Below, in pieces: positions 1 to 64,000 of a DNA stretch of 64,000 bases. The notes under the pieces were generated by a model. The model searched no databases. It worked only from the letters and a program-made list of their open reading frames with translations, and was not told the DNA's origin. How positions within the stretch are numbered: the stretch's first letter is position 1; the number at the start of each line of letters is the position of its first letter. The stretch covers positions 3,576,001 through 3,640,000 of the forward strand of contig NZ_CP109073.1 of NCBI RefSeq assembly GCF_035917415.1, read 5' to 3'. This DNA comes from Streptomyces sp. NBC_01803 (GTDB taxonomy: Bacteria > Actinomycetota > Actinomycetes > Streptomycetales > Streptomycetaceae). Made by a program: the position numbers and the translations under genes.

Positions 1-1050
1 TGCGGCAAGACCACCACCATGAAGATGGTCAACCGGCTGGAGGAGCCCACCGAGGGGCGCATTCTGTTCGACGGCCAGGACATCGCCGAATACGACCCGG
101 TGAAGCTCCGCCGCCGCATCGGATATGTGATCCAGCAGGTCGGTCTCTTCCCGCACCGGACCGTGCTCGACAACACCGCGACCGTTCCGCATCTGTTGGG
201 CTGGCGGCGCGTGGACGCCCGCAAGCGGGCGGCGGAGCTGCTGGAGCTGGTCGGTCTCGACCCGTCGGTGTACGGGGGCCGGTATCCCGATCAGCTCTCC
301 GGCGGGCAGCGGCAGCGGGTCGGGGTGGCGCGGGCGCTGGCGGCCGATCCGCCGGTGCTGCTGATGGACGAGCCGTTCGGCGCGGTGGACCCGGTGGTGC
401 GCGAGCGGCTCCAGTCGGAGTTTCTGCGGCTCCAGGCCGAGGTGCGCAAGACGGTGCTGTTCGTCACGCACGACATCGAGGAGGCGGTGCGGCTCGGCGA
501 CCGTATCGCGGTGTACGGGCAGGGCCGGATCGAGCAGTTCGACTCGCCGGCCGCCGTGCTCGGCGCCCCGGCCAACGACTACGTGGCGTCGTTCGTCGGC
601 AGCGATCGCGGGCTGAAGCGGCTGTCGGTGACCCCGTTGGAGCGCGGCGACCTGGAGCAGCCGCCGGTGGTCCACCTCGGCGACCCGCTGTCCGTGGCGG
701 CGGACCGGATGCGCGCGGACGACGCGCGCTGGGCCGTGGTCCTGGACGACGCCGACGGCCTGCACGGCTGGCTGCCGCTGCCGGACGCGGAGAACGCCGG
801 GGACGGGCGGGTCGCCGACCGCGCGCGGCGGATGGAGGCGTGGCTGCCGCTGGGCTCCTCGCTGAAGCAGGCGTTCGCCACGATGCTCCAGTACGACGCG
901 GGCTGGATCGCGGTGCTGGACGAGGAGGACCGTTTCCTCGGTGTTCTCACGCCGGGCGGCCTGCACGAGGCGCTGCGCCGCTCGATCGACGCGGACGGGC
1001 GGGCCGTCGAGCGGTCGGCGGTCGAGCTGGACATCGTCGACGGGCGGTAG
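1..1050 (+). CDS. Osmoprotectant (glycine betaine/choline-type) ABC transporter ATP-binding protein, 5' truncated by window
   Basis: ATPase of an OpuC/ProU-type importer for compatible solutes, acting at the inner face of the membrane. The frame is already open at base 1 and begins inside the Walker A loop (CGKTTT), so roughly 40 N-terminal residues lie outside the window. A Q-loop (IQQVGLFPHR), the signature LSGGQRQR, Walker B (VLLMDEPFGAVDP) and the switch histidine (FVTHDIEEA) follow in order. The C-terminal third carries two CBS-like segments, as in OpuCA, where they sense ionic strength. The CBS part supports an osmoprotectant rather than a generic transporter. Substrate specificity is inferred from the family; partner permease genes would lie upstream of the window. 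Confidence 0.9.
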   Translation, partial: CGKTTTMKMVNRLEEPTEGRILFDGQDIAEYDPVKLRRRIGYVIQQVGLFPHRTVLDNTATVPHLLGWRRVDARKRAAELLELVGLDPSVYGGRYPDQLSGGQRQRVGVARALAADPPVLLMDEPFGAVDPVVRERLQSEFLRLQAEVRKTVLFVTHDIEEAVRLGDRIAVYGQGRIEQFDSPAAVLGAPANDYVASFVGSDRGLKRLSVTPLERGDLEQPPVVHLGDPLSVAADRMRADDARWAVVLDDADGLHGWLPLPDAENAGDGRVADRARRMEAWLPLGSSLKQAFATMLQYDAGWIAVLDEEDRFLGVLTPGGLHEALRRSIDADGRAVERSAVELDIVDGR

Positions 1051-1080
1051 CGGCGGAGCGGCGGCGCGGGCCGGCCCGGG

Positions 1081-1587
1081 TCAGATGGGCGAGCCCATCG
1101 GGCCGTTGCCGCCGCCCTCCCCGTTCTCGTCGCCGTCCGGGAGGCGGCAGACACGCTCCAGGAAGAGGGCCGCCGCGACCACGGCGAAGCCCGCGACCAC
1201 CGCGAGCCCGGCGTAGATCGCCTGGTCCCTGCGGTTGGGCACGTCCAGGCGCTCCATCGCGAGGAAGAGACCGAAGCCGCCGTACCCGCCGGCCATCAGC
1301 GCCGAGACCAGCGCGCTGGACTGGCCGAAGACGACCGCGCGGGCCGCCATCAGCCGGTCCACCGGCCTGGCGCCCGGCTGCCGCTCGCGCTGCGCCCGCA
1401 GGCGGACGCGCAGCGACAGGGCGGTGGCCAGCAGGGTGGCGGCGATCAGGCCGAGGATGACGGGGGCGAGCAGCGGCACGGCGGGCAGCGTGTTGCCGAG
1501 GGAGTCCCACAGCCCGGCCGCGGCCCAGGCCAGGGCCGCGGCGGCGGCGAACAGTCCGGCCAATGTCGCGATCCGCAGTTGGTTCAC
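1081..1587 (-). CDS. DUF3180 family membrane protein
   Basis: Predicted 168-residue membrane protein with four hydrophobic segments: one at the N-terminus (IATLAGLFAAAAALAWAAAG), one around residues 30-50, and two in the second half. The acidic, glycine-rich C-terminus ends with GNGPMGSPI. I start it at the GTG whose complement is at 1585-1587 (VNQLRIATL), because the frame further upstream runs into tandem repeats. DUF3180 proteins are usually encoded right after folK in actinobacteria, as here; function is unknown. A 190-base gap containing 25-bp repeats separates it from folK. Confidence 0.8.
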   Translation of the reverse strand: MNQLRIATLAGLFAAAAALAWAAAGLWDSLGNTLPAVPLLAPVILGLIAATLLATALSLRVRLRAQRERQPGARPVDRLMAARAVVFGQSSALVSALMAGGYGGFGLFLAMERLDVPNRRDQAIYAGLAVVAGFAVVAAALFLERVCRLPDGDENGEGGGNGPMGSPI

Positions 1588-1676
1588 CGCTGTGCGCGCC
1601 CCTCGTCTGAAAGCTGGAGTGGAAGCTGAAGTCTGCCGTGTCCCGCCGGGAGCCGGGAGCCCGAAACCCAAAGCCC

Positions 1677-1764
1677 AGGCCCGGAGCCCAGGCCCCAAAC
1701 CAGGCCCGGAGCCCAGGCCCCAAACCAGGCCCGGAGCCCAGGCCCCAAACCAGGCCCGGAGCCC
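1677..1764. repeat. 25-bp tandem repeat, 3.5 copies
   Basis: Three full copies of a 25-base unit (AGGCCCGGAGCCCAGGCCCC plus AAACC) at 1677-1701, 1702-1726 and 1727-1751, followed by a 13-base partial copy. The copies are identical. The array sits in the folK-DUF3180 gap and ends 15 bases beyond the folK stop codon. There are no unique spacers, so it is not a CRISPR array. Confidence 0.9.
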
Positions 1765-1778
1765 GGCGTCGGTGCCGG

Positions 1779-2387
1779 TCAGTCCGGCAGGACGAGCGTG
1801 AGATCCGCCCGAGGTGTCACGTCCTGTCCGGTCAGTCCGGGCAGCAGCTCGGCGACCGGTCCCTGTCCGGGGACAACGGCGTCGGGCTCGACATCGTGCC
1901 ACGGCACCAGGACGAAGGCCCGCTCGTGGGCGCGCGGATGGGGAAGGGTGAGCGCCGGATCGTCGGAGATGACGTCCTGGTAGGCCACGATGTCGACATC
2001 GAGGGTGCGCGGTCCCCAGTGGGTGTCCCGTACCCGCTGGTACGCCTCCTCCACCGCGTGCGCCCGCTCCAGCAGCGAGGACGGCGGCAGGGTGGTCCGC
2101 AGCAGCACCACGGCGTTGAGGTAGGCGGCCTGGGCGCCGGGCTCGACCCCCCACGGCTCCGTCTCATAGACGGGGGAGACGGCCTTGATCTTCAGTCCGG
2201 GGGTGTCGGCGAGCGCGTCGACCGCGCCCTGGAGAGTGTCCAGGCGGTTGCCGAGGTTGCTGCCGATGGACAGCACGGCGGTCCTGGGATTCTGGAGGGT
2301 CGAGTCGGCGGCGTCGACCTGACGTACGACGGACGCGGGCACCGGCTGGACGGTCGGATCGGGGGAGGACGGGGCATTGGGGGTCAT
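1779..2387 (-). CDS. folK: 2-amino-4-hydroxy-6-hydroxymethyldihydropteridine pyrophosphokinase
   Basis: Transfers pyrophosphate from ATP to 6-hydroxymethyl-7,8-dihydropterin in folate synthesis. The 202-residue product has the FolK landmarks: SIGSNLGNR near residue 40, YETEPWGV, LNAVV, and the metal-binding GPRTLDVDIV with the late LPHPR motif. An N-terminal tail of about 35 residues, rich in Pro, Ser and Ala, precedes the enzyme fold. The ATG overlaps the stop of folB by four bases, so the two are probably translationally coupled. Start chosen for that overlap. Confidence 0.95.
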   Translation of the reverse strand: MTPNAPSSPDPTVQPVPASVVRQVDAADSTLQNPRTAVLSIGSNLGNRLDTLQGAVDALADTPGLKIKAVSPVYETEPWGVEPGAQAAYLNAVVLLRTTLPPSSLLERAHAVEEAYQRVRDTHWGPRTLDVDIVAYQDVISDDPALTLPHPRAHERAFVLVPWHDVEPDAVVPGQGPVAELLPGLTGQDVTPRADLTLVLPD

Positions 2388-2743
2388 GCTCGGCTCCGCT
2401 TGATGGTGATGGTCACGTCGTCGAAGGGAACGGTGATCGGGGCCTCCGGTTTGTGCACCGTCACCTCGGCCTCGCGTACGGCGTCGTGCGTCAGGCACTG
2501 GTCGGCGATCCGCTGGGCCAGCGTCTCCAGCAGGTCGCAGGGCTCGCCCGCGATCAGGGCGGTGACCTGCTCGGCCACGACGCCGTAGTGCACGGTCCGG
2601 GCCAGGTCGTCGGACTGGGCGGCGGGGCGCGTGTCGACGCCGAGGACGACGTCGACGACGAACGGCTGGCCCTCGGCGCGTTCCCTCGGAAGCACGCCGT
2701 GGAAGCCTCTGGAACGCAGTCCGCGCAGGGCGATTCTGTCCAC
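2384..2743 (-). CDS. folB: Dihydroneopterin aldolase
   Basis: Converts 7,8-dihydroneopterin to 6-hydroxymethyl-dihydropterin and glycolaldehyde. At 119 residues it is the usual FolB size. The start DRIALRGLRSRGFHGVLPRE is typical of the family, including the conserved GxHGV-type segment, and the active-site region around SDDLARTVHYGVVAEQV is present. It begins with GTG (complement at 2741-2743) after a GAGGGAG ribosome-binding site. It is the first gene of a minus-strand folB-folK unit that points away from folP. Confidence 0.95.
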   Translation of the reverse strand: MDRIALRGLRSRGFHGVLPRERAEGQPFVVDVVLGVDTRPAAQSDDLARTVHYGVVAEQVTALIAGEPCDLLETLAQRIADQCLTHDAVREAEVTVHKPEAPITVPFDDVTITIKRSRA

Positions 2744-2889
2744 GGCGGTGTCTCCCTCGGTCAGGTGGCGGCGGCATGACGCCTCGGTCCGGCATTCGAA
2801 TCTACCTGCGACACCTGGACCACCTTGTCAGCGCCGCCCGCCCGTGCGGTGTTCCCGCCGGACAGCCTCGGAGCGGTGGCCGCTGCCCC

Positions 2890-2895
2890 TACCCT
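2890..2895 (+). promoter_or_regulatory. -10 element (TACCCT) for leaderless folP
   Basis: TACCCT ends six bases before the folP ATG at 2902, so the transcript should begin at or next to the start codon. No good ribosome-binding site precedes the ATG. No convincing -35 is visible. Confidence 0.55.
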
Positions 2896-2901
2896 GGTGG
2901 C

Positions 2902-3813
2902 ATGAGCATCTCGCACGGCCAGGTGACCGGTCTCCCCCGGTGGGACCGCTGCGCGGTCATGGGGGTGGTCAACGTCACACCGGACTCCTTCTCCGACGGC
3001 GGACGGTGGTTCGACGTCGAGTCCGCGATCAAGCGCGGCATGGATCTGGTGGCCCAGGGCGCGGATCTCGTGGACGTCGGCGGCGAGTCGACCCGCCCCG
3101 GCGCGACCCGGGTGGACGAGGCCGAGGAGCTGCGCCGGGTCATCCCGGTGGTGCGGGAGCTGGCCGCCGAGGGCGTCGTCGTCAGCGTGGACACGATGCG
3201 CGCCTCGGTCGCGGAGCGGTCGGTGGCGGCGGGCGCCCGGCTGGTCAACGATGTCAGCGGCGGTCGCGCCGACGCCCGGATGGTGCCGGCGGTGGCGGAC
3301 GCGGGGGTGCCGTTCGTCGTGATGCACTGGCGCGGCCAGAGCGTCGACATGAACGACCGCGCCGTCTACCGGGACGTGGTGGGCGAGGTGATCGGCGAGC
3401 TGCGCGAGAGCCTGGACGCCGCGGTGGCCGGCGGGATCGCGGCGGACCGGATCATCACCGACCCCGGGCTCGGCTTCGCCAAGCGGGCCGAGCACGATCT
3501 CGCGCTGGTGGCCGCGATGGACCGGCTGCGCGCCGAGCTGGGCCGGCCGCTGCTGATCGCCGCCTCCCGCAAGCGTTTCCTGGGCCGGGCGCTGGTCAGA
3601 GCCGACGGCACGCCGCCGCCCGCCCGCGAGCGTGACGCCGCCACCGCCGCCGTCACGGCGCTGGCCGCCCGCGCGGGCGCCTGGGCGGTGCGGGTGCACG
3701 AGGTACGGGCCAGCGCGGACGCGGTGCGGGTGGCGCGGGCCGTGATGGCGGCGACCGGCGGGAGGGGTGGGCCGGACGCGGCGGCGGGCACGGCCCTGGA
3801 AGGAGCGGGATGA
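2902..3813 (+). CDS. folP: Dihydropteroate synthase
   Basis: Condenses 6-hydroxymethyl-dihydropterin pyrophosphate with p-aminobenzoate, the step blocked by sulfonamides. The two DHPS signatures are present: VMGVVNVTPDSFSDGG near residue 17 and DVGGESTRPGA near residue 53. They are followed by VSVDTMRASV, NDVSGG, VMHWRG, DPGLGFAK and the C-terminal AASRKRFLG. ATG 2902 is chosen over an in-frame upstream start because the family alignment begins just after it and a -10 element sits directly before it. It is transcribed away from folB and folK and overlaps the next gene by four bases. The Streptomyces folate genes are usually co-oriented, so the divergent arrangement is notable. Confidence 0.95.
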   Translation: MSISHGQVTGLPRWDRCAVMGVVNVTPDSFSDGGRWFDVESAIKRGMDLVAQGADLVDVGGESTRPGATRVDEAEELRRVIPVVRELAAEGVVVSVDTMRASVAERSVAAGARLVNDVSGGRADARMVPAVADAGVPFVVMHWRGQSVDMNDRAVYRDVVGEVIGELRESLDAAVAGGIAADRIITDPGLGFAKRAEHDLALVAAMDRLRAELGRPLLIAASRKRFLGRALVRADGTPPPARERDAATAAVTALAARAGAWAVRVHEVRASADAVRVARAVMAATGGRGGPDAAAGTALEGAG

Positions 3814-4286
3814 GCGGCGCCCAGACGGACATCGAGGCGGTGTCGGCCGCCAACACCGCGCTCTACGACGCCCTGGAGCAGGGCGACCTCGACGCGCTGG
3901 CCGCACAGTGGCTGGAGGACGGCGTCAGCGTCGTCCACCCCGGCTGGCCGGTGATCAACGGGCGTGGTGAGGTGATCCGCTCCTACGCGCTGATCATGGC
4001 GAACACCGAGTACATCCAGTTCTTCCTGACCGACGTCGAGGTCTCGGTGCTCGGCGACACGGCCCTGGTGACCTGCACGGAGAACATCCTCAGCGGCGGT
4101 CCCGCCGAGGCCGACGGCACCGCCGGGCCGCTGGTCGGCGGCCTGGTCGTGGCGACGAATGTCTTCCGCCGGACCGAGGACGGCGCCTGGAGGGTCTGGT
4201 CCCACCACGGATCGCCGGTGCTGATCGACGGCGAGGACGACGACGAGGACGAGGCGGACGGCGAGGGCGCCGGCGAGGGCGCCTGA
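3810..4286 (+). CDS. NTF2-like (SnoaL/DUF4440-type) fold protein
   Basis: 158-residue protein of the nuclear transport factor 2-like superfamily. Residues 10-130 give the expected pattern: an N-terminal helix (AANTALYDALEQGDLDALAA), WLEDGVSVVHPGWPVINGRGEV, then strands through TALVTCTENIL and the final WRVWSHHGSPV. The last 25 residues are almost entirely Asp, Glu, Gly and Ala. It overlaps folP by ATGA, so it is co-translated with it. In actinobacteria this gene commonly follows folP, but no reaction is established; a role in pterin handling is only inferred from context. Confidence 0.85.
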   Translation: MSGAQTDIEAVSAANTALYDALEQGDLDALAAQWLEDGVSVVHPGWPVINGRGEVIRSYALIMANTEYIQFFLTDVEVSVLGDTALVTCTENILSGGPAEADGTAGPLVGGLVVATNVFRRTEDGAWRVWSHHGSPVLIDGEDDDEDEADGEGAGEGA

Positions 4287-4304
4287 GGCGGGTCGCTCCG
4301 TCCG

Positions 4305-4334
4305 TTGCCTCGTCGCCGAATGGCGGGATACGGT
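4305..4334 (+). promoter_or_regulatory. Possible promoter for the type VII-like cassette
   Basis: TTGCCT (4305-4310), an 18-base spacer and TACGGT (4329-4334) resemble a housekeeping promoter. It lies 46 bases upstream of the first cassette gene and just after the NTF2-like gene ends. Confidence 0.4.
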
Positions 4335-4379
4335 CTTCCCTTACTCGAAGCAATCTTTGCGCGGCAGGGGGAGTTCGGC

Positions 4380-5036
4380 GTGGCGGTCGCAAACGAGCAG
4401 GTGCCCGGACAGGCGGGCGAGGACGGGCCGCCGGCGGAGCCCAAGCCGCCGTCGAGCTACCGGGTGATCACGCCCACCGACTGGTTCCGCGTCCCGCTGC
4501 TGTCAACTGCCAAGCGGGACAGATCGGTTCAGACGCTGGTCGACATGACCTACCCCAACCGGGACCAGGACGCGGCGCGGCGGCACGACCTCAAGGAGCT
4601 GCTGAGCACCGTCGTCGCCGACGCCGCCCAGCGGGACGGGGTCGAGCTCTACATCTCCACGCAGGGCGTCTTCGGCGTACCGATTCCGGCCACCTTGCTG
4701 GTGACCGCCGAGCCGGAGGACCCGGAGCACCCGGTGAGTCTGCCGCCGGAGATGCTGGCCGACGGCATCCGTGACAAGTACGGCGAGAGCGCCCAGGTGT
4801 CGGTGGTGGCCCTCGGCTCGGGCCCCGCCGTCAGGAGCCGCCGTCAGGAGCTGACCCCGGAGGCCAGGGAACTGGGCCAGCCGGAGGAGCGTCCCAACAC
4901 ACTGCTTGAGTTCTACCTGCCGGTGCCCAACACGGGGGCCTGGCTGCTGCTGACGTTCAGCACCCCGATTCCGGAGCTGGCGGACGCGCAGGTGGAGATG
5001 TTCGACGCCATCGCGGGATCGCTGCGATGGGCGTAG
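4380..5036 (+). CDS. Uncharacterised protein, first gene of WXG100 cassette (possibly Mog1/PsbP-like fold)
   Basis: 218 residues, soluble, no signal peptide. I start it at GTG 4380 because AGGGGGAG stands 6-13 bases upstream; the open frame extends 25 codons further but without a ribosome-binding site. The N-terminus is acidic and proline-rich. The rest contains FRVPLLSTAKRDRSVQTLV and ends LELADAQVEM-like with FDAIAGSLRW, a pattern shared with the fifth gene of the cassette (8226-8834). That pairing suggests two related accessory proteins, perhaps chaperones for the secreted protein, by analogy with EspG-like helpers. The function is not known to me. Confidence 0.75.
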   Translation: MAVANEQVPGQAGEDGPPAEPKPPSSYRVITPTDWFRVPLLSTAKRDRSVQTLVDMTYPNRDQDAARRHDLKELLSTVVADAAQRDGVELYISTQGVFGVPIPATLLVTAEPEDPEHPVSLPPEMLADGIRDKYGESAQVSVVALGSGPAVRSRRQELTPEARELGQPEERPNTLLEFYLPVPNTGAWLLLTFSTPIPELADAQVEMFDAIAGSLRWA

Positions 5037-5073
5037 CACCGAAGGACCGAAAGCTGTAAGGAGGGCGTGAGGC

Positions 5074-5361
5074 ATGGCCGACATCTCGGTCACTCCCGCG
5101 GACGTACGTGAGCTCGGTAATCAACTGCGTTTCATAGCCAGCGAGTTCGAGGGATCGGAGTCGATCGCCTCGGACTATGCCGAGGACGTCGGCCATGGCG
5201 GTCTCGCCGACGAGCTGGAGCGTTTCGCGGAGAACTGGCACCACAAACGGCGCGCGCTGATGGAGAACCTGCAGAGCTTCGCCGAGGCGGCCAAGCAATC
5301 GGCCGACGCCTTCGACGGCATCGAGGACGAGCTCGTCAACGCCCTTGAAGGAGACGGCTGA
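5074..5361 (+). CDS. WXG100/ESAT-6-like protein
   Basis: 95-residue, all-helical, highly charged protein of the size and composition of WXG100 type VII secretion substrates. The helical hairpin runs from about residue 6 to 85. The usual WXG turn is degenerate; a single tryptophan occurs in ENWHHKRRALMENLQSF around residue 50, with a helical C-terminal arm ending DELVNALEGDG. A strong ribosome-binding site (AAGGAGG) precedes ATG 5074. The stop codon shares one base with the next ATG (TGATG), typical of an EsxA/large-partner pair. Likely exported as a heterodimer or as a chaperone for the following protein; this is inference. Confidence 0.8.
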   Translation: MADISVTPADVRELGNQLRFIASEFEGSESIASDYAEDVGHGGLADELERFAENWHHKRRALMENLQSFAEAAKQSADAFDGIEDELVNALEGDG

Positions 5362-6872
5362 TGGGAAACCGGCCGGCGGACTGGCATCCGCTCACGGAGG
5401 ACGGCCGGGACCCGGTCCCCGGCGACTGGGAGATGGTCAAGGAGGCCGCGGCCCGTTACCGCCGCACCGCCGACTCGATCGAGCGTGCCCGCACGCTGCT
5501 GAGCAACACGACGCAGACCAGCGACGGCTGGGAGGGCCGGGCGGGCGACGCCTTCCGCGAGAAGGCCACCGAGCTGTCCGACAACATCTTCAAGGCGCAC
5601 GGCCGTTACGACGCCACCGCCAACGCGCTCGCCGGATACTGGCCGGCCCTCCAGGACGCGCAGGAGGAGAGCCTGGAGCTGCGCACCCGGGCGCAGAACG
5701 CGCAGACCGACATCAGCTCCCACCAGGGCCAGATCGACGGCATCGACACCGACACCGGCACCGACGAGGACCAGGAGGACTCGCAGCGCCGGCTCGACCA
5801 GGCCCAGGAGCGGCTCGGCGAGGCCCAGGACATGCTGAACGCGGCCCGCGCGCGGCTGGCCGAGGTGGTGGCGGCCAAGGACAACGCGGCTCAGGCGGCG
5901 GCGAACGCGATCGGCGACTTCATCGACGACGACGGCCTTGAGGACGGCTGGAAGGACCGGCTGGGCACGGTCCTCGACGTCCTGAAGAACGTGCTGATCA
6001 CCATCGGGGAATGGGCGGCCAGAGTGGCCGCGATCGCGGGCGTGCTGGCCCTGCTCGTCGGCTGGATCCCGATCATCGGCCAGGCCCTGGCGGGCATCCT
6101 CGGCGCCATCGCCCTGATCGCGAGCGTGTTCTCGCTGGTCGGCAACATCCTCAAGGGTGACTGGCTCGGCGCCCTGATCGACATCGTCGGCATCGCGACC
6201 TTCGGCATCGGCCGCGCCGCGGGCGGTCTGCTGAAGGCGGCCGGCCAGTCGACGCGGTTCCAGGCGTTCCGGAGCCTGCGCGGCATGTCGCAGTTCGGCA
6301 ACCGGGCGGCCAGGACCGCGCGCGCCGAGGGCATCGTCGGCAACACCGCCGGGCGGCTGCACGGACTCAGCGTCGAGGCACGGGCGTTCACCAAGCCCTC
6401 CGGGCTGCTCGGCTGGGGCCGCGAGGCGTTCGGCGGCGGCCTGGACTTCGCGAAGAACTTCCGGGCGCTGCGCGACGCGCCCTGGAGCCGGGTGCTGCCG
6501 GACACGGGCTCGATGTTCCGCAACATCCCGCAGAACTTCCGCACCGCCGGTCCCGGCGGCGCGCTCCAGGCGGGCGCGCACCAGTTCTTCGGCGCGCCCG
6601 GTGCCGCCGCGGACGCGCTGTCGCTGGGCCGGGCCGCGCAGAACGGCGCCAGCTTCTCCGGTTTCGCGGGCGCCAGCGCCGCGCAGTGGGGCAGCGGCGG
6701 CGCCGGGGCCGTCTCCGGCATGGGCGGCCTGATCTTCAAGGACGGCGTGGACTCGATCTGGAACTGGCCCTCGCTGTCGGTCGGCGGCGACAACCCGTTG
6801 CCCGGCGACGCGGTCGCGGCCGGTGACTTCTCCTACCAGGAGAGCGAGGCCATGCCGGTGCCCGCCCGATGA
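5361..6872 (+). CDS. Large LXG/WXG-type putative secreted effector
   Basis: 503 residues. Residues 1-190 form a WXG100-like helical region: a pre-helix beginning DWHPLTEDGRDPVPGDWEMV, a WEGRAGDAF turn that corresponds to WXG near residue 55, then long Gln/Glu/Ala-rich coiled-coil helices. Residues 210-285 are very hydrophobic (two or three helices with GWIPIIGQALAGILGAIA), as in pore-forming or membrane-translocating regions of polymorphic toxins. The final 200 residues are Gly/Ala/Phe-rich and match no toxin fold that I recognise. It overlaps both neighbours by one and four bases. Assignment as a type VII effector or structural protein is inferred from architecture. Confidence 0.7.
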   Translation: MGNRPADWHPLTEDGRDPVPGDWEMVKEAAARYRRTADSIERARTLLSNTTQTSDGWEGRAGDAFREKATELSDNIFKAHGRYDATANALAGYWPALQDAQEESLELRTRAQNAQTDISSHQGQIDGIDTDTGTDEDQEDSQRRLDQAQERLGEAQDMLNAARARLAEVVAAKDNAAQAAANAIGDFIDDDGLEDGWKDRLGTVLDVLKNVLITIGEWAARVAAIAGVLALLVGWIPIIGQALAGILGAIALIASVFSLVGNILKGDWLGALIDIVGIATFGIGRAAGGLLKAAGQSTRFQAFRSLRGMSQFGNRAARTARAEGIVGNTAGRLHGLSVEARAFTKPSGLLGWGREAFGGGLDFAKNFRALRDAPWSRVLPDTGSMFRNIPQNFRTAGPGGALQAGAHQFFGAPGAAADALSLGRAAQNGASFSGFAGASAAQWGSGGAGAVSGMGGLIFKDGVDSIWNWPSLSVGGDNPLPGDAVAAGDFSYQESEAMPVPAR

Positions 6873-8233
6873 ACGCGGCGGTGGCGCCGCTGGTGCGCGC
6901 CGGACAGCGTCCGCTGGTCCGCCGGAGCGTGCTCCGGTGGGCCGGCGTCACCGCCCGGGAGCGCCGGCTCACGGTCCGCACCCGTGGCCGTACCCACACC
7001 TGGGAGCTCGGCGCGGGAGGCGGTGGCGTGGTGTCCGCGGCGCACCTCAAGGGGCGGCTGTGCCCCGCCGCCGGGCACGCCGGATGGGGTGACATCGGCA
7101 GCGGCGAACCCAACAAGGCCGGTGGCTGCCTCCATTTGTGCGACAGCGCGGGGGCGGGCCTGGCCTGCCTCATCGTGTCCGACTGGGTGCCCGTCGGCCC
7201 GACGCCGCTGACCCTCGCCCACCCCGACGGGCTGTCGGTGCCGGTGGACGACACGAAGACCGACGACTTCCTGCGGCTGAGCGGACTCGGGGACTTCCTG
7301 CGGTACCACGACGTTCCCGTCCGCGAAGTGAGCGAGGCGCCGCCGCCCGCCGCGACGTTCGCGGGAACGCTGCGGCCCGGCGCGAAGAGCGCCTTCGGGC
7401 TCCCGGCCCTGCTGGCCGTCGCCCAGCTCGTCGTGGGCTGGCTCGCGGCGTTCTTCGTGGGCGGCCTCGGCTCGGGCGAGGGCGCCGAGCGGGCCGCGCT
7501 GCTCCTGATGTCCGGCTCCACCCTGGTGTTCGCCCTGCTCACGGCGGGGCTCGCGGCCGTGCTCGGGGCGCTGGCGTCGCGTGGCGGACGGGCGGTGGCC
7601 GAGCTGCGGCCCGCCCCCGCGATCCCCGTCACCCGCGCCTTCCTCGCCCGCGCCTCGGTGCGGGCGGTGGGCGAGGACCTGGAGCTGCGGACCGCGCAGA
7701 ACGTCACCCGTCTGATGCGCGGCCCCGCCGATCCCGTCCTCGGGGTGCGGGAGGCGCTGATCCTGGAGGACCGGGGGCGGCCCTGGGGCGTCGCGCTGGT
7801 CGACGGGCGGGAGAGCGTGCAGGCGTTCCTGCACTGGGACACCTGGTGCGGCGGAGACCCGGGGCAGGCGCGGCTGCGCGCGTTCTGCGACGCCACCGGG
7901 ATCCCGGTGCGCCGGCACGCGCTGCGGCGCTCCCGGCACGGCACGGCCGACGGGGGTGACCGGACGGCGCGGCGGTGGACGTACCGCGACTACACCTCCG
8001 ACACGTCCGCGTACCCCGCCTGGACGGCGTTCGTGGTCCTGTTCCTGACCGCCTTCCAGGTCGGGTTCGGGGCGTGGGCCGGGTTCGACTGGGCCCCTTA
8101 CTACCTCTGCGCCGGCCTGGCGTTCGCGATCGGCTGCGTGCCGTACGCCGTGCGCGCCTGCTGGCGGAGATTCCGGCTGAACCAGATGGTGACGGACCGG
8201 CGCGAGCCGGCGAAGGAGTGGCGCGATGGCTGA
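6869..8233 (+). CDS. Multi-pass membrane protein of the WXG100 cassette
   Basis: 454 residues. The first 165 are soluble and basic-acidic mixed. They are followed by two hydrophobic segments around residues 172-195 and 210-240, a soluble domain of about 130 residues with the strand-like RPWGVALVDGRESVQAFLHWD, and a C-terminal pair of membrane helices (AWTAFVVLFLTAFQVGFGAW and the next segment). The ATG overlaps the effector stop by four bases. A membrane immunity protein or a transport component would both fit; the sequence alone does not decide, and I recognise no family. Confidence 0.7.
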   Translation: MNAAVAPLVRAGQRPLVRRSVLRWAGVTARERRLTVRTRGRTHTWELGAGGGGVVSAAHLKGRLCPAAGHAGWGDIGSGEPNKAGGCLHLCDSAGAGLACLIVSDWVPVGPTPLTLAHPDGLSVPVDDTKTDDFLRLSGLGDFLRYHDVPVREVSEAPPPAATFAGTLRPGAKSAFGLPALLAVAQLVVGWLAAFFVGGLGSGEGAERAALLLMSGSTLVFALLTAGLAAVLGALASRGGRAVAELRPAPAIPVTRAFLARASVRAVGEDLELRTAQNVTRLMRGPADPVLGVREALILEDRGRPWGVALVDGRESVQAFLHWDTWCGGDPGQARLRAFCDATGIPVRRHALRRSRHGTADGGDRTARRWTYRDYTSDTSAYPAWTAFVVLFLTAFQVGFGAWAGFDWAPYYLCAGLAFAIGCVPYAVRACWRRFRLNQMVTDRREPAKEWRDG

Positions 8234-8834
8234 CTGGGTGGCCGGATTCGACTATCCCGACGAGGGGTGGATCCAGCTCGACATGGGCGAGACCGACGTG
8301 GCCGAGCAGGCCGCGCAACTCGTCGCCGACCGGGGCGGCGAGCACGACCAGGCGTACGCGGAGGCGGTGTACGAGGAGCTGAAGGTGATCCGGGACGGCG
8401 CGCTGGAGCGCGACGCCTCGCCGGTGGTCGTCTACGTGCCCGAGGCCCCGCCGCAGTCGCTGCCGATGGTCCCGGTCAGCGCGTTCGTGGCGCCCTGGGA
8501 GCTGCCGGAGGAGCGGCGCACGCTGGAGACGCTGACCGGGCTGGCCCGGCAGCCGCGCCCGTACCGCTTCCGCGAGCCGGACGTGCGGACCGTGGACCTC
8601 CCGGCGGGCCCGGCGTGCCGGGTGCACGAGCTGGTGGTCAACGAGGCCGGGGACGACGACCGGCAGACGCTGATGGAGTACGTGTCGTACTACGTGATCC
8701 CGCCCGGCTACCCGGACGGCGTGATCGAGATGACCGTCACCTGGGCCAGCCCGGCGGTCGGCGACGTGATGGTGGAGACGGCCGACGAGATGGCCGCCAC
8801 CCTCACCGTGAACCGGACGGAGGACGCCGCGTGA
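8226..8834 (+). CDS. Uncharacterised soluble protein, fifth gene of WXG100 cassette
   Basis: 202 residues, acidic, no signal or membrane segment. AAGGAG precedes ATG 8226, which overlaps the previous gene by eight bases. The second half (YYVIPPGYPDGVIEMTVTW and then VGDVMVETADEMAATLTVN) resembles the end of the first cassette gene in length and pattern, suggesting a shared alpha/beta sandwich fold. Probably cytoplasmic accessory protein for the cassette; function unknown. Confidence 0.7.
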   Translation: MADWVAGFDYPDEGWIQLDMGETDVAEQAAQLVADRGGEHDQAYAEAVYEELKVIRDGALERDASPVVVYVPEAPPQSLPMVPVSAFVAPWELPEERRTLETLTGLARQPRPYRFREPDVRTVDLPAGPACRVHELVVNEAGDDDRQTLMEYVSYYVIPPGYPDGVIEMTVTWASPAVGDVMVETADEMAATLTVNRTEDAA

Positions 8835-9181
8835 GCGCCGGCCAGGAGCCCGAGTACGTCTTCGACCAGGTCCAGATCGGCAAAGGCGTGCGCCCGCTGG
8901 CCCAGCACGGCTTCGTGGTGATCGACGGCGGCGTGCTGACGCTGCTCGGCAGCGACCGTCAGCTCATCGACAGCGCCCCGCTGACGGACATCACGGCGGC
9001 CCCGATCCGCTTCACGCGCGGCAAGACGCTGGCGGTGACGGTGAACGGCACGAAGTACAGCGTCTCGCCGGGGTGGGGCCGCCATGTCGGCTTCCCGATC
9101 GCGGGCACGACGGGCGACGTGAAGACGGCGGCCCAGGCCCTGCTGCGCCTCATCGAATCGGCCGGCACCGAGGGGGCCTAG
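8831..9181 (+). CDS. Small uncharacterised protein, last gene of WXG100 cassette
   Basis: 116 residues starting at GTG 8831, which overlaps the previous stop (GTGA). The sequence alternates short strands (FVVIDGGVLTLLGSDRQLI, LAVTVNGTKYSVSPGWG) and ends with a helix TAAQALLRLIESAG. The layout is suggestive of a small PH-like or beta-barrel adaptor, but I recognise no family with confidence. The gene closes a chain of six genes with no intergenic gap larger than 37 bases. Confidence 0.65.
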   Translation: MSAGQEPEYVFDQVQIGKGVRPLAQHGFVVIDGGVLTLLGSDRQLIDSAPLTDITAAPIRFTRGKTLAVTVNGTKYSVSPGWGRHVGFPIAGTTGDVKTAAQALLRLIESAGTEGA

Positions 9182-9220
9182 CGCCCGCCCGGGCTCCGGC
9201 ACGCGCGTCGTGCCCGCGCG

Positions 9221-9400
9221 GGCTCCGGTACTCCTCGTGAGGCGGTGGCGCCCGGCTCGCGCGGGCGGAACGCCGGGTCGGGGGCTGGTGGGTCGGCGTC
9301 GTGCCGCGCGGGCTCCGGTACTCCTCGTGAGGCGGTGGCGCCCGGCTCGCGCGGGCGGAACGCCGGGTCCGGGGCCGGTGGGTCGGCGTCGCGCCGCGCG
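9221..9400. repeat. 90-bp direct tandem repeat, two copies
   Basis: A 90-base block beginning GGCTCCGGTACTCCTCGTGA recurs exactly 90 bases later (9221 and 9311) with two or three mismatches near the end. A third, partial copy follows to about 9415. The array fills most of the gap between the convergent WXG100 cassette and the PH-domain genes. No conserved protein is visible in it. Confidence 0.85.
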
Positions 9401-9425
9401 GGTGCCGCCCGGCTCGCGCGCGGGC

Positions 9426-10775
9426 TCAGCCCGTGCCGCCGGTGAGCCAGCGTTCCGGGGCGGCCCGGCGGCGGTTCAGCCGGGAGCGGGTGGCCTGGGT
9501 GGCGACCTCCCGTGTCGCGTAGTCGGCGTCCAGCAGGCGCGCGGTCGCCGTGCCGTTCGCGCCGTGGTCCACGTGGATGTCGGACAGCCGCAGCCGCTGG
9601 GCCCACGGCCCCTGGGTGAGCCGCACGCTCTGCACCTTCGCGTGCGGCACCAGCGTGTGCCGCCGCCGCAGACGGCCCTGGCGGGCCACGAACACCGCGT
9701 CCGTCACGCCGTGCCCGTAGCCGACGCGCCAGAAGGGGACCGCCCAGCGGGCGCGGCGCGGCGCGGCGTGGACCGAGGCGAGGGCCTGGTCGATGTCGAC
9801 GGCGGGCAGGATGCGGCCGATCAGCGCGGCGGCCACCGGACGCGGCGCGACCGGGACCAGCAGGCCGCCCTCGTTGCCCCCGCCCGCGACCTCCAGCTCC
9901 ACCCGGACCCAGCCGCGCGCCCGCCACAGCAGCGGCTCCACGATCCGCACCGACTGCACGCGGCCGGGCGGCACGGTGGCGTGGTCGCGCTGCAGCAGGC
10001 CGTGGTCCAGGCGCAGCCCGTCCGGGGACTCGCTCACCGTCCAGCCGTACTGGGTGAGGAAGCCGCCCAGGCTCGCCCGCCAGATCGCGGCCAGCATCGG
10101 CAGCACCACGACCACGGCCGCGAAGACGCTGTCGGTCGCCACCCAGATCAGCGGCGTCACGACCAGCGCCGCCAGCAGGAAGCCCCAGGCGCCGCCGAGC
10201 AGCGCCAGTGCCCACACCAGCGCCTTCGACTCCACCCGGTACAGCACCCGGGCCGGTGCCTCGCCCGCCGTGGGCGCCGCCTCCGGCGCGATCCCGGCGG
10301 CGCGGGCCAGCAGCTCGGCGCGCAGGTCGCGGGCCTCGTTCTCGTCGAGGAACGCCAGCTCGTCCGCCGAGCCCGAGCCGACCACGTCCATCTTCAGCTT
10401 GGCCACGCCCAGCGCCCTGGCCAGCAGCGGCCGGGTGATGTCGACGGACTGGATGCGGTCCAGCCGCAGGTGCGCGGTGCGGCGGAACAGCAGCCCGGTG
10501 CGGATGCGCAGCTCGGTGTCGGTCACCAGATAGCGGGTGACCCGCCAGGACAGCCATCCGTAGCCGGCGGCGCAGGCGCAGAAGGTCACCAGCAGCAGGA
10601 GCAGCGGGCCGAGGCCGAGCGAGGTGGTCCAGGCGCGGAGCTGCTCGGCGTTCTGCGCGGCGACGGCGAAGAGGCCGGCCAGCGGCGCCCAGGCCCGGCG
10701 CCACGGGGTGAGCGGGTGCAGCCGCTTGCCCCGTCCGGCGGGAATGCCCTCATCGGCGTCCGGCACGGCCGTCAC
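9426..10775 (-). CDS. Membrane protein with repeated bacterial PH (bPH_2) domains, YdbT-like
   Basis: 449 residues. Hydrophobic pairs of helices alternate with bPH_2 modules: helices near residues 25-70, then YLVTDTELRIRTGLLFRRTAHL with RIQSVDITRPLL; helices near 180-235, then LRLDHGLLQRDHATV with RVQSVRIVEPLL; and a third module with VFVARQGRLRRRHTLV and KVQSVRLTQGPW. The recurring hxRVQSVRhhxxLL motif is the hallmark of the YdbS/YdbT family. It starts at GTG (complement 10773-10775), overlapping the upstream PH gene by four bases. In Bacillus, YdbST contributes to resistance to particular bacteriocins; here the role is unproven. Confidence 0.88.
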   Translation of the reverse strand: MTAVPDADEGIPAGRGKRLHPLTPWRRAWAPLAGLFAVAAQNAEQLRAWTTSLGLGPLLLLLVTFCACAAGYGWLSWRVTRYLVTDTELRIRTGLLFRRTAHLRLDRIQSVDITRPLLARALGVAKLKMDVVGSGSADELAFLDENEARDLRAELLARAAGIAPEAAPTAGEAPARVLYRVESKALVWALALLGGAWGFLLAALVVTPLIWVATDSVFAAVVVVLPMLAAIWRASLGGFLTQYGWTVSESPDGLRLDHGLLQRDHATVPPGRVQSVRIVEPLLWRARGWVRVELEVAGGGNEGGLLVPVAPRPVAAALIGRILPAVDIDQALASVHAAPRRARWAVPFWRVGYGHGVTDAVFVARQGRLRRRHTLVPHAKVQSVRLTQGPWAQRLRLSDIHVDHGANGTATARLLDADYATREVATQATRSRLNRRRAAPERWLTGGTG

Positions 10776-11317
10776 AGCCCCGCCGAGCGGGCTTCGCCCA
10801 GCTCCGTGAGCCGGTCGCGCAGCCGTTCCGCCTCCGCCGGGGCCAGACCGGGGATCGTGGCGTCGGTGGCCGCCGCCGCCGTGTGGAGCTGAAGCCGCGC
10901 CAGGCCGAACCTGCGCTCCAGCGGCCCGGAGGTGACCTCGACGAGCTGCATCCGCCCGTACGGCACGACCGTGAGCTGCCGCCACAGCACGCCCCGGCTG
11001 ATGAGGAGGTCGTCGTCGCGTTCGAGATAGCGCCAGGAGCGCCAGTTGCGGCCCAGGGCCGGCCAGCCCCATATCAGCACCGCCACCACCGGCACCGCCA
11101 GGAGCGCCCACCCCCCGTCCGCGATCAGCGGCGGCAGCACGGCGGCGGCCAGCGCGGGCGGACCCAGCCAGAGCGCGAGGAGGAGCCGCCGCATGCGCAG
11201 CAGCCCGGGCTCGATCGGCCGCCACTCCTCGCCGCCGCCCGCCTCGCCGCCGCCCGCCTCGCCGCCGCCCGCCTCGGACCCCCCGTCCGGTGCCGGTCCC
11301 TGTGCCACCGTGTCCAT
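10772..11317 (-). CDS. Membrane protein with single bacterial PH domain, YdbS-like
   Basis: 181 residues. A flexible N-terminus contains EAGGG repeated three times, encoded by three copies of a 15-base unit (11231-11275). Two membrane helices follow (residues 45-90), then one bPH_2 domain with DDLLISRGVLWRQLTVVPYG and MQLVEVTSGPLERRFGLA. Partner of the larger downstream protein, which it overlaps by GTGA. The pair forms a two-gene minus-strand operon convergent with the WXG100 cassette. Confidence 0.88.
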   Translation of the reverse strand: MDTVAQGPAPDGGSEAGGGEAGGGEAGGGEEWRPIEPGLLRMRRLLLALWLGPPALAAAVLPPLIADGGWALLAVPVVAVLIWGWPALGRNWRSWRYLERDDDLLISRGVLWRQLTVVPYGRMQLVEVTSGPLERRFGLARLQLHTAAAATDATIPGLAPAEAERLRDRLTELGEARSAGL

Positions 11318-11381
11318 GTCCGAAGCTTAGAGCCGGACCGGGGAGCCGGAAGAGGTCGGAAGAAGTGCGAGACTGACGCGC

Positions 11382-12533
11382 ATGGCGGAGACGGCGCACA
11401 CGACGGTCGGCATCGGCGGGGCCGCCGAGAGCACCGACATGGTGCTGAACATCGGCCCCCAGCACCCGGCCACCCACGGTGTCCTGCGGCTGCGTCTGAC
11501 GCTGGACGGCGAGCGCATCTCGCGGGCCGAGCCGGTCGTCGGCTATATGCACCGGGGCGTGGAGAAGCTCTTCGAGGCGCGCGACTACCGGCAGATCATC
11601 GTGCTGGCCAACCGGCACGACTGGCTGTCCGCGTTCTCCAACGAGCTGGGCGTGGTCCTCGCCGTCGAGCGGATGCTCGGCATGGAGGTGCCCGAGCGCG
11701 CGGTGTGGTTGCGGACGCTGCTCGCCGAGCTGAACCGGGTGCTCAACCACCTGATGTTCCTCGGCTCCTATCCGCTGGAGCTGGGCGGCATCACGCCGAT
11801 CTTCTACTCCTTCACCGAGCGCGAGAGCCTCCAGCAGGTGATGGAGGAGGTCTCGGGCGGTCGGATGCACTACATGTTCAACCGCGTCGGCGGCCTGAAG
11901 GAGGAGCTGCCCGCCGGCTGGACCGGCCGGGCGCGGCAGGCGGTGGCGGCGGTGCGCACGCGGCTGCGGCAGCTGGACGACCTGGTGCTGGGCAATGAGG
12001 TGTTCCAGGCCCGCACCACCGGCGTCGGCGTGCTCAGCCAGGAGCTGGCGCACGCCTACGGGGTGTCGGGCCCGATCGCGCGGGCCAGCGGCGTCGACTT
12101 CGACCTGCGGCGCGACGAGCCGTATCTGGCGTACGGCGAGCTGGGCGACGTGCTGCGCGTCGCCACCCGCGAGGCGGGGGACTGCCGGGCCCGGCTGGAG
12201 GTGCTGTTCGACCAGACGGCGAATTCCCTGGATCTCGCGGACGCCTGCCTGGACCGGCTGGCCGAGCTGCCGCCGGGGCCCGTCAACCAGCGGCTGCCCA
12301 AGGTGCTGAAGGCCCCGGAGGGCGCGACCTACGCCTGGACGGAGAACCCGCTGGGCCTCAACGGCTACTACCTGGTGTCGAAGGGCGAGAAGACGCCGTA
12401 CCGGCTGAAGCTCCGGTCCGCCTCGTACAACAACATCTCGGTGCTCGGGGAGCTGCTGCCGGGGACGCTGGTGGCCGACATGGTCGCCATCCTCGGCTCG
12501 TTCTTCTTCATCGTCGGCGACATCGACAAATAA
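11382..12533 (+). CDS. nuoD2: Orphan NADH-quinone oxidoreductase subunit D (NuoD) paralogue
   Basis: 383-residue full-length homologue of the 49-kDa/NDUFS2 subunit, which helps form the quinone site of complex I. Family motifs are intact: [15 protein letters not shown] at residues 23-37, [10 protein letters not shown] at 54-63 and the C-terminal D-rich end FFIVGDIDK. No other nuo genes are nearby, so this is the second, stand-alone copy known in Streptomyces. It has no NuoC fusion. Arginine 58 in MHRG aligns with the arginine that is dimethylated in mitochondrial NDUFS2. A convergent methyltransferase gene of the NDUFAF7 family begins to be encoded only four bases after its stop. Confidence 0.9.
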
Positions 12534-12537
12534 CGCC

Positions 12538-13533
12538 TCAGAGCGGCGGACCGGCGACGCCCACCGGCTGGAGCAGCCAGGTGAAGCCGCCCAGGCCCGC
12601 CGGGTCCGTCAGCTCCGCCGCCTCGCCCGCGCCCGCCAGCGCCCGGACATACGCGGCCGGGTCGGCAGTCGCCAGCTCCAGCGGCGGGCGCCGCCCCGAC
12701 ACGCCCAGCGCCCGTAGCGCCTCGCGCTGCGGCAGCAGCACCGCGTCCGGCCCGGCGCACGCGTCCAGCGCCACGTGCGCGGTCAGATCCCGGGTCCCGT
12801 CCGGCACTGGTGGCACCACCCGCCCGTGCCGGTAGCCGGTCAGCGTGCCCAGCGGCGGCCGGGCCGCGCGGACGTGCGCGTAGTCCACGGCGACGGCCAG
12901 GCCCCGGGCCAGGCTGCCCACCGCCCGCGCCCACGCCAGGTCGCGCGGCAGCCCGATCTCGGCGCGTGCCCCCGGCCCGTCCGGCAGCCGCCACCAGCGG
13001 CGCAGCCACGCCGCGTCGGCGCCCGCCACGGGCGCGCCGAGCCGTTCCTCCCCGGTGGCCGGGACCACCAGGACGTAACGGGCCACGCCGTCCTCGTCGG
13101 TCTCGGCGACGTCGAGCGGCACGTTGTCCAGCCACTCGTTCGCGAACAGCAGGCCCACCGCGCCGGCCGGCGGCTCCGGCCGCCACGCGATCCGGGGATC
13201 GAGACCCGCCGGACGGGCGGCCCGTTCCACCGCGCACGGCCGCACCCGGGCCGCGACGGCGGGCGGCAGCGCGGCGAGGACCCCGGCGACCAGCTCGCCC
13301 CGGCCCGCGCCGACGTCCGTGAACGCCAGCTCCGCCGGGCGGCCCAGCGCCTCGTCCACCCGCAGCAGCAGCTCCGCCACCGCGCCCGCGAACAGCGGCG
13401 ATGCGTGCACGGCCGTCCGGAAATGCGCGGCCGGCGCCTCGCGCAGGAAGAACCCGTCCGACCCGTACAGCGCCCGCTCCGCCGCCGCGCGCCAGCCGAC
13501 CGCCTCGTCATCCACGGTCCGCGTCCACCCCAC
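12538..13533 (-). CDS. SAM-dependent methyltransferase, MidA/NDUFAF7 family (COG1565)
   Basis: 331 residues. The N-terminus has the MidA pattern: [20 protein letters not shown] and ASPLFAGAV around residues 21-52. The SAM-binding loop [11 protein letters not shown] follows at 71-81, then the family's [13 protein letters not shown] in place of the classic ANELLDA. In mitochondria the homologue dimethylates NDUFS2, the NuoD homologue. Here the gene is convergent with nuoD2 and their stop codons are four bases apart. NuoD2 as substrate is inference from family and position. Confidence 0.88.
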
Positions 13534-13606
13534 CGTCCACCTTGAGGAGTAGTTGACCCCTTCACGTATCGGCCGTCCGGTTGACTCCCCAGCCGCATGC
13601 GGTGCC

Positions 13607-13612
13607 TACTCT
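13607..13612 (+). promoter_or_regulatory. -10 element (TACTCT) for the histidine kinase gene
   Basis: TACTCT lies seven bases before GTG 13620, predicting a leaderless mRNA. A TTGACT at 13581-13586 could be the -35, although a 20-base spacer is long. Confidence 0.5.
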
Positions 13613-13619
13613 GGGTGAC

Positions 13620-14831
13620 GTGAACAGGCTCTACGATTTCCTGCGCCGTCACCCCACGTGGGTCGACGGCTCCTGGGCCTTCGTACTGCTGATCTCATCC
13701 TTCCTGACCATCGCCATGCAGGGCGAATCGGGGTATGAGGGCCCCGAGCTGCGCGGCATGGCCGCCGCCCTCGCGCACGCCGTCATCGTGACGTGGCGCC
13801 GCCGGGCGCCCCGGCGGATGCTCGGACTCGCCATCGCCACCGGGCTGTTCCAGCTCGTGTCCGACGTCCCGCCGCTCCCGTCGAACTTGGCGTTCCTCGT
13901 CATCACCTTCACCGTCGCCTCCGGAGGCGAGCGCGCCCCCTCCCGGCTGGCGCTGGCCGGCTCCCTGGCGGCGCCCACCATCGCCACGCTCCGCTGGCCC
14001 GAGCAGTCCGACGGGGAGACCACCACCGAGACCCTCGTCTCCGTGCTCTTGCTCACCATCGCGTTCTGCCTCGCCTGGGTCCTCGGGGACTCGCTGCGCA
14101 CCCGCCGGGCGTACTACGCGGAGCTGGAGGAGCGCGCCGCGCGGCTGGAGCAGGAGCGCGAGACGCAGGCCCGGATGGCCGTCGCGGCCGAGCGGGCCCG
14201 CATAGCCCGCGAGCTGCACGACGTCGTCGCGCACAATGTGTCGGTGATGGTCGTGCAGGCGGACGGCGCCGCGTATGTCCTGGACAGCGCGCCGGAGCAG
14301 ACCCGCAGCGCGCTGCACACCATCTCCGGCACCGGCCGCCAGGCGCTGACCGAGATGCGCAGACTGCTGGGCGTGCTGCGCGGCGAGGACGGCACCGCCA
14401 CCGCCCTGGACTACGTGCCGCAGCCCGGCGTCGAGCAGCTCGCCGACCTGGTGGACCAGGTCCGGGACACCGGGCTGCCGGTGGACTTCCGCATCGACGG
14501 CACGCCCAGACCGTTGCCCAGCGGCGTCGAGCTGACCGCGTACCGGATCGTCCAGGAGGCCCTGACGAACACGCGCAAGCACGGCGGCCCGGACGTCGGC
14601 GCCACGGTCAGGCTGGAGTACGGCGGTGACGCGCTCACCGTCCTCGCCGAGGACGACGGCCGGGGCGCGCGGCACGGGCTGTACGACGACCGCGGGGCCG
14701 ACGGCCTCGGCCAGGGGCTGATCGGCATGCGCGAGCGGGTCGGCATGGTCGGCGGCGTCCTCACGGCGGGGCCCCGGCCGGGCGGCGGCTTCCGTATCAG
14801 TGCCACGCTGCCCCTGGCAGCCAACGACTAG
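13620..14831 (+). CDS. Two-component sensor histidine kinase, NarL-partner (HisKA_3) type
   Basis: 403 residues from GTG 13620. About four membrane helices occupy residues 20-155, then a short coiled coil (ELEERAARLEQERETQA). The phosphoacceptor His200 lies in IARELHDVVAHNVSVM, the HisKA_3 motif. The ATPase domain follows with the N-box QEALTNTRKH, the G1-type DDGRGA and GLIGMRERV. There is no obvious extracellular sensor domain, so it probably senses through the membrane helices. The response regulator begins 18 bases downstream. Ligand unknown. Confidence 0.92.
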   Translation: MNRLYDFLRRHPTWVDGSWAFVLLISSFLTIAMQGESGYEGPELRGMAAALAHAVIVTWRRRAPRRMLGLAIATGLFQLVSDVPPLPSNLAFLVITFTVASGGERAPSRLALAGSLAAPTIATLRWPEQSDGETTTETLVSVLLLTIAFCLAWVLGDSLRTRRAYYAELEERAARLEQERETQARMAVAAERARIARELHDVVAHNVSVMVVQADGAAYVLDSAPEQTRSALHTISGTGRQALTEMRRLLGVLRGEDGTATALDYVPQPGVEQLADLVDQVRDTGLPVDFRIDGTPRPLPSGVELTAYRIVQEALTNTRKHGGPDVGATVRLEYGGDALTVLAEDDGRGARHGLYDDRGADGLGQGLIGMRERVGMVGGVLTAGPRPGGGFRISATLPLAAND

Positions 14832-14849
14832 CCGATGGGGGATTGCCCG

Positions 14850-15527
14850 ATGTCGATCCGAGTGATGCTCGTGGACGACCAGGCCCTGCTGCGGACCGGA
14901 TTCAAGATGGTGCTCGCCGCCCAGCAGGACATGGAGGTGGTGGCGGAGGCCGGGGACGGCCTCGAAGCGCTGGAGGTGCTGCGGTCCACCGCCGTCGACG
15001 TCGTGCTGATGGACGTGCGGATGCCGCGCCTGGACGGCGTGGAGGCGACCCGGCGCGTCTGCCAGGAGGGCGGCGGCGGCCCCGGCGACCCCAAGGTGCT
15101 GATTCTCACCACCTTCGACCTCGACGAGTACGCCTTCTCCGGCCTCAAGGCGGGCGCGGCCGGCTTCCTGCTCAAGGACGTGCCGCCGGACGAGCTGCTC
15201 GGCGCGATCCGGGCCGTGCACAGCGGCGACGCCGTGGTCGCGCCGTCCACCACCCGGCGCCTGCTGGACCGCTTCATGACGCTGCTGCCCGCCCCGGACG
15301 GCTCGGCCCACCCAGAGCTGGACCAGCTCACCGACCGGGAGCGGGAGGTGCTGATGCTGATCGCGCAGGGCCTGTCCAACGGCGAGATCGCCAAGCGGCT
15401 CTTCGTGTCGGAGGCCACGGTCAAGACGCACGTCGGGCGCATCCTCGCCAAGCTGGGCCTGCGGGACCGTGTGCAGGCGGTCGTTCTGGCGTACGAGACG
15501 GGCCTGGTGCGCGCCGGCGGGCGCTGA
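14850..15527 (+). CDS. Response regulator, NarL/LuxR family
   Basis: 225 residues. The receiver domain has the acidic pair DD at 9-10, the phosphorylation site Asp55 (VVLMDVRMP) and Lys in LLKDVPP. A LuxR-type HTH follows in the C-terminal 65 residues: LTDREREVLMLIAQGLSNGEI and TVKTHVGRILAKLGLRDR. Start ATG 14850 is chosen because GGGGGA stands at a normal distance; an in-frame ATG at 14835 has none. It is the cognate partner of the adjacent kinase. Confidence 0.93.
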   Translation: MSIRVMLVDDQALLRTGFKMVLAAQQDMEVVAEAGDGLEALEVLRSTAVDVVLMDVRMPRLDGVEATRRVCQEGGGGPGDPKVLILTTFDLDEYAFSGLKAGAAGFLLKDVPPDELLGAIRAVHSGDAVVAPSTTRRLLDRFMTLLPAPDGSAHPELDQLTDREREVLMLIAQGLSNGEIAKRLFVSEATVKTHVGRILAKLGLRDRVQAVVLAYETGLVRAGGR

Positions 15528-15625
15528 CACCGTACGTCCGGGGGCGGTGGGCCGCCGTAGCATGGAGCGACGTCCGGTACCGAACACACGGACCGGAACG
15601 CTTGACGAAAGAGGCACGAGCCGTC

Positions 15626-16567
15626 GTGAACGCCGCCGCCAACGCCCCCCGGGGCACCGAGGCGCGCGACCGCCCCGCCCGGCTGCGGGTCGGCGTCGTG
15701 GGCGCGGGCCGCGTCGGCCCGGCGCTCGCCGCCGCGCTGCGCATCGCGGGCCACCGGCCGGTCGCCGCGTCCGGGGTCTCCGACGCCTCCCGCCGCCGCG
15801 CCGAGGCGCTGCTCCCCGGGGTGCCGCTGGTCGCGCCCGACGAGGTGCTGGCCCGCGCGGATCTGGTGCTGCTCACCGTGCCCGACGACGCCCTGCCGGG
15901 CCTGATCGCCGGGCTGGCCGAGACCGGCGCGGTCCGGCCCGGACAGCTCCTGGCGCACTGCTCCGGCCGGTACGGCACGGGCGTGCTCGACCCGGCGCTG
16001 CGGGCCGGGGCGCTGCCGCTGGCGCTGCACCCGGCGATGACGTTCACCGGCACCGCCGTCGATGTGCAGCGGCTGGCGGGCTGCTCGTTCGGCGTGACCG
16101 CCCCGGCCGAGCTGCGACTGGCGGCTGAGGCGCTGGTCATCGAGATGGGCGGCGAACCCGAGTGGGTCGAGGAGAGCGCCCGCCCGCTCTACCACGCGGC
16201 CCTCGCGCTGGGCGCCAACCACCTGGTCACCCTGGTCGCCCAGGCCATGGAGCTGCTGCGCACCGCGGGCGTGGCCGCCCCGGACCGGATGCTCGGCCCG
16301 CTGCTGGGCGCCGCCCTGGACAACGCGCTGCGCTCCGGCGACGCCGCCCTGACCGGCCCGGTCGCCCGCGGCGACGCCGGCACGGTCGCGGCCCACGTCG
16401 CCGAGCTGCGCGCCCACGCCCCGCACGCCCTGGCGGGGTACCTGGCGATGGCCCGCACCACCGCGGACCGCGCCTTGGACCATGGGCTGCTGAAGCCGGA
16501 GCTGGCGGAGGCCCTGCTTGGTGTCCTCGCGGACGGCGAGCGGGGCACGGATGGAGGAGAGCGATGA
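15626..16567 (+). CDS. Rossmann-like / DUF2520 domain protein
   Basis: 313 residues. The N-terminus is an NAD(P)-binding Rossmann fold ([18 protein letters not shown] around residues 24-41). The C-terminal half is the helical DUF2520 domain with the family segment LHPAMTFTG and the long helix [17 protein letters not shown]. Members look like 6-phosphogluconate or ketopantoate reductase relatives. It overlaps panC by four bases in a pantothenate operon. Ketopantoate reduction is therefore an attractive guess, as no panE is visible, but this is inference. GTG 15626 is preferred; TTG 15602 in the same frame is an alternative. Confidence 0.8.
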
Positions 16568-17430
16568 CCCTGCCGGTGGCGCGCCGCGCCGAGGAGCTGC
16601 CCGCGCCCGCCGCCCCCGGCGCGCGCCGGGCCGTGGTGATGACGATGGGCGCCCTGCACGAGGGCCACGCCGCGAACATCAGGACCGCCCGGGAGCGGGT
16701 CGGTCCCGGCGGCCAGGTCGTGGTGACGGTCTATGTGAACCCGCTCCAGTTCGGCGCGGGCGAGGACTTCGACCGCTATCCGCGCACGCTGGACGCCGAT
16801 GTGAAGGTCGCCGGGGCGGCCGGCGCCGACGCCGTCTTCGCCCCCACCGACGACGTGATGTATCCGGGCGGCGAGCCCCGGGTGCGGATCGCGGCCGGGC
16901 CGCTGGGCGAGCGACTGGAGGGCGCGTTCCGCCCCGGGCACTTCGACGGGATGCTGACCGTCGTCGCCAAGCTGCTCCACCTCACCCGGCCCGACCTCGC
17001 CCTGTACGGCGAGAAGGACGCCCAGCAGCTCGCGCTGATACGCCGGATGACCACCGATCTGAACTTCCCGGTCGAGATCGTTGGCGTGCCCACCGTCCGC
17101 GAGCCGGACGGCCTCGCCCTCTCCAGCCGCAACCGGTATCTGTCCGCGCCCGAGCGCGTCACCGCCCTGGCCCTGTCCCGGGCGCTGACCGCCGCCGCGG
17201 CGGGCCGGGCCGACGCGGGCGGCGCGCTGGCCGCCGCTCGCGCCGTGCTGGACGAGGCCGCCAGAGCCGAGCCGCCGCTCGTCCCGGACTACCTGGCGCT
17301 GGTCGACCCGGCGGACTTCACCGAGGTCCCCGGCGACCACCGCGGCGACGCGGTCCTGGCCGTCGCGGCCCGGGTGGGCACCACCCGCCTGATCGACAAC
17401 GCCCGCCTCACCCTGGGAGACCCCGCATGA
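16564..17430 (+). CDS. panC: Pantothenate synthetase (pantoate-beta-alanine ligase)
   Basis: Joins pantoate and beta-alanine with ATP to give pantothenate. 288 residues with the family signatures [14 protein letters not shown] (HIGH-like, residues 23-36), [34 protein letters not shown] and SSRNRYLS (KMSKS-like). It overlaps the DUF2520 gene upstream (ATGA) and nadB downstream (ATGA), so it belongs to one transcript. It is complete, with no sign of decay. Confidence 0.96.
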
Positions 17431-19184
17431 CCAGTCCCGGGGCGATACCCGGCCCGCGGCCGGCACCCGCGCCGGTCCCGATCCCGCTGCCCACCGCCCT
17501 GCCCGCGCCCGCGCCCGGCTGGGCCATCGAGGCCGAGGTCGTCGTCGTCGGCTCCGGCGTCGCGGGCCTGACCGCCGCGCTGCGCTGCGCCGCCGCCGGC
17601 CGCCGGACCGTCATTGTCACCAAGGCGCGGCTGGACGACGGCTCGACCCGTTGGGCGCAGGGCGGCATCGCCGCCGCGCTGGGCGACGGCGACACCCCCG
17701 CCCAGCACTTGGCGGACACGCTGGTCGCGGGCGCCGGGCTGTGCGACGAGGCCGCCGTCGAGGCGCTGGTCACCGAGGGCCCGGCCGCCGTGCGGCGGCT
17801 GATCGCGCTGGGCGCCCGGTTCGACGCCGATCCGGACGGCTCGATCGCGCTGACCCGCGAGGGCGGTCACCACCGCCGCCGCATCGCGCACGCCGGGGGC
17901 GACGCGACCGGCGCGGAGATCTCCCGCGCGCTGGTGGCCGCCGTCCGCGCGGCCGGCATCGAGACGGTCGAGAACGCCCTCGCGCTCGACCTGCTCAAGG
18001 ACGCCGCCGGACGGGCCGCCGGGGTGACCCTGCACGTCATGGGCGAGGGTCGGCACGACGGCGTGGGCGCCGTGCACGGGCCGGCCGTGGTGCTGGCCAC
18101 CGGCGGTATGGGCCAGATCTTCTCCGCCACCACCAACCCGTCCGTCTCCACCGGGGACGGCGTGGCCCTGGCGCTGCGGGCCGGCGCGGAGGTCTCCGAC
18201 CTGGAGTTCGTGCAGTTTCACCCGACCGTCCTGTATCTGGGCCCGGACGCCGAGGGCCAGCAGCCGCTGATCTCGGAGGCGGTGCGCGGCGAGGGCGCGC
18301 ACCTGGTGGACGCGGACGGGGTGCGGTTCATGCTCGGACAGCACGAGCTGGCCGAGCTGGCGCCCCGCGACATCGTCGCCAAGGCCATCACCCGCCGCAT
18401 GCGCGAGCGAGGTGCCGCACACATGTTCCTCGACGCCCGGCACTTCGGCGCCCGGATGTGGGAGAGCCGCTTCCCCACCATCCTCGCCGCCTGCCGTGCC
18501 CACGGCATCGACCCGGTGACCGGGCCGATCCCCGTCGCCCCCGCCGCGCACTACGCCTCCGGCGGCGTCCGCACCGACCTGGCCGGCCGCACCACCGTGC
18601 CCGGCCTGTACGCCTGCGGCGAGACCGCCTGCACGGGCGTGCACGGCGCGAACCGCCTGGCGTCGAACTCTCTGCTCGAAGGGCTGGTCTTCGCCGAGCG
18701 CATCGCGGCGGCCGTCACCGCCGACGACCCGGCCCGGGGCGCTCCCGCCCCGGCCGCCGCCCCCGCCGCGGCCGACCCCGGCCTGCTGCCGCCGGAGGCC
18801 CGCGCCACGATCCAGCGCGTCATGACCGAGGGCGCCGGAGTGCTGCGCTCCGCCCGGAGTCTGGCCGACGCCGAGCGCGCCCTGGACGCGCTGGCGGGCG
18901 ATGCCGACCGTAAGCCGGCCGAGCCGGGCGCCGACACCTGGGAGACGGCTAATCTGCATCTGGTCGCCCGGGTGCTGGCCGCCGCCGCCGGGCACCGCGC
19001 GGAGACGCGCGGCTGTCACTGGCGCGAGGACCACCAGGAGCGGGACGATGCCCACTGGCGGCGCCACCTCGTCCTGACCCTGCGGTCCGGGGACGAGGGC
19101 TCGACCCTGCACTTCGTCACCACCGACACCACCGCGTTCCCGCCGACGGACGCGACCGCCACCGAGGAGACCCACCAGCCGTGA
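17427..19184 (+). CDS. nadB: L-aspartate oxidase
   Basis: First enzyme of de novo NAD synthesis; oxidises aspartate to iminoaspartate with FAD. 585 residues. The FAD dinucleotide loop [13 protein letters not shown] is at 40-52. It is followed by [33 protein letters not shown] substrate loop, EFVQFHPT, and the late [22 protein letters not shown] proline/alanine-rich tail of about 30 residues precedes the enzyme, and the C-terminus ends in a Thr/Asp-rich tail. It overlaps panC and nadC by four bases. No nadA follows; nadA must lie elsewhere in the chromosome. Confidence 0.96.
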
Positions 19185-20233
19185 CCAGCCCCGATTTCCC
19201 CCGGGTCATGCCCGTAGAGCTCACCCTGCTGCCCATCGGCAGCAGGCCGGGCGAGGCCGAGCCGGCCGACGGCGACGGTTGCGGAGCGGGCTGCGGCTGC
19301 GGCGGTGAGGAGTTCTCGGCCGCGCACGACCCCATGGAGTGCGGTCTCGACCCCGATCTCGCCGAGCTGCTCGCGGCCGGCGGGCTCGACCCCGTGCGGG
19401 TGGAGGACATCGCGCACCTGGCGGTCGAGGAAGACCTGGACGACGGCGTGGACGTGACCACCGTCGCCACCGTCCCGGAGGACTCGGTCGCCACCGGCGA
19501 CTTCGTCGCCCGCCAGGCCGGCACCGTCGCCGGGCTGCACGTCGCGGAGGCCGTGCTGTCGATCGTCTGCACCGACGAGTTCGAGGTCGAGCGCCATGTC
19601 GCGGACGGCGACCGCGTCGAGCCCGGCCAGGTGCTGCTGTCGGTCACCACCCGCACGCGCGACCTGCTCACCGGCGAGCGCAGCGCCCTCAACCTGCTGT
19701 GCCGTCTCTCCGGCATCGCCACCGCCACCCGCGCGTGGGCCGACGTGCTGGACGGCACCCGCACGCGCGTCCGCGACACCCGCAAGACGACTCCCGGCCT
19801 GCGCGCCCTGGAGAAGTACGCCGTCCGCTGCGGCGGCGGCGTCAACCACCGGATGTCGCTGTCGGACGCCGCCCTGGTCAAGGACAACCACGTGATCGCG
19901 GCGGGCGGCGTGGCGGCGGCGTTCCGCAAGGTCCGTGAGGAATTCCCCGGTGTGCCGGTGGAGGTCGAGGTGGACCGCCTGGACCAGATCGAGCCCGTCC
20001 TCGCCGAGGGCGCGGACCTGATCCTGCTGGACAACTTCACGCCCGACGAGACCAGGCGGGCCGTGACACTCGTCGCCGGCCGCGCGGTCCTGGAGTCGTC
20101 CGGCCGCCTCACCCTGGACAACGCCCGCGCTTACGCCGAGGCCGGGGTCGACTACGTGGCGGTCGGCGCGCTCACCCACTCCTCCCCGATCCTCGACATC
20201 GGGCTCGACCTCCGCCCCGAGAGGCGCGACTGA
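19181..20233 (+). CDS. nadC: Nicotinate-nucleotide pyrophosphorylase (quinolinate phosphoribosyltransferase)
   Basis: Converts quinolinate and PRPP to nicotinate mononucleotide. 350 residues against about 285 for typical NadC: the extra 55 N-terminal residues include a cysteine/glycine cluster (DGCGAGCGCGG, Cys34, Cys38, Cys40) that could bind a metal. The enzyme core begins near residue 55 and shows RDTRKTTPGLRALEKYAVRCGGG, HRMSLSDAALVKDNH, VEVEVDRLDQ and LLDNFTPD. It starts at GTG 19181, overlapping nadB. Confidence 0.96.
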   Translation: MTSPDFPRVMPVELTLLPIGSRPGEAEPADGDGCGAGCGCGGEEFSAAHDPMECGLDPDLAELLAAGGLDPVRVEDIAHLAVEEDLDDGVDVTTVATVPEDSVATGDFVARQAGTVAGLHVAEAVLSIVCTDEFEVERHVADGDRVEPGQVLLSVTTRTRDLLTGERSALNLLCRLSGIATATRAWADVLDGTRTRVRDTRKTTPGLRALEKYAVRCGGGVNHRMSLSDAALVKDNHVIAAGGVAAAFRKVREEFPGVPVEVEVDRLDQIEPVLAEGADLILLDNFTPDETRRAVTLVAGRAVLESSGRLTLDNARAYAEAGVDYVAVGALTHSSPILDIGLDLRPERRD

Positions 20234-20235
20234 CG

Positions 20236-21033
20236 ATGCTGCTCACTATCGACGTCGGCAATACCCACACGGTCCTCGGCCTCTTCGACGGCGAGGAGAT
20301 CGTGGAGCACTGGCGCATCTCGACCGAGTCCCGCCGCACCGCCGACGAGCTGGCCGTGCTGCTGCAGGGCCTGATGGGCATGCATCCGCTGCTCGGGGAG
20401 GAGCTGGGGGACGGCATCGACGGCATCGCCATCTGTTCCACGGTGCCCTCCGTGCTGCACGAGCTGCGCGAGGTGACCCGGCGGTACTACGGCGACATCC
20501 CGGCCGTGCTGGTGGAACCGGGCGTCAAGACCGGAGTGCCGATCCTCACCGACAACCCCAAGGAGGTCGGCGCCGACCGGATCATCAACGCGGTGGCGGC
20601 GGTCGAGCTGTACGGCGGCCCCTGCATCGTCGTCGACTTCGGCACGGCCACCACCTACGACGCCGTCTCCGCGCGCGGTGAGTACGCGGGCGGGGCGATC
20701 GCGCCCGGCATCGAGATCTCCGTGGAGGCCCTGGGCCTGCGCGGCGCCCAGCTCCGCAAGGTGGAGCTGGCCCGGCCGCGCCACGTCATCGGCAAGAACA
20801 CCGTGGAGTCGATGCAGTCCGGCATTCTGTACGGCTTCGCGGGCCAGGTGGACGGCATGGTCGAGCGGATGTCGCGCGAGCTGGCCGACGACCCCGACGA
20901 CGTGACGGTGATCGCGACGGGCGGCCTGGCCCCGATGGTGCTGCGCGAGTCCACCGTCATCGACGAGCACGAACCCTGGCTGACCCTGGTGGGCCTCCGG
21001 CTGGTCTACGAGCGGAACGTCTCCCGCTCCTGA
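20236..21033 (+). CDS. coaX: Type III pantothenate kinase
   Basis: Phosphorylates pantothenate, the first step to CoA; this type uses a monovalent cation and is insensitive to CoA feedback. 265 residues with the ASKHA motifs: PHOSPHATE-1 DVGNTHTVLGLF at 6-17, GADRIINAVAA, and DFGTATTYDAVS. It begins two bases after nadC, completing a panC-nadB-nadC-coaX transcript. The stop codon sits within a degenerate duplicated segment (CTCCTGAAGTC) that recurs 16 bases later. Confidence 0.95.
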   Translation: MLLTIDVGNTHTVLGLFDGEEIVEHWRISTESRRTADELAVLLQGLMGMHPLLGEELGDGIDGIAICSTVPSVLHELREVTRRYYGDIPAVLVEPGVKTGVPILTDNPKEVGADRIINAVAAVELYGGPCIVVDFGTATTYDAVSARGEYAGGAIAPGIEISVEALGLRGAQLRKVELARPRHVIGKNTVESMQSGILYGFAGQVDGMVERMSRELADDPDDVTVIATGGLAPMVLRESTVIDEHEPWLTLVGLRLVYERNVSRS

Positions 21034-21077
21034 AGTCTCCCCCTCCTGAAGTCGCTCGTTCCTGAGTCGCCCGCTCC
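21027..21077. repeat. Degenerate tandem repeat across coaX stop codon
   Basis: CTCCTGAAGTC at 21027-21037 contains the coaX TGA and is repeated at 21043-21053. A diverged third copy (TTCCTGAGTC) follows. The downstream copies are outside any gene. Confidence 0.6.
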
Positions 21078-21152
21078 CGGGGCTCCCCTCCCGGGGAGCC
21101 GCTGGAACACGCCGTCACCACGCAATGGCGGGCGATTTGTCTGCTTACCACT

Positions 21153-21158
21153 TAATGT
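21153..21158 (+). promoter_or_regulatory. -10 element (TAATGT) for the 73-residue protein
   Basis: TAATGT ends six bases before ATG 21165 in a locally AT-rich stretch, predicting a leaderless mRNA. Confidence 0.5.
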
Positions 21159-21164
21159 CGGTTT

Positions 21165-21386
21165 ATGGTTACGTCCAACGGTTCCCAGGGTTCCCCCACG
21201 CCAGGCGGTGACGGGGACCAGAACGCCCAGCAGCGCCCGCGCCGCCCCGTGCCGACCCCGGCGGAGGTCTTCCCGCCGCGCCGCAAGCGCCCGGCCGCCC
21301 CGGTCGCGCCGCCCGGGCCGCCGCCGCAGGGGCAGGAGGGGGAGGGCGAGGGGCGCGGGGAGAGCTCCGCCCAGAGCGGTCGGTAG
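21165..21386 (+). CDS. Small proline-rich disordered protein
   Basis: 73 residues, rich in Pro, Gly, Gln and Arg, with a basic centre (FPPRRKRPAAPVAPPG) and no hydrophobic segment. It is predicted to be unstructured. A -10 element at the right distance and strong third-position GC bias support expression. No family recognised; it could also be a leader or antisense-type transcript. Confidence 0.5.
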   Translation: MVTSNGSQGSPTPGGDGDQNAQQRPRRPVPTPAEVFPPRRKRPAAPVAPPGPPPQGQEGEGEGRGESSAQSGR

Positions 21387-21431
21387 GCTGTCAGGCGGCT
21401 CGCCCGAGCACGTCCTAGGAGGCCGACCGCT

Positions 21432-21632
21432 GTGGACTACGTCGCCGCACTCTTCCCGCCCACCGTGATGGCCGTCGCCTTCACCTGGCTGATCGTGACC
21501 ATCGTGCGATCCCAGGGCGGCAGCAACAAGTACAAGGAGGACGCCGCCGTGGACGCGGCCTTCGCGGCCCGCGCGGCCCAGGCCGCCCACCCCGCCGGGA
21601 ACGGCGAGGAGCCGGCCGCCGGTCACTCCTGA
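21432..21632 (+). CDS. Small single-pass membrane protein
   Basis: 66 residues from GTG 21432, with AGGAGG ten bases upstream. One membrane helix at residues 6-26 (ALFPPTVMAVAFTWLIVTIV) is followed by a short charged, alanine-rich cytoplasmic tail. The layout resembles small conserved Streptomyces membrane proteins of unknown role. Probably its own short transcription unit. Confidence 0.7.
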   Translation: MDYVAALFPPTVMAVAFTWLIVTIVRSQGGSNKYKEDAAVDAAFAARAAQAAHPAGNGEEPAAGHS

Positions 21633-21732
21633 CCCTCTCCTGCCCGCCCCCCTCGCACGCCCCACCCCTTCCGCCCGCTTCGATACCGCGTGGCCGCAAA
21701 CGTCACACACGCCCGTTTTGTCGCCACGCGGC

Positions 21733-21738
21733 TATTCT
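21733..21738 (+). promoter_or_regulatory. -10 element (TATTCT) for the BlaI-like regulator
   Basis: TATTCT lies seven bases before GTG 21746, predicting a leaderless mRNA. Confidence 0.55.
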
Positions 21739-21745
21739 TCCTCAT

Positions 21746-22156
21746 GTGCCACGGCCTTTGGGAGAACTGGAAGACGCGGTGATGACTCGCGTATGGGAGT
21801 GGAACCGGCCCGTCACCGTGCGGGAAGTTCTCGAAGATCTGCGGCGTGAGCGTTCGATCGCCTATACGACGGTGATGACCGTCCTGGACAACCTCCACCA
21901 GAAGGGCTGGGTCCGCCGCGAGCAGGCGGGCCGGGCCTATCGCTATGAGGCGGTCTCCACGCGCGCCGCGTACTCGGCGGCTTTGATGAATGACGCTTGG
22001 TCCGAGAGCGACAACGCGGCGGCGGCGCTCGTCGCTTTCTTCGGGATGATGTCGGCCGAGCAGACCGAGGCATTGCGCGACGCGCTGCGCGTCGTGGATG
22101 TCGCCGGAGTGCAGGTCGCCGCCCCCGAAGGCGAAGGGGAAGCCGTACAGCGATAG
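21746..22156 (+). CDS. BlaI/MecI/CopY family transcriptional regulator
   Basis: 136 residues. Winged-helix N-terminus with LGELEDAVMTRVWEWNRPVT, VREVLEDLRRERSIAYTTVMTV and the recognition helix LDNLHQKGWVRRE; dimerisation helices near the C-terminus. No BlaR1-type M56 peptidase gene is adjacent, so it is an orphan. It does not show an obvious metal site such as the CopY CxC motif. Its own target is unknown. Confidence 0.88.
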   Translation: MPRPLGELEDAVMTRVWEWNRPVTVREVLEDLRRERSIAYTTVMTVLDNLHQKGWVRREQAGRAYRYEAVSTRAAYSAALMNDAWSESDNAAAALVAFFGMMSAEQTEALRDALRVVDVAGVQVAAPEGEGEAVQR

Positions 22157-22159
22157 CCT
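22154..22159 (+). promoter_or_regulatory. -10 element (TAGCCT) for the ArgA-like acetyltransferase
   Basis: TAGCCT overlaps the stop codon of the preceding regulator and lies seven bases before GTG 22167, predicting a leaderless mRNA. Confidence 0.5.
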
Positions 22160-22166
22160 CTCGTTT

Positions 22167-22685
22167 GTGTCGGAAACCTCAGCAGAAGTCACTGTCCGCC
22201 GTGCCAGGACTACAGATGTCCGCTCGGTGCGCCGCCTCATCGATGTCTACTCACGCGACGGGTTCCTGCTCGACAAGGCGACGGTGACGCTTTACGAGGA
22301 CATTCAGGAGTTCTGGGTGGCGGAGCGGGACCATGATGCGCAGGTAGTCGCGTGCGGCGCGCTGCATGTGATGTGGGAAGACTTGGCCGAGGTGCGCACA
22401 CTTGCCGTCGATCCGCTGCTGAAGGGGCACGGAGTGGGGCATCGGGTGCTGGAGAAGTTGCTCCAGACGGCCCGGTGGCTCGGTGTCCGGCGTATTTTCT
22501 GCCTCACCTTCGAAGTGGAGTTCTTCGTTCGGCACGGCTTCCGGGAGATCGGGGAGGCCCCGGTCGACGGCGATGTCTACAGCGAGCTGCTGCGTTCCTA
22601 TGACGAGGGTGTGGCGGAGTTCCTGGGGCTGGAACGGGTCAAGCCCAACACATTGGGTAACAGCAGGATGCTGCTGCATCTCTGA
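22167..22685 (+). CDS. Amino-acid N-acetyltransferase, actinobacterial ArgA-type (GNAT)
   Basis: 172-residue GNAT protein. Motif A is seen as EVRTLAVDPLLKGHGVGHRVLEKLL, including the acetyl-CoA pyrophosphate loop (KGHGVG). It is followed by RIFCLTFEVEFFVRHGFREI. Short N-acetylglutamate synthases of this kind, lacking the kinase-like domain, serve as ArgA in actinobacteria, so arginine synthesis is the likely role. The start GTG 22167 gives VSETSAEVTVRRA. Confidence 0.85.
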   Translation: MSETSAEVTVRRARTTDVRSVRRLIDVYSRDGFLLDKATVTLYEDIQEFWVAERDHDAQVVACGALHVMWEDLAEVRTLAVDPLLKGHGVGHRVLEKLLQTARWLGVRRIFCLTFEVEFFVRHGFREIGEAPVDGDVYSELLRSYDEGVAEFLGLERVKPNTLGNSRMLLHL

Positions 22686-22846
22686 TTGATGGGTCGATGG
22701 TCGTTATGTCCGGATCGTCCTATCGTGTCTTATCGGATACCCGGTAATCCCGAGCCGGGGGTTTGTGTTTTCCCGGCAATAGCGGTTTGATTACATCCGC
22801 AGTACAACAACAGTGGTATTCGGCGACATGAATGAGGAGCAGCCCC

Positions 22847-23197
22847 GTGGCACAGAAGGTTCAGGTCCTTCTCCTCGATGACCTCAGCGGCGGCGAGGCG
22901 GACGAGACAGTAACGTTCGCGCTCGACGGCAAGACTTACGAGATCGACCTCAACTCCGATAACGCGGACAAGCTCCGTGAGGCCCTTGAGCCCTATGTCA
23001 AGGCCGGCCGTCGCGCCGGTGGGGCGCGGGCCGCCCGCGGTCGTACCCGTACGCCCGCGGCTCCCGCCGCCGGTGGCGCCGCGGGACAGGACACCGCGAA
23101 AATCCGTGCCTGGGCCAAGGAAAACGGATACGAGGTCAATGACCGGGGCCGTGTTCCCGCCAACATTCGTGAGGCATACGAGAAGGCAGGCGTCTGA
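22847..23197 (+). CDS. lsr2: Lsr2, H-NS-like nucleoid-associated xenogeneic silencer
   Basis: 116 residues from GTG 22847, with GAGGAG seven bases upstream. N-terminal dimerisation domain (AQKVQVLLLDDLSGGEADE and FALDGKTYEIDL), basic Ala/Arg/Gly linker (55-80), and C-terminal DNA-binding domain with the AT-hook-like Arg-Gly-Arg at 100-102 (VNDRGRVPANIREAYEKA). Lsr2 coats AT-rich foreign DNA and silences specialised metabolism genes in Streptomyces. The 160 bases upstream are noticeably AT-rich, which could reflect autoregulation. Confidence 0.95.
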   Translation: MAQKVQVLLLDDLSGGEADETVTFALDGKTYEIDLNSDNADKLREALEPYVKAGRRAGGARAARGRTRTPAAPAAGGAAGQDTAKIRAWAKENGYEVNDRGRVPANIREAYEKAGV

Positions 23198-23260
23198 AGT
23201 CGCACACCGGCCGGAGCGCGTCCGGCGAGCCGGGCCCGGCCTCTCGGCCGTGCCCGTGTC

Positions 23261-23291
23261 CGGGGGGCCGCACCCGGTGGGCGGCCCTCCG
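23261..23291 (+). terminator. Hairpin terminator of lsr2
   Basis: Eleven-base-pair stem (with one G-U pair) from CGGGGGGCCGC to GCGGCCCTCCG with a nine-base loop, about 65 bases after the lsr2 stop. There is no U-run, as usual in Streptomyces. Confidence 0.5.
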
Positions 23292-23393
23292 AGGTGTGTC
23301 CGGGGGCCGAATCGCGAGTGTCATACGGTGAGCGACCCGCTCCGGTACGGAAGAGTTACGCCGTGTCTGCGTCCGACCGCACCAGGTGTTCAC

Positions 23394-23407
23394 GTTCGCC
23401 TGTAGCG
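23394..23407 (+). promoter_or_regulatory. ClgR-type operator, upstream copy
   Basis: GTTCGC, five bases, then GCG: the pattern I recall for ClgR binding sites ahead of clp and lon genes in Streptomyces. It is 342 bases upstream of the clpC start. Confidence 0.55.
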
Positions 23408-23416
23408 GATGTCCAT

Positions 23417-23442
23417 GGCTGACACGGCATGGAGTGTCAGCC
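23417..23442. repeat. Perfect inverted repeat in clpC upstream region
   Basis: GGCTGACAC and GTGTCAGCC are separated by eight bases. It lies ten bases beyond the first ClgR-type box, so it may be an operator or an RNA hairpin. There is no U-run after it. Confidence 0.6.
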
Positions 23443-23528
23443 TGGAGGGGTAGGCAGTTCATAACGGACGATGGGCCACTCATGACAAGGGGGCGGTAGC
23501 GGTGGGTCCGGATGTGACGCACGGTGGC

Positions 23529-23542
23529 GTTCGCCGACGGCG
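23529..23542 (+). promoter_or_regulatory. ClgR-type operator, downstream copy
   Basis: A second GTTCGC-N5-GCG, 207 bases upstream of the clpC start and on the same strand as the first copy. Confidence 0.55.
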
Positions 23543-23748
23543 TAGTCATTCGGAGTGCTGATGCTTGGCCTGCGGGAACATCGTCTCGCACCATCGGGTT
23601 GGAACTGTTGTCGCCTGTTCGGGGCACGCCGCCGGGGACAGGAGCGGACAGTTGGAATGAGCGGTCCCCCGTTGCGGGACTAAGCTGCGGAAGGACAGGG
23701 AGGGGACCGACCCCTTTACTGCCTGACCGCTCTGAGGAGCGATTAACG

Positions 23749-26274
23749 ATGTTCGAGAGGTTCACCGACCGCGCGCGGCGGGTTGTCGTCCTGGCTCAGG
23801 AAGAAGCCCGGATGCTCAACCACAACTACATCGGCACTGAGCACATCCTCCTGGGCCTGATCCACGAGGGTGAGGGTGTCGCCGCTAAGGCCCTGGAGAG
23901 CCTCGGGATCTCGCTTGAGGCGGTCCGACAGCAGGTCGAGGAGATCATCGGCCAGGGCCAGCAGGCCCCGTCCGGTCACATCCCCTTCACCCCCCGGGCC
24001 AAGAAGGTGCTGGAGCTCTCGCTCCGCGAGGCCCTCCAGCTCGGCCACAACTACATCGGCACCGAGCACATCCTGCTCGGCCTGATCCGCGAGGGCGAGG
24101 GCGTCGCCGCCCAGGTCCTCGTGAAGCTGGGCGCCGACCTCAACCGGGTCCGGCAGCAGGTCATCCAGCTGCTCTCCGGGTACTCCGGAGGCAAGGAAGC
24201 CGCGACCGCGGGCGCCCCCGCCGAGGGCACTCCGTCGACCTCCCTGGTGCTGGACCAGTTCGGCCGCAATCTCACCCAGGCCGCCCGCGAATCCAAGCTC
24301 GACCCGGTCATCGGGCGCGAGAAGGAGATCGAGCGGGTCATGCAGGTGCTCTCGCGCCGCACGAAGAACAACCCGGTTCTCATCGGCGAGCCCGGCGTCG
24401 GCAAGACCGCAGTCGTCGAGGGGCTGGCCCAGGCCATCGTCAAGGGCGAGGTGCCCGAGACCCTCAAGGACAAGCACCTCTACACCCTGGACCTCGGTGC
24501 CCTGGTCGCCGGCTCCCGGTACCGCGGTGACTTCGAGGAGCGCCTGAAGAAGGTGCTCAAGGAGATCCGCACCCGCGGCGACATCATCCTGTTCATCGAT
24601 GAGCTGCACACCCTGGTGGGCGCGGGTGCCGCGGAGGGCGCGATCGACGCCGCCAGCATCCTCAAGCCGATGCTGGCCCGTGGCGAGCTCCAGACCATCG
24701 GTGCCACCACGCTGGACGAGTACCGCAAGTACCTGGAGAAGGACGCGGCCCTTGAGCGCCGCTTCCAGCCGATCCAGGTCGCGGAGCCGTCCCTGCCGCA
24801 CACGATCGAGATCCTGAAGGGTCTGCGCGACCGGTATGAGGCGCACCACCGGGTCTCCATCACCGATGCGGCGCTGGTGGCCGCGGCCCAGCTCGCGGAC
24901 CGGTACATCTCGGACCGGTTCCTGCCGGACAAGGCCATCGACCTCATCGACGAGGCCGGCTCCCGGATGCGCATCCGCCGGATGACCGCGCCGCCGGACC
25001 TGCGGGAGTTCGACGAGAAGATCGCCAACGTGCGCCGCGAGAAGGAGTCCGCGATCGACTCGCAGGACTTCGAGAAGGCCGCGTCGCTGCGCGACAACGA
25101 GAAGCAGCTCCTCGCCGCGAAGGCACAGCGGGAGAAGGAGTGGAAGTCCGGCGACATGGACGTCGTGGCGGAGGTGGACGAGGAGCTCATCGCCGAGGTC
25201 CTGGCCGCATCCACCGGCATCCCGGTCTTCAAGCTCACCGAGGAGGAGTCCTCGCGCCTGCTCCGCATGGAGGACGAGCTGCACAAGCGCGTCATCGGCC
25301 AGGAGGACGCCATCAAGGCCCTCTCCCAGGCCATCCGGCGGACCCGTGCGGGTCTGAAGGACCCGAAGCGGCCCGGCGGCTCGTTCATCTTCGCCGGCCC
25401 GTCCGGTGTCGGTAAGACGGAGCTGTCCAAGACGCTGGCGGAGTTCCTGTTCGGCGACGAGGACGCGCTGATCTCCCTCGACATGTCGGAGTTCGGCGAG
25501 AAGCACACGGTCTCCCGGCTCTTCGGCTCCCCGCCCGGCTACGTCGGGTACGAGGAGGGCGGCCAGCTCACGGAGAAGGTGCGCCGGAAGCCGTTCTCGG
25601 TCGTGCTGTTCGACGAGGTCGAGAAGGCCCACCCGGACATCTTCAACTCGCTGCTCCAGATCCTGGAGGACGGTCGCCTGACCGACTCCCAGGGCCGGGT
25701 CGTGGACTTCAAGAACACCGTCATCATCATGACGACGAACCTCGGCACCCGGGACATCTCCAAGGGCTTCAACATGGGCTTCGCGGTGGCCGGCGACGTG
25801 ACCACCGGGTACGAGCGTATGAAGGCCAAGGTCAACGATGAGCTGAAGCAGCACTTCCGGCCGGAGTTCCTCAACCGGGTGGACGACACGGTGGTCTTCC
25901 ACCAGCTCACGCAGGACGACATCATCAAGATCGTCGACCTGATGGTCGCCCAGGTGGACGACCGACTGCGGGATCGGGACATGGGCATCGAGCTCAGCAC
26001 CGAGGCCAAGCAGCTCCTGGCGAGGCGTGGCTACGACCCGGTGCTGGGCGCCCGGCCGCTGCGCAGGACGATCCAGCGGGAGATCGAGGACATCCTGTCG
26101 GAGAAGATCCTGTTCGGTGAGCTGCGTCCCGGCCACATCGTGGTCGTGGACACCGAGGGTGAGGGCAAGGAGCAGATCTTCACCTTCCGGGGTGAGGAGA
26201 AGTCCTCCCTGCCGGACGCCCCGCTCGTGGAGCAGGCGGCCAAGGGCGGTCCGAACCTGTCCAAGGGTGAGTAG
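23749..26274 (+). CDS. clpC: ATP-dependent Clp protease ATPase subunit ClpC
   Basis: 841-residue HSP100 unfoldase that feeds substrates to ClpP. Two ClpN repeats (residues 1-150), first AAA+ domain with Walker A GEPGVGKT near 213 and Walker [18 protein letters not shown]. The M domain carries a UVR-like motif ([16 protein letters not shown]), and the second AAA+ has Walker A GPSGVGKT near 550 and [18 protein letters not shown]. The ClpP-docking loop is expected near [12 protein letters not shown] 23749 matches the family start ([20 protein letters not shown]). It is monocistronic, ended by an 18-bp hairpin, and has two ClgR-type boxes upstream. Confidence 0.97.
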
Positions 26275-26291
26275 CGCTAGCTGACCCACCG

Positions 26292-26332
26292 CGACGCCCC
26301 CCGTGGCCCGATCAGGGCCACGGGGGGCGTCG
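26292..26332. terminator. Bidirectional hairpin between clpC and the NACHT gene
   Basis: Perfect 18-base-pair stem with a five-base GATCA loop; the left arm includes CCCCCCGTGGCCC and the right arm GGGCCACGGGGGG. It lies 17 bases after the clpC stop and five bases beyond the end of the convergent NACHT gene, so it can serve both. Confidence 0.85.
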
Positions 26333-26337
26333 GCGTT

Positions 26338-29300
26338 TCAGTACCGGGGAGCCGGCGGGGCGGTGAACTGGACGTGGGAGGGGAGGCCGGGTCCGGCCGA
26401 CGGCTGATGGACCTGGACCGACCGCAGCTCCGGAAGTCCGGAAAGCGGGGAGAAGTCCTCCGAGCCGTGGCTCAGCGCCAGTGTGCGGAGGCCGGGAAAC
26501 ACCGTGGGCAGGATGTCCAGGTCGGCGGAGAAGCGCCGCTCTTCCTGGGCGTTCCGGAAGAGCAGCAGCCTTTCCACGGTGGGGAAGTCCGCGTCGGTGG
26601 ACGTGAGATCGCTCAGCACCCGCTCATGGAGCAGGAGGTTCCGGAGGGACGGCAATCCGGCGATCGCGTGCCATTCCTCCCGGGCGAGAGCGCGGTCGGT
26701 GTGGTGCACCGCCAATTCCGTCAGCCCGGGCCACGTCCGGATCCCGGTGAGGTCCGGAACGTGGGACGGCAGGCCGAGTGACTTCAGGGGCGCCCGTTGT
26801 GGCAGATCGAGCAGTGAATCGAGCCGGCCCGGAGAACCGATGATGAGGCCCTCCAACCCGTCGAGCCCCGGCAATCCCTCGGGCTCCCAGCCCTCGGTCC
26901 TGGGGTAGAGATTCAGGACCCGCACCGATGTCCCGGCCAGGGGAGCGAGATCGGGGATGTGCGGGCAGTTGTCCAGCAGGAGCGATCGGAGGCCGGGCAA
27001 TCGGCCGACGAAGTCCAGATCACCGATCGTCGCGCAATCCCGGAGCGACAGGGACACGAGCGGTCGGTCGGCCAGGGCGGAGAGGATGTCCTCCGCCGTG
27101 AAGTCGCCGCGCAGATCCGCCCGTGCCAGACCGGTCAGCGTGCCGAGATATCCGAGCTCTTCCCCGGTGGTGGCCGGAAAGGTCAGGTCGGCGTCGTCGC
27201 GAGGAAGATGAGAGACGATCTCGGTGAAGTAGCGGGTGGTGTCGAACCGATACCAGCTCACCGCCAGCAGATGGCGCACGAGGGTCGAGGAATGGTGGCG
27301 AAAGGCGCGCAGCTTGATGAGCGCGGCGTCCGTGCCGACGCGGGCCGCCGTGAATACCACCTCCAGGGCCTCCGCGTCGGTGAGCTCATCCGGACCCGGC
27401 AGTAAGTCCAGTGCCACCGAGCCGATCTCCGCCAGCTTGACGGCCTCGGCGCGCACCCGGGGAGGAATGTAGCGTTCGGCGCGGCTCACCACCGCGGCGC
27501 GGATTTCCGGGCGGAGCTGGCTGGCGTGTTCGAGGCAGGCCGTCGCGAGAAGGTGGAGCCGGACGCGGTGCCCGGGGTCGCGGTCGCCGCGTTCGATCAG
27601 GTCGGTGAGGAGCTCGCCGCGCTGAATCGGCTGGGCGTGCGCGACGGCCATCCGGACCACGTCCTCCCATTGGTCCTCGTGGGCCTTTTCGACCAGCGCG
27701 GGAAAGTGCTGCCATTCCACGATCTCGCGGGCGCCGAGATAGTCCTGGAATGTCCGGTGCACGAAATCGATCGCGCCGGGAACGGGTTCGCGTACGACGC
27801 CGGAGCGTTCGATCAGGTGTCGCAGCACGGCCTGGGCCGGGCCGAGCCGGTCGCCCCGGTGCAGGGCGGGCAGGGCGTTGTCGATGAGCGTGGTCGCCAG
27901 GGAGGCGGTCATCTCGGAGCGGCCGTTGGTGATCAGCCAGTAGGCCAGCTTCTGGAGAAGCGATATCTGCGTCTCGGCGTCCAGCTCCACACCGCCGCGG
28001 GGCGGGTCGGGGCGCTCGCGGTCGCGGCGTTCGAGCAGCATCGCGAGCGCGGCGTCGTACAGGGCCTTCCGGCCGCGCGGCAGGTAGCCGTTCCGCTCCC
28101 GGTGCAGGGCGCAGATCAGCGCGCACATCAGGGGATTGGTGGCCAGCGTGGCCAGATCCGCGCGGGCGCCGACGAGGTCGAGGAGGGTGCCGGCCTCCTC
28201 GCGCGTGGCACCGACCGCCCCGTGCCAGCGGTGGACGAAGGCGGCGACGTCGGTGGGGCTCATCGGCGCGAGCGACAGCTCGGTGAACTGCTCGGCTCTC
28301 AGCCAGTCCTCGGCGACGGCGGACGGGCGGGCGGTGACGAGCCAGAGATTGCCGGGGTAGGAGGCGGCCAGGCGGCGCAGCCAGCGGCGGACCTCCTCGC
28401 GTTCGGCCTCCGGGATCTCGTCGATGCCGTCCACGAGGAGCAGGCCACGCTTCGCCGTCAGCACCCGGTGGGCCCACCGCTCGGGCTGGCCGGCGGCGAG
28501 CGGGCAGTCCACGGCGGCGAGGAACCCGTCCGGGTCGGGCAGCCGGCGTCGGTCGCGGGTGAGTGTGCGCATGGGCAGAACGAAGGGGACGCGGCCGATG
28601 AGGTGGGTCAGGCCGTCCCCGGGGTCCCGGCGGGCGGTCGCCACGGCCAGCCACTGGACCAGCGTGGTCTTCCCCGATCCGGCGTGGCCGCGCAGCAGGA
28701 CGCGGCTGTGGCCGCTGAGCGCCTGCTCGGCGCGCTGCGGTGGCGCGTCCGCCGCACCGGACGTGTGGTGGGTCTCCAGGCTCAGGTAGGCGTCGTCCAG
28801 CGGCCATTCACGGGCCTGCCGGAGGTCGAGACCGTAGACGGCGAGACGGCCCTGCTCCCGCCGGACGTAGTCGGCGTAGCGGGTCTCGAAGGCGGCGTCC
28901 TCGACGGACTGGTGGGGGACGCGCTCGATGAGCAGGTCGACGGTGCGGATCAGCCGGTCGAGGTCGCGGCTTTGTTCCACGAGGGTGCGGGCGACGAAGG
29001 TGGAGCGCTGGGTGAAGAAGTTCAGGATGTGCAGGCAGGTGGACTCCAGCACCCGGGCGTACAGGGCGTGTGCGGGCATGGAAGAGCTGTCGAGCTCCCA
29101 CGGTCGGCCGTGGCCGAGGGGGATCATGAGCTGGCGGGCCCAGGTCCGGTGGCCCAGCCGCACCGCCTGGATGTCATCCATGTCCAGCTCGCCCAGGCGC
29201 AGCAGTGAGCGTGCCAGGAGCCCCGTCGCCTCGATGAGCTCGTCCTCCGACGGCGCGTCGTGCGGGCCGATCTCCCGGACGGCCCGGCGGACGAGCGCGT

Positions 29301-29484
29301 CGCACAGCGTGCGCAGATCCCGCTCGGTCAGGGACCGCTTCTCGCCCCCGAACGACACCAGCGCCGCTATCCGGACCGGCTTGTCGACCAGGGCGGCTCC
29401 CGGGCCGTCCTGGCGGAAGAGGCGTTTGATCAGCGGCGTGAACGCGCTCGACGCCAACCGCAGCCCCGCCCCCGTGAGTTCCAT
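26338..29484 (-). CDS. NACHT-domain STAND NTPase with LRR-like C-terminus (bacterial NLR)
   Basis: 1048 residues in three parts. Residues 1-240 are helical, starting MELTGAGLRLASSAFTPLIK, in the manner of NACHT N-terminal helical domains. The NACHT ATPase has Walker A GHAGSGKTTLVQWLA (266-280), Walker B GLLLVDGIDEIPE (347-359) and the sensor segment WLVTARPSA (381-389). A winged-helix and helical segment follows to about 770, then leucine-rich units such as LVSLSLRDCATIGDLDFV, LPGLRSLLLDN and FPGLRTLALSHGSEDFSPL. Bacterial NACHT proteins of this layout act as anti-phage immune receptors; that role is inferred. Leu694 is encoded by TTA (27403-27405), so translation should depend on the bldA tRNA. 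A TACCCT lies six bases before the ATG. Confidence 0.88.
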   Translation of the reverse strand: MELTGAGLRLASSAFTPLIKRLFRQDGPGAALVDKPVRIAALVSFGGEKRSLTERDLRTLCDALVRRAVREIGPHDAPSEDELIEATGLLARSLLRLGELDMDDIQAVRLGHRTWARQLMIPLGHGRPWELDSSSMPAHALYARVLESTCLHILNFFTQRSTFVARTLVEQSRDLDRLIRTVDLLIERVPHQSVEDAAFETRYADYVRREQGRLAVYGLDLRQAREWPLDDAYLSLETHHTSGAADAPPQRAEQALSGHSRVLLRGHAGSGKTTLVQWLAVATARRDPGDGLTHLIGRVPFVLPMRTLTRDRRRLPDPDGFLAAVDCPLAAGQPERWAHRVLTAKRGLLLVDGIDEIPEAEREEVRRWLRRLAASYPGNLWLVTARPSAVAEDWLRAEQFTELSLAPMSPTDVAAFVHRWHGAVGATREEAGTLLDLVGARADLATLATNPLMCALICALHRERNGYLPRGRKALYDAALAMLLERRDRERPDPPRGGVELDAETQISLLQKLAYWLITNGRSEMTASLATTLIDNALPALHRGDRLGPAQAVLRHLIERSGVVREPVPGAIDFVHRTFQDYLGAREIVEWQHFPALVEKAHEDQWEDVVRMAVAHAQPIQRGELLTDLIERGDRDPGHRVRLHLLATACLEHASQLRPEIRAAVVSRAERYIPPRVRAEAVKLAEIGSVALDLLPGPDELTDAEALEVVFTAARVGTDAALIKLRAFRHHSSTLVRHLLAVSWYRFDTTRYFTEIVSHLPRDDADLTFPATTGEELGYLGTLTGLARADLRGDFTAEDILSALADRPLVSLSLRDCATIGDLDFVGRLPGLRSLLLDNCPHIPDLAPLAGTSVRVLNLYPRTEGWEPEGLPGLDGLEGLIIGSPGRLDSLLDLPQRAPLKSLGLPSHVPDLTGIRTWPGLTELAVHHTDRALAREEWHAIAGLPSLRNLLLHERVLSDLTSTDADFPTVERLLLFRNAQEERRFSADLDILPTVFPGLRTLALSHGSEDFSPLSGLPELRSVQVHQPSAGPGLPSHVQFTAPPAPRY
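27403..27405 (-). promoter_or_regulatory. TTA codon (bldA-dependent translation point)
   Basis: In-frame TTA, read from the minus strand, encodes Leu694 in LDLLPGPDEL. TTA is the rarest codon in Streptomyces and is decoded only by the developmentally regulated bldA tRNA-Leu. Confidence 0.85.
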
Positions 29485-29490
29485 GGCAGA

Positions 29491-29496
29491 AGGGTA
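29491..29496 (-). promoter_or_regulatory. -10 element (TACCCT) for the NACHT gene
   Basis: On the minus strand TACCCT ends six bases before the ATG at 29484, predicting a leaderless mRNA independent of the upstream toxin-antitoxin pair. Confidence 0.5.
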
Positions 29497-29506
29497 CGGC
29501 GGGGGT

Positions 29507-29574
29507 GGCCGTTCAGCCGGGTCGGCCGTTCAGCCGGGCTGGCCGTTCAGCCGGGCTGGCCGTTCAGCCGGGCT
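29507..29574. repeat. 17-bp tandem repeat, four copies, across vapC stop
   Basis: Unit GGCCGTTCAGCCGGGCT at 29507, 29524, 29541 and 29558 (first copy differs in two bases). The last unit contains the vapC stop codon and final codons; the other three are non-coding. Confidence 0.9.
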
Positions 29575-29974
29575 GGAAGGGGTCGCGGAGGCGGACTCCG
29601 GTGCGTCGGACGTCCTTCACGTTCCGGGTGACCAGCGTCAGGTCGTGGACCAGGGCCGTGGCCGCGAGCAGGCCGTCGATGACGGGCACCCGGTGCGGGG
29701 CGCTGAGCCGTCCCCACGCCTCGGCGATGTCGGCGGTCACCGGCAGGACGCGGTCCGCGTAACGGTGCCGGAGGTCCTCCAGCCAGAGATCCAGCGTCCT
29801 CGCCCGCGCGCCGTCCCGGTGCCGGACGTTCTCGATGCCTTTGCGGATCTCGCCGATGATCAGCGTGCTGAGGAAGACCGAACGGTCCGGGACCTCGCGG
29901 ATCCACGCGGCGACGTGCGGATCGGGGCGGTGCCTGCGCAGCTCGGACACCACGTTCGTGTCGAGCAGATACAT
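29564..29974 (-). CDS. VapC-like PIN-domain toxin
   Basis: 136-residue PIN ribonuclease. Acidic active-site residues: Asp5 in MYLLDTNVVSEL, Glu42 in LIIGEIRKG, Asp100 in PVIDGLLAATAL, and the TRNVKDV end where Asn118 and Asp121 stand. FitB/VapC relatives cleave tRNA or other RNA and are inhibited by the antitoxin. It begins seven bases after the antitoxin stop, on the same transcript. The last codons fall in a 17-bp tandem repeat. Confidence 0.9.
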   Translation of the reverse strand: MYLLDTNVVSELRRHRPDPHVAAWIREVPDRSVFLSTLIIGEIRKGIENVRHRDGARARTLDLWLEDLRHRYADRVLPVTADIAEAWGRLSAPHRVPVIDGLLAATALVHDLTLVTRNVKDVRRTGVRLRDPFQPG

Positions 29975-29981
29975 CGCGCGC

Positions 29982-30260
29982 TCAGTCCTCTCCGAAGTCC
30001 ACGTGTCCGAAGTCCACGTGGCGCGGCAGATCCCGGGCGGCCACCGTGGCCTCCAACTCGGCCGCCAGCTCGTCGTCCGGGCCTTCCAGCAGGAAGTCCC
30101 GCAGGTCGAGGCGCTCGCCGCGGAGCCGGTGATACTCCCTGATGTCGAGGATCACGGCGACCTCCTCGCCGTGCCGGGTGACGAGCTGGGGCTCTCCGCC
30201 GCTCGCCTGCCGGAGCACCTCGCTGAACCGCTGCTTGGCTTCCTGTACCTGCCAGTGCAC
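29982..30260 (-). CDS. Phd/YefM-family antitoxin
   Basis: 92 residues from GTG (complement 30258-30260), with a near-perfect ribosome-binding site AAGGAGGTG at normal spacing. The N-terminus WQVQEAKQRFSEVLRQA followed by PQLVTRHGEEVAVILDIREY is the Phd/YefM DNA-binding fold, which should also repress the operon. The C-terminal, toxin-binding part ends HVDFGHVDFGED, where a 15-base unit (29991-30005 and 30006-30020) is perfectly duplicated. Confidence 0.9.
   Translation of the reverse strand: MHWQVQEAKQRFSEVLRQASGGEPQLVTRHGEEVAVILDIREYHRLRGERLDLRDFLLEGPDDELAAELEATVAARDLPRHVDFGHVDFGED
29991..30020. repeat. 15-bp duplication in antitoxin C-terminus
   Basis: TCCGAAGTCCACGTG occurs twice in tandem and in frame, doubling His-Val-Asp-Phe-Gly two residues before the antitoxin end. 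Confidence 0.9.
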
Positions 30261-30392
30261 CGCGCCCACCTCCTTCACCCCCTCTTCTGTCCAGTCTAGA
30301 CAGACCTGAACCCACTCTAGCAGGGTGCGGTGGCGCTGGAGTGGGCCGAGGATGGGAGAGGGCCGGACGCTGAGGGACGGAGGTCGGTCGCC

Positions 30393-30614
30393 ATGCGGCA
30401 TCTGATGCGTGCCGAGTACGAGGACGCCGAACCGGGGACCGGCCGGCCGGGGCCGGTGAAGACCTGGCACATGGTCCGGGGCGAGGATGCCGTCGCGATG
30501 TGCGGGCGGGTGCTCCAGCCGGGGGCCGAGGCGCTGTCGGACGAGGAGTGGGGCCGGACGGCGGAGCCGTTCTGCCACACCTGCGGCGCGCTGTATCTGC
30601 GCGAGGTGCCCTGA
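30393..30614 (+). CDS. Small protein with a zinc-ribbon-like cysteine pair
   Basis: 73 residues from ATG 30393, with GGAGG nine bases upstream. A CG and a C-terminal CHTCGALYL separated by about 28 residues resemble a zinc ribbon. The start MRHLMRAEYEDAEPGTG is distinct from generic low-complexity shadows, and codon bias is normal. The frame is open upstream to GTG 30330. Function unknown. Confidence 0.65.
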   Translation: MRHLMRAEYEDAEPGTGRPGPVKTWHMVRGEDAVAMCGRVLQPGAEALSDEEWGRTAEPFCHTCGALYLREVP

Positions 30615-30681
30615 GCCGCCCACACCCCCGCCACCTCCGGGTGGGGGACGACTGTCAGACCCCGCTGGCAGACTGCGGGGC

Positions 30682-31269
30682 ATGGAAACGACGCTGGCCG
30701 TTGCCGGGGCCGACGGGTTGCCGCGCTGTCCGTGGGGCGTGGCCCCCGAGGACTACCGCGAGTATCACGACACGGAGTGGGGGCGCCCGGTGCGGGGGGA
30801 CGACGCGCTCTTCGAGCGGCTGTGCTTGGAGGCGTTCCAGTCCGGGCTCTCGTGGCTGACGATCCTGCGTCGCAGAGACGGCTTCCGGGCCGCGTTCGAC
30901 GGCTTCGTCATCGCGAAGGTGGCGGCGTTCACCGACGCCGACGTGACGCGCCTGCTGGGCGACCCGGGCATCATCCGGAACCGCGCGAAGATCGAGGCCA
31001 CCCTCGGGAACGCCCGGGTGGCCGCCGGGTGGGCCGAGGGCGAGCTGACCGAGCTGGTCTGGTCCTTCGCGCCGGACGCGGCGGCCCGCCCGATGCCGCG
31101 CGGGCCGGGGGAGATACCGGCGACGACGCCGGAGTCCGAGGCGCTGTCCAAGACGCTCAAGAAGCGCGGCTTCCGTTTCGTCGGGCCGACCACGGCGTAT
31201 GCCCTGATGCAGGCATGCGGGCTGGTCAACGACCACCTTGCCGACTGCCACATCAGGGTGCGGGTGTGA
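30682..31269 (+). CDS. tag: DNA-3-methyladenine glycosylase I
   Basis: Excises 3-methyladenine from alkylated DNA. 195 residues with the Tag landmarks RCPWGVAPEDYREYHDTEWG, FERLCLEAFQSGLSWLTIL, FRAAFDGF, GIIRNRAKI and GPTTAYALMQACGLVNDH. The N-terminal cysteine and the late histidines of the zinc snap are present (CPW; HLADCH). A CAGACT seven bases before the ATG may be its -10. It overlaps the next gene by four bases. Confidence 0.93.
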   Translation: METTLAVAGADGLPRCPWGVAPEDYREYHDTEWGRPVRGDDALFERLCLEAFQSGLSWLTILRRRDGFRAAFDGFVIAKVAAFTDADVTRLLGDPGIIRNRAKIEATLGNARVAAGWAEGELTELVWSFAPDAAARPMPRGPGEIPATTPESEALSKTLKKRGFRFVGPTTAYALMQACGLVNDHLADCHIRVRV

Positions 31270-31745
31270 GCGACTGGCAGGAGCGTGCGGCGCGGCTGTG
31301 GGCGGCCTTCGACGCGCACGGCCCGGCCGGGTTCCGGGAGGCGATGCGGCGGCTCGTCGCCGAGCTGCCCGTGGGCGATCCGGTGGGGCTGTTCGAGCTG
31401 GCCTCGGCGCACGACGCCACGGACCGGGAGGCCGAGGCCGCCGTGCTGTACCGGCGGGCGCTGGCCGCCGGGCTGGGCGCGGACCTGCGGCGACAGGCGG
31501 TGATCCAGCTCGCCAGCACTCTGCGGAATCTGGGGCAGGCCGGGGAGAGCATCGCGCTGCTGAGCGAGGAGCGGGCCGCCGGCTCGGACGAGCTGGATGG
31601 CGCGGTGGACGCCTTCCTCGCCCTGGCGCTCACGGACGCGGGTCGTGAGCGCGAGGCGGTGGCCCTGCTGCTGCGCGCCCTGGCCCCGCACCTGCCGCGC
31701 TACCGCGATCCGGTGGAGAGCCGAGCGTCTGGCCTGACCGCCTGA
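31266..31745 (+). CDS. Tetratricopeptide-repeat protein
   Basis: 159 residues from GTG 31266, overlapping tag (GTGA). Helical pairs around DREAEAAVLYRRALAAGL, LRRQAVIQLASTLRNLGQAGES and GAVDAFLALALTDAGREREAVA have TPR spacing. Soluble, probably a protein-binding adaptor. The last codons and stop lie in an eight-base tandem repeat. Confidence 0.82.
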   Translation: MSDWQERAARLWAAFDAHGPAGFREAMRRLVAELPVGDPVGLFELASAHDATDREAEAAVLYRRALAAGLGADLRRQAVIQLASTLRNLGQAGESIALLSEERAAGSDELDGAVDAFLALALTDAGREREAVALLLRALAPHLPRYRDPVESRASGLTA

Positions 31746-31764
31746 CCGCCTGACCGCCTGACCG
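31733..31764. repeat. 8-bp tandem repeat, four copies, across TPR-gene stop
   Basis: CCTGACCG repeated four times; the second copy contains the stop codon TGA at 31743-31745, and diverged copies continue to about 31800. Confidence 0.9.
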
Positions 31765-31904
31765 GCTGACTGACCCGCCGTCGGATCGCCTGACCGGCCG
31801 TCGGACGACCCCCGGCACGGGACCGCCGCGCGCCGGGCTGCCGTTTCTCCTGGCCACCGGCCCGGGGCGATCGTCCGGCACCGACGGGCGGGGAAAGCGG
31901 TGGC

Positions 31905-32858
31905 TCAGTGCGCGGCGCCGCGTCGGTAGCGGCCAGGAGCCAGGCCGTATTCGCGCTTGAACGCCTTGGCGAAGGCGAACTCCGAGGAATACCCGACGGT
32001 CTGGGCCACCGTGCTGAGCGGCGCGTCCGACTCGCGCAGCAGCCGCCCGGCGATCGTCATGCGCCACCAGGTGAGGTAGGCCAGCGGCGACTCGCCCACG
32101 AGCGTGGTGAAGCGCTGGGCGAACACCGACCGCGACAGCCCGCCGCGCGTGCCCAGCTCCTCCACCGTCCAGGGGCGGGCGGGCTCGGCGTGGATGCCCT
32201 CCAGCGCGCGGCCGATCGCCGGGTCGGTGAGCGCGACGGCCCAGCCCGCCGGCCCCCGGCCGTCCGCCACGCGCTGCCGCGCCTCCTCCGCCGCCCGGTC
32301 GTCCACCCAGGCGCGCAGGATGTACAGCAGCATCGCGTCCACCAGCGCGGGCACCACGCCGTCCCGTCCCGGCCGCCGCTCGTCCAACTCGGCGCCGAGC
32401 AGCCCGATCATCGAGTGCAGCGCGCCGTGCCGTCCCGGCCGGGCGGGCAGGTGCACGATCTCCGGCAGCTCGCGGAGCAGCGGGTGCGGCCGGGCGTTGC
32501 CGAGCTGGTAGGCGCCGCACAGCAGCATGGTGCGCGCTCCCGGGCCGTCGACGGTGACCTGGCCGATCGGGGACGACGGGTCCTGGCGGCTCGGCGCGAA
32601 GTCGGCCAGCTGCGTGGCCGGGTCGTCGGCCAGCCCGTGCGCGCTTCCCTCGCGCAGGAACACGATGTCGCCCGAGGTCAGCGGCAGCGGCTCGCGGTCG
32701 CCCTCGGGCACGAGCCAGCAGGTGCCCTGGAGGACGACGTGGAACGAGGCCCCGTTGATCGCGGGAAACCGCAGCCCCCACGGCGCGCGCGCCTCGGTCC
32801 TGGCCGAGGCGGAGGTGCCGACGCGCATCACGGACAAGGCATCAGCCAGGACATCCAT
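31905..32858 (-). CDS. AraC-family regulator with cupin_6 sensor domain
   Basis: 317 residues. N-terminal cupin (residues 15-180, with FHVVLQGTCWLVPEGD and DIVFLREGSAHGL) and C-terminal double HTH: WTVEELGTRGGLSRSVFAQRF and STVAQTVGYSSEFAFAKAFKREYG with GRYRRG. It is divergent from a decayed NmrA-like oxidoreductase gene, a common arrangement in which the AraC protein controls the oxidoreductase. ATG complement at 32856-32858; TAGAAT lies seven bases upstream of it. Confidence 0.92.
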   Translation of the reverse strand: MDVLADALSVMRVGTSASARTEARAPWGLRFPAINGASFHVVLQGTCWLVPEGDREPLPLTSGDIVFLREGSAHGLADDPATQLADFAPSRQDPSSPIGQVTVDGPGARTMLLCGAYQLGNARPHPLLRELPEIVHLPARPGRHGALHSMIGLLGAELDERRPGRDGVVPALVDAMLLYILRAWVDDRAAEEARQRVADGRGPAGWAVALTDPAIGRALEGIHAEPARPWTVEELGTRGGLSRSVFAQRFTTLVGESPLAYLTWWRMTIAGRLLRESDAPLSTVAQTVGYSSEFAFAKAFKREYGLAPGRYRRGAAH

Positions 32859-32865
32859 GAGGGTA

Positions 32866-32871
32866 ATTCTA
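32866..32871 (-). promoter_or_regulatory. -10 element (TAGAAT) for the AraC regulator
   Basis: On the minus strand TAGAAT ends seven bases before the start codon, predicting a leaderless mRNA. Confidence 0.55.
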
Positions 32872-32993
32872 CGGTCAACGATCCACTGCTCTCGGAGGAT
32901 TGGATATGAAGTAAGGATGTGGAGACATTCATCGTCCGTGAAGGTGTCCCCGGATTGGCCGCACGAGGTCATCACACGATGAAGGCTGGGGTC

Positions 32994-33580
32994 ATGACTT
33001 TTCTGGTGATCGGGGCCACGGGGAAGACCGGACGGCCGGTCGCCGAGGCGCTGCGGGCGGGTGGCGCGAAGGTGTGCGCGGCCGGCCGCCACCTCCGTTG
33101 CGGGGAGGGCGGGCGGGGAGCGATGCGTGGTGACTGGGCCGACCGGCGGACATCGGAGTCGGCGCTGGACGGGGCCGAAGCGCTGTACGTCGTGGGCCCG
33201 TTCGCCGAGCCGGACGCGGAGGCGCTGCCGCGCCCGCTGCTGCTGTCGGTGCGGGGCGCGGCGGCCGGGCGGGAGCCGCGCTACGAGGCGCGCGCGCCGG
33301 AGGGGACTGGCCGGCGGACGTGCGGGCGGCCGGTGCCGGGGAGCGGGCGATCGCTTGGCAGCTGGCACCGTTCGACCTGATGCGGGCGGGCGGGAACGCG
33401 CCGGTCACGGACACGGTGGAGCGGGTGTCGGGCCGTCCGGCACGGATACTCGCGGCTATGCGGCCGAGCGGCCCCGGAGGGGGAAGTTCACTCTCCGGTA
33501 GAAATTCTGGCCAGGAAGCGGGCAAGGCGGGTTGGTTCGGGCAAGAGATGAAACTCGTAGGGAGGTTGACGGATGAGTAA
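32994..33580 (+). pseudogene. Decayed NmrA-like NAD(P)-dependent oxidoreductase
   Basis: The 5' part begins MTFLVIGATGKTGRPVAEAL, a normal NmrA/SDR-a5 nucleotide-binding start, and continues through ALDGAEALYVVGPF and LLLSVRGAAAG. The frame then changes. The C-terminal part appears in another frame from about 33320 as WQLAPFDLMRAGGNAPVTD and VERVSGRPARILA, typical for the end of this family. The middle third (substrate region) is missing. Divergent from the intact AraC gene, which probably once regulated it. Confidence 0.8.
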
Positions 33581-33594
33581 CTGAGGAGCGTGGC

Positions 33595-34020
33595 ATGTGC
33601 CTTGTCCCTGTGCGGTCCGGGACCGCCGACTTCGCCTTGCGCTTCCCGGCCCATCCCGTGTGGGTGCGCAACGCCCGCGACGCGATGCGGACGGCGCTGA
33701 GCACGGCGGTTCCGGGGAACGACGAGCTCATCGATACCGCCGTCCTGCTGACGTCGGAGGTGGTGAGCAACGCGATCCGCGCGTCCCGGAGCTGCCCGAC
33801 CCCGCCACCGGTCGACATCCACGCCTGCTGGTCACCGGAGGGCGACCTCCAGGTCAACGTCTACGACCGCGCCCCCGGGGAGCCGAACGTTCCGGAGCGG
33901 TCCCCCTCGGATGACAAGGAGCACGGCCGAGGACTGCTGCTGCTGACGCGCTGCGCGCGCAAGTGGGACATCTGCCGGCACGCGCCGGGGCCGGGGAAGA
34001 TGGTGTGGTTCCAGCTGTAG
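33595..34020 (+). CDS. RsbW-like ATP-binding protein (HATPase_c)
   Basis: 141 residues with a GHKL fold: N-box LLTSEVVSNAIRAS (around 53-66), a G1-type VYDRAPGEP and the G2 loop HGRGLLLLTR. Streptomyces carries dozens of such anti-sigma-like or serine-kinase proteins. Conserved Asp of the G1 box is present but the DxGxG glycine is replaced. GAGGAG precedes the ATG. No cognate sigma or anti-sigma antagonist gene is adjacent. The stop lies in a 13-bp tandem repeat. Confidence 0.87.
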   Translation: MCLVPVRSGTADFALRFPAHPVWVRNARDAMRTALSTAVPGNDELIDTAVLLTSEVVSNAIRASRSCPTPPPVDIHACWSPEGDLQVNVYDRAPGEPNVPERSPSDDKEHGRGLLLLTRCARKWDICRHAPGPGKMVWFQL

Positions 34021-34044
34021 GAGCCGGCTGTAGGAGCCGGCTGT
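34014..34044. repeat. 13-bp tandem repeat across the RsbW-like gene stop
   Basis: GCTGTAGGAGCCG at 34014-34026 contains the TAG stop; it is repeated exactly at 34027-34039, with a five-base partial copy after. Confidence 0.9.
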
Positions 34045-34210
34045 CGGCGACGTGAGGGAAGGCGGGGTGACGCGGTACGCGCGCCCGCCCCGCGGCCCCA
34101 TCCCTTTCGAGGCCGTGGAGATCCGTCCGCTCGTCGATGAGGACCAGCGAGGTGCCGGGGACCGCCGGGAATCCGCTCGGCGGAGAACTCCTCATCCAGG
34201 AACTCCGAGG

Positions 34211-35053
34211 TCACCCGCCCACGGGAGTCACGGCAGGAGCCGCGACCGTCGCGCGGTACGCGCTCGGGCTCACGCCCCGCACCCGTTTGAACGCCGCGTT
34301 GAAGCCGAACGGGTCCGCGTACCCGACCCGGTGCGCCACCGCCGCGACCGTCGTTCCCAGGGCGGCCAGCAGATCCGCCGCCAACGCCATCCGCCAGCCC
34401 GTGAGCTATGCCAGCGGCGATGCGCCCACCAGCTCGGGAAACCGCTTCGCCAGCGTCGTGCGCGCCACCCCCGCCTCCGCCTCCGCCTCCGCCTCCGCCT
34501 CCGCCGCCAGCGCCGCCAGCGTCCACGGCGCGGCGTACGTCGCGCGCAGCGCGGGACCCACCACGTCGTCGCCCAACGCCCGCTACCAGAACGGGGGTTC
34601 GGCCTCCGGCCGGTCGAACCAGTCCCGCCGCGTGCACACCAGCAGCCAGTCGAGCAGCCGGTCCAGCACGATCTGCCGCCCCGGACGCCCCTCGGCGAGC
34701 TGGAACTCCAGACAGTCGCGCATCGCCGCGCAGTCGTGCTCGTCCGGAACCACGAGCACCGGCGGCAGCACCCGCAGCAGGCGGCCCGGTACCTCCCCCC
34801 GCACCCGGTAGGCGCCGACCGCAGCGTCATGTCCCCCATCGCGTCGAACGGCTCCGGCCCGCGCACGATCGCCGCCTCGCCCCAGCCGTATCGGCCGCCC
34901 CGCCAGCCGACCCTCACCGCGCAGCGGCACGTACAGCGTCATCGACGCGCCGTCCGCGAAGCGCCGGGTCCAGGGCGGGGCCGGCTCGGAGCGGCCGAAC
35001 AGGGCGCCCTCGGTGCGCACGCCCCGCAGGAGATCGTCGAAAGGGTGAGCCGG
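34211..35053 (-). pseudogene. Decayed AraC-family regulator (cupin_6 type)
   Basis: Reading on the minus strand, segments of an AraC protein remain in several frames: RTEGALFGRSEPAPPW, VLPPVLVVPDEHDCAAMRDC and LDRLLDWLLVCTRRDWFDR, then the HTH remnants TTVAAVAHRVGYADPFGFNA and FKRVRGVSPSAYRA. There are in-frame stops at 34583-34585 and 34406-34408 (TAG), frame changes in the cupin part, and a run of GCCTCC units (34471-34505) where the first HTH should be. The expected start next to the mutY stop is not ATG or GTG. It is a second, dead relative of the intact AraC gene at 31905. Confidence 0.85.
34471..34505. repeat. Hexanucleotide (CGCCTC) expansion inside AraC pseudogene
   Basis: About five to six copies of a six-base unit that would read as Glu-Ala repeats on the minus strand, interrupting the HTH region. 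Confidence 0.8.
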
Positions 35054-35054
35054 G

Positions 35055-36047
35055 TCAGTCCGCTCCCGGCAGCCGGTACCTGCCGTCCGGCAGGCGCTCC
35101 GCCAGACCGTCGCCGACCAGTCCGTTCAGGGCGCGGGCCCGCTGCTCCGGGTCGTGCCACACGCGGTCGAGCACGGCGCGCGGCACCGGAGCGACCGCCT
35201 CCCGCAGCACGGCGAGCAGCTTGCCGCGCACCTGCCGGTCCGTTCCGGCGTAGGTCTGGCCGCGCCGGGGCGGACCCTGGTGGGCGGGGGAGCCGGCGCG
35301 ACGCCAGGCGCACTGCTCGGCGATCGGGCAGCGCCCGCACTCGGGGCCGCGCGCCGTGCACAGCAGGGCGCCGAGCTCCATCGTGGCCGCCGCCCAACGG
35401 GCCGCCGTCGGGGCGTCCTCGGGCAGGAGCATGCGGGCCAGCTTGCGTTCGGCGGCGGTCGTCGCGTTCGGCGGGTACTCGGTGCCGGCGACCGCGCGGG
35501 CGAACACGCGCCGCACATTGGTGTCCAGCACCGCGTGCCGCTGCCCGTAGGCGAACGACGCGACCGCCGCCGCCGTGTACTCGCCGACGCCGGGCAGCGC
35601 GAGGAGCTGGTGATGGTCCGTCGGGACCTCGCCGCCGTGCCGTTCCGCTATGGCGGCGGCGGCGCTGTGCAGGCGCAGGGCCCGGCGCGGGTAGCCCAGG
35701 CGGCCCCAGGCGCGGACGGCTTCACCGGGGGCCTCGGTGGCCAGGTCGGCGGGGCGCGGCCAGCGGCGCAGCCATTCCTCGTAGACCGGCAGCACGCGGC
35801 TCACGGGCGTCTGCTGGAGCATGAACTCGCTGACCATGACGCCCCAGGCGCCCGCCTCGGGGCGGCGCCAGGGCAGGTCGCGGGCATGCTCGTCGAACCA
35901 CTCGATGACCGGGGCGTGCAGGGTGGTGGGGGCGGGCGCGGGGGCGTCGGTGTCCGGGGTCGCGGTCCCGGCCGCGATCTCCGTGACCGTCGCCGTCGCC
36001 GCGGCTGTCACTGTCGTCGTCGCTGTCGTCGATGTCGTCGCAGTCAT
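35055..36047 (-). CDS. mutY: A/G-specific adenine glycosylase
   Basis: Removes adenine mispaired with 8-oxoguanine. 330 residues. After a 35-residue Thr/Ala-rich tail, the HhH-GPD core runs from PVIEWFDEHARDLPWRRP through FMLQQTPVSRVLPVYEEW, LLALPGVGEYTAAAVASFAYG and AVLDTNVRRVFAR. The [4Fe-4S] cysteines are Cys230, Cys237, Cys240 and Cys246 (CxxxxxxCxxCxxxxxC). The C-terminal NUDIX-like recognition domain is much reduced, as is common in actinobacteria. ATG complement is at 36045-36047. Confidence 0.93.
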   Translation of the reverse strand: MTATTSTTATTTVTAAATATVTEIAAGTATPDTDAPAPAPTTLHAPVIEWFDEHARDLPWRRPEAGAWGVMVSEFMLQQTPVSRVLPVYEEWLRRWPRPADLATEAPGEAVRAWGRLGYPRRALRLHSAAAAIAERHGGEVPTDHHQLLALPGVGEYTAAAVASFAYGQRHAVLDTNVRRVFARAVAGTEYPPNATTAAERKLARMLLPEDAPTAARWAAATMELGALLCTARGPECGRCPIAEQCAWRRAGSPAHQGPPRRGQTYAGTDRQVRGKLLAVLREAVAPVPRAVLDRVWHDPEQRARALNGLVGDGLAERLPDGRYRLPGAD

Positions 36048-36191
36048 GGCAAAGCCGATCCTGGCACGGCGCGGGCACGGCACAAAGCGGTCCGCCTTCC
36101 GCGCGTGTTGACGCGCGTGTTGGCGGTTGTTGATACAGAACGGTGCCCTGGCAAGCCCAGGGTAGGGCGCTACGGGGTGACCGAAGTCTCG

Positions 36192-36197
36192 TAAGGT
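36192..36197 (+). promoter_or_regulatory. -10 element (TAAGGT) for the acidic-linker membrane protein
   Basis: TAAGGT ends six bases before GTG 36204, predicting a leaderless mRNA. Confidence 0.55.
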
Positions 36198-36203
36198 TTC
36201 CGC

Positions 36204-37019
36204 GTGGGATCTCTGCGCACTCCGGTCGGCCCGCTGCCCTCCTCCATCTACTGGCGGCGGAGGGCCGTCGTGCTGCTGTTGATCGCGCTGGTCGTGCTGC
36301 TCGTCTTCTGGGCGCTGCGCTCCGGGGGCGGCGGAGACGACGAACCGGCCGGGCACGACGACGGCGCGGGCGGTCCCGCCGAGTCCATCACTCCGGGTCC
36401 CACCCCCTCGGAGTCCCTGATCGACGAACGGCCGGGCGGCCGTGACGAGTCCCCGGACGAGGGGGGCGAGGACGGCGGCAGCGGGAGCGGCGAGGCCGGC
36501 GACGGCGGGCAGACGGACGGCGGCGCGCGGGCCGGAGACGGCGAGGACGACGAGGCGGCGCCCGACGACGGCGGGAACGGCGACGGCGGAAGCGGCGACG
36601 GCGGCCTCGACCCGGCCGGGGTGCCGGTGTGCGAGCAGTCCGACGTGACGCTCTCGCTGCGGTCTGACGCCAACGCCTACGCCCCCGGCGAGGAGCCCGA
36701 GCTGCGGCTCACCGTGCAGAACTCCTCGGGCAGCGCCTGCCGGGTGGACTTCGGCCACGACGCCCTGACCCTCACGCTCGCGGACGCCGCCGACGAGCGC
36801 GTCTGGTCCTCGGCCGACTGCCCCCAGGGCGCCGACTCCGCCCCCGAGGTCATCCCGGGCGGTCGCTCGGCCACCCACCCCGTGACCTGGGACCGGCGGC
36901 ACAGTGCCGATGACTGCGACGCCCGGGGGCAGGCGGCGGAGTCCGGCACCTACCTGGCGGAGGCCGAGCTGTCCGGCTATCCGGTGGTGGCCACGTCCTT
37001 CCGCCTCGACGAGGACTGA
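36204..37019 (+). CDS. Single-pass membrane protein with long acidic linker and extracellular beta domain
   Basis: 271 residues from GTG 36204. One membrane helix at 22-40 (AVVLLLIALVVLLVFWALR) behind a short basic N-terminus, then about 100 residues dominated by Gly, Asp, Glu and Pro. A C-terminal immunoglobulin-like extracellular domain follows, with VTLSLRSDANAYAPGEEPEL, LTVQNSSGSACRVDFG and SGYPVVATSFRL. Three cysteines in that domain may form disulfides. Probably a surface protein. Its stop lies in a nine-base tandem repeat. Function unknown. Confidence 0.82.
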   Translation: MGSLRTPVGPLPSSIYWRRRAVVLLLIALVVLLVFWALRSGGGGDDEPAGHDDGAGGPAESITPGPTPSESLIDERPGGRDESPDEGGEDGGSGSGEAGDGGQTDGGARAGDGEDDEAAPDDGGNGDGGSGDGGLDPAGVPVCEQSDVTLSLRSDANAYAPGEEPELRLTVQNSSGSACRVDFGHDALTLTLADAADERVWSSADCPQGADSAPEVIPGGRSATHPVTWDRRHSADDCDARGQAAESGTYLAEAELSGYPVVATSFRLDED

Positions 37020-37039
37020 GCGGACTGAGCGGACTGAGC
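37013..37039. repeat. 9-bp tandem repeat across stop codon
   Basis: GGACTGAGC repeated three times at 37013, 37022 and 37031; the first copy contains the TGA stop of the preceding gene. Confidence 0.9.
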
Positions 37040-37072
37040 GGACGGGCCGAGCGGACGGGCTCGCCGGGCCGG

Positions 37073-38203
37073 CTACACGTACCGTTCGAGGATCGAGGAC
37101 TCGGCCAGCCGCGACAGGCCCTCGCGCACCGAGCGGGCCCGCGTCTCGCCCACGCCGTCCACCGCCTGGAGGTCGTCCACGCTGGCGGCCAGCAGCTTCT
37201 GCAGCCCGCCGAAGTGGTCCACCAGGCGGTCGATGACCAGGCCGGGCAGACGCGGCACCTTCGCCAGCAGCCGGAAGCCGCGTGGCGAGACGGCCGTGTC
37301 GAGCGATTCGGGGGAGGCGCTGTACCCCAGGGATCTCGCCACCAGCGACAGCTCGATCAGCTCCCCGTGGCCGAGGCCGTCCAGCTCGGCCAGCGCCGTG
37401 CTGACCTTGCGCGACCGCTTGCCGCCGCCGCCCGTGTCCGGCAGATAGTCCCGGACGACGAGCTGCCGCTCCGGCTCCACACCCGCGATCAGCTCGTCCA
37501 GCTGGAGCGACAGCAGCCGCCCGTCCGTGCCCAGCTCCACCACATACTCGGCGATCTCGGCGGCGATCCGCCGCACCATCTCCAGGCGCTGGGCCACGGC
37601 CGCCACGTCCCGCACGGTGACCAGGTCCTCGATCTCCAGCGCGGACAGCGTGCCGGTCACCTCGTCCAGCCGCAGCTTGTACCGCTCCAGGGTCGCCAGC
37701 GCCTGATTGGCCCGGGACAGGATGGCGCCCGAGTCCTCCAGCACCCGACGCTGGCCGTCCACATAGAGCGCGACCAGCCGCATCGACTGACTGACCGAGA
37801 CCACCGGGAAGCCGGTCTGGATCGAGACCCGCTGCGCCGTGCGGTGCCGGGTGCCGGTTTCCTCGGTCGGGATGCTCGGGTCCGGCACGAGCTGCACACC
37901 GGCCCGCACGATCCGGGAGATGTCCCGGTCCACGATGACCGCTCCGTCCAGCTTGCACAGCTCACGCAGCCGCGTGGCCGTGAACTCCACGTCCAGCACG
38001 AAACCGCCCGTGCACAGCGACTCCACCGTGCGGTCGACACCCAGCACGATCAGCCCGCCCGTGTTCCCCCGCAGGATCCGCTCCAGGCCGTCGCGCAACT
38101 GCGTGCCCGGGGCGACCGCGCTCAGCGTGGCCCGCAGCAGGCCATCGCCTCCGAGACCGCTCCCCGCCCTGCCCGGACTCGCCGGCCGATCGCTGGCTGC
38201 CAT
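37073..38203 (-). CDS. disA: DNA integrity scanning diadenylate cyclase
   Basis: Makes cyclic di-AMP from two ATP and scans DNA; in Streptomyces c-di-AMP controls ion balance and osmotic stress. 376 residues: DAC domain with Asp86-Gly87-Ala88 ([10 protein letters not shown]) and Arg119-His120-Arg121 ([11 protein letters not shown]), a helical linker, and a C-terminal HhH DNA-binding domain ([22 protein letters not shown]). Start ATG (complement 38201-38203) has GGAGG seven bases upstream. It is encoded 42 bases after radA on the same strand. Confidence 0.96.
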
Positions 38204-38245
38204 GCAATCCTCCGGGGGACGATTCCGCGCTGTGCGCACACGAGT

Positions 38246-39643
38246 CTACCGGCGCACCTCCTCACGCCTGCTTGACTCGGGGGAGCGGGCGGGCAACACC
38301 CTGAGCGCCTCCCCGATGTCCGCGACTTCCAGCACCCGCATCCCCGGCGGGGCCCCACCCGCGTCGGCCGGCACCAGCGCCTGCGTGAAGCCCAGCCGCG
38401 CCGCCTCCGCCAGCCGCCGCTGCACGCCGGTCACCCGGCGGACCTCGCCCGCGAGCCCGACCTCGCCGATCGCCACCAGGTTCTTCGGGAGGGGGGTGTC
38501 GCTCGCCGCGCTGGCCAGCGCCAGCGCCACGGCCAGGTCCGCGGCCGGCTCCGACAGCCGCACGCCGCCCACGGTCGCGGTATAGATGTCGTTCTTCCCC
38601 AGGGCCGATATCTGGCCGCGCTGCTCCAGCACGGCCAGCATCATCGACACCCGGGACGTCTCCAGACCCGACGTCGTGCGCCGGGGCGACGGGATCTGGC
38701 TGGCCACCGTCAGCGACTGCACCTCGGCCACCAGCGGCCGGCGCCCTTCGAGCGTCACCGTCAGGCACGTCCCCGGCACGGGCTCGTCGCGGCGGGTGAG
38801 GAACAGGCCCGAGGGATCGGCCAGCGACGTGATGCCCTCGTCGTGCAACTCGAAGCAGCCCACCTCGTCGGTCGCTCCATACCGGTTCTTCACGCCGCGC
38901 ACCAGCCGCAGCCTCGCGTGCCGGTCGCCCTCGAACTGCAGCACCACGTCGACCAGATGCTCCAGCAGGCGCGGCCCCGCGATCGCGCCGTCCTTGGTGA
39001 CGTGCCCGACGAGCAGCGTGGACATCCCGCGCTCCTTGGACGCCCGGATCAGCGCCCCGGCCACCTCCCGCACCTGCGCCACCCCGCCCGGCGCGCCGTC
39101 CACCTCGGCCGAGGCGACCGTCTGCACCGAGTCCAGGACCAGCAGCGACGGCTTCACCACGTCCAGCTGCCCGAGCACCGAGCCGAGGTCCGTCTCCGCC
39201 GCGAGAAACAGATGGTCGTGGATGGCGCCGATCCGGTCGGCCCGCATCCGCACCTGCCCGGCCGACTCCTCAGCCGTCACATACAGCGTCCGGTGCGTCG
39301 CCGACGCGGCCTTGGCCGCCACGTCCAGCAGCAGCGTCGACTTCCCCACCCCCGGCTCCCCGGCCAGCAGCACCACCGCGCCCGGCACCAGTCCGCCGCC
39401 CAGCACCCGGTCCAGCTCCGGCACGCCCGTGCCGCGCGCCGCCACCGCGAGGCCGTCCACCTCCCCGATGGGCACGGCGGGCTGCGCCACCCGGCCGGCC
39501 GGCACCGTGCGCACGGCGGGCGTGGCGCCGACCTCCTCGACCGTGCCCCAGGCGTGGCACTCGGGGCAGCGGCCCAGCCACTTCGCGGTCGACCAGCCGC
39601 ACTCGCTGCACCGATACGACGGGCGGTCAGTTTTACGTGCCAT
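38246..39643 (-). CDS. radA: DNA repair protein RadA
   Basis: RecA-like branch-migration ATPase. 465 residues. N-terminal zinc finger (Cys12, Cys15, Cys26, Cys29), Walker A GEPGVGKST at 95-103, Walker B LLVLDSVQT, the RadA-specific motif as VKNRYG (the usual KNRFG with Tyr for Phe), and a C-terminal Lon-protease-like domain (LPKNLVAIGEVGLAGEVR). The ATG at 39643 is preceded by TAGCGT at leaderless spacing. radA and disA form a two-gene unit, also paired in Bacillus. Confidence 0.96.
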   Translation of the reverse strand: MARKTDRPSYRCSECGWSTAKWLGRCPECHAWGTVEEVGATPAVRTVPAGRVAQPAVPIGEVDGLAVAARGTGVPELDRVLGGGLVPGAVVLLAGEPGVGKSTLLLDVAAKAASATHRTLYVTAEESAGQVRMRADRIGAIHDHLFLAAETDLGSVLGQLDVVKPSLLVLDSVQTVASAEVDGAPGGVAQVREVAGALIRASKERGMSTLLVGHVTKDGAIAGPRLLEHLVDVVLQFEGDRHARLRLVRGVKNRYGATDEVGCFELHDEGITSLADPSGLFLTRRDEPVPGTCLTVTLEGRRPLVAEVQSLTVASQIPSPRRTTSGLETSRVSMMLAVLEQRGQISALGKNDIYTATVGGVRLSEPAADLAVALALASAASDTPLPKNLVAIGEVGLAGEVRRVTGVQRRLAEAARLGFTQALVPADAGGAPPGMRVLEVADIGEALRVLPARSPESSRREEVRR

Positions 39644-39650
39644 GTCCGGA

Positions 39651-39656
39651 ACGCTA
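39651..39656 (-). promoter_or_regulatory. -10 element (TAGCGT) for radA
   Basis: On the minus strand TAGCGT ends seven bases before the radA ATG, predicting a leaderless mRNA. Confidence 0.55.
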
Positions 39657-39756
39657 CCGCCCGCCACTGACAGCCGACGCCCCGTGCGACTCCCCCCGCA
39701 TCACCCGATAGGGGGAACCTGGCGGCGGTGGCGCGGGCGGGCGCCCGGCGGGCGCT

Positions 39757-39762
39757 TAACGT
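39757..39762 (+). promoter_or_regulatory. -10 element (TAACGT) for the BACON-domain protein
   Basis: TAACGT lies six bases before GTG 39769 (nine before ATG 39772), predicting a leaderless mRNA divergent from radA. Confidence 0.5.
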
Positions 39763-39768
39763 CACCGG

Positions 39769-41415
39769 GTGATGACCGGTCGCCGCGAACGCCCCACGCA
39801 CGCCGCCCGCGCCTCGCGCGGCTCGGACACCACGCTCCCGTCCCGGGACCGTGCCACCGCGGCTTACGACGACGCCCATCTGGACGGCCTGTTCACCTAC
39901 TGCCTGTCCGTCATGTGCGAGCACGACGCGGCCACCGCCGCGCTCGGCGAGGCCCTGGCCCAGGCCGAGCGGCGGCAGGAGCGCGGCCGGTGCCCCGCCG
40001 ACCCCGCGCTGCTGCGCCCCTGGCTGTACGCGCTGGCCCGCTGGGCGTGCCTGCGCCGCCTCGGCACGGGTGACGGGCGCGCGGCGGGCCGGGCCGTGCC
40101 GCGCGCCGCCGGCGAGGACGCCCAGCACCGCCGCCGCGAGCTGGCCACGCTCGGCTGGCCGGAGGCCGCGGGCACCACCCCTGAGCAGCGGGAGGCGCTG
40201 GAGCTGGCCGTGCGGCACCAGCTCGCCCCGCACGAGGTGGCCCGCGTGCTGCGGCTGCCGGAGCAGGCCGTGCGGACCTTGCTGACCGGCGGCGCCCGCG
40301 AGGTGGAGCGCACCCGGGCGGCGCTGGCCGCCGTGTCGGCCGGGAGCTGCCCGGCCGCCGCCGCGCTCTCCGGCGACGACCCGGCCCTGCTGCTCGGCCC
40401 GGGCCTGCGTCGCGAGCTGCTGCGGCACGTCGCCGAGTGCCCGTCGTGCCGGCTGCTCGCCCAGCGGGCGATCGCCGGCGCGGGCGCGGCGGGGGCCGCC
40501 GGGGCGTCCCGGCTGGTCGTGCTGCCCGCCCCGCGCGCGGCCGTGCACGCGGCCCGGCTCGCCGTCCGGCGCGCCCGCGCGCAGCACGCGCCGCGCTACG
40601 ACCGGGCCGGCTTCCCGTTCGTGGACCGGGACCGGGCCGCGCGCGGGGAGCGGCTGCGCGGCCGGGCCGTCACCACCACCGTGGTGGCCGCCGCGCTGGC
40701 CGCGCCGGTGCTCGCGCTCTGGGCGGTCGGCCGCGCGGTGCCGGTCATCGGCGAGACGGCCGGCCGGGACGACCCCGCCGCGGCGGCGGCCGAGGACGGC
40801 GAGTACCGCGCGGACGTCGTTCAGGAGTATCCGTACGAGAACGCGGGCCGCTCCGAGCCCGGCCGTGCGGGGGCGGACGCGGAGCGGGACCGCCGGGACG
40901 GGGACGCGGACGGAGAACGGGACGGGGACGGGCGGCGCGACGACGAGGCCGGTGACCCCTCCGGCGCCGACGGTACGGAGCCGGGGCAGCGCGGCGGGGA
41001 CGAGGAAGGCGCGGACGCCGGGGGCGACGGGCCGGTCGTGCCGGGCCGGCTCGCGGTGGACGCGGTGCCGACGGAGACGGGCACGAGGATCACGCTGACC
41101 GCCTCGGGTGACGAGCCCGTGCGCTGGACGGCGGCCACGGACGCGGACTGGCTGGCGCTGAACCAGACCTCGGGCACCCTGCGGCCGGGCGAGACGGCCG
41201 TGATCATGGTCACCGTGGACCACGCGCGCGAGCCCTCCGGACCGTGGCAGGGCCGGATCACGGTCGAGCCGGCCGCCGCCGTCATCACCGTCGAGGGCGC
41301 GGGTCCGGCCGCTCGCGAGCCCTCCGAGCCGCCTCCGGCCGAGCCCGGGCCCTCCGAGCCGCCGCCCACCGGACCACACGACCCGGCCCCGGAGCCCGGC
41401 GCGGACACTCCCTAG
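39769..41415 (+). CDS. BACON-domain membrane protein with sigma-like and zinc-finger N-terminus
   Basis: 548 residues in four parts. Residues 30-190 look like a degenerate sigma-factor protein: AHLDGLFTYCLSVMCEHDAA as a region-2-like start and APHEVARVLRLPEQAVRTLL as a region-4-like HTH. An anti-sigma-type zinc motif follows (LRHVAECPSCRLL, His-x3-Cys-x2-Cys). A membrane helix lies near 303-323, then an acidic disordered stretch. The extracellular end is BACON-like (LNQTSGTLRPGETAVIMVTVD). The combination resembles a sigma/anti-sigma fusion tethered to a surface sensor. Target unknown. GTG 39769 and ATG 39772 are equally possible. Confidence 0.8.
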   Translation: MMTGRRERPTHAARASRGSDTTLPSRDRATAAYDDAHLDGLFTYCLSVMCEHDAATAALGEALAQAERRQERGRCPADPALLRPWLYALARWACLRRLGTGDGRAAGRAVPRAAGEDAQHRRRELATLGWPEAAGTTPEQREALELAVRHQLAPHEVARVLRLPEQAVRTLLTGGAREVERTRAALAAVSAGSCPAAAALSGDDPALLLGPGLRRELLRHVAECPSCRLLAQRAIAGAGAAGAAGASRLVVLPAPRAAVHAARLAVRRARAQHAPRYDRAGFPFVDRDRAARGERLRGRAVTTTVVAAALAAPVLALWAVGRAVPVIGETAGRDDPAAAAAEDGEYRADVVQEYPYENAGRSEPGRAGADAERDRRDGDADGERDGDGRRDDEAGDPSGADGTEPGQRGGDEEGADAGGDGPVVPGRLAVDAVPTETGTRITLTASGDEPVRWTAATDADWLALNQTSGTLRPGETAVIMVTVDHAREPSGPWQGRITVEPAAAVITVEGAGPAAREPSEPPPAEPGPSEPPPTGPHDPAPEPGADTP

Positions 41416-41437
41416 CTGGTCAGGCGCGGGAGCTAGG
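41411..41437. terminator. Short inverted repeat holding two convergent stop codons
   Basis: CCTAGCT and AGCTAGG with a 13-base loop. The left arm contains the stop of the BACON gene and the right arm that of the TetR gene. It may be a weak bidirectional terminator. Confidence 0.35.
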
Positions 41438-42086
41438 CCGGCGGCGGCAGCGCCTCGGTGGTCAGGTGGTGCTGGACGACGGGGGCGACGCGGCGGATCA
41501 GCTCCTCCGCGTCGGCGCCGGCGATCGGCTCGGCCTGGAAGACATAGCGCAGGAACGCGACGCCGATGAGCTGCGCGGCGGCCAGCTCGGTGCGCAGCTC
41601 GGCGTCGGGGGCGTCGAGGGTGTCGGTGACGCGGCCCAGCAGCTGGCGGGCGACGAAGGTGCGGAAGATGGCGGCGGCCGTCTCGTTGCTGACCGCCGAG
41701 CGGACGACGGCCAGCAGCGGGCGACGGGTCGCCGGGTTCTCCCAGACCCCGAAGAACACCCGGGTGAGACGCTCGCCCAGCTCCTCGACCGGGTAGCGGG
41801 TGGCGGCGGGCAGGTTCTCCGTGGCGGGCGCGGCGGCGTCGGCCACGGCGGCGGCGAAGACGTGCTCCTTGGTGCCGAAGTAGTGGTGGACGAGCGCCGG
41901 GTTCACCCCGGCGCCGCGCGCGATCGCGCGGATCGACGCCTTGTCGTAGCCCCGTTCGGCGAACTCGGTGCGCGCCGAGTCCAGGATCAGGTCCCTGGCG
42001 CCGGGCGCGCCCTCGGCGGTCTCCGCGCGCGAGGGACGGCCGCGCCTGCGGGCGGGCCGGTCGGGAGCGGCCGAGGCGGAGGTCAC
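41433..42086 (-). CDS. TetR-family transcriptional regulator
   Basis: 217 residues. HTH in the N-terminus ([40 protein letters not shown]), then the ligand-binding helical domain resembling TetR_C PhlF-type regulators. GTG start (complement 42084-42086) overlaps the stop of the upstream isomerase gene by four bases (GTGA), so translation is coupled. Possible targets include the divergent ABC exporter, which has an AT-rich palindrome at its start; this is inference. Confidence 0.88.
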
Positions 42087-43165
42087 GGTGTGTCCCCGTC
42101 CCACGATGGGATGTCCTTGCCCGGGGTCGGTGTGTCTCCGCTCCACGATGGGATGTCCTTGCCCGGGGTCGGTGTGTCTCCGCTCCACGATGGGATGTCC
42201 TTGCCCGGGGTCGGTGTGTCCCCGTCCCACGATGGGATGTCCTTGCCCCGGGTCGGTGTGTCTCCGCTCCACGATGGGATGTCCTTGCCCGGGGTCGGTG
42301 TGTCCCCGTCCCACGATGGGATGTCCTTGCCCGGGGTCGGTGTGTCCCCGTTCCACGACGGCGCGGCCGTGGCCAGGTGCAGCCGGGTGAACGCCAGCGC
42401 CTCCGCGAGGTCGGCGCGGCGGGCGGCGGCGGACAAGGCGCGGCGGGTGTTGACCTCGACCACGACGTGCCCGTCGTAGCCGGTGGCGGCGAGCTGTTCC
42501 AGCAGGGCGGCGCAGGGCTGGCTGCCGCGCCCCGGGACGAGGTGCTCGTCCTTGCCCGACCCGCTGCCGTCGGCGATGTGCACGTGCCCGAGCCGGTCGC
42601 CCATCCGGGAGACCATCGCCAGGGCGTCGTTGCGCGCGGTGGCGGTGTGCGAGAGGTCGATCGTGAAGTGCGGGAAGTCCTCCTCGGTGGGGTCCCAGCC
42701 GGGCGCGTAGGCGAGCATCTCGCGGTCCCGGTAGCGCCAGGGATACATGTTCTCCACGGCGAACCTGATGTCCGTCTCGTTCCGGAGGCGCTGGACGCCC
42801 CGGACGAAGTCGCGCGCGTAGCCGCGCTGCCAGCGGAACGGCGGGTGGACGACGATGGTGGTCGCGCCCAGCCGCCGGGCGGCGTCGCGGGTGCGGAGCA
42901 GCTTGCGCCAGGGGTTGGTGCCCCACACACGCTGGGTGATCAGCAGGCAGGGCGAGTGGATCGCGAGGATCGGGACGCCGTGGTCGTCGGAGAGGCGTCG
43001 CAGGGCGTCGAGATCCTGGCTCAACGGGTCCGTCCACACCATGACCTCGACGCCGTCGTAGCCGAGCGAAGCGGCTATCTCGAAGGCCGCCGCCGTGTTC
43101 TCCGGATACACGGACGCGGTCGACAGGGCGACCTTGGCGTCCGGAACGTGTACCTGATGTGCCAC
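42083..43165 (-). CDS. Sugar phosphate isomerase/epimerase-like TIM-barrel protein with 42-bp repeat tail
   Basis: 360 residues; the first 270 form an AP-endonuclease-2-type TIM barrel: [90 protein letters not shown] and HVVVEVNTR. Metal-binding His, Glu and Asp are in place. Residues 275-360 consist of six 14-residue units of the form GKDIPSW(S/D)GDTPTP, encoded by a 42-bp tandem repeat. This tail is foreign to the family. GTG start has TAGGCT seven bases upstream. Confidence 0.85.
42102..42353. repeat. 42-bp tandem repeat, six full copies
   Basis: Units begin CACGATGGGATGTCCTTGCC at 42102, 42144, 42186, 42228, 42270 and 42312, with a diverged partial copy at 42354. The only variation is CCGTCC/CTCCGCTCC-type changes and one CCCGG shift. 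It lies in the 3' end of the isomerase-like gene and stays in frame. The copies abut without spacers, so this is not CRISPR. Confidence 0.95.
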
Positions 43166-43172
43166 GGCGCCA

Positions 43173-43178
43173 AGCCTA
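43173..43178 (-). promoter_or_regulatory. -10 element (TAGGCT) for the isomerase-like gene
   Basis: On the minus strand TAGGCT ends seven bases before the GTG at 43165, predicting a leaderless mRNA for the isomerase-TetR unit. Confidence 0.5.
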
Positions 43179-43189
43179 CGTGCACCCGC

Positions 43190-43235
43190 TTGACCGGAGC
43201 CGGTGCGCGGGGAGATATTAAACACATGATTAATA
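43190..43235 (+). promoter_or_regulatory. Promoter and overlapping AT-rich palindrome at the ABC exporter start
   Basis: TTGACC (43190-43195), 18 bases and GATATT (43214-43219) form a promoter whose predicted start is at the ATG (43226). TATTAA (43216-43221) and TTAATA (43230-43235) make a perfect inverted repeat with an eight-base centre that covers both the -10 and the start codon. This is the expected position for a repressor operator. Confidence 0.6.
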
Positions 43236-44026
43236 AAACGCGGAGGGGCGCCGGGGAACGGCGGGCCGAGGCGCCGCCCGCCGTGGCGGCGCGCGGGCTG
43301 CGGGTCGCGCGGGGTGGCGCCGAGGTGCTCAAGGGGCTGGACTTCACGGTGGAACGCGGCAGCGTCACCGGGCTGCTCGGGCCGTCCGGGTGCGGGAAGA
43401 GCACCCTGATGCGGGCGGTCGTCGGCGCCCAGGCGAAGGTGACCGGCTCGCTGGAAGCGCTCGGCCGGCCGGCGGGCGGCCCGGAGCTGCGGCACCGACT
43501 CGGCTATGTCACGCAAGCGCCGTCGGTCTACTTGGACCTGACCATCCGGCAGAACCTCGACTACTACGCGGCCGTCCTCGGCGTCCCGCGCACGGGGCGG
43601 CGGGCCGCCGTCGACGCGGCGCTCGCCGACGTGGACCTGACCGCCCGCGCCGACGCCCTGGCCGCCAACCTCTCGGGCGGCCAGCGCTCCCGCGTCTCGC
43701 TCGCCGTCGCCCTGCTCGGTACCCCCGAGCTGCTGGTGCTGGACGAGCCGACCGTCGGCCTGGACCCGGTGCTGCGGCGCGGCCTGTGGGAGCTGTTCCA
43801 CCGGCTCGCCGCCGAGCGCGGTACGACGCTGCTGATCTCGTCGCACGTGATGGACGAGGCCGACCGCTGCGACCGGCTGCTGCTCATGCGCGCCGGCCGG
43901 ATTCTCGCCGAGGGGACCCCGCACGAGCTGCGCCGGCGGACGGGCGGGGCCTCGGTGGAGGAGGCGTTCCTGCGGCTGGTGGACGCGGACGCGAGGCTGG
44001 ACGAGACGGAGATGATCACCCGATGA
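43226..44026 (+). CDS. ABC-2-type exporter ATP-binding protein
   Basis: 266 residues. Walker [10 protein letters not shown], signature [16 protein letters not shown], Walker [15 protein letters not shown] and switch [11 protein letters not shown]. The layout is that of drug-exporter (DrrA-like) ATPases. The first four codons are unusually AT-rich because they overlap the palindrome. It overlaps the permease by ATGA. A TetR gene is encoded 1.1 kb away on the other strand. Confidence 0.93.
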
Positions 44027-44760
44027 ACGCGACCCGGACCCTCGCCACCGCCCGGCGCGTGCTGCGGCAGCTCCGCCACGACCCGCGCACGATCGCGCTG
44101 TTGCTGCTGGTGCCCGTATTGCTGCTGGTGCTGCTGTATTACGTCTACGACGCCGACCGCGACTCGTTCGACTTCATCGGCTCCTCGCTGCTAGGGATCT
44201 TCCCGATGGTGACCATGTTCCTGGTCACGTCGATCGCCACGCTGCGGGAGCGCACCTCGGGCACGCTGGAGCGGCTGATGACCATGCCGCTGGGGCGCGG
44301 CGACCTGATCGCCGGGTACGCGCTGGCCTTCGGGGTCTTCGCGGTCGCCCAGGCCGGCCTGGCCACGGGCGTGGCGCTGTGGTTCCTGGACCTGGACATC
44401 GCGGGCTCGCCCTGGCTGCTGCTGCTCGTCGCGCTGCTCAACGCGCTGCTGGGCACGGCGCTCGGCCTGTTCGTCTCGGCGTTCGCCGCCTCGGAGTTCC
44501 AGGCGGTGCAGTTCATGCCCGCGATGATCTTCCCGCAACTGCTGCTGTGCGGCCTCTTCGCGCCGCGCGACACGATGCAGCCGGTGCTGGAGTACGCCTC
44601 CGACGTGCTGCCCATGTCGTACTCGGTGGACGGCATGACGGAGGTTCTGCACAGCACGGACGTCACCGGCGACTTCGTCCGGGACGTGATCGTGGTCACG
44701 GCGGTGGCGCTGGGAGTCCTGGCCCTGGGCGCGGTGACGCTGCGCCGCCGCACGGCCTAG
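44023..44760 (+). CDS. ABC-2-type exporter permease
   Basis: 245 residues with six membrane helices (for example [20 protein letters not shown] and [20 protein letters not shown]) and the ABC-2 hallmark [19 protein letters not shown]. Partner of the preceding ATPase; together they should export a lipophilic compound. Substrate unknown. The TAG stop is contained in a ten-base direct repeat (CGGCCTAGCC, 44753-44772). Confidence 0.93.
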
Positions 44761-44772
44761 CCCGGCCTAGCC
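44753..44772. repeat. 10-bp direct repeat across exporter permease stop
   Basis: CGGCCTAGCC twice in tandem; the first copy contains the TAG stop codon. Confidence 0.75.
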
Positions 44773-45353
44773 CCGCGACGGCCCGGCCGGGCGGGGCCTC
44801 TTGGCGCCCGCCGCTGCCCGGCCGTCGTCCCGGTGGTGACCGTCGCCTTCCGGTCCGGGCGGGTCCGTCGCGTGACCGTCGGCCCTCGGGCCGGTCGCGG
44901 GTCGACGTCCCCGCCTTCCGGCGGGGGCTTCACCGTTCGGGCCGGGCGACGTTCTCCTGGTGTCCGGCGTGGGTCGGCCGGCGGTGGGGGCTTGGGTGGC
45001 TCCGCCTCCCATGGCTCGTGCCCGCCAGTCGGTTCGTAGCCGTAGCCGTAGCCGTAGCCGAGGCCGAGGCCGAGGCCGACGCCCCGCGGGCCGGGGGTCC
45101 CGGGAGGTCCCGTGCGTGATCGCCGCATCCCGAGGCAGGTCGCGGGCCGCGGTGCCCGAACCCCTTCGGCGGCGTCCCGGGTCGTTCGGTCCGGGCGCGT
45201 TCGCCTCGTGGTCGCCGTCACCCGCGCGTCGTCGGCGCCGTGGTGGCTCCGGCCCTGACGGCCGTGCTCGTGGGTCGGCTCGGGCCGGGACCACCGCCGT
45301 TCCGCGGCGCGTGCCCGGCCGGGGCCTCGTGGCCTGCCGGGCACGTCCGCCGG
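44773..45353. other. Non-coding stretch with microsatellites
   Basis: About 580 bases with no protein that I can support on either strand; open frames here are compositionally biased shadows. GTAGCC is repeated about four times and then GAGGCC about three times at 45036-45085. The region separates the exporter from the convergent ppx gene. Nothing else is recognised. Confidence 0.6.
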
Positions 45354-46286
45354 TCAGGCGGGGCGCATGTGGTCCAGGTTGCGGAGGATCACGCCCTCGC
45401 GCAGGGCCCAGGGGCAGATCTCCAGGGTTTCCACGCCGAACAGGTCCATCGTCGCCTCAGCCACCAGCGCGCCCGCCAGGAGTTGGTGGGCCCGGCCCTC
45501 GGAGACGCCGGGGAGCTCGCGGCGTTCCCGTACGGACAGCTCCGCCAGCTTCGGGCCCCAGACGCGCAGGTCCTGGCGGCTCAACTCCCGCCGGAGGTAC
45601 AGGCCGTCGCCCGTGCGGGCCGCGCCGGCGATTCTCGCGAGCTGTTTGAACGTCTTCGATGTGCCCACCACCCGGTCCGGCGTCCCGAAGCGGGCGAAGT
45701 CGCCGACCACGCCCGCGATCCCGGAGCGCACGTCGCGCCGCAGCGACCGTACGTCCGCCGAAGACGGCGGGTCGCCGGGGAGCCGGGACGCCGTCAGGCG
45801 GCCCGCGCCGAGGGGGAGCGAGGCCGCCACGTCCGGGGCCTCGTCCACGCCGAGCGCGATCTCCAGCGAGCCGCCGCCGATGTCGAACATCAGCAGCCGC
45901 CCCGCCGACCAGCCCAGCCACCGCCGCGCCGCCAGGAACGTCAACCGGGCCTCCTCGGCCCCCGAGAGCACCTGGAGCTCCGCCCCGGTCTCCTCGGCCA
46001 CCCGCGCCAGGACGGCGTCCGCGTTGGTCGCCTCCCGCACCGCGGACGTCGCGAACGGCAGCAGCTCCGCGACGCCTTGGTCCTCCGCTACCTCCAGCCC
46101 CTCCCGGACCGTGGCCACCAGCCGGTCCACACCCTCCGCGCCGATCGCGCCGTCCTCGTCCAGCAACTCGGCGAGCCGCAGCTCCGCCTTGTGCGAGTAC
46201 GCGGGCAGCGGGCGTGCACCGGGGTGCGCGTCGACGACCAGCAGGTGGACGGTATTGGAACCCACGTCGAGAACACCGAGCCTCAT
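45354..46286 (-). CDS. Exopolyphosphatase / guanosine pentaphosphatase family protein
   Basis: 310 residues, Ppx/GppA family, ASKHA fold. [19 protein letters not shown] at the start, [12 protein letters not shown], the phosphate loop [15 protein letters not shown] and [12 protein letters not shown]. This short actinobacterial form lacks the C-terminal HD-like extension of E. coli Ppx. Expected to act on polyphosphate or pppGpp. ATG complement at 46284-46286. The promoter is back-to-back with that of the next gene. Confidence 0.92.
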
Positions 46287-46294
46287 GAACGTCA

Positions 46295-46316
46295 ACGCTA
46301 CCCCGCCCTCTACCCT
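46295..46316. promoter_or_regulatory. Compact divergent -10 pair between ppx and the cysteine-rich gene
   Basis: TAGCGT on the minus strand (46295-46300) lies eight bases before the ppx ATG; TACCCT on the plus strand (46311-46316) lies six bases before GTG 46323. Only 36 bases separate the two start codons, so both mRNAs should be leaderless and the two polymerases would overlap. Confidence 0.6.
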
Positions 46317-46322
46317 GGCGGT

Positions 46323-47249
46323 GTGGCGAAGACGAAGAGGGCGAAGCCGGGCAGAACAGCCAAGCCGGCCAAGGCGGTCACGGTCGTCGAACAGCTCGAC
46401 GGCGCGCGGCGCAGGGCGGCCGGGGACGAGGTGGCGCTCGATCACGCGCGGGCGTGGATCGAGTTCCCCGACCCCGCCGACGCCGAGCAGGTGTTCCGCT
46501 GCGACCTCACCTGGCTGACTTCCCGCTGGCAGTGCGTCTTCGGGCGCGGCTGCCAGGGCATCGAAGCCGGCCGCGCCGACGACGGCTGCTGCACCCTCGG
46601 GGCGCACTTCTCCGACGAGGACGACGAACGCCGGGTGGCCGGGCACGCCGCCCGGCTGACGCCCGAGACCTGGCAGTTCCACGCCGCGGGCACCGGCGAG
46701 GGCGGCTGGGTCGAGCTGGACGACGAGGGCGAACGCCGCACCCGTCGCCACGAGGGCGCCTGCATTTTCCTCAACCGGCCCGGATTCCCCGGCGGCTCGG
46801 GCTGCTCGCTGCACACCCTGGCCCTGCGCGAGGGCCGCGAGCCGCTGGAGACCAAGCCCGACGTCTGCTGGCAGCTCCCGGTCCGGCGGACGTACGAGTG
46901 GGTGGAACAGCCGGACGGCGAGCAGCTCCTGTACGTGTCGATCGGCGAGTACGACCGGCGCGGTTGGGGTTCGGGCGGTCACGATCTGCACTGGTGGTGC
47001 ACCGGCGCGCCCGCCGCGCACGGCGCGAGTGAGCCGCTGTATGTCACGTATCGCCCCGAGTTGACCGAGCTGATGGGCAAGGAGGGATACGACCGGCTCG
47101 CCGACCTGTGCGCCACGCGCCTGGCCGCCCAGACCGCCGTGCTCCCCGCCGGGGTCAGGCCGCTGCCGCTCCTCGCGTCGCATCCCGCCGACCCGGAGCA
47201 TGGGCCGGAGCGCGGCCCGGAACCCGGGCCGGAGCGCTCAGATGTGTGA
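46323..47249 (+). CDS. Cysteine-rich conserved protein (DUF3109/YkgJ-like cluster-binding)
   Basis: 308 residues from GTG 46323. Cysteines are spread as [43 protein letters not shown] and [12 protein letters not shown], the spacing of iron-sulfur or zinc cluster proteins related to YkgJ. A basic N-terminus and a Pro/Glu-rich tail flank the core. No enzyme activity is known. It is divergent from ppx. Confidence 0.78.
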
Positions 47250-47275
47250 CAAATCACAGCCGGACGGAAAACGTA

Positions 47276-47294
47276 TTAGGTAAGCCTCAGCTAA
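47276..47294 (+). promoter_or_regulatory. Iron box (DmdR-type) upstream of efeO
   Basis: TTAGGTAAGCCTCAGCTAA matches the Streptomyces iron-box pattern TTAGGTTAGGCTCACCTAA at 16 of 19 positions. It lies 49 bases before the efeO ATG. A TAAATT at 47292-47297 may be the -10, which the repressor would cover. Confidence 0.8.
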
Positions 47295-47343
47295 ATTAGG
47301 GCCGCCTTACCCACATCGTGGCGCCTTCACGTCTGGAGCACAT

Positions 47344-48483
47344 ATGAGAGCGGCCCGCATCCCCGGTGTCATAGTCACCGCGGTCGCCCTGACCGCGGTC
47401 GTCGGCTGCACCGAGCAGAGCGACGCGGACGCGGAGGGCGAGGGGACGATCTCCGTGACCGCCTCGGACGACTCCTGTGAGGTCTCGGCGACCGAATTCC
47501 CCGCCGGTGTCGTGGAGCTGGCCATCCAGAACGACGGCTCGAAGGTCACCGAGGTCTACATCTACGCCCCCGGCGACCGGATCGTGACCGAGCGCGAGAA
47601 CATCGGCCCCGGCACCTCCGCCACCATCACCGCCGAGGTCTCCGCCGGTTCGTACCAGATCGCCTGCAAGCCCGGCATGGTCGGCGACGGCATCCGCCAG
47701 GACGTGACCGCCACCGGCGACAGCACCGAGGCCGAGATCGCGCCCGAACTGGCCGACGCCGTCGCCGAGTACCGCGCCTACGTGCAGGCCCAGGCCGACG
47801 AAACGCTGCCGCTGGTCCACGAGTTCCGCGACGCCGTCGAGGCCGGCGACATCGAGGCCGCCCGGGCCGCCTACGCCATCTCCCGGATCGGCTGGGAGCG
47901 CACCGAGCCGGTCGCCGAGTCCTTCGGCGACATCGACCCCCTGGTCGACCTCCGCGAGGACGGCCTGGAGGAGGGCCAGGACTGGACCGGCTGGCACCGG
48001 CTGGAGTGGGCCCTGTGGGAGCAGGAGGAGATCACCGACGAGGACCGCGCGCTCGCGGACCGGCTGGTGACCGACCTGGAGGACTGGCAGCGGCGCGTCG
48101 GCTCCGCCGAGATCACCCCGACCAGCATGGCCAACGGCGCCAAGGAGCTGCTGGACGAGGTGGCGACCGGCAAGGTCACCGGCGAGGAGGAGCGGTACAG
48201 CCACACGGACCTGGTCGACTTCCGGGCCAACGTGGAGGGCGCCGAGCAGGCGTACCTGCTGCTGAAGCCGACCGCCGCCGAGAACGACTCCGAGCTCACC
48301 GAGGAGCTGGACGCGGCGTTCGCGGACCTCTACGTGCTCCTGGAGGAGTACACCCAGAGCGACGACCCCTATGACTTCGTCTCCTACGACACGGTCGGCG
48401 ACGCCGAGCGCCGGACGCTCTCCGACGCGGTCAACGCCCTCGCGGAGCCGCTGTCGAACCTCGCCGCCGCCGTGGTCGTCTAG
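47344..48483 (+). CDS. efeO: Iron uptake lipoprotein EfeO
   Basis: 379 residues. Lipoprotein signal ending at Cys22 (VTAVALTAVVGC). Cupredoxin-like domain follows (residues 35-120), then the M75 peptidase-like helical domain with the metal motif WHRLEWALWE. EfeO binds iron outside the membrane and works with EfeU and EfeB. First gene of an efeO-efeB-efeU operon controlled by an iron box. GGAG precedes the ATG. Confidence 0.93.
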   Translation: MRAARIPGVIVTAVALTAVVGCTEQSDADAEGEGTISVTASDDSCEVSATEFPAGVVELAIQNDGSKVTEVYIYAPGDRIVTERENIGPGTSATITAEVSAGSYQIACKPGMVGDGIRQDVTATGDSTEAEIAPELADAVAEYRAYVQAQADETLPLVHEFRDAVEAGDIEAARAAYAISRIGWERTEPVAESFGDIDPLVDLREDGLEEGQDWTGWHRLEWALWEQEEITDEDRALADRLVTDLEDWQRRVGSAEITPTSMANGAKELLDEVATGKVTGEEERYSHTDLVDFRANVEGAEQAYLLLKPTAAENDSELTEELDAAFADLYVLLEEYTQSDDPYDFVSYDTVGDAERRTLSDAVNALAEPLSNLAAAVVV

Positions 48484-48522
48484 CCGGACCGGGCGGCATC
48501 CAACAGGACGGGAGGGCGGTCC

Positions 48523-49812
48523 ATGAGCGACACCGAGAGCACCGGAAACCGGGCCGGAACGGAAGAGAAGACCGGCTGGCGCAGCCCGTCCCGGCGGGCG
48601 CTGCTCGGCTGGGGCGGCGCCGGCATCGCGCTCGGCGCGGGCGCCGCCGGAGCCGCCGCGGCGGCCGTGGGCGGCGACGGCACGGACACGGCGGGACCGG
48701 TCGGCGAGGAGGTGCCGTTCCACGGCGCCCACCAGGCCGGGATCGCCACTCCCGTCCAGGACCGCCTGCACTTCGCCGCGTTCGACGTCGGCACCGACGA
48801 TCCGGCCGAGCTGGCCGAGCTGCTGAAGGACTGGTCGCGGGCCGCCGAGCTGATGACGGCCGGCGCCACCGTCGGCGCGGGCGCGGCCGGCGGCACGCCC
48901 GAGGCCCCGCCGGACGACACCGGCGAGGCCCTCGGGCTGCCCCCGTCCCGCCTCACGCTCACCATCGGCTACGGCCCGACCCTCTTCACCAAGGACGGCA
49001 CCGACCGCTTCGGCATCGCCGACCGCAGACCCGAGGCGCTCATCGACCTGCCGCGCTTCCCCGGCGACAACCTCGACCCGGCCCGCAGCGGCGGCGACCT
49101 GTGCGTCCAGGCGTGCGCCGACGATCCGCAGGTCGCCGTGCACGCCATCCGCAACCTGGCCCGGCTCGGCTTCGGCAAGGTCTCCGTCCGCTGGTCCCAG
49201 CTCGGCTTCGGCAAGACGTCGTCCACCACCCCCGAGGCCCAGACCCCGCGCAACCTCATGGGCTTCAAGGACGGCACCCGCAACATCGCCGGCACCGACA
49301 CCGACGCCCTCGGCCAGGACGTCTGGGTCGCGGCGCCGGACGGCCCGGAGTGGATGACGGGCGGCTCCTACCTCGTGGCGCGCCGCATCCGGATGCACAT
49401 CGAGACCTGGGACCGCACCTCGCTCGCCGAGCAGGAGTCGATCATCGGCCGGGACAAGGGCGAGGGCGCCCCGATCGGCGGGACGCGCGAGCGCGACGAG
49501 CCCGACCTCCAGGCGATGCTCCCCACCGCCCACGTCAGGCTCGCCCACCCGGACAGCAACAGCGGCGCGCGGATGCTGCGCCGCGGCTACTCGTTCACCG
49601 ACGGGACGGACGGCCTCGGCCGGCTCGACGCCGGCCTGTTCTTCCTCGCCTACCAGCGCGACCCCAGGACGGGCTTCGTCCCGGTCCAGCAGTCGCTGGC
49701 CCGCGCGGACGTCCTCAACGAGTACATCCAGCACGTCGGTTCCGCTGTCTTCGCGATCCCGCCCGGCGTCCGGGACACCGATGACTGGTGGGGAAAGGGG
49801 CTGTTCTCCTGA
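48523..49812 (+). CDS. efeB: Deferrochelatase/peroxidase EfeB (DyP-type), Tat-exported
   Basis: 429 residues. A Tat signal (SPSRRALLGWGGAGIALGAG) near residues 22-41 predicts folded, haem-loaded export. DyP motif GFKDGTRN and the proximal haem histidine region HVRLAHPDSN are present. In the Efe system it extracts iron from haem or oxidises ferrous iron. GGGAGG precedes ATG 48523. One-base overlap with efeU. Confidence 0.94.
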   Translation: MSDTESTGNRAGTEEKTGWRSPSRRALLGWGGAGIALGAGAAGAAAAAVGGDGTDTAGPVGEEVPFHGAHQAGIATPVQDRLHFAAFDVGTDDPAELAELLKDWSRAAELMTAGATVGAGAAGGTPEAPPDDTGEALGLPPSRLTLTIGYGPTLFTKDGTDRFGIADRRPEALIDLPRFPGDNLDPARSGGDLCVQACADDPQVAVHAIRNLARLGFGKVSVRWSQLGFGKTSSTTPEAQTPRNLMGFKDGTRNIAGTDTDALGQDVWVAAPDGPEWMTGGSYLVARRIRMHIETWDRTSLAEQESIIGRDKGEGAPIGGTRERDEPDLQAMLPTAHVRLAHPDSNSGARMLRRGYSFTDGTDGLGRLDAGLFFLAYQRDPRTGFVPVQQSLARADVLNEYIQHVGSAVFAIPPGVRDTDDWWGKGLFS

Positions 49813-50684
49813 TGTTCGCCAACTACCTGATCGGGCTGCGCGAGGGACTGGAGGCCGCGCTCGTCGTCAGCATCCTCATCGCCTACCTGGTGAAGACCGG
49901 CCGACGCGAGGCGCTGCTTCCGGTGTGGACCGGCGTCGGCATCGCGGTCGCCATCAGCCTGGCGTTCGGCGCGACGCTCCAGTTCGGCTCGCGGCAGCTC
50001 ACCTTCGAGGCGCAGGAGCTCCTCGGCGGCAGTCTGTCGATCATCGCCGTCGGCCTGGTCACCTGGATGGTCTTCTGGATGCGGCGCACCGCCCGCCACC
50101 TCAAGGCCGAACTGCACGGCAAGCTCGACGAGGCGCTCGCCATCGGCACCGGCGCCCTGGTCCTCACCGCCTTCCTGGCCGTCGGCCGGGAGGGCCTGGA
50201 GACGGCGCTGTTCATCTGGGCGGCGGTCGACGCCACGGGCAACGGCACCGACCCGCTGATCGGCGCGGTCCTCGGCCTCCTGACGGCGGTGGCGCTGGGC
50301 TGGCTGTTCTACACGGGCGCGGTGCGGATCAACCTCGCCACGTTCTTCACCTGGACCGGCGGCGCGCTGATCGTCGTCGCGGCGGGCGTCCTGGCGTACG
50401 GCTTCCACGACCTCCAGGAGGCCGAGTTCCTGCCGGGTCTGTCCACCAAGGCGTTCGACATCAGCGAACAGATCCCGCCGGACAGCTGGTACGGCACCCT
50501 GCTGAAGGGCACGGTGAACTTCCAGCCCGACCCGACCGTCCTCCAGGTCGTGATGTGGACGCTGTACCTCGTCCCGGTGCTCGTGCTGTACTTCCGGCCC
50601 TCGCCGGGAAAGCAGCCCCCGGCACCGGCCCCGGCGCCCGCGTCCGCGTCCGCGGCCGGCCAGGAGGCCACCGCGGCCGGCTGA
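49812..50684 (+). CDS. efeU: Iron permease EfeU
   Basis: 290 residues with seven membrane helices. The two REXXE-type motifs of FTR1-like ferric permeases are present: LREGLEAAL (helix 1) and GREGLETAL (helix 4). Last gene of the operon; it begins inside the efeB stop (TGATG). The C-terminal tail is Pro/Ala-rich. Confidence 0.94.
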   Translation: MFANYLIGLREGLEAALVVSILIAYLVKTGRREALLPVWTGVGIAVAISLAFGATLQFGSRQLTFEAQELLGGSLSIIAVGLVTWMVFWMRRTARHLKAELHGKLDEALAIGTGALVLTAFLAVGREGLETALFIWAAVDATGNGTDPLIGAVLGLLTAVALGWLFYTGAVRINLATFFTWTGGALIVVAAGVLAYGFHDLQEAEFLPGLSTKAFDISEQIPPDSWYGTLLKGTVNFQPDPTVLQVVMWTLYLVPVLVLYFRPSPGKQPPAPAPAPASASAAGQEATAAG

Positions 50685-50785
50685 GCGCCGTCTCGCATCC
50701 CGGTATCGGCGTCCCGAAAGCCGGGCGGGAGGCGTAGCCTCGGACGGGTAGCCGCACCGGCCTCCCCAGGAGAGGACACAAGATC

Positions 50786-52630
50786 ATGGCGACGCTGAGG
50801 TCCCGCACAGTCACCCACGGCCGCAACATGGCGGGCGCCCGCGCCCTCCTCCGGGCCGCCGGCGTAGCGCGTGAGGACTTCGGCAAGCCGATCATCGCCG
50901 TGGCCAACAGCTTCACCGAGTTCGTCCCCGGCCACACCCACCTCCAGCCGGTCGGCCGGATCGTCTCGGAGGCGATCGCGGCGGCGGGCGGCATCCCCCG
51001 CGAGTTCAACACGATCGCCGTCGACGACGGCATCGCCATGGGCCACGGTGGCATGCTCTACTCGCTGCCGTCCCGCGACCTGATCGCGGACTCCGTGGAG
51101 TACATGGTCGAGGCGCACTGCGCCGACGCCCTGATCTGCATCTCCAACTGCGACAAGATCACCCCGGGCATGCTGATGGCCGCCCTGCGGCTGAACATCC
51201 CGACCGTCTTCGTCTCCGGCGGCCCGATGGAGGCCGGCAAGACCACGCTGGTCGACGGCACGGTCCGCTCCAACCTGGATCTGATCTCCGCGATGTCCGA
51301 GGCGGTCGCCGACACCACGTCGGAGGAGGACCTGCTGCGCATCGAGGAAGCCGCCTGCCCCACCTGCGGCTCCTGTTCCGGCATGTTCACCGCCAACTCG
51401 ATGAACTGCCTGGTCGAGGCGCTGGGCCTGGCCCTCCCGGGCAACGGCTCGGTGCTCGCCACCCACACCGCCCGCCGCGCGTTGTACGAGGCGGCGGGCC
51501 GCACGGTGGTGGAGATCACCAAGCGGTTCTACGACCAGGACGACACCACGGTCCTGCCGCGCGCCCTCGCCGGCCGCGCCGCCTTCGAGAACGCGATGGC
51601 GCTCGACGTCGCCATGGGTGGCTCCACCAACACGGTGCTGCACCTGCTGGCCGCCGCCCAGGAGGCCGGACTCGACTACACCCTGAGCGACATCGACGCC
51701 GTCTCCCGCCGCGTGCCGTGCGTCTGCAAGGTCGCCCCCAACGGCGCTTACCACATGGAGGACGTCCACCGGGCCGGCGGTATCCCCGCCATCCTGGGTG
51801 AGCTCCACCGCGCCGGGCTGCTGAACGAGGACGTCCACACCGTCCACGCCGACTCGCTCGCCGAGTGGCTCAAGCGGTGGGACATCCGCGGCGGCTCGCC
51901 CTCGCCCGAGGCGGTCGAGATGTTCCACGCGGCCCCCGGCTGCGTCCGGTCCGCCACCGCCTTCTCGCAGTCCGAGCGGTGGGAGTCGCTGGACACCGAC
52001 GCCGGGAACGGCTGCATCCGCGACGTCGCGCACGCCTACTCCCAGGACGGCGGCCTCGCGGTCCTCCACGGCAACCTCGCGGCGGACGGCTGCGTCGTCA
52101 AGACGGCCGGCGTCGACCCGTCGATCTGGACCTTCGAGGGACCGGCCGTGGTCGTGGAGTCCCAGGAGGAGGCCGTTGACGCGATCCTCACCAAGCGCGT
52201 CACGGAGGGCGACGTCGTCGTCGTCCGCTACGAGGGCCCGCGCGGCGGCCCCGGCATGCAGGAGATGCTCTACCCCACGGCGTTCCTCAAGGGCCGCGGC
52301 CTGGGCGCCAAATGCGCGCTGATCACCGACGGCCGGTTCTCCGGCGGCACCTCCGGGCTGTCCATCGGCCACGTCTCGCCCGAGGCGGCGGCCGGCGGCA
52401 CCATCGCCCTGGTCCGCGACGGCGACCGGATCCGCATCGACATCCCCGGCCGGGCCATCGAGCTGCTGGTCCCCGAGGACGAGCTGGCCGCCCGCCGTGA
52501 GGCGCTCGCCGACCGGTACGCGCCGGTCGCCCGCGACCGCAAGGTGTCCCTGGCACTGCGCGCGTACGCGGCGATGGCCACCAGCGCGGACAAGGGCGCG
52601 GTCCGGGACGTCAGCAAGCTGGAGGGCTGA
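50786..52630 (+). CDS. ilvD: Dihydroxy-acid dehydratase
   Basis: 614 residues, [Fe-S] enzyme of isoleucine and valine synthesis. Cluster cysteines occur in [15 protein letters not shown] and [17 protein letters not shown]; other motifs are [20 protein letters not shown], and [28 protein letters not shown] precedes the ATG. Single gene, convergent with the kinase gene 13 bases downstream. Confidence 0.96.
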
Positions 52631-52643
52631 CCGGCCGGGGGCC

Positions 52644-54785
52644 TCACGGCTCCCGCAGGTCGTCCAGCGGCGTGGCGTACAGCGTGTTCCCCAGGGTCAC
52701 CACGTACGCCACGCCGTCCGCGATCACCGGGGCCGGCGCCCAGGCGTCGGAGCCGGGACCCGGCGTGCCCGCGTGGACCTCGCCGCTCCGCAGCACCTCG
52801 CCGTCCGCCGCGTTCACCTCGTAGAGCCGGCCCTCGCCGTCCGACAGGTACAGCCGGCCGTCCGCGACCGCCGGCTCCGAGGCCGTCCCGATGCCGGTCT
52901 CCGCCGTCCACAGCTCCTCGCCCGCCGCCGCGTCCACGGCGGTGATCACGCCCGCCGTGTCGGAGGCGTAGACGACACCGTCCGCCACCACACCGCGCGG
53001 ATCGGCGGACCGCGACAGCTCGGTGCGCGTCCACGTGCCGTCCGACAGATCGAGGCGCACGACGGCCGTCACGACCGGCAGATCGGCGTCGAGCTCCTGG
53101 AAGTACGCCGCCTCCTGGTCCATGCCGATCGTCTCCAGATAGCCGGTGACCTCTGCGGGCGGGCGGCGCGGCGCGGTCCACGCCTCCCGGCCGTCCGCGT
53201 CGAGCAGCATCAACTGCGGATCGGCCCCCGTCTCTTCGGTGCGGCTCTCCACCAGCGCGTAGGAGCCGCTGCTCACCGCCTCGGTGAGATAGCGACCGGG
53301 CGTCGACCACTCACCGACCTGCGCCGGGGAGTCCACGGAGTAGAACCGCAGCGTGCTGTCGCCGTTCTGCAGCACCAGCGTGCCCCGCACGCGCAGCAGC
53401 TCGCCGGTCAGCTCCGGCGCGTCGATCTCCCACAGCTCGTCACCGGCCTCGGAGAACGTCGCGACACCCTTGTCCGAGCGGACCAGCACGGCCCCGCCCG
53501 TGGTGAAGGCGGAGGGGCCGCCGATCGCGTCGCGCGGACCGGTGTGCCGCCACAGCTCCGTGCCGTCCCGGTCCAGCACCACGGCCAGCGCGCCGCCCGC
53601 CGAGCACAGCAGGTACGTGGTCGTCGGCCGGCAGGAGAAGCCCTCGGTGGCCGCGTCCCGCACCCCGATGTCCTGGAGGGCCAGCTCCCACGGCTCGACC
53701 GGCGTGGCCCGGGGCGGCCCGGTACCCGCACTCATGTCGCCGTCGGCGTCCGCGTCCGTGTTCGAGACCCCGGCCAGCCAGCCCCCGAACCCCGCCACGG
53801 CCACCGCCAGCGCCGCGGCGCCGATCATCAGGCGTCGCCGACGGCGCGCCCGCGGCGTGGCCCGCGCCGGGGTGTCGTCCTGACGCCGCTCCGCCTGCCC
53901 GCCGCGCCACACCGGCGACGCGCGGATCACCGCCGCCTGCGCGCGGGTGTCCGCCCACTCCGCCATCCGCAGCAGCGCGGACACCTCCGGCCGCCGCTCG
54001 GGGTCCTTCGCGAGGCACAGGCTCACCAGATCGCGCAGCGAGTCCGGCAGATCGCCCAGGTCCGGTTCCTCGTGCACCACCCGGTACGCCACCGCCAGCG
54101 GGTCGCCGCCCGGCAGCCCGCCCGCCTCGAACGGGCTGTGCCCGGTCACCGCGAACGCCACCACCGCGCCCAGCGCGAAGACGTCCGCCGCCGTGGTCAC
54201 CTCACTCTCCCCGGTGAGCTGCTCGGGCGCCATGAACGGCGGCGAACCCAGCACCGCGCCGCGCTCCGTCAGCCGGTGGCTGTCGCTCAGCGCCCGGGAG
54301 ATCCCGAAGTCGATGACGCGCACACCGTCCTTGGCGAGCAGCACGTTCCCCGGCTTCAGATCCCGGTGCACCAGCCCGCAGCGGTGGATGTCCTGGAGCG
54401 CCTCGGCGAGCTGCGCGCCGACACGGGCCGCCTCGCGCGCGGTCATCGGGCCCTCGTGCTGGACCCGGTCGGTCAACGAGCCGCCCGGCACGTACAGCGT
54501 CGCCAGCCACGGCGGATCGCCCTCGGGGTCGGCGTCGACGACGGGCGCGGTGAACGCCCCGCTCACGCGCCGGGCCGCCGCCACCTCGCGCCGGAACCGG
54601 TCACGGAAGCCGGGGTCCTCGGCGTACTCGCGGCGGATCACCTTCACCGCCAACTGCCGCCCCGCCACGGTTCTGGCGAGGTAGACGACGCCCATGCCGC
54701 CGCTGCCCAGCCGCCGTTCCAGCACGTAGTCGCCGAGCCGCTCGGGCGGCGCACCGCCGCCCGCCGTGCCGCGGTGCTCCGTCAT
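52644..54785 (-). CDS. Transmembrane Ser/Thr protein kinase with PQQ-like beta-propeller sensor
   Basis: 713 residues. Kinase domain at 15-275: glycine loop RRLGSGGMGVVYLA, Lys in LAVKVIRREY, catalytic HRDLKPGNVLL, DFGISRAL and the activation-loop end GSPPFMAPEQL. After a basic stretch comes one membrane helix (LMIGAAALAVAVAGFGGWLAG) near 330-350. The extracellular part has repeated PQQ/WD-type blades (LWRHTGPRD, ELWEIDAPEL, EAWTAPRRPP, ELWTAETGIG). Ligand unknown. ATG 54785 (GGGGGG upstream) is preferred over in-frame ATG 54806. Confidence 0.92.
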   Translation of the reverse strand: MTEHRGTAGGGAPPERLGDYVLERRLGSGGMGVVYLARTVAGRQLAVKVIRREYAEDPGFRDRFRREVAAARRVSGAFTAPVVDADPEGDPPWLATLYVPGGSLTDRVQHEGPMTAREAARVGAQLAEALQDIHRCGLVHRDLKPGNVLLAKDGVRVIDFGISRALSDSHRLTERGAVLGSPPFMAPEQLTGESEVTTAADVFALGAVVAFAVTGHSPFEAGGLPGGDPLAVAYRVVHEEPDLGDLPDSLRDLVSLCLAKDPERRPEVSALLRMAEWADTRAQAAVIRASPVWRGGQAERRQDDTPARATPRARRRRRLMIGAAALAVAVAGFGGWLAGVSNTDADADGDMSAGTGPPRATPVEPWELALQDIGVRDAATEGFSCRPTTTYLLCSAGGALAVVLDRDGTELWRHTGPRDAIGGPSAFTTGGAVLVRSDKGVATFSEAGDELWEIDAPELTGELLRVRGTLVLQNGDSTLRFYSVDSPAQVGEWSTPGRYLTEAVSSGSYALVESRTEETGADPQLMLLDADGREAWTAPRRPPAEVTGYLETIGMDQEAAYFQELDADLPVVTAVVRLDLSDGTWTRTELSRSADPRGVVADGVVYASDTAGVITAVDAAAGEELWTAETGIGTASEPAVADGRLYLSDGEGRLYEVNAADGEVLRSGEVHAGTPGPGSDAWAPAPVIADGVAYVVTLGNTLYATPLDDLREP

Positions 54786-54915
54786 GGCGCCCCCCGAAGT
54801 GCCCATCTACCCGGGACAGCCTACGACGCGCGCCGAGACGGGTGCCGGGGCCGGTGCGAAGCTGGTGCGAAGCCGGTGTGAAGGCGGTGGTGTCGGGAGG
54901 CCGGAAGGCGCCGGT

Positions 54916-54921
54916 CATAAT
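54916..54921 (+). promoter_or_regulatory. -10 element (CATAAT) for the 183-residue membrane protein
   Basis: CATAAT ends seven bases before ATG 54929, predicting a leaderless mRNA. Confidence 0.5.
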
Positions 54922-54928
54922 CGACCGC

Positions 54929-55480
54929 ATGTCCACCTCGCAGCCGCAGAGCCCCCGGACCCCACGCACCGTCGGGCCCGTCGGGCCCGTCGGGCCCGAC
55001 GGACCCGACGACGAACCCCGGCCGGACCCGATCCGGTTCTACGGCACCTCGTGGGTCGAGCACACCGACGGCTACGCGGTACGCCGCGCCGGGCTGGCCG
55101 TGGGGACCCTCCTGCTGACGGCGGCGGGCGCGCTGGTGCTGTGGCTCGGCTACCTCGGGCTGCGCGACTCCGGGACGGCCGGGTGGCTGCGCGCCCTCGT
55201 GGTGCTGGCGTTCGTGGTCTGCGCGGTCATGGCGTTCATGCGCACCTGGGCCGCGTACGCCCGGCCCGCCGACAACGCGGTGGACGAGTCGGCGTTCCGC
55301 AGCATCAAGGTGGTGGGCTTCGTCGGCGTGCTCCTGGCGTACGCGCTGCGCACGCTGGTGGAAGCGCCCGGCGAGAAGCTGCGGCGCATGGACTACGACG
55401 AGGCGCTCACGCGCCACCTGCGGCTGACCGCGAAGCGGTCACGGAACCCCGCCCGGCGGAAGAGGCGCACGACCTCTTAG
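54929..55480 (+). CDS. Two-helix membrane protein of unknown function
   Basis: 183 residues. A disordered N-terminus with GPVGPVGPDGPD (repeat of GGGCCCGTC units), then RFYGTSWVEHTDGYAVRRAG, and two or three membrane helices (LAVGTLLLTAAGALVLWLGY and LRALVVLAFVVCAVMAFM). A basic, Arg-rich C-terminus follows. The EPA-like conserved core suggests a small conserved Streptomyces membrane protein. Function unknown. Confidence 0.75.
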   Translation: MSTSQPQSPRTPRTVGPVGPVGPDGPDDEPRPDPIRFYGTSWVEHTDGYAVRRAGLAVGTLLLTAAGALVLWLGYLGLRDSGTAGWLRALVVLAFVVCAVMAFMRTWAAYARPADNAVDESAFRSIKVVGFVGVLLAYALRTLVEAPGEKLRRMDYDEALTRHLRLTAKRSRNPARRKRRTTS

Positions 55481-55530
55481 GGACTCTCGGGGAACGCCCC
55501 TGAGCGGACCCCCACATGTGTCGGCTCCGA

Positions 55531-55560
55531 TTGACACGCCCCCCGGCGCGCTGCCAGCCT
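55531..55560 (+). promoter_or_regulatory. Promoter for the micro-ORF cluster
   Basis: TTGACA (perfect -35, 55531-55536), an 18-base spacer and CAGCCT (55555-55560). The predicted start is 25-30 bases before the first micro-ORF. Confidence 0.55.
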
Positions 55561-55593
55561 GAAGCGGCACCGCCTGGGAACGGAAGGGTCGCG

Positions 55594-55665
55594 ATGAGCG
55601 GGTACGACGCTCGCCGTCGGATCGGCGTGAGCCGCCTTCCGCCGTGCACCGGGGCAAGGCCATGA
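55594..55665 (+). CDS. Micro-ORF 1 (23 residues), putative
   Basis: ATG 55594 with GGAAGG seven bases upstream; product MSGYDARRRIGVSRLPPCTG plus three residues. It ends in an ATGA overlap with micro-ORF 2, so it could be a leader that couples translation. No family recognised. Could be chance, but ribosome-binding site and overlap are both good. Confidence 0.4.
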   Translation: MSGYDARRRIGVSRLPPCTGARP

Positions 55666-55769
55666 GTCTTTTCGAAGTGGCGCCCTTTCTCCACGAACCG
55701 ACCCCGTACACCGTCGCGGAGGCGGCCGAGACGCTCGCGGGGGAGGAGAGGAAACCATGCGCGGCCTGA
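55662..55769 (+). CDS. Micro-ORF 2 (35 residues), putative
   Basis: Starts in the ATGA overlap with micro-ORF 1. Product begins MSLFEVAPFLHEPTPYTVAE, acidic, with a helical AEAAETLAGEERK and a single cysteine at residue 33. Third positions are G/C-rich, as in real genes. The size and composition are those of a peptide precursor or small regulator. No family recognised. Confidence 0.45.
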   Translation: MSLFEVAPFLHEPTPYTVAEAAETLAGEERKPCAA

Positions 55770-55915
55770 ACAGACTCGTCCGCCGCCTGCGGCCCACACC
55801 GCGCGGCGACTACGCCAACGACGGCTTCCCCGTCGAACACCCCCGCCGCCGGCCGGGCCGCGGCGCCGAGCCGCGTGACACCGGGCGGCCGTCCCCGGGA
55901 GCCGATCCGGCCTGA
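55757..55915 (+). CDS. Micro-ORF 3 (52 residues), putative
   Basis: ATG 55757 with a strong GGGAGGAGAGG ribosome-binding site; overlaps micro-ORF 2 by 13 bases in another frame. Product begins MRGLNRLVRRLRPTPRGDYA, very basic at the start and disordered after residue 25. Likely membrane-surface or nucleic-acid binding, but no family recognised. Confidence 0.5.
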   Translation: MRGLNRLVRRLRPTPRGDYANDGFPVEHPRRRPGRGAEPRDTGRPSPGADPA

Positions 55916-55985
55916 GGGGCGCGTGGGAGGATGAGCGCAGCACAGCCCCTCCCTCTTCCTCCGCACGGACAAGGTGAGCCGCGTC

Positions 55986-56792
55986 ATGACCCACAAGATC
56001 GCCGTCCTCGGCACCGGAAAGATCGGCGAGGCGCTGCTCGGCGGCATGCTCCGGGCCGGCCGGGCACCCGCGGACCTGCTGGCCACCGTGCGCCGGGCCG
56101 ACCGGGCCCAGGCGCTGCGGGCCCGGCACGGCGTGGAGATCGTGAGCAACGCCGAGGCCGCCAAGACCGCCGACACCCTCATCCTCGCCGTCAAACCGCA
56201 GGACATGGGCACGCTGCTGGACGAACTGGCCCCGCACATCCCCGCCGACCGGCTGATCATCTCCGCGGCTGCCGGGATCACCACGGCCTCCGTGGAGTCC
56301 CGCCTCACGCCGGGCACCGCGGTGGTGCGGGTGATGCCCAACACCCCGGCCCTGGTCGACCAGGCGATGTCCGTCATCTCCGGCGGCACGCACGCCACCG
56401 AGGAACACCTCGCGCACACTGAGGAAATCTTCAACGGCGTCGGCAAGACCATGCGGCTGCCCGAGTCCCAGCAGGACGCGGCGACCGCGCTCTCCGGCTC
56501 GGGACCGGCCTACTTCTACTACCTGGTCGAGGCCATGACGGACGCCGGAATCCTCCTCGGCCTGCCGCGTGACAAGGCCCACGACCTGATCGTGCAGGCG
56601 GCGATCGGTGCCTCCGTGATGCTGCGCGACAGCGGCGAACACCCGGTGACCCTCCGCGAGGCGGTCACCTCCCCGGGCGGCACGACGATCAGCGCGATCC
56701 GCGAACTGGAGAACCACGGCGTCCGCGCCGCCCTGATCGCCGCCCTGGAAGCGGCCCGCGACCGCAGCCGCGAACTGGCCACCGGCAAGTAG
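55986..56792 (+). CDS. proC: Pyrroline-5-carboxylate reductase
   Basis: Last step of proline synthesis, NADPH-dependent. 268 residues from ATG 55986 with AAGGTG at normal distance; GTG 55974 in frame is an alternative. Rossmann loop VLGTGKIGEALLGGML, then LAVKPQDM, SAAAGITTASVE, RVMPNTPALV and the signature region ALSGSGPAYFYYLVEAMTDAG with VTSPGGTTISAI. Monocistronic. Confidence 0.95.
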   Translation: MTHKIAVLGTGKIGEALLGGMLRAGRAPADLLATVRRADRAQALRARHGVEIVSNAEAAKTADTLILAVKPQDMGTLLDELAPHIPADRLIISAAAGITTASVESRLTPGTAVVRVMPNTPALVDQAMSVISGGTHATEEHLAHTEEIFNGVGKTMRLPESQQDAATALSGSGPAYFYYLVEAMTDAGILLGLPRDKAHDLIVQAAIGASVMLRDSGEHPVTLREAVTSPGGTTISAIRELENHGVRAALIAALEAARDRSRELATGK

Positions 56793-56876
56793 CCCCCACC
56801 CCCCGCCCTTTCCCGGCCCCGGTCGGTGGGCTGCGCGCGAAGCGCCCGCGGGCCCGCCCGGCGAAGCCCGGGCGGG

Positions 56877-56968
56877 CCTGCGGTCTGGTTCGGCCTGCGG
56901 TCTGGTTCGGCCTGCGGTCTGGTTCGGCCTGCGGTCTGGTTCGGCCTGCGGTCTGGTTCGGCCTGCGG
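56877..56968. repeat. 17-bp tandem repeat, five copies
   Basis: Unit CCTGCGGTCTGGTTCGG at 56877, 56894, 56911, 56928 and 56945, identical, with a seven-base partial copy after. It lies between proC and the terminator of the convergent exporter operon. Confidence 0.95.
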
Positions 56969-56989
56969 CCCTCCCCACCAACGAAAAAG

Positions 56990-57025
56990 CCCGCCCACCC
57001 TCCCCGTGAAGGGAGGGTGGGCGGG
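56990..57025 (-). terminator. Intrinsic terminator of the FtsX-type permease operon
   Basis: Perfect 15-base-pair stem (CCCGCCCACCCTCCC / GGGAGGGTGGGCGGG) with a six-base loop. On the minus strand the hairpin is followed by GC and a five-T run, the classical intrinsic terminator. It could also stop proC transcripts. Confidence 0.88.
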
Positions 57026-57030
57026 GGATC

Positions 57031-59589
57031 TCAGTCCGTCGCGATCGCGCGGAGCACGTTCATCCGACCGGCCCGGAAGGCCGGGAGGAGGGCCGCCGCC
57101 AGGCCCACCACCGCGGAGCCGGCGAAGACCACCGCGATCGTGACCCACGGGATCTCCAGCACCCCGAAGCCCTCCAGCGCCAGCACCCGCTGCGCCGTCG
57201 CCCCCCAGGCCAGGCCGAGGCCGAGGCCGAGCAGCGCGCCGAAGAGGGCGATCACCACCGACTCCAGCCGCACCATCCGCCGCAGTTGGCGGCGCGAGAG
57301 GCCGATCGCCCGCATCAGCCCGATCTCCCGGGTCCGTTCGATGACCGACAGGGCCAGGGTGTTCACCACGCCCAGGACCGCCACGATGATCGCCAGCGCC
57401 AGCAGCCCGTAGACCAGGTTCAGCAACCCCCCGATCTCGTCCTCCAGCAGCTGCTTGTAGTCGGCCTGGTCGGAGACCTCGTACTGCGGGAACGGCTCCA
57501 GGCTCTCCTTCAGCGCCGCGTACGCCGCCGCCTCCTGGCCCTCCTCCGCGCTGGCGAACATCACCTCGTTCAACGGCATCAGCTCCGCCGGCAGATGCGC
57601 CCGCGCCGTGTCCTGGCTCAGATACATCGCGCCCTTGTCGAAGACCGTGTCCTCCGAGGTGATCGCGCCCAGCGTCAGCGTCACCGTCTCACCGCCCACG
57701 AAGCGCGCGGTCAGCCCGTCGCCCACCACCAGCCCGTGGTCCTCGGCGAACGACTCGCTCACCGACATGTGGTCCGGGGCGTACGCCGCCGACAGCTCGC
57801 CGGCCACCGTGTCCGTCCGCAGATCCTCCGCGTACGTCGGATCCGCCGCGACGATCTCCTCCACCGACGTCCCGCCGTCCGCCGTCGTCAGCTCCACCAT
57901 CACCGACGTGTAGTCCGTGACATGGGCCAGCCCCGGCGTCGACCGGATCGCCTCGGCCGCCTCCGGCGTGATGAGCTGCTCCGACGTCGTGTCCACGATG
58001 AAGTCCGCGCCCACCGACCGGTCGAGTTGGTCGGACGCCGACGCCACCACCGAGGAGCCGACCACCGACAGCGACCCGACCAGCGCCAGCCCGATCATCA
58101 GCGCGCCCGCCGTGGCCCCCGTACGCCGCGGGTTGCGCCGCGCGTTCCGCCCGGCCATCCGGCCCACCGGGCCGAACATCCGCAGTACGACCGCGCTCAG
58201 CACCCGCACCACACCGCTCGCCAGCAGCGGCCCCACCACGACCGCGCCGATCAGCGTCAGCAGCAGACCGGCCGCCAGATAGAGCGACCCCTCCGACGCC
58301 TCGTCCGCTGACCCCGCCTCGAACAGCGCCGCCACGCCCGTGCCGGTCAGCAGCAGACCCAGCGCCGCCCGCACCTTCCCGGTCGCCACGTCCCCCGGCG
58401 TGCCCGCGTCCCGCAGCGCCTCCATCGGCGACACCCGACTCGCCCGCCGCGCCGGCAGCCAGGCCGCGACCACCGTGGACAGCACACCCACCGCGACGCC
58501 GACGGCCGGCGTGGTGGCGGTCACCGTCAGCTCGGACGTGTCCACGTTCACCCCGAGCCCGCTCATCAGCCGCATCAGCCCGATCGCGAGCCCGACGCCC
58601 GCGCCGACGCCGACCGCCGACGCGATGACCCCGAGCAGCAACGCCTCGATCAGCACCGAGCGGGTCACCTGTCGCCGCCCGGCGCCGATCGCCCGCATCA
58701 GCCCGATCTCCCGGGTCCGCTGCGCGACCAGCATCGAGAAGGTGTTGACGATCAGGAAGATGCCCACCAGCACCGCGATCCCCGCGAAGCCGAGCATCGC
58801 GTAGCGGATGATGTCGAGGAAGCCGAGGTCCTCGTTCATCTGCTCCATGTTCTCCGCCCGCGTCTCCACGTCGAAGTCCGCGCCGAGGCCCTCCCCGATC
58901 CGGCGCTTCAGCTCGTCGTCGGCGACGCCGTCGGCCGCCAGCACGTCGATCGAGCTGATCAGCCCCGGCCCGCCGAGCAGTTCGGTCCGCGCCGTCTCCG
59001 GCTCCAGCAGCACGTACGCCGCGCCCGGGTTCGTGCTGCGGAACTCCGCGAAGCCCGTCACCTCCACCCGGAACCGGCCCGGCACCGCGATGATCTCCAG
59101 CTCGTCGCCGATCGCCACATCGTGCCGCTCCGCCGTGTCCACGTCCACGAGCGCCTCGCCCGGCCCGCCCGGCGCCTCGCCGGACGCCAGCTCCATCGTG
59201 CGCTGCGCGGCGGCGCCCCAGTCGCCGCCGAACGTCGGTCCGGCCGAGGCGCCGATGTCGTCGCCGTCGGCGTCGACCACCGTGACGTCGTCGGTGAGGA
59301 CCAGCCCGTCGGCCCGCTCCACGCCGTCGACGGCGCGCACCCGCTCCACCACCTCCGCGGGCAGCGTCGCCTCGCGGCCGGTGTCCTGCGCGTGCTCCTC
59401 CTCCGCCGGATCGACCGTCACATCGGCGGAGACGGCGTCGAAGAACGTGTCGAACGTCTTGTTGAGCGTGTCGGTGAAGATCAGCGTTCCGCAGACGAAC
59501 GCCACGGACAGCACGATCGCGATGCCCGACAGCACCATGCGTCCCTTGTGCGCGAAGAAGCTCCGCAGGGACGTCCGCATGACCGTCAT
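57031..59589 (-). CDS. ABC exporter permease, MacB/FtsX type (two FtsX domains)
   Basis: 852 residues. N-terminal membrane helix (MVLSGIAIVLSVAFVCGTLIF), a large extracellular domain of about 220 residues, three helices, a second helix near 475 and a second extracellular domain, then three C-terminal helices. The FtsX motif RTREIGLMRAIGAGRRQV and its second copy RTREIGLMRAIGLSRRQL show the internal duplication. Start ATG overlaps the ATPase stop (ATGA). Exports an unknown lipid, peptide or lipoprotein. Confidence 0.93.
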   Translation of the reverse strand: MTVMRTSLRSFFAHKGRMVLSGIAIVLSVAFVCGTLIFTDTLNKTFDTFFDAVSADVTVDPAEEEHAQDTGREATLPAEVVERVRAVDGVERADGLVLTDDVTVVDADGDDIGASAGPTFGGDWGAAAQRTMELASGEAPGGPGEALVDVDTAERHDVAIGDELEIIAVPGRFRVEVTGFAEFRSTNPGAAYVLLEPETARTELLGGPGLISSIDVLAADGVADDELKRRIGEGLGADFDVETRAENMEQMNEDLGFLDIIRYAMLGFAGIAVLVGIFLIVNTFSMLVAQRTREIGLMRAIGAGRRQVTRSVLIEALLLGVIASAVGVGAGVGLAIGLMRLMSGLGVNVDTSELTVTATTPAVGVAVGVLSTVVAAWLPARRASRVSPMEALRDAGTPGDVATGKVRAALGLLLTGTGVAALFEAGSADEASEGSLYLAAGLLLTLIGAVVVGPLLASGVVRVLSAVVLRMFGPVGRMAGRNARRNPRRTGATAGALMIGLALVGSLSVVGSSVVASASDQLDRSVGADFIVDTTSEQLITPEAAEAIRSTPGLAHVTDYTSVMVELTTADGGTSVEEIVAADPTYAEDLRTDTVAGELSAAYAPDHMSVSESFAEDHGLVVGDGLTARFVGGETVTLTLGAITSEDTVFDKGAMYLSQDTARAHLPAELMPLNEVMFASAEEGQEAAAYAALKESLEPFPQYEVSDQADYKQLLEDEIGGLLNLVYGLLALAIIVAVLGVVNTLALSVIERTREIGLMRAIGLSRRQLRRMVRLESVVIALFGALLGLGLGLAWGATAQRVLALEGFGVLEIPWVTIAVVFAGSAVVGLAAALLPAFRAGRMNVLRAIATD

Positions 59590-60353
59590 GCCGCCCTCCC
59601 CCGCGCGTCGAAGCGGCGCATGCGGTCCAGCACCCGGTCGGCGGTCGGCTCGCGCATCTCGTCCACGACGCGGCCGTCGGCGAGGAAGACGATGCGGTCG
59701 GCGTGGGCGGCGGCGACGGGGTCGTGGGTGACCATGACGATGGTCTGGCCGAGGTCGTCGACGGAGCGGCGCAGGAAGCCGAGGATCTCGGCGCCGGTGC
59801 GGGAGTCGAGGTTGCCGGTGGGTTCGTCGGCGAAGATGATCCCGGGGCGGGCGGCGAGGGCGCGGGCGACGGCGACGCGCTGCTGCTGGCCGCCGGACAG
59901 CTCGCCGGGCCGGTGGCGCAGGCGGTCGGTGAGACCGACGGTCTCCACGACCCGCCGCAGCCAGTCGGGGTCGGGTGTGCGGCCGGCGATGTCCATCGGG
60001 AGGGTGATGTTCTCGCCGGCGCTGAGCGTGGGCAGCAGGTTGAACGCCTGGAAGACGAAGCCGATGCCGTCCCGCCGCAGCCTCGTCAGCTTCTTGTCCC
60101 CCAGCCCGGTGATCTCGGTCTCCCCCACCCAGATCCGGCCGCTCGTGACCGTGTCCAGCCCCGCCAGGCAGTGCATCAGCGTCGACTTCCCCGACCCCGA
60201 CGGACCCATGATCGCCGTGAACACCCCACGCTCGACATCCACCGACACGCCATCCAGCGCCACAACCCGCGTCTCACCCGTTCCGTACGCCTTGACCACA
60301 CCCTCGGCCCGCGCGGCCACCGCCGTACGAGTCCCCCTCATAACCGTCGCCAC
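59586..60353 (-). CDS. ABC exporter ATP-binding protein, MacB/LolD type
   Basis: 255 residues. Walker A GPSGSGKST, Q-loop GFVFQAFNLLPTLSA, signature LSGGQQQRVAVARAL, Walker B IIFADEPTGNLDSRT and switch MVTHDPVAAAHADR: the LolD/MacB subfamily. GTG at 60353 is chosen because GAGGGGA stands upstream; an ATG at 60341 lacks a ribosome-binding site. First gene of a two-gene operon with the FtsX-type permease. Confidence 0.93.
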   Translation of the reverse strand: MATVMRGTRTAVAARAEGVVKAYGTGETRVVALDGVSVDVERGVFTAIMGPSGSGKSTLMHCLAGLDTVTSGRIWVGETEITGLGDKKLTRLRRDGIGFVFQAFNLLPTLSAGENITLPMDIAGRTPDPDWLRRVVETVGLTDRLRHRPGELSGGQQQRVAVARALAARPGIIFADEPTGNLDSRTGAEILGFLRRSVDDLGQTIVMVTHDPVAAAHADRIVFLADGRVVDEMREPTADRVLDRMRRFDARGRAA

Positions 60354-60424
60354 GACCGGATCCCCTCTACTGCTGCTGAAACGCCTTGTCAGGTACGCAC
60401 GCAACAGTGCCGTTCAGCGGGATC

Positions 60425-60442
60425 CGCGCACGATGGTGCGCG
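60425..60442. terminator. Hairpin between two exporter operons
   Basis: CGCGCAC and GTGCGCG with a GATG loop, perfect seven-base stem. It lies upstream of the MacB-type ATPase and downstream of the DUF990-type ATPase, so it may end the latter; no U-run. Confidence 0.4.
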
Positions 60443-60463
60443 TCGCCGTATCCGGCCGGGGGT

Positions 60464-61468
60464 TTACCCCACCTCCTCGCCCCCGGCAGCCCCACCCAGC
60501 GCGTACATCCGCGCGATCACGTCCTCGATGTCGGGCTCCCGCAGCGACAGGTCGACCAGCGGATATCCCTCCGCGATCCGCGCCACCAACGGCGCCGCGC
60601 TCGCCGACGCCGGAAACGCCAGCCACTGCCGCGGTCCCTCGACCCGCACCGTCCGCGCCCCCGCCACCTCGATCGGCGCCAGCTCCCGCTCCAGATCCAC
60701 CACCAGCGTCCGCTCGCTCTCACCCACCTCGTGCAGCCCCGCCAGCGCCCCGTCGTACATCAGCTGTCCGTGGTCGATCACCATCACCCGGCGGCACAGC
60801 TGCTCGATGTCCGTCAGATCGTGCGTCGTCAGCAGCACCGTCGTGCCCAACTCGGCGTTCAGGTCCCGCAGGAACCCCCGCACCTTCGCCTTGCTGATCA
60901 CATCGAGCCCGATCGTCGGCTCGTCCAGATACAGCACCTCCGGATCGTGCAGCAGCGCCGCCGCGATGTCCCCCCGCATCCGCTGACCCAACGAGAGCTG
61001 CCGCACCGGCACCTCCAGCAGCGCCCCCAGATCCAGCAGCTCCACGCACCGGTCCAGATTCCGCCGGAACCGCGCCTCCTCCACCCGGTACATCCGCCGC
61101 ACCAGACCGTAGGAATCCCGCAGCGGCAGATCCCACCACAGCGTCGTCCGCTGCCCGAACACCACACCGATCCGCCGCGCAAGCTTGGTCCGCTCCCGCG
61201 ACGGATCGAATCCGGCCACCCGCAGCCGCCCGCCGCTCGGGGTCAGAATGCCCGTCAGCATCTTGATCGTCGTGGACTTCCCCGCGCCGTTCGGCCCGAT
61301 GTAGCCCACCATCTCCCCGGGCGCCACCCGGAACGAGATCCCGTCCACCGCCCGCACCTCGTCCCGCACCCGCCGCAGCCCGCCGCCCCGCCGCCGACGA
61401 CGGACCTGGAACACCTTCTCCAGCCCCTCCAGCTCGATCAGCGCCTCGCCGCCGTCACCCTCGCCCAC
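60464..61468 (-). CDS. ABC-2-type transporter ATP-binding protein (DUF990 partner)
   Basis: 334 residues from GTG 61468; in-frame TTG 61477, overlapping the permease stop, is an alternative. Walker A GPNGAGKST, Q-loop GVVFGQRTTLWWDLPL, signature LSLGQRMRGDIAAAL, Walker B VLYLDEPTIGLDV and switch LTTHDLTDIEQ. The LSLGQRMR variant and the QRTTLWWDLP segment are typical of ATPases paired with DUF990 permeases. Third gene of a three-gene operon. Confidence 0.9.
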   Translation of the reverse strand: MGEGDGGEALIELEGLEKVFQVRRRRRGGGLRRVRDEVRAVDGISFRVAPGEMVGYIGPNGAGKSTTIKMLTGILTPSGGRLRVAGFDPSRERTKLARRIGVVFGQRTTLWWDLPLRDSYGLVRRMYRVEEARFRRNLDRCVELLDLGALLEVPVRQLSLGQRMRGDIAAALLHDPEVLYLDEPTIGLDVISKAKVRGFLRDLNAELGTTVLLTTHDLTDIEQLCRRVMVIDHGQLMYDGALAGLHEVGESERTLVVDLERELAPIEVAGARTVRVEGPRQWLAFPASASAAPLVARIAEGYPLVDLSLREPDIEDVIARMYALGGAAGGEEVG

Positions 61469-61473
61469 ACCGC

Positions 61474-62277
61474 TCAACTCCCCGTACTCCGATAGCTCCG
61501 CACACCCACCCGCCACACCAGCGCGGCCACCGCGCACATCACCGCCGCCACCGCCGGGGACGCGAAGTCCACCCATCCCGGCAGCTCCAGCGGATCGCCC
61601 CGGCCCAGCAGCCGCAGCGCGGGCAGCCAGTTGACGAAGGCGAGCGGCACGACGAACGTCACCCCGCGCACCAGCTCCTTCGCGAAGATCGTCGGCGGAT
61701 GCTGGAGCAGCGTGTTCCCGCCGTACGTGAACGAGTTCTGCACCTCCGCCGCGTCCTGCGCGAAGAACTGGAACGCGCCCCCGATCGCGAACACCGCTCC
61801 GAAGATCACCGCACCCGCCGCCACCATCACCACCAGCAGCAGCACCCGCCCCACCGACCAGTCCAGCTCCAGCCCGACCAACGCCCAGCCCAGCACGAAG
61901 AGTCCCTGCGCCACCCGCCCGATCCGCCGCAGCGCGAACCGGTCCGCCGCCACCTGTGCGAACACCGGCGCCGGCCGCACCAGCAACACATCCAGCGTGC
62001 CGTCCCTGACCCGGCTACCGACCCGATCCAGATTCCCCAGCGACAGATCGGCCAGCCCCAGCGAGACGCTCGTCGTGCCGTACAGCAGCGCGACCTCCTC
62101 GACCGTGAAGCCGCCCAACTCCTCCACGTGCGCGAACATGATCAGGATGGCGACGAAATCCAGCAGCGACGACACCGCGCTGCCCAGCGTCATCAGCGCG
62201 AACGACACCCGGTACGCCATCGCCGACCGCATCCACATCGCCACGATCAGCCCGTAGGCACGCAGCCCCTCACCCAC
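61474..62277 (-). CDS. ABC-2-family permease (DUF990-type), second
   Basis: 267 residues with six membrane helices. GTG start (complement 62275-62277) overlaps the upstream permease by eight bases. Segments LIVAMWMRSAMAYRVSFAL, LGNLDRVGSRVRDGTLDVLL and LLVRPAPVFAQV match the DUF990 family. Works with the other permease as a heterodimer. Substrate unknown. Confidence 0.88.
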   Translation of the reverse strand: MGEGLRAYGLIVAMWMRSAMAYRVSFALMTLGSAVSSLLDFVAILIMFAHVEELGGFTVEEVALLYGTTSVSLGLADLSLGNLDRVGSRVRDGTLDVLLVRPAPVFAQVAADRFALRRIGRVAQGLFVLGWALVGLELDWSVGRVLLLVVMVAAGAVIFGAVFAIGGAFQFFAQDAAEVQNSFTYGGNTLLQHPPTIFAKELVRGVTFVVPLAFVNWLPALRLLGRGDPLELPGWVDFASPAVAAVMCAVAALVWRVGVRSYRSTGS

Positions 62278-63082
62278 CCTGGACCACCACCTTGCGCGTC
62301 GCCAGGGACTGCACCACCCGCCCCACCAGGAGCAGCACCACCGCCCACCCCGCCTGGAACGCCAGCGCACCGGCCAGCCGAGGCCCCTCGTGTCGCTCCA
62401 GCAGCACATCCGCCGGCACCTGGAGCAGCGCCGACCACGGAAGCCAGCGCGCCACCTCGCCGAGCACCCCCGGGAACACCGTCAGCGGTAGCAGCATCCC
62501 CGAGAAAAAGATGGCCAGCAGTGTGCCGAGCATGTTCACACCGGACCCGTCCAGCAGCCAGAACGCGGCGAGCGCCACCAGATACCGGATCGCGAAACTG
62601 ACGAGGACCGCCAGCGCCACCGAGCCGAGAAACAGCGCCCATGGCCCCGGCCGCGTCGGCAGCGCCAGCTCGAACGCGACCGCGCCCACCGCGAGCGGCA
62701 CCACGCCCCGCCCCAGAAACTGGAACGCCCCGCGCCCCAGGTCGGACGCCAGCCACCACATCTGCAGATCGGCGGGCCGGTAAAGGTCGATGGCCACGTC
62801 CCCGGTGCGGATGCGTTCCTGCAGCTCCTCCTGGAATCCGCCGCCCAGCAGCGACACCGCGCCGATCAGCGCCTGGCTGACCCAGACGAACGTGAGCGCC
62901 TCCGCCTGGTCGTAGCCGCCGAGCCCCGGGCGCTGCGACCAGAGGGCGATAAACGTGTAGGCGAAGATGAAACCGAAGACGGTATTGGTGAAAATCCCGG
63001 CCGCCGTCGCGATCCGATAGGTCGCGTAACGCCGGAAACCGCTGGCCGAAACTGCCCGGTAGAGCCCGGACGCCTGCCGCAT
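62270..63082 (-). CDS. ABC-2-family permease (DUF990-type), first
   Basis: 270 residues with six membrane helices. Motifs YRAVSASGFRRYATYRIAT, QEELQERIRTGDVAIDLYRP and LGRGAFQFLGRGVVP are typical of the family. GGGGAGAAGG precedes the ATG. First gene of the operon, followed by the second permease and the ATPase. Confidence 0.88.
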   Translation of the reverse strand: MRQASGLYRAVSASGFRRYATYRIATAAGIFTNTVFGFIFAYTFIALWSQRPGLGGYDQAEALTFVWVSQALIGAVSLLGGGFQEELQERIRTGDVAIDLYRPADLQMWWLASDLGRGAFQFLGRGVVPLAVGAVAFELALPTRPGPWALFLGSVALAVLVSFAIRYLVALAAFWLLDGSGVNMLGTLLAIFFSGMLLPLTVFPGVLGEVARWLPWSALLQVPADVLLERHEGPRLAGALAFQAGWAVVLLLVGRVVQSLATRKVVVQGG

Positions 63083-63479
<397 letters not shown>

Positions 63480-63480
<1 letters not shown>

Positions 63481-63886
63481 CCACCGAGCCGGCCGAACGG
63501 GACCGGGCACGCGAACGGGCACCCGCGCGAGGCCGGTTGACCCTGTCTTTCGGCGAACGGCCGTCGGTCGATACCGCCCCCGGATCCTCGCGGACGGGCG
63601 GACCACCGCGACCGATCCGCGCGCCGGGCGAGGCGTCGCCTTCCTCCCCCCGCTCTTCGGCAGCCCGCACCCGCTGGGCCCGCACGCCGTGGGCCGACGG
63701 TCCCTCATCCAGTACCTCGTCGTCACCCCGGATGTCCGCGCCCCAGGTCTCCCGCCATCTGGCGGTCATGCGCAACGCGGGCCTGGTGACGACGAGTCGG
63801 CGCGGACGCTAGGCCCCAGCACCGGCGGGACAATGACGGCGGTGGCCCGCCTCGGCGGCGAACTCCTGGAGTCGATCCGGCGCTGA
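63480..63886 (+). pseudogene. Decayed ArsR-family (DUF5937-like) regulator
   Basis: An HTH remnant, SAPQVSRHLAVMRNAGLVTT followed by SRRGR, ends one frame. Another frame carries GVAFLPPLFGSPHPL and SLIQYLVVTP, like the N-terminal sensor part of DUF5937 regulators, and then GELLESIRR as a C-terminus. The winged helix is cut, the order is normal, but the frames do not join and much of the middle is missing. Start not identified. Confidence 0.5.
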
Positions 63887-63897
63887 TCAGCCCCAAC

Positions 63898-63926
63898 TTG
63901 ACACCGTAGGAGCCGGTCCGTAGGGT
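63898..63926 (+). promoter_or_regulatory. Strong promoter-like sequence near window end
   Basis: TTGACA (perfect), 17 bases, TAGGGT. Points rightward; its gene would be just outside the window. Confidence 0.6.
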
Positions 63927-63964
63927 CCTTCGAGCTTGCCCGGAATACGGACTCCAACGCCGAT

Positions 63965-63993
63965 TTGGCTCGGCCGACAGAATCCTCTACGGT
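63965..63993 (+). promoter_or_regulatory. Second promoter-like sequence at window end
   Basis: TTGGCT, 17 bases, TACGGT. The predicted start is at about 64000, 67 bases beyond the previous promoter, so they may be tandem promoters for the same gene. Confidence 0.5.
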
Positions 63994-64000
63994 AGTAAGC

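Follow-up and report, generated by a model that had tools for sequence, protein, structure and literature searches.

A bacterial NACHT-LRR receptor gene at a conserved clpC site of Streptomyces, with a TTA codon that is probably incidental

The receptor gene and its domains

The window, a stretch of 64,000 nucleotides from Streptomyces sp. NBC_01803 (contig NZ_CP109073.1, positions 3,576,001 to 3,640,000), encodes on its minus strand a protein of 1048 amino acids with the domain order NNH1-NACHT-LRR (26338..29484, ATG start). An earlier note, written from the sequence alone, had described this open reading frame as an NLR-type receptor with a helical N-terminus, an intact NACHT ATPase and a leucine-rich C-terminus, and this description is borne out by domain profiles and structure prediction. 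The gene has full-length relatives, and five of them, 61-66% identical, align across 1024-1040 residues, so the reading frame is not a chance one.

All domains lie on the minus strand like the gene. The N-terminal helical domain, the presumed effector, covers residues 7-187 (28924..29466) and belongs to the NNH1 family (Pfam: PF22733) with an E-value of 5.7e-46 and 157.3 bits against a gathering cut-off of 27. The NACHT NTPase domain (Pfam: PF05729, E-value 2.9e-29) at residues 261-422 (28219..28704) also scores far over its cut-off. Both the Walker A motif GHAGSGKTT (residues 266-274, 28663..28689) and the Walker B motif LLLVDGIDE (residues 348-356, 28417..28443) are intact. In 67 family rows the residues G266, A268, G271, K272 and T274 of Walker A and L350, D352, G353, D355 and E356 of Walker B are invariant. 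Between the NACHT domain and the C-terminus there is a helical region (residues 426-790, 27115..28209), seen as helices in the predicted model and with borders set by eye, which by analogy with the NLR fold would include a winged-helix part.

The LRR domain, the presumed sensor, takes up residues 791-1048 (26341..27114). With the single sequence, the Pfam LRR_4 match has an E-value of only 0.0015 and stays under its cut-off; a 67-row family profile compared with solved LRR proteins matches internalin with a best E-value of 2.5e-21 at profile positions 809-1033. Together with the predicted model, in which LRR-type repeating strands run from about residue 788 onward, this profile identifies the C-terminus as the leucine-rich repeat part of a bacterial NLR. 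The best structural matches of the predicted receptor (pLDDT 88.6) are animal NLRs. The separate model of NNH1 (residues 1-210, pLDDT 88.4) consists entirely of helices, and a fold search with it gave no convincing match.

The convergent neighbour and landmark of the site is clpC (23749..26274, plus strand), whose start was placed at 23749 inside a longer frame (23524-26274) on which the Clp domains were annotated. A strong hairpin of 41 nt lies between the two convergent genes (26292..26332, minus strand; fold of 26275-26360, z -6.0). It is a possible shared terminator of clpC and the receptor gene, lacking a T run, and a terminator consensus scan between the convergent genes found no T-tailed terminator.

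Directly upstream of the receptor gene, at 29564-30683, there are a gene for a VapC-like PIN protein and a frame for a Phd-type antitoxin. Neither the PIN nor the Phd query matched in 80 relative loci (E-value 1e-15, 35% coverage, 40% identity), so by this filter the pair is perhaps a local insertion. A 17-bp tandem repeat with 4.4 copies (29502-29576) separates the PIN gene from the receptor gene and overlaps the end of the PIN frame.

Occupancy of the clpC site

Relatives were collected by a scan of genome contigs, and the best 80 of 127, all titled Streptomyces, were compared at their loci. In 51 of these best 80 of 127, clpC is located downstream and convergent, 50 times within 5 kb; among the other 29 loci, six have the family gene less than 300 bases from the end of the available DNA. 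A survey with less query bias covered 121 Streptomyces genomes, 120 of which have a ClpC match, and a relative at an E-value of 1e-60 or better is present in at least 86 of the 121. Among the matches listed, 60 of the 120 genomes have a relative that faces clpC convergently at no more than 12 kb; the distance, measured between match ends and not gene ends, is up to 500 bp in 46 genomes and up to 1 kb in 54. The other 60 genomes have no relative at the clpC site among the matches listed; several of their site stretches are very short contig ends (e.g. L232, L252, L256, L257), and four carry remnants of the receptor gene beside clpC (L199, L205, L228, L249). Of the 150 relatives among the matches listed, 68 stand at clpC; the other 82 lie at different places or come from genomes that gave no ClpC match.

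Among the matches listed, the one nearest to clpC starts after query residue 180 in 23 of the 60 genomes (e.g. G019, G075, G090), and in two of the 23, G031 and G034, the N-terminus is matched by another listed piece. Up to 21 genomes may have a different or more diverged N-terminal domain at the clpC site, for which reason NACHT-protein site is a better name than NNH1 site; swaps of the N-terminal domain at one and the same clpC site are possible. In a FastTree phylogeny (95 rows), 10 changes suffice to explain which genes stand at clpC, compared with 24 in shuffles. In our reading the site is old and has seen duplications and losses, with further copies at other places.

There is also a second recurrent context, observed in ten loci (L015, L018, L020, L023, L026, L028, L034, L035, L042, L049), in which the receptor gene adjoins a gene for a secreted peptidase-like protein and, in most of these loci, the same two-component and TetR-type genes are found upstream (functions judged by eye). 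Moreover, two to three family members per locus occur in L009, L016, L017, L030, L037, L044, L049, L051, L053, L077, L078 and L084. Six of these loci (L009, L030, L037, L044, L049, L051) combine a form of about 1030-1050 amino acids with one or two of about 840-870 amino acids.

Divergence of the receptor and of ClpC

The LRR is the fastest diverging segment of the receptor, with a mean identity to the five closest relatives of 44% compared with 77% for the NACHT part. The adjacent ClpC is 97-98% identical in four of these five (L008, L009, L010, L012); the available DNA of the fifth, L011, ends just past the receptor gene and does not include clpC. Over 50 rows with usable ClpC, window included, the receptor (residues 1-760) has a mean distance of 0.402 and ClpC one of 0.046. 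The two sets of distances correlate (Mantel r 0.58, 0 of 999 permutations as high), which suggests that the receptor has been inherited mostly vertically.

We regard it as very unlikely that the gene is a decaying or inert accessory gene. Patchy presence at the site would fit such a gene, as would the four genomes with remnants only and the stop codons in the site matches of G110, G120 and G122, whereas the frame in the window is full length, its Walker residues are invariant in the family and the NACHT part is strongly conserved.

The position beside clpC could also reflect function, the protein then being a STAND regulator that acts in development or stress and is tied to ClpC proteostasis and not to phages. 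The convergent arrangement in half of the 120 genomes, mostly within 500 bp among the matches listed, is in line with such a role, as are the few changes of the site label on the family tree and the characterised bNACHT25, which senses through the chaperone DnaJ (PMC12169576). We nevertheless find this role unlikely, since the convergent orientation excludes co-transcription, no relative is listed at the site in half of the genomes, four of these with remnants, and 82 of the 150 listed relatives map to other places or belong to genomes in which ClpC had no match. Furthermore, protection by bNACHT25 is equal without clpA/X or other chaperone or protease genes, so that a receptor guarding ClpC finds no direct precedent in PMC12169576. 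The fast divergence of the LRR suits the recognition of changing ligands.

The TTA codon of the receptor gene

Besides the receptor itself, the earlier note had pointed to a TTA codon and proposed that it restricts the full-length protein to late growth or development. There is indeed a single in-frame TTA, codon 694 (27403..27405, minus strand), the sole TTA among the 162 leucine codons of the gene; it lies 66% along the gene and not at the 5' end. The genome encodes a bldA-type tRNA-Leu(TAA) (G000:C1:2376159-2376244, minus strand), and an in-frame TTA in such a genome is what defines a candidate bldA-dependent gene. Given the established role of bldA in translating TTA codons (PMC4255298), translation of codon 694 should need this tRNA.

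A single TTA is not unusual, contrary to the earlier note. TTA occurs at a rate of 0.120 per 1000 codons in this genome (21 genes among 618 called genes from 40 sampled 20-kb stretches, called with a simple codon-usage caller and not from curated annotation). Sampled genes of eight Streptomyces genomes, matched in GC3 (171 genes, GC3 0.874-0.914), contain 11 TTA in 44,754 codons, which gives an expectation of 0.258 TTA in 1049 codons at the GC3 of the receptor gene and a probability of 0.23 for at least one. The single TTA is therefore ordinary and no more than expected by chance.

Nor is the codon conserved. The alignment column of codon 694 contains CTG in 75 of 96 rows, CTC in 13, CTT in two, and TTA, TTG, CTA, GTC, CAG and ATG in one row each. 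In the enlarged set of 155 rows, TTA is found twice, in the window gene and in L259, which is 52% identical. The earlier note held that CTC or CTG in orthologues would count against its claim on the side of the sequence, and this is nearly what the five closest relatives have, with CTG in four and TTG in one; none of the five has a TTA anywhere in the gene.

TTA codons across the family

The family (loci L008-L087, L089-L117 and L258-L317) was sampled in two sets. Set 1 holds 95 family frames from the best 80 of 127 relatives and the window gene, 96 in total; set 2 was built from 89 further loci, of which 74 frames had a placed N-terminus and 59 were left after removing copies at 95% nucleotide identity or more. 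Set 1 has 31 TTA in 23 of its 96 members, against a GC3-binned expectation of 14.2 (ratio 2.2, bootstrap 1.14-4.39), although CTA, too, is elevated. In set 2, 21 TTA occur in 15 of the 59 members. We compared both sets with control genes of at least 700 codons, including core-rich genes flanking the family loci: TTA carriers make up 38 of 155 family members versus 7 of 137 controls (OR 6, p 3e-6), and 30 of 128 versus 6 of 75 at matched GC3 of 0.86-0.95 (OR 3.5, p 0.007), with p-values that are optimistic because the flanking controls are core-rich and the family rows are related. Among other genes, TTA is present in 4 of 30 frames of NB-ARC STAND genes, a proportion not significantly below that of the family (p 0.24), and in 0 of 20 PglZ frames. 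We take the TTA excess of the family to be real but modest, in a weakly codon-optimised class of genes.

The family TTAs crowd into the first 100 codons, with 11 of 31 TTA versus 3 of 95 CTA in set 1 and 8 of 21 versus 3 of 47 in set 2. A 5' bias of TTA has been described for streptomycetes (PMC4255298) and is shared by our controls, in which 7 of 10 TTA lie in the first tenth of the gene (genes of at least 600 codons). Between relatives of 60-80% identity, 5' TTA is retained in 12 of 51 comparisons, TTA past codon 100 in 6 of 179, CTA in 38 of 1215 and CTT in 232 of 3493, these comparisons being mutually non-independent. Mapped on the set 1 tree, the presence of TTA takes 15 changes, of which starred branches force 14, compared with 20 after shuffling, so TTA has been repeatedly gained or lost and is clustered in subclades. 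Some of the 5' TTAs are possibly functional; codon 694 belongs to the poorly retained class outside the 5' end.

That the receptor gene is deliberately gated by bldA, with full-length protein confined to late growth or aerial development, thus appears improbable. The tRNA is present, family members carry TTA more often than long controls, also at matched GC3, and their TTAs are crowded near the start and better kept there than CTA. A partial precedent exists in SCO6638. This gene contains TTA, a bldA mutant lacks its protein (PMC2000904), and it is listed with Pgl phage-resistance proteins (PMC1934918). Against this, codon 694 lies far into the gene, where TTAs are rarely kept, and is not shared by the closest relatives; in addition, the raised CTA, the NB-ARC genes and the general 5' bias of streptomycete TTAs weaken the argument from the family. 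Codon 694 is most likely a lineage-specific rare codon and probably incidental; the full-length product would need the bldA tRNA, but the codon would not serve as a conserved regulatory device. Of the earlier proposal, the receptor half stands; the bldA half is not upheld for this gene and keeps a weak plausibility for parts of the family. Some members may be under developmental gating, since TTA is commoner in the family than in length-matched controls and is 5'-biased.

Proposed function

The gene encodes a well-built bacterial NLR, and its chromosomal site is conserved in Streptomyces. Our main reading, to which we give a probability of roughly two in three, is that of a STAND NTPase at the clpC site working by phage-linked sensing, oligomerisation and an NNH1 effector. 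It builds on the domain order, the intact Walker motifs, the NLR-like predicted fold, the clpC synteny and the fast divergence of the LRR, and it takes as its model the characterised NACHT proteins, with C-terminal sensing, NACHT oligomerisation and an N-terminal effector (PMC12169576), which were studied in E. coli. The receptor probably acts against phage: the fast-evolving LRR would recognise a phage product or an infection-induced change of the host, the NACHT core would then exchange nucleotide and oligomerise, and the NNH1 effector would stop or kill the infected hyphal compartment. This last step is a guess, as NNH1 has no recognised fold relative.

Several observations run counter to the main reading. 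The vertical pattern would also suit a STAND protein with a developmental or stress role, and 60 of the 120 genomes have no relative at the site among the matches listed. Moreover, no PADLOC defence profile fits the receptor protein (best E-value 0.018), and with seven relatives PADLOC gave only weak P-loop matches, in five of the seven. The preferred clpC site, the fast LRR and the repeated, 5'-preferring TTA gains in about a quarter of the members could also be joined into one doubtful proposal, in which the output of the NLR is tied to bldA and the protein may guard ClpC-linked proteostasis.

A literature search by titles gave, among the matches listed, none on this locus or on a bldA-controlled NLR. 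In a mostly vertical NLR locus of a multicellular genus, nature provides alleles that share a conserved motor but differ in their LRR, and with these it is feasible to map ligands. Should the TTA excess across the family prove regulatory, phage defence would be linked to development, and this is testable by one codon change.

Comparison with known systems

With bldA-dependent Streptomyces genes the receptor gene has in common a single in-frame TTA and a bldA-type tRNA in its genome; its TTA differs in being late in the gene and not conserved. Avs (AVAST) proteins are also STAND NTPases, and the general layout of these defence systems is similar. The receptor does not fall into the Avs profiles of PADLOC, the best of which, Avs1b, has an E-value of 0.022. 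EruA, an antiphage NACHT protein (NCBIfam: NF058535), is similar to receptor residues 342-589 (E-value 7.1e-9); we rejected membership, with 34.4 bits against a cut-off of 1000, and a literature search on EruA found no publication.

The animal NLRs NLRC4, NOD2 and NLRP3 share with the predicted receptor structure the order of NACHT, helical region and LRR, at an identity of only about 12-20%. They differ in the N-terminal domain, which is CARD or PYD in animal NLRs and NNH1 in the receptor.

The bNACHT proteins, with a NACHT core, an N-terminal effector and a C-terminal sensor, resemble the receptor, in which NNH1 is the presumed effector and the LRR the presumed sensor. Proteins that join NACHT to an LRR are known from bacteria, in which NACHT modules with LRRs occur (PMC12169576), and the bNACHT proteins include bona fide bacterial NLRs with LRRs (Kibby 2023, cited in PMC12169576), so the architecture of the receptor is not new. 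The tested bNACHT25 and bNACHT32 carry a nuclease effector and an NCH1 domain (PMC12169576), whereas the receptor combines NNH1 with an LRR.
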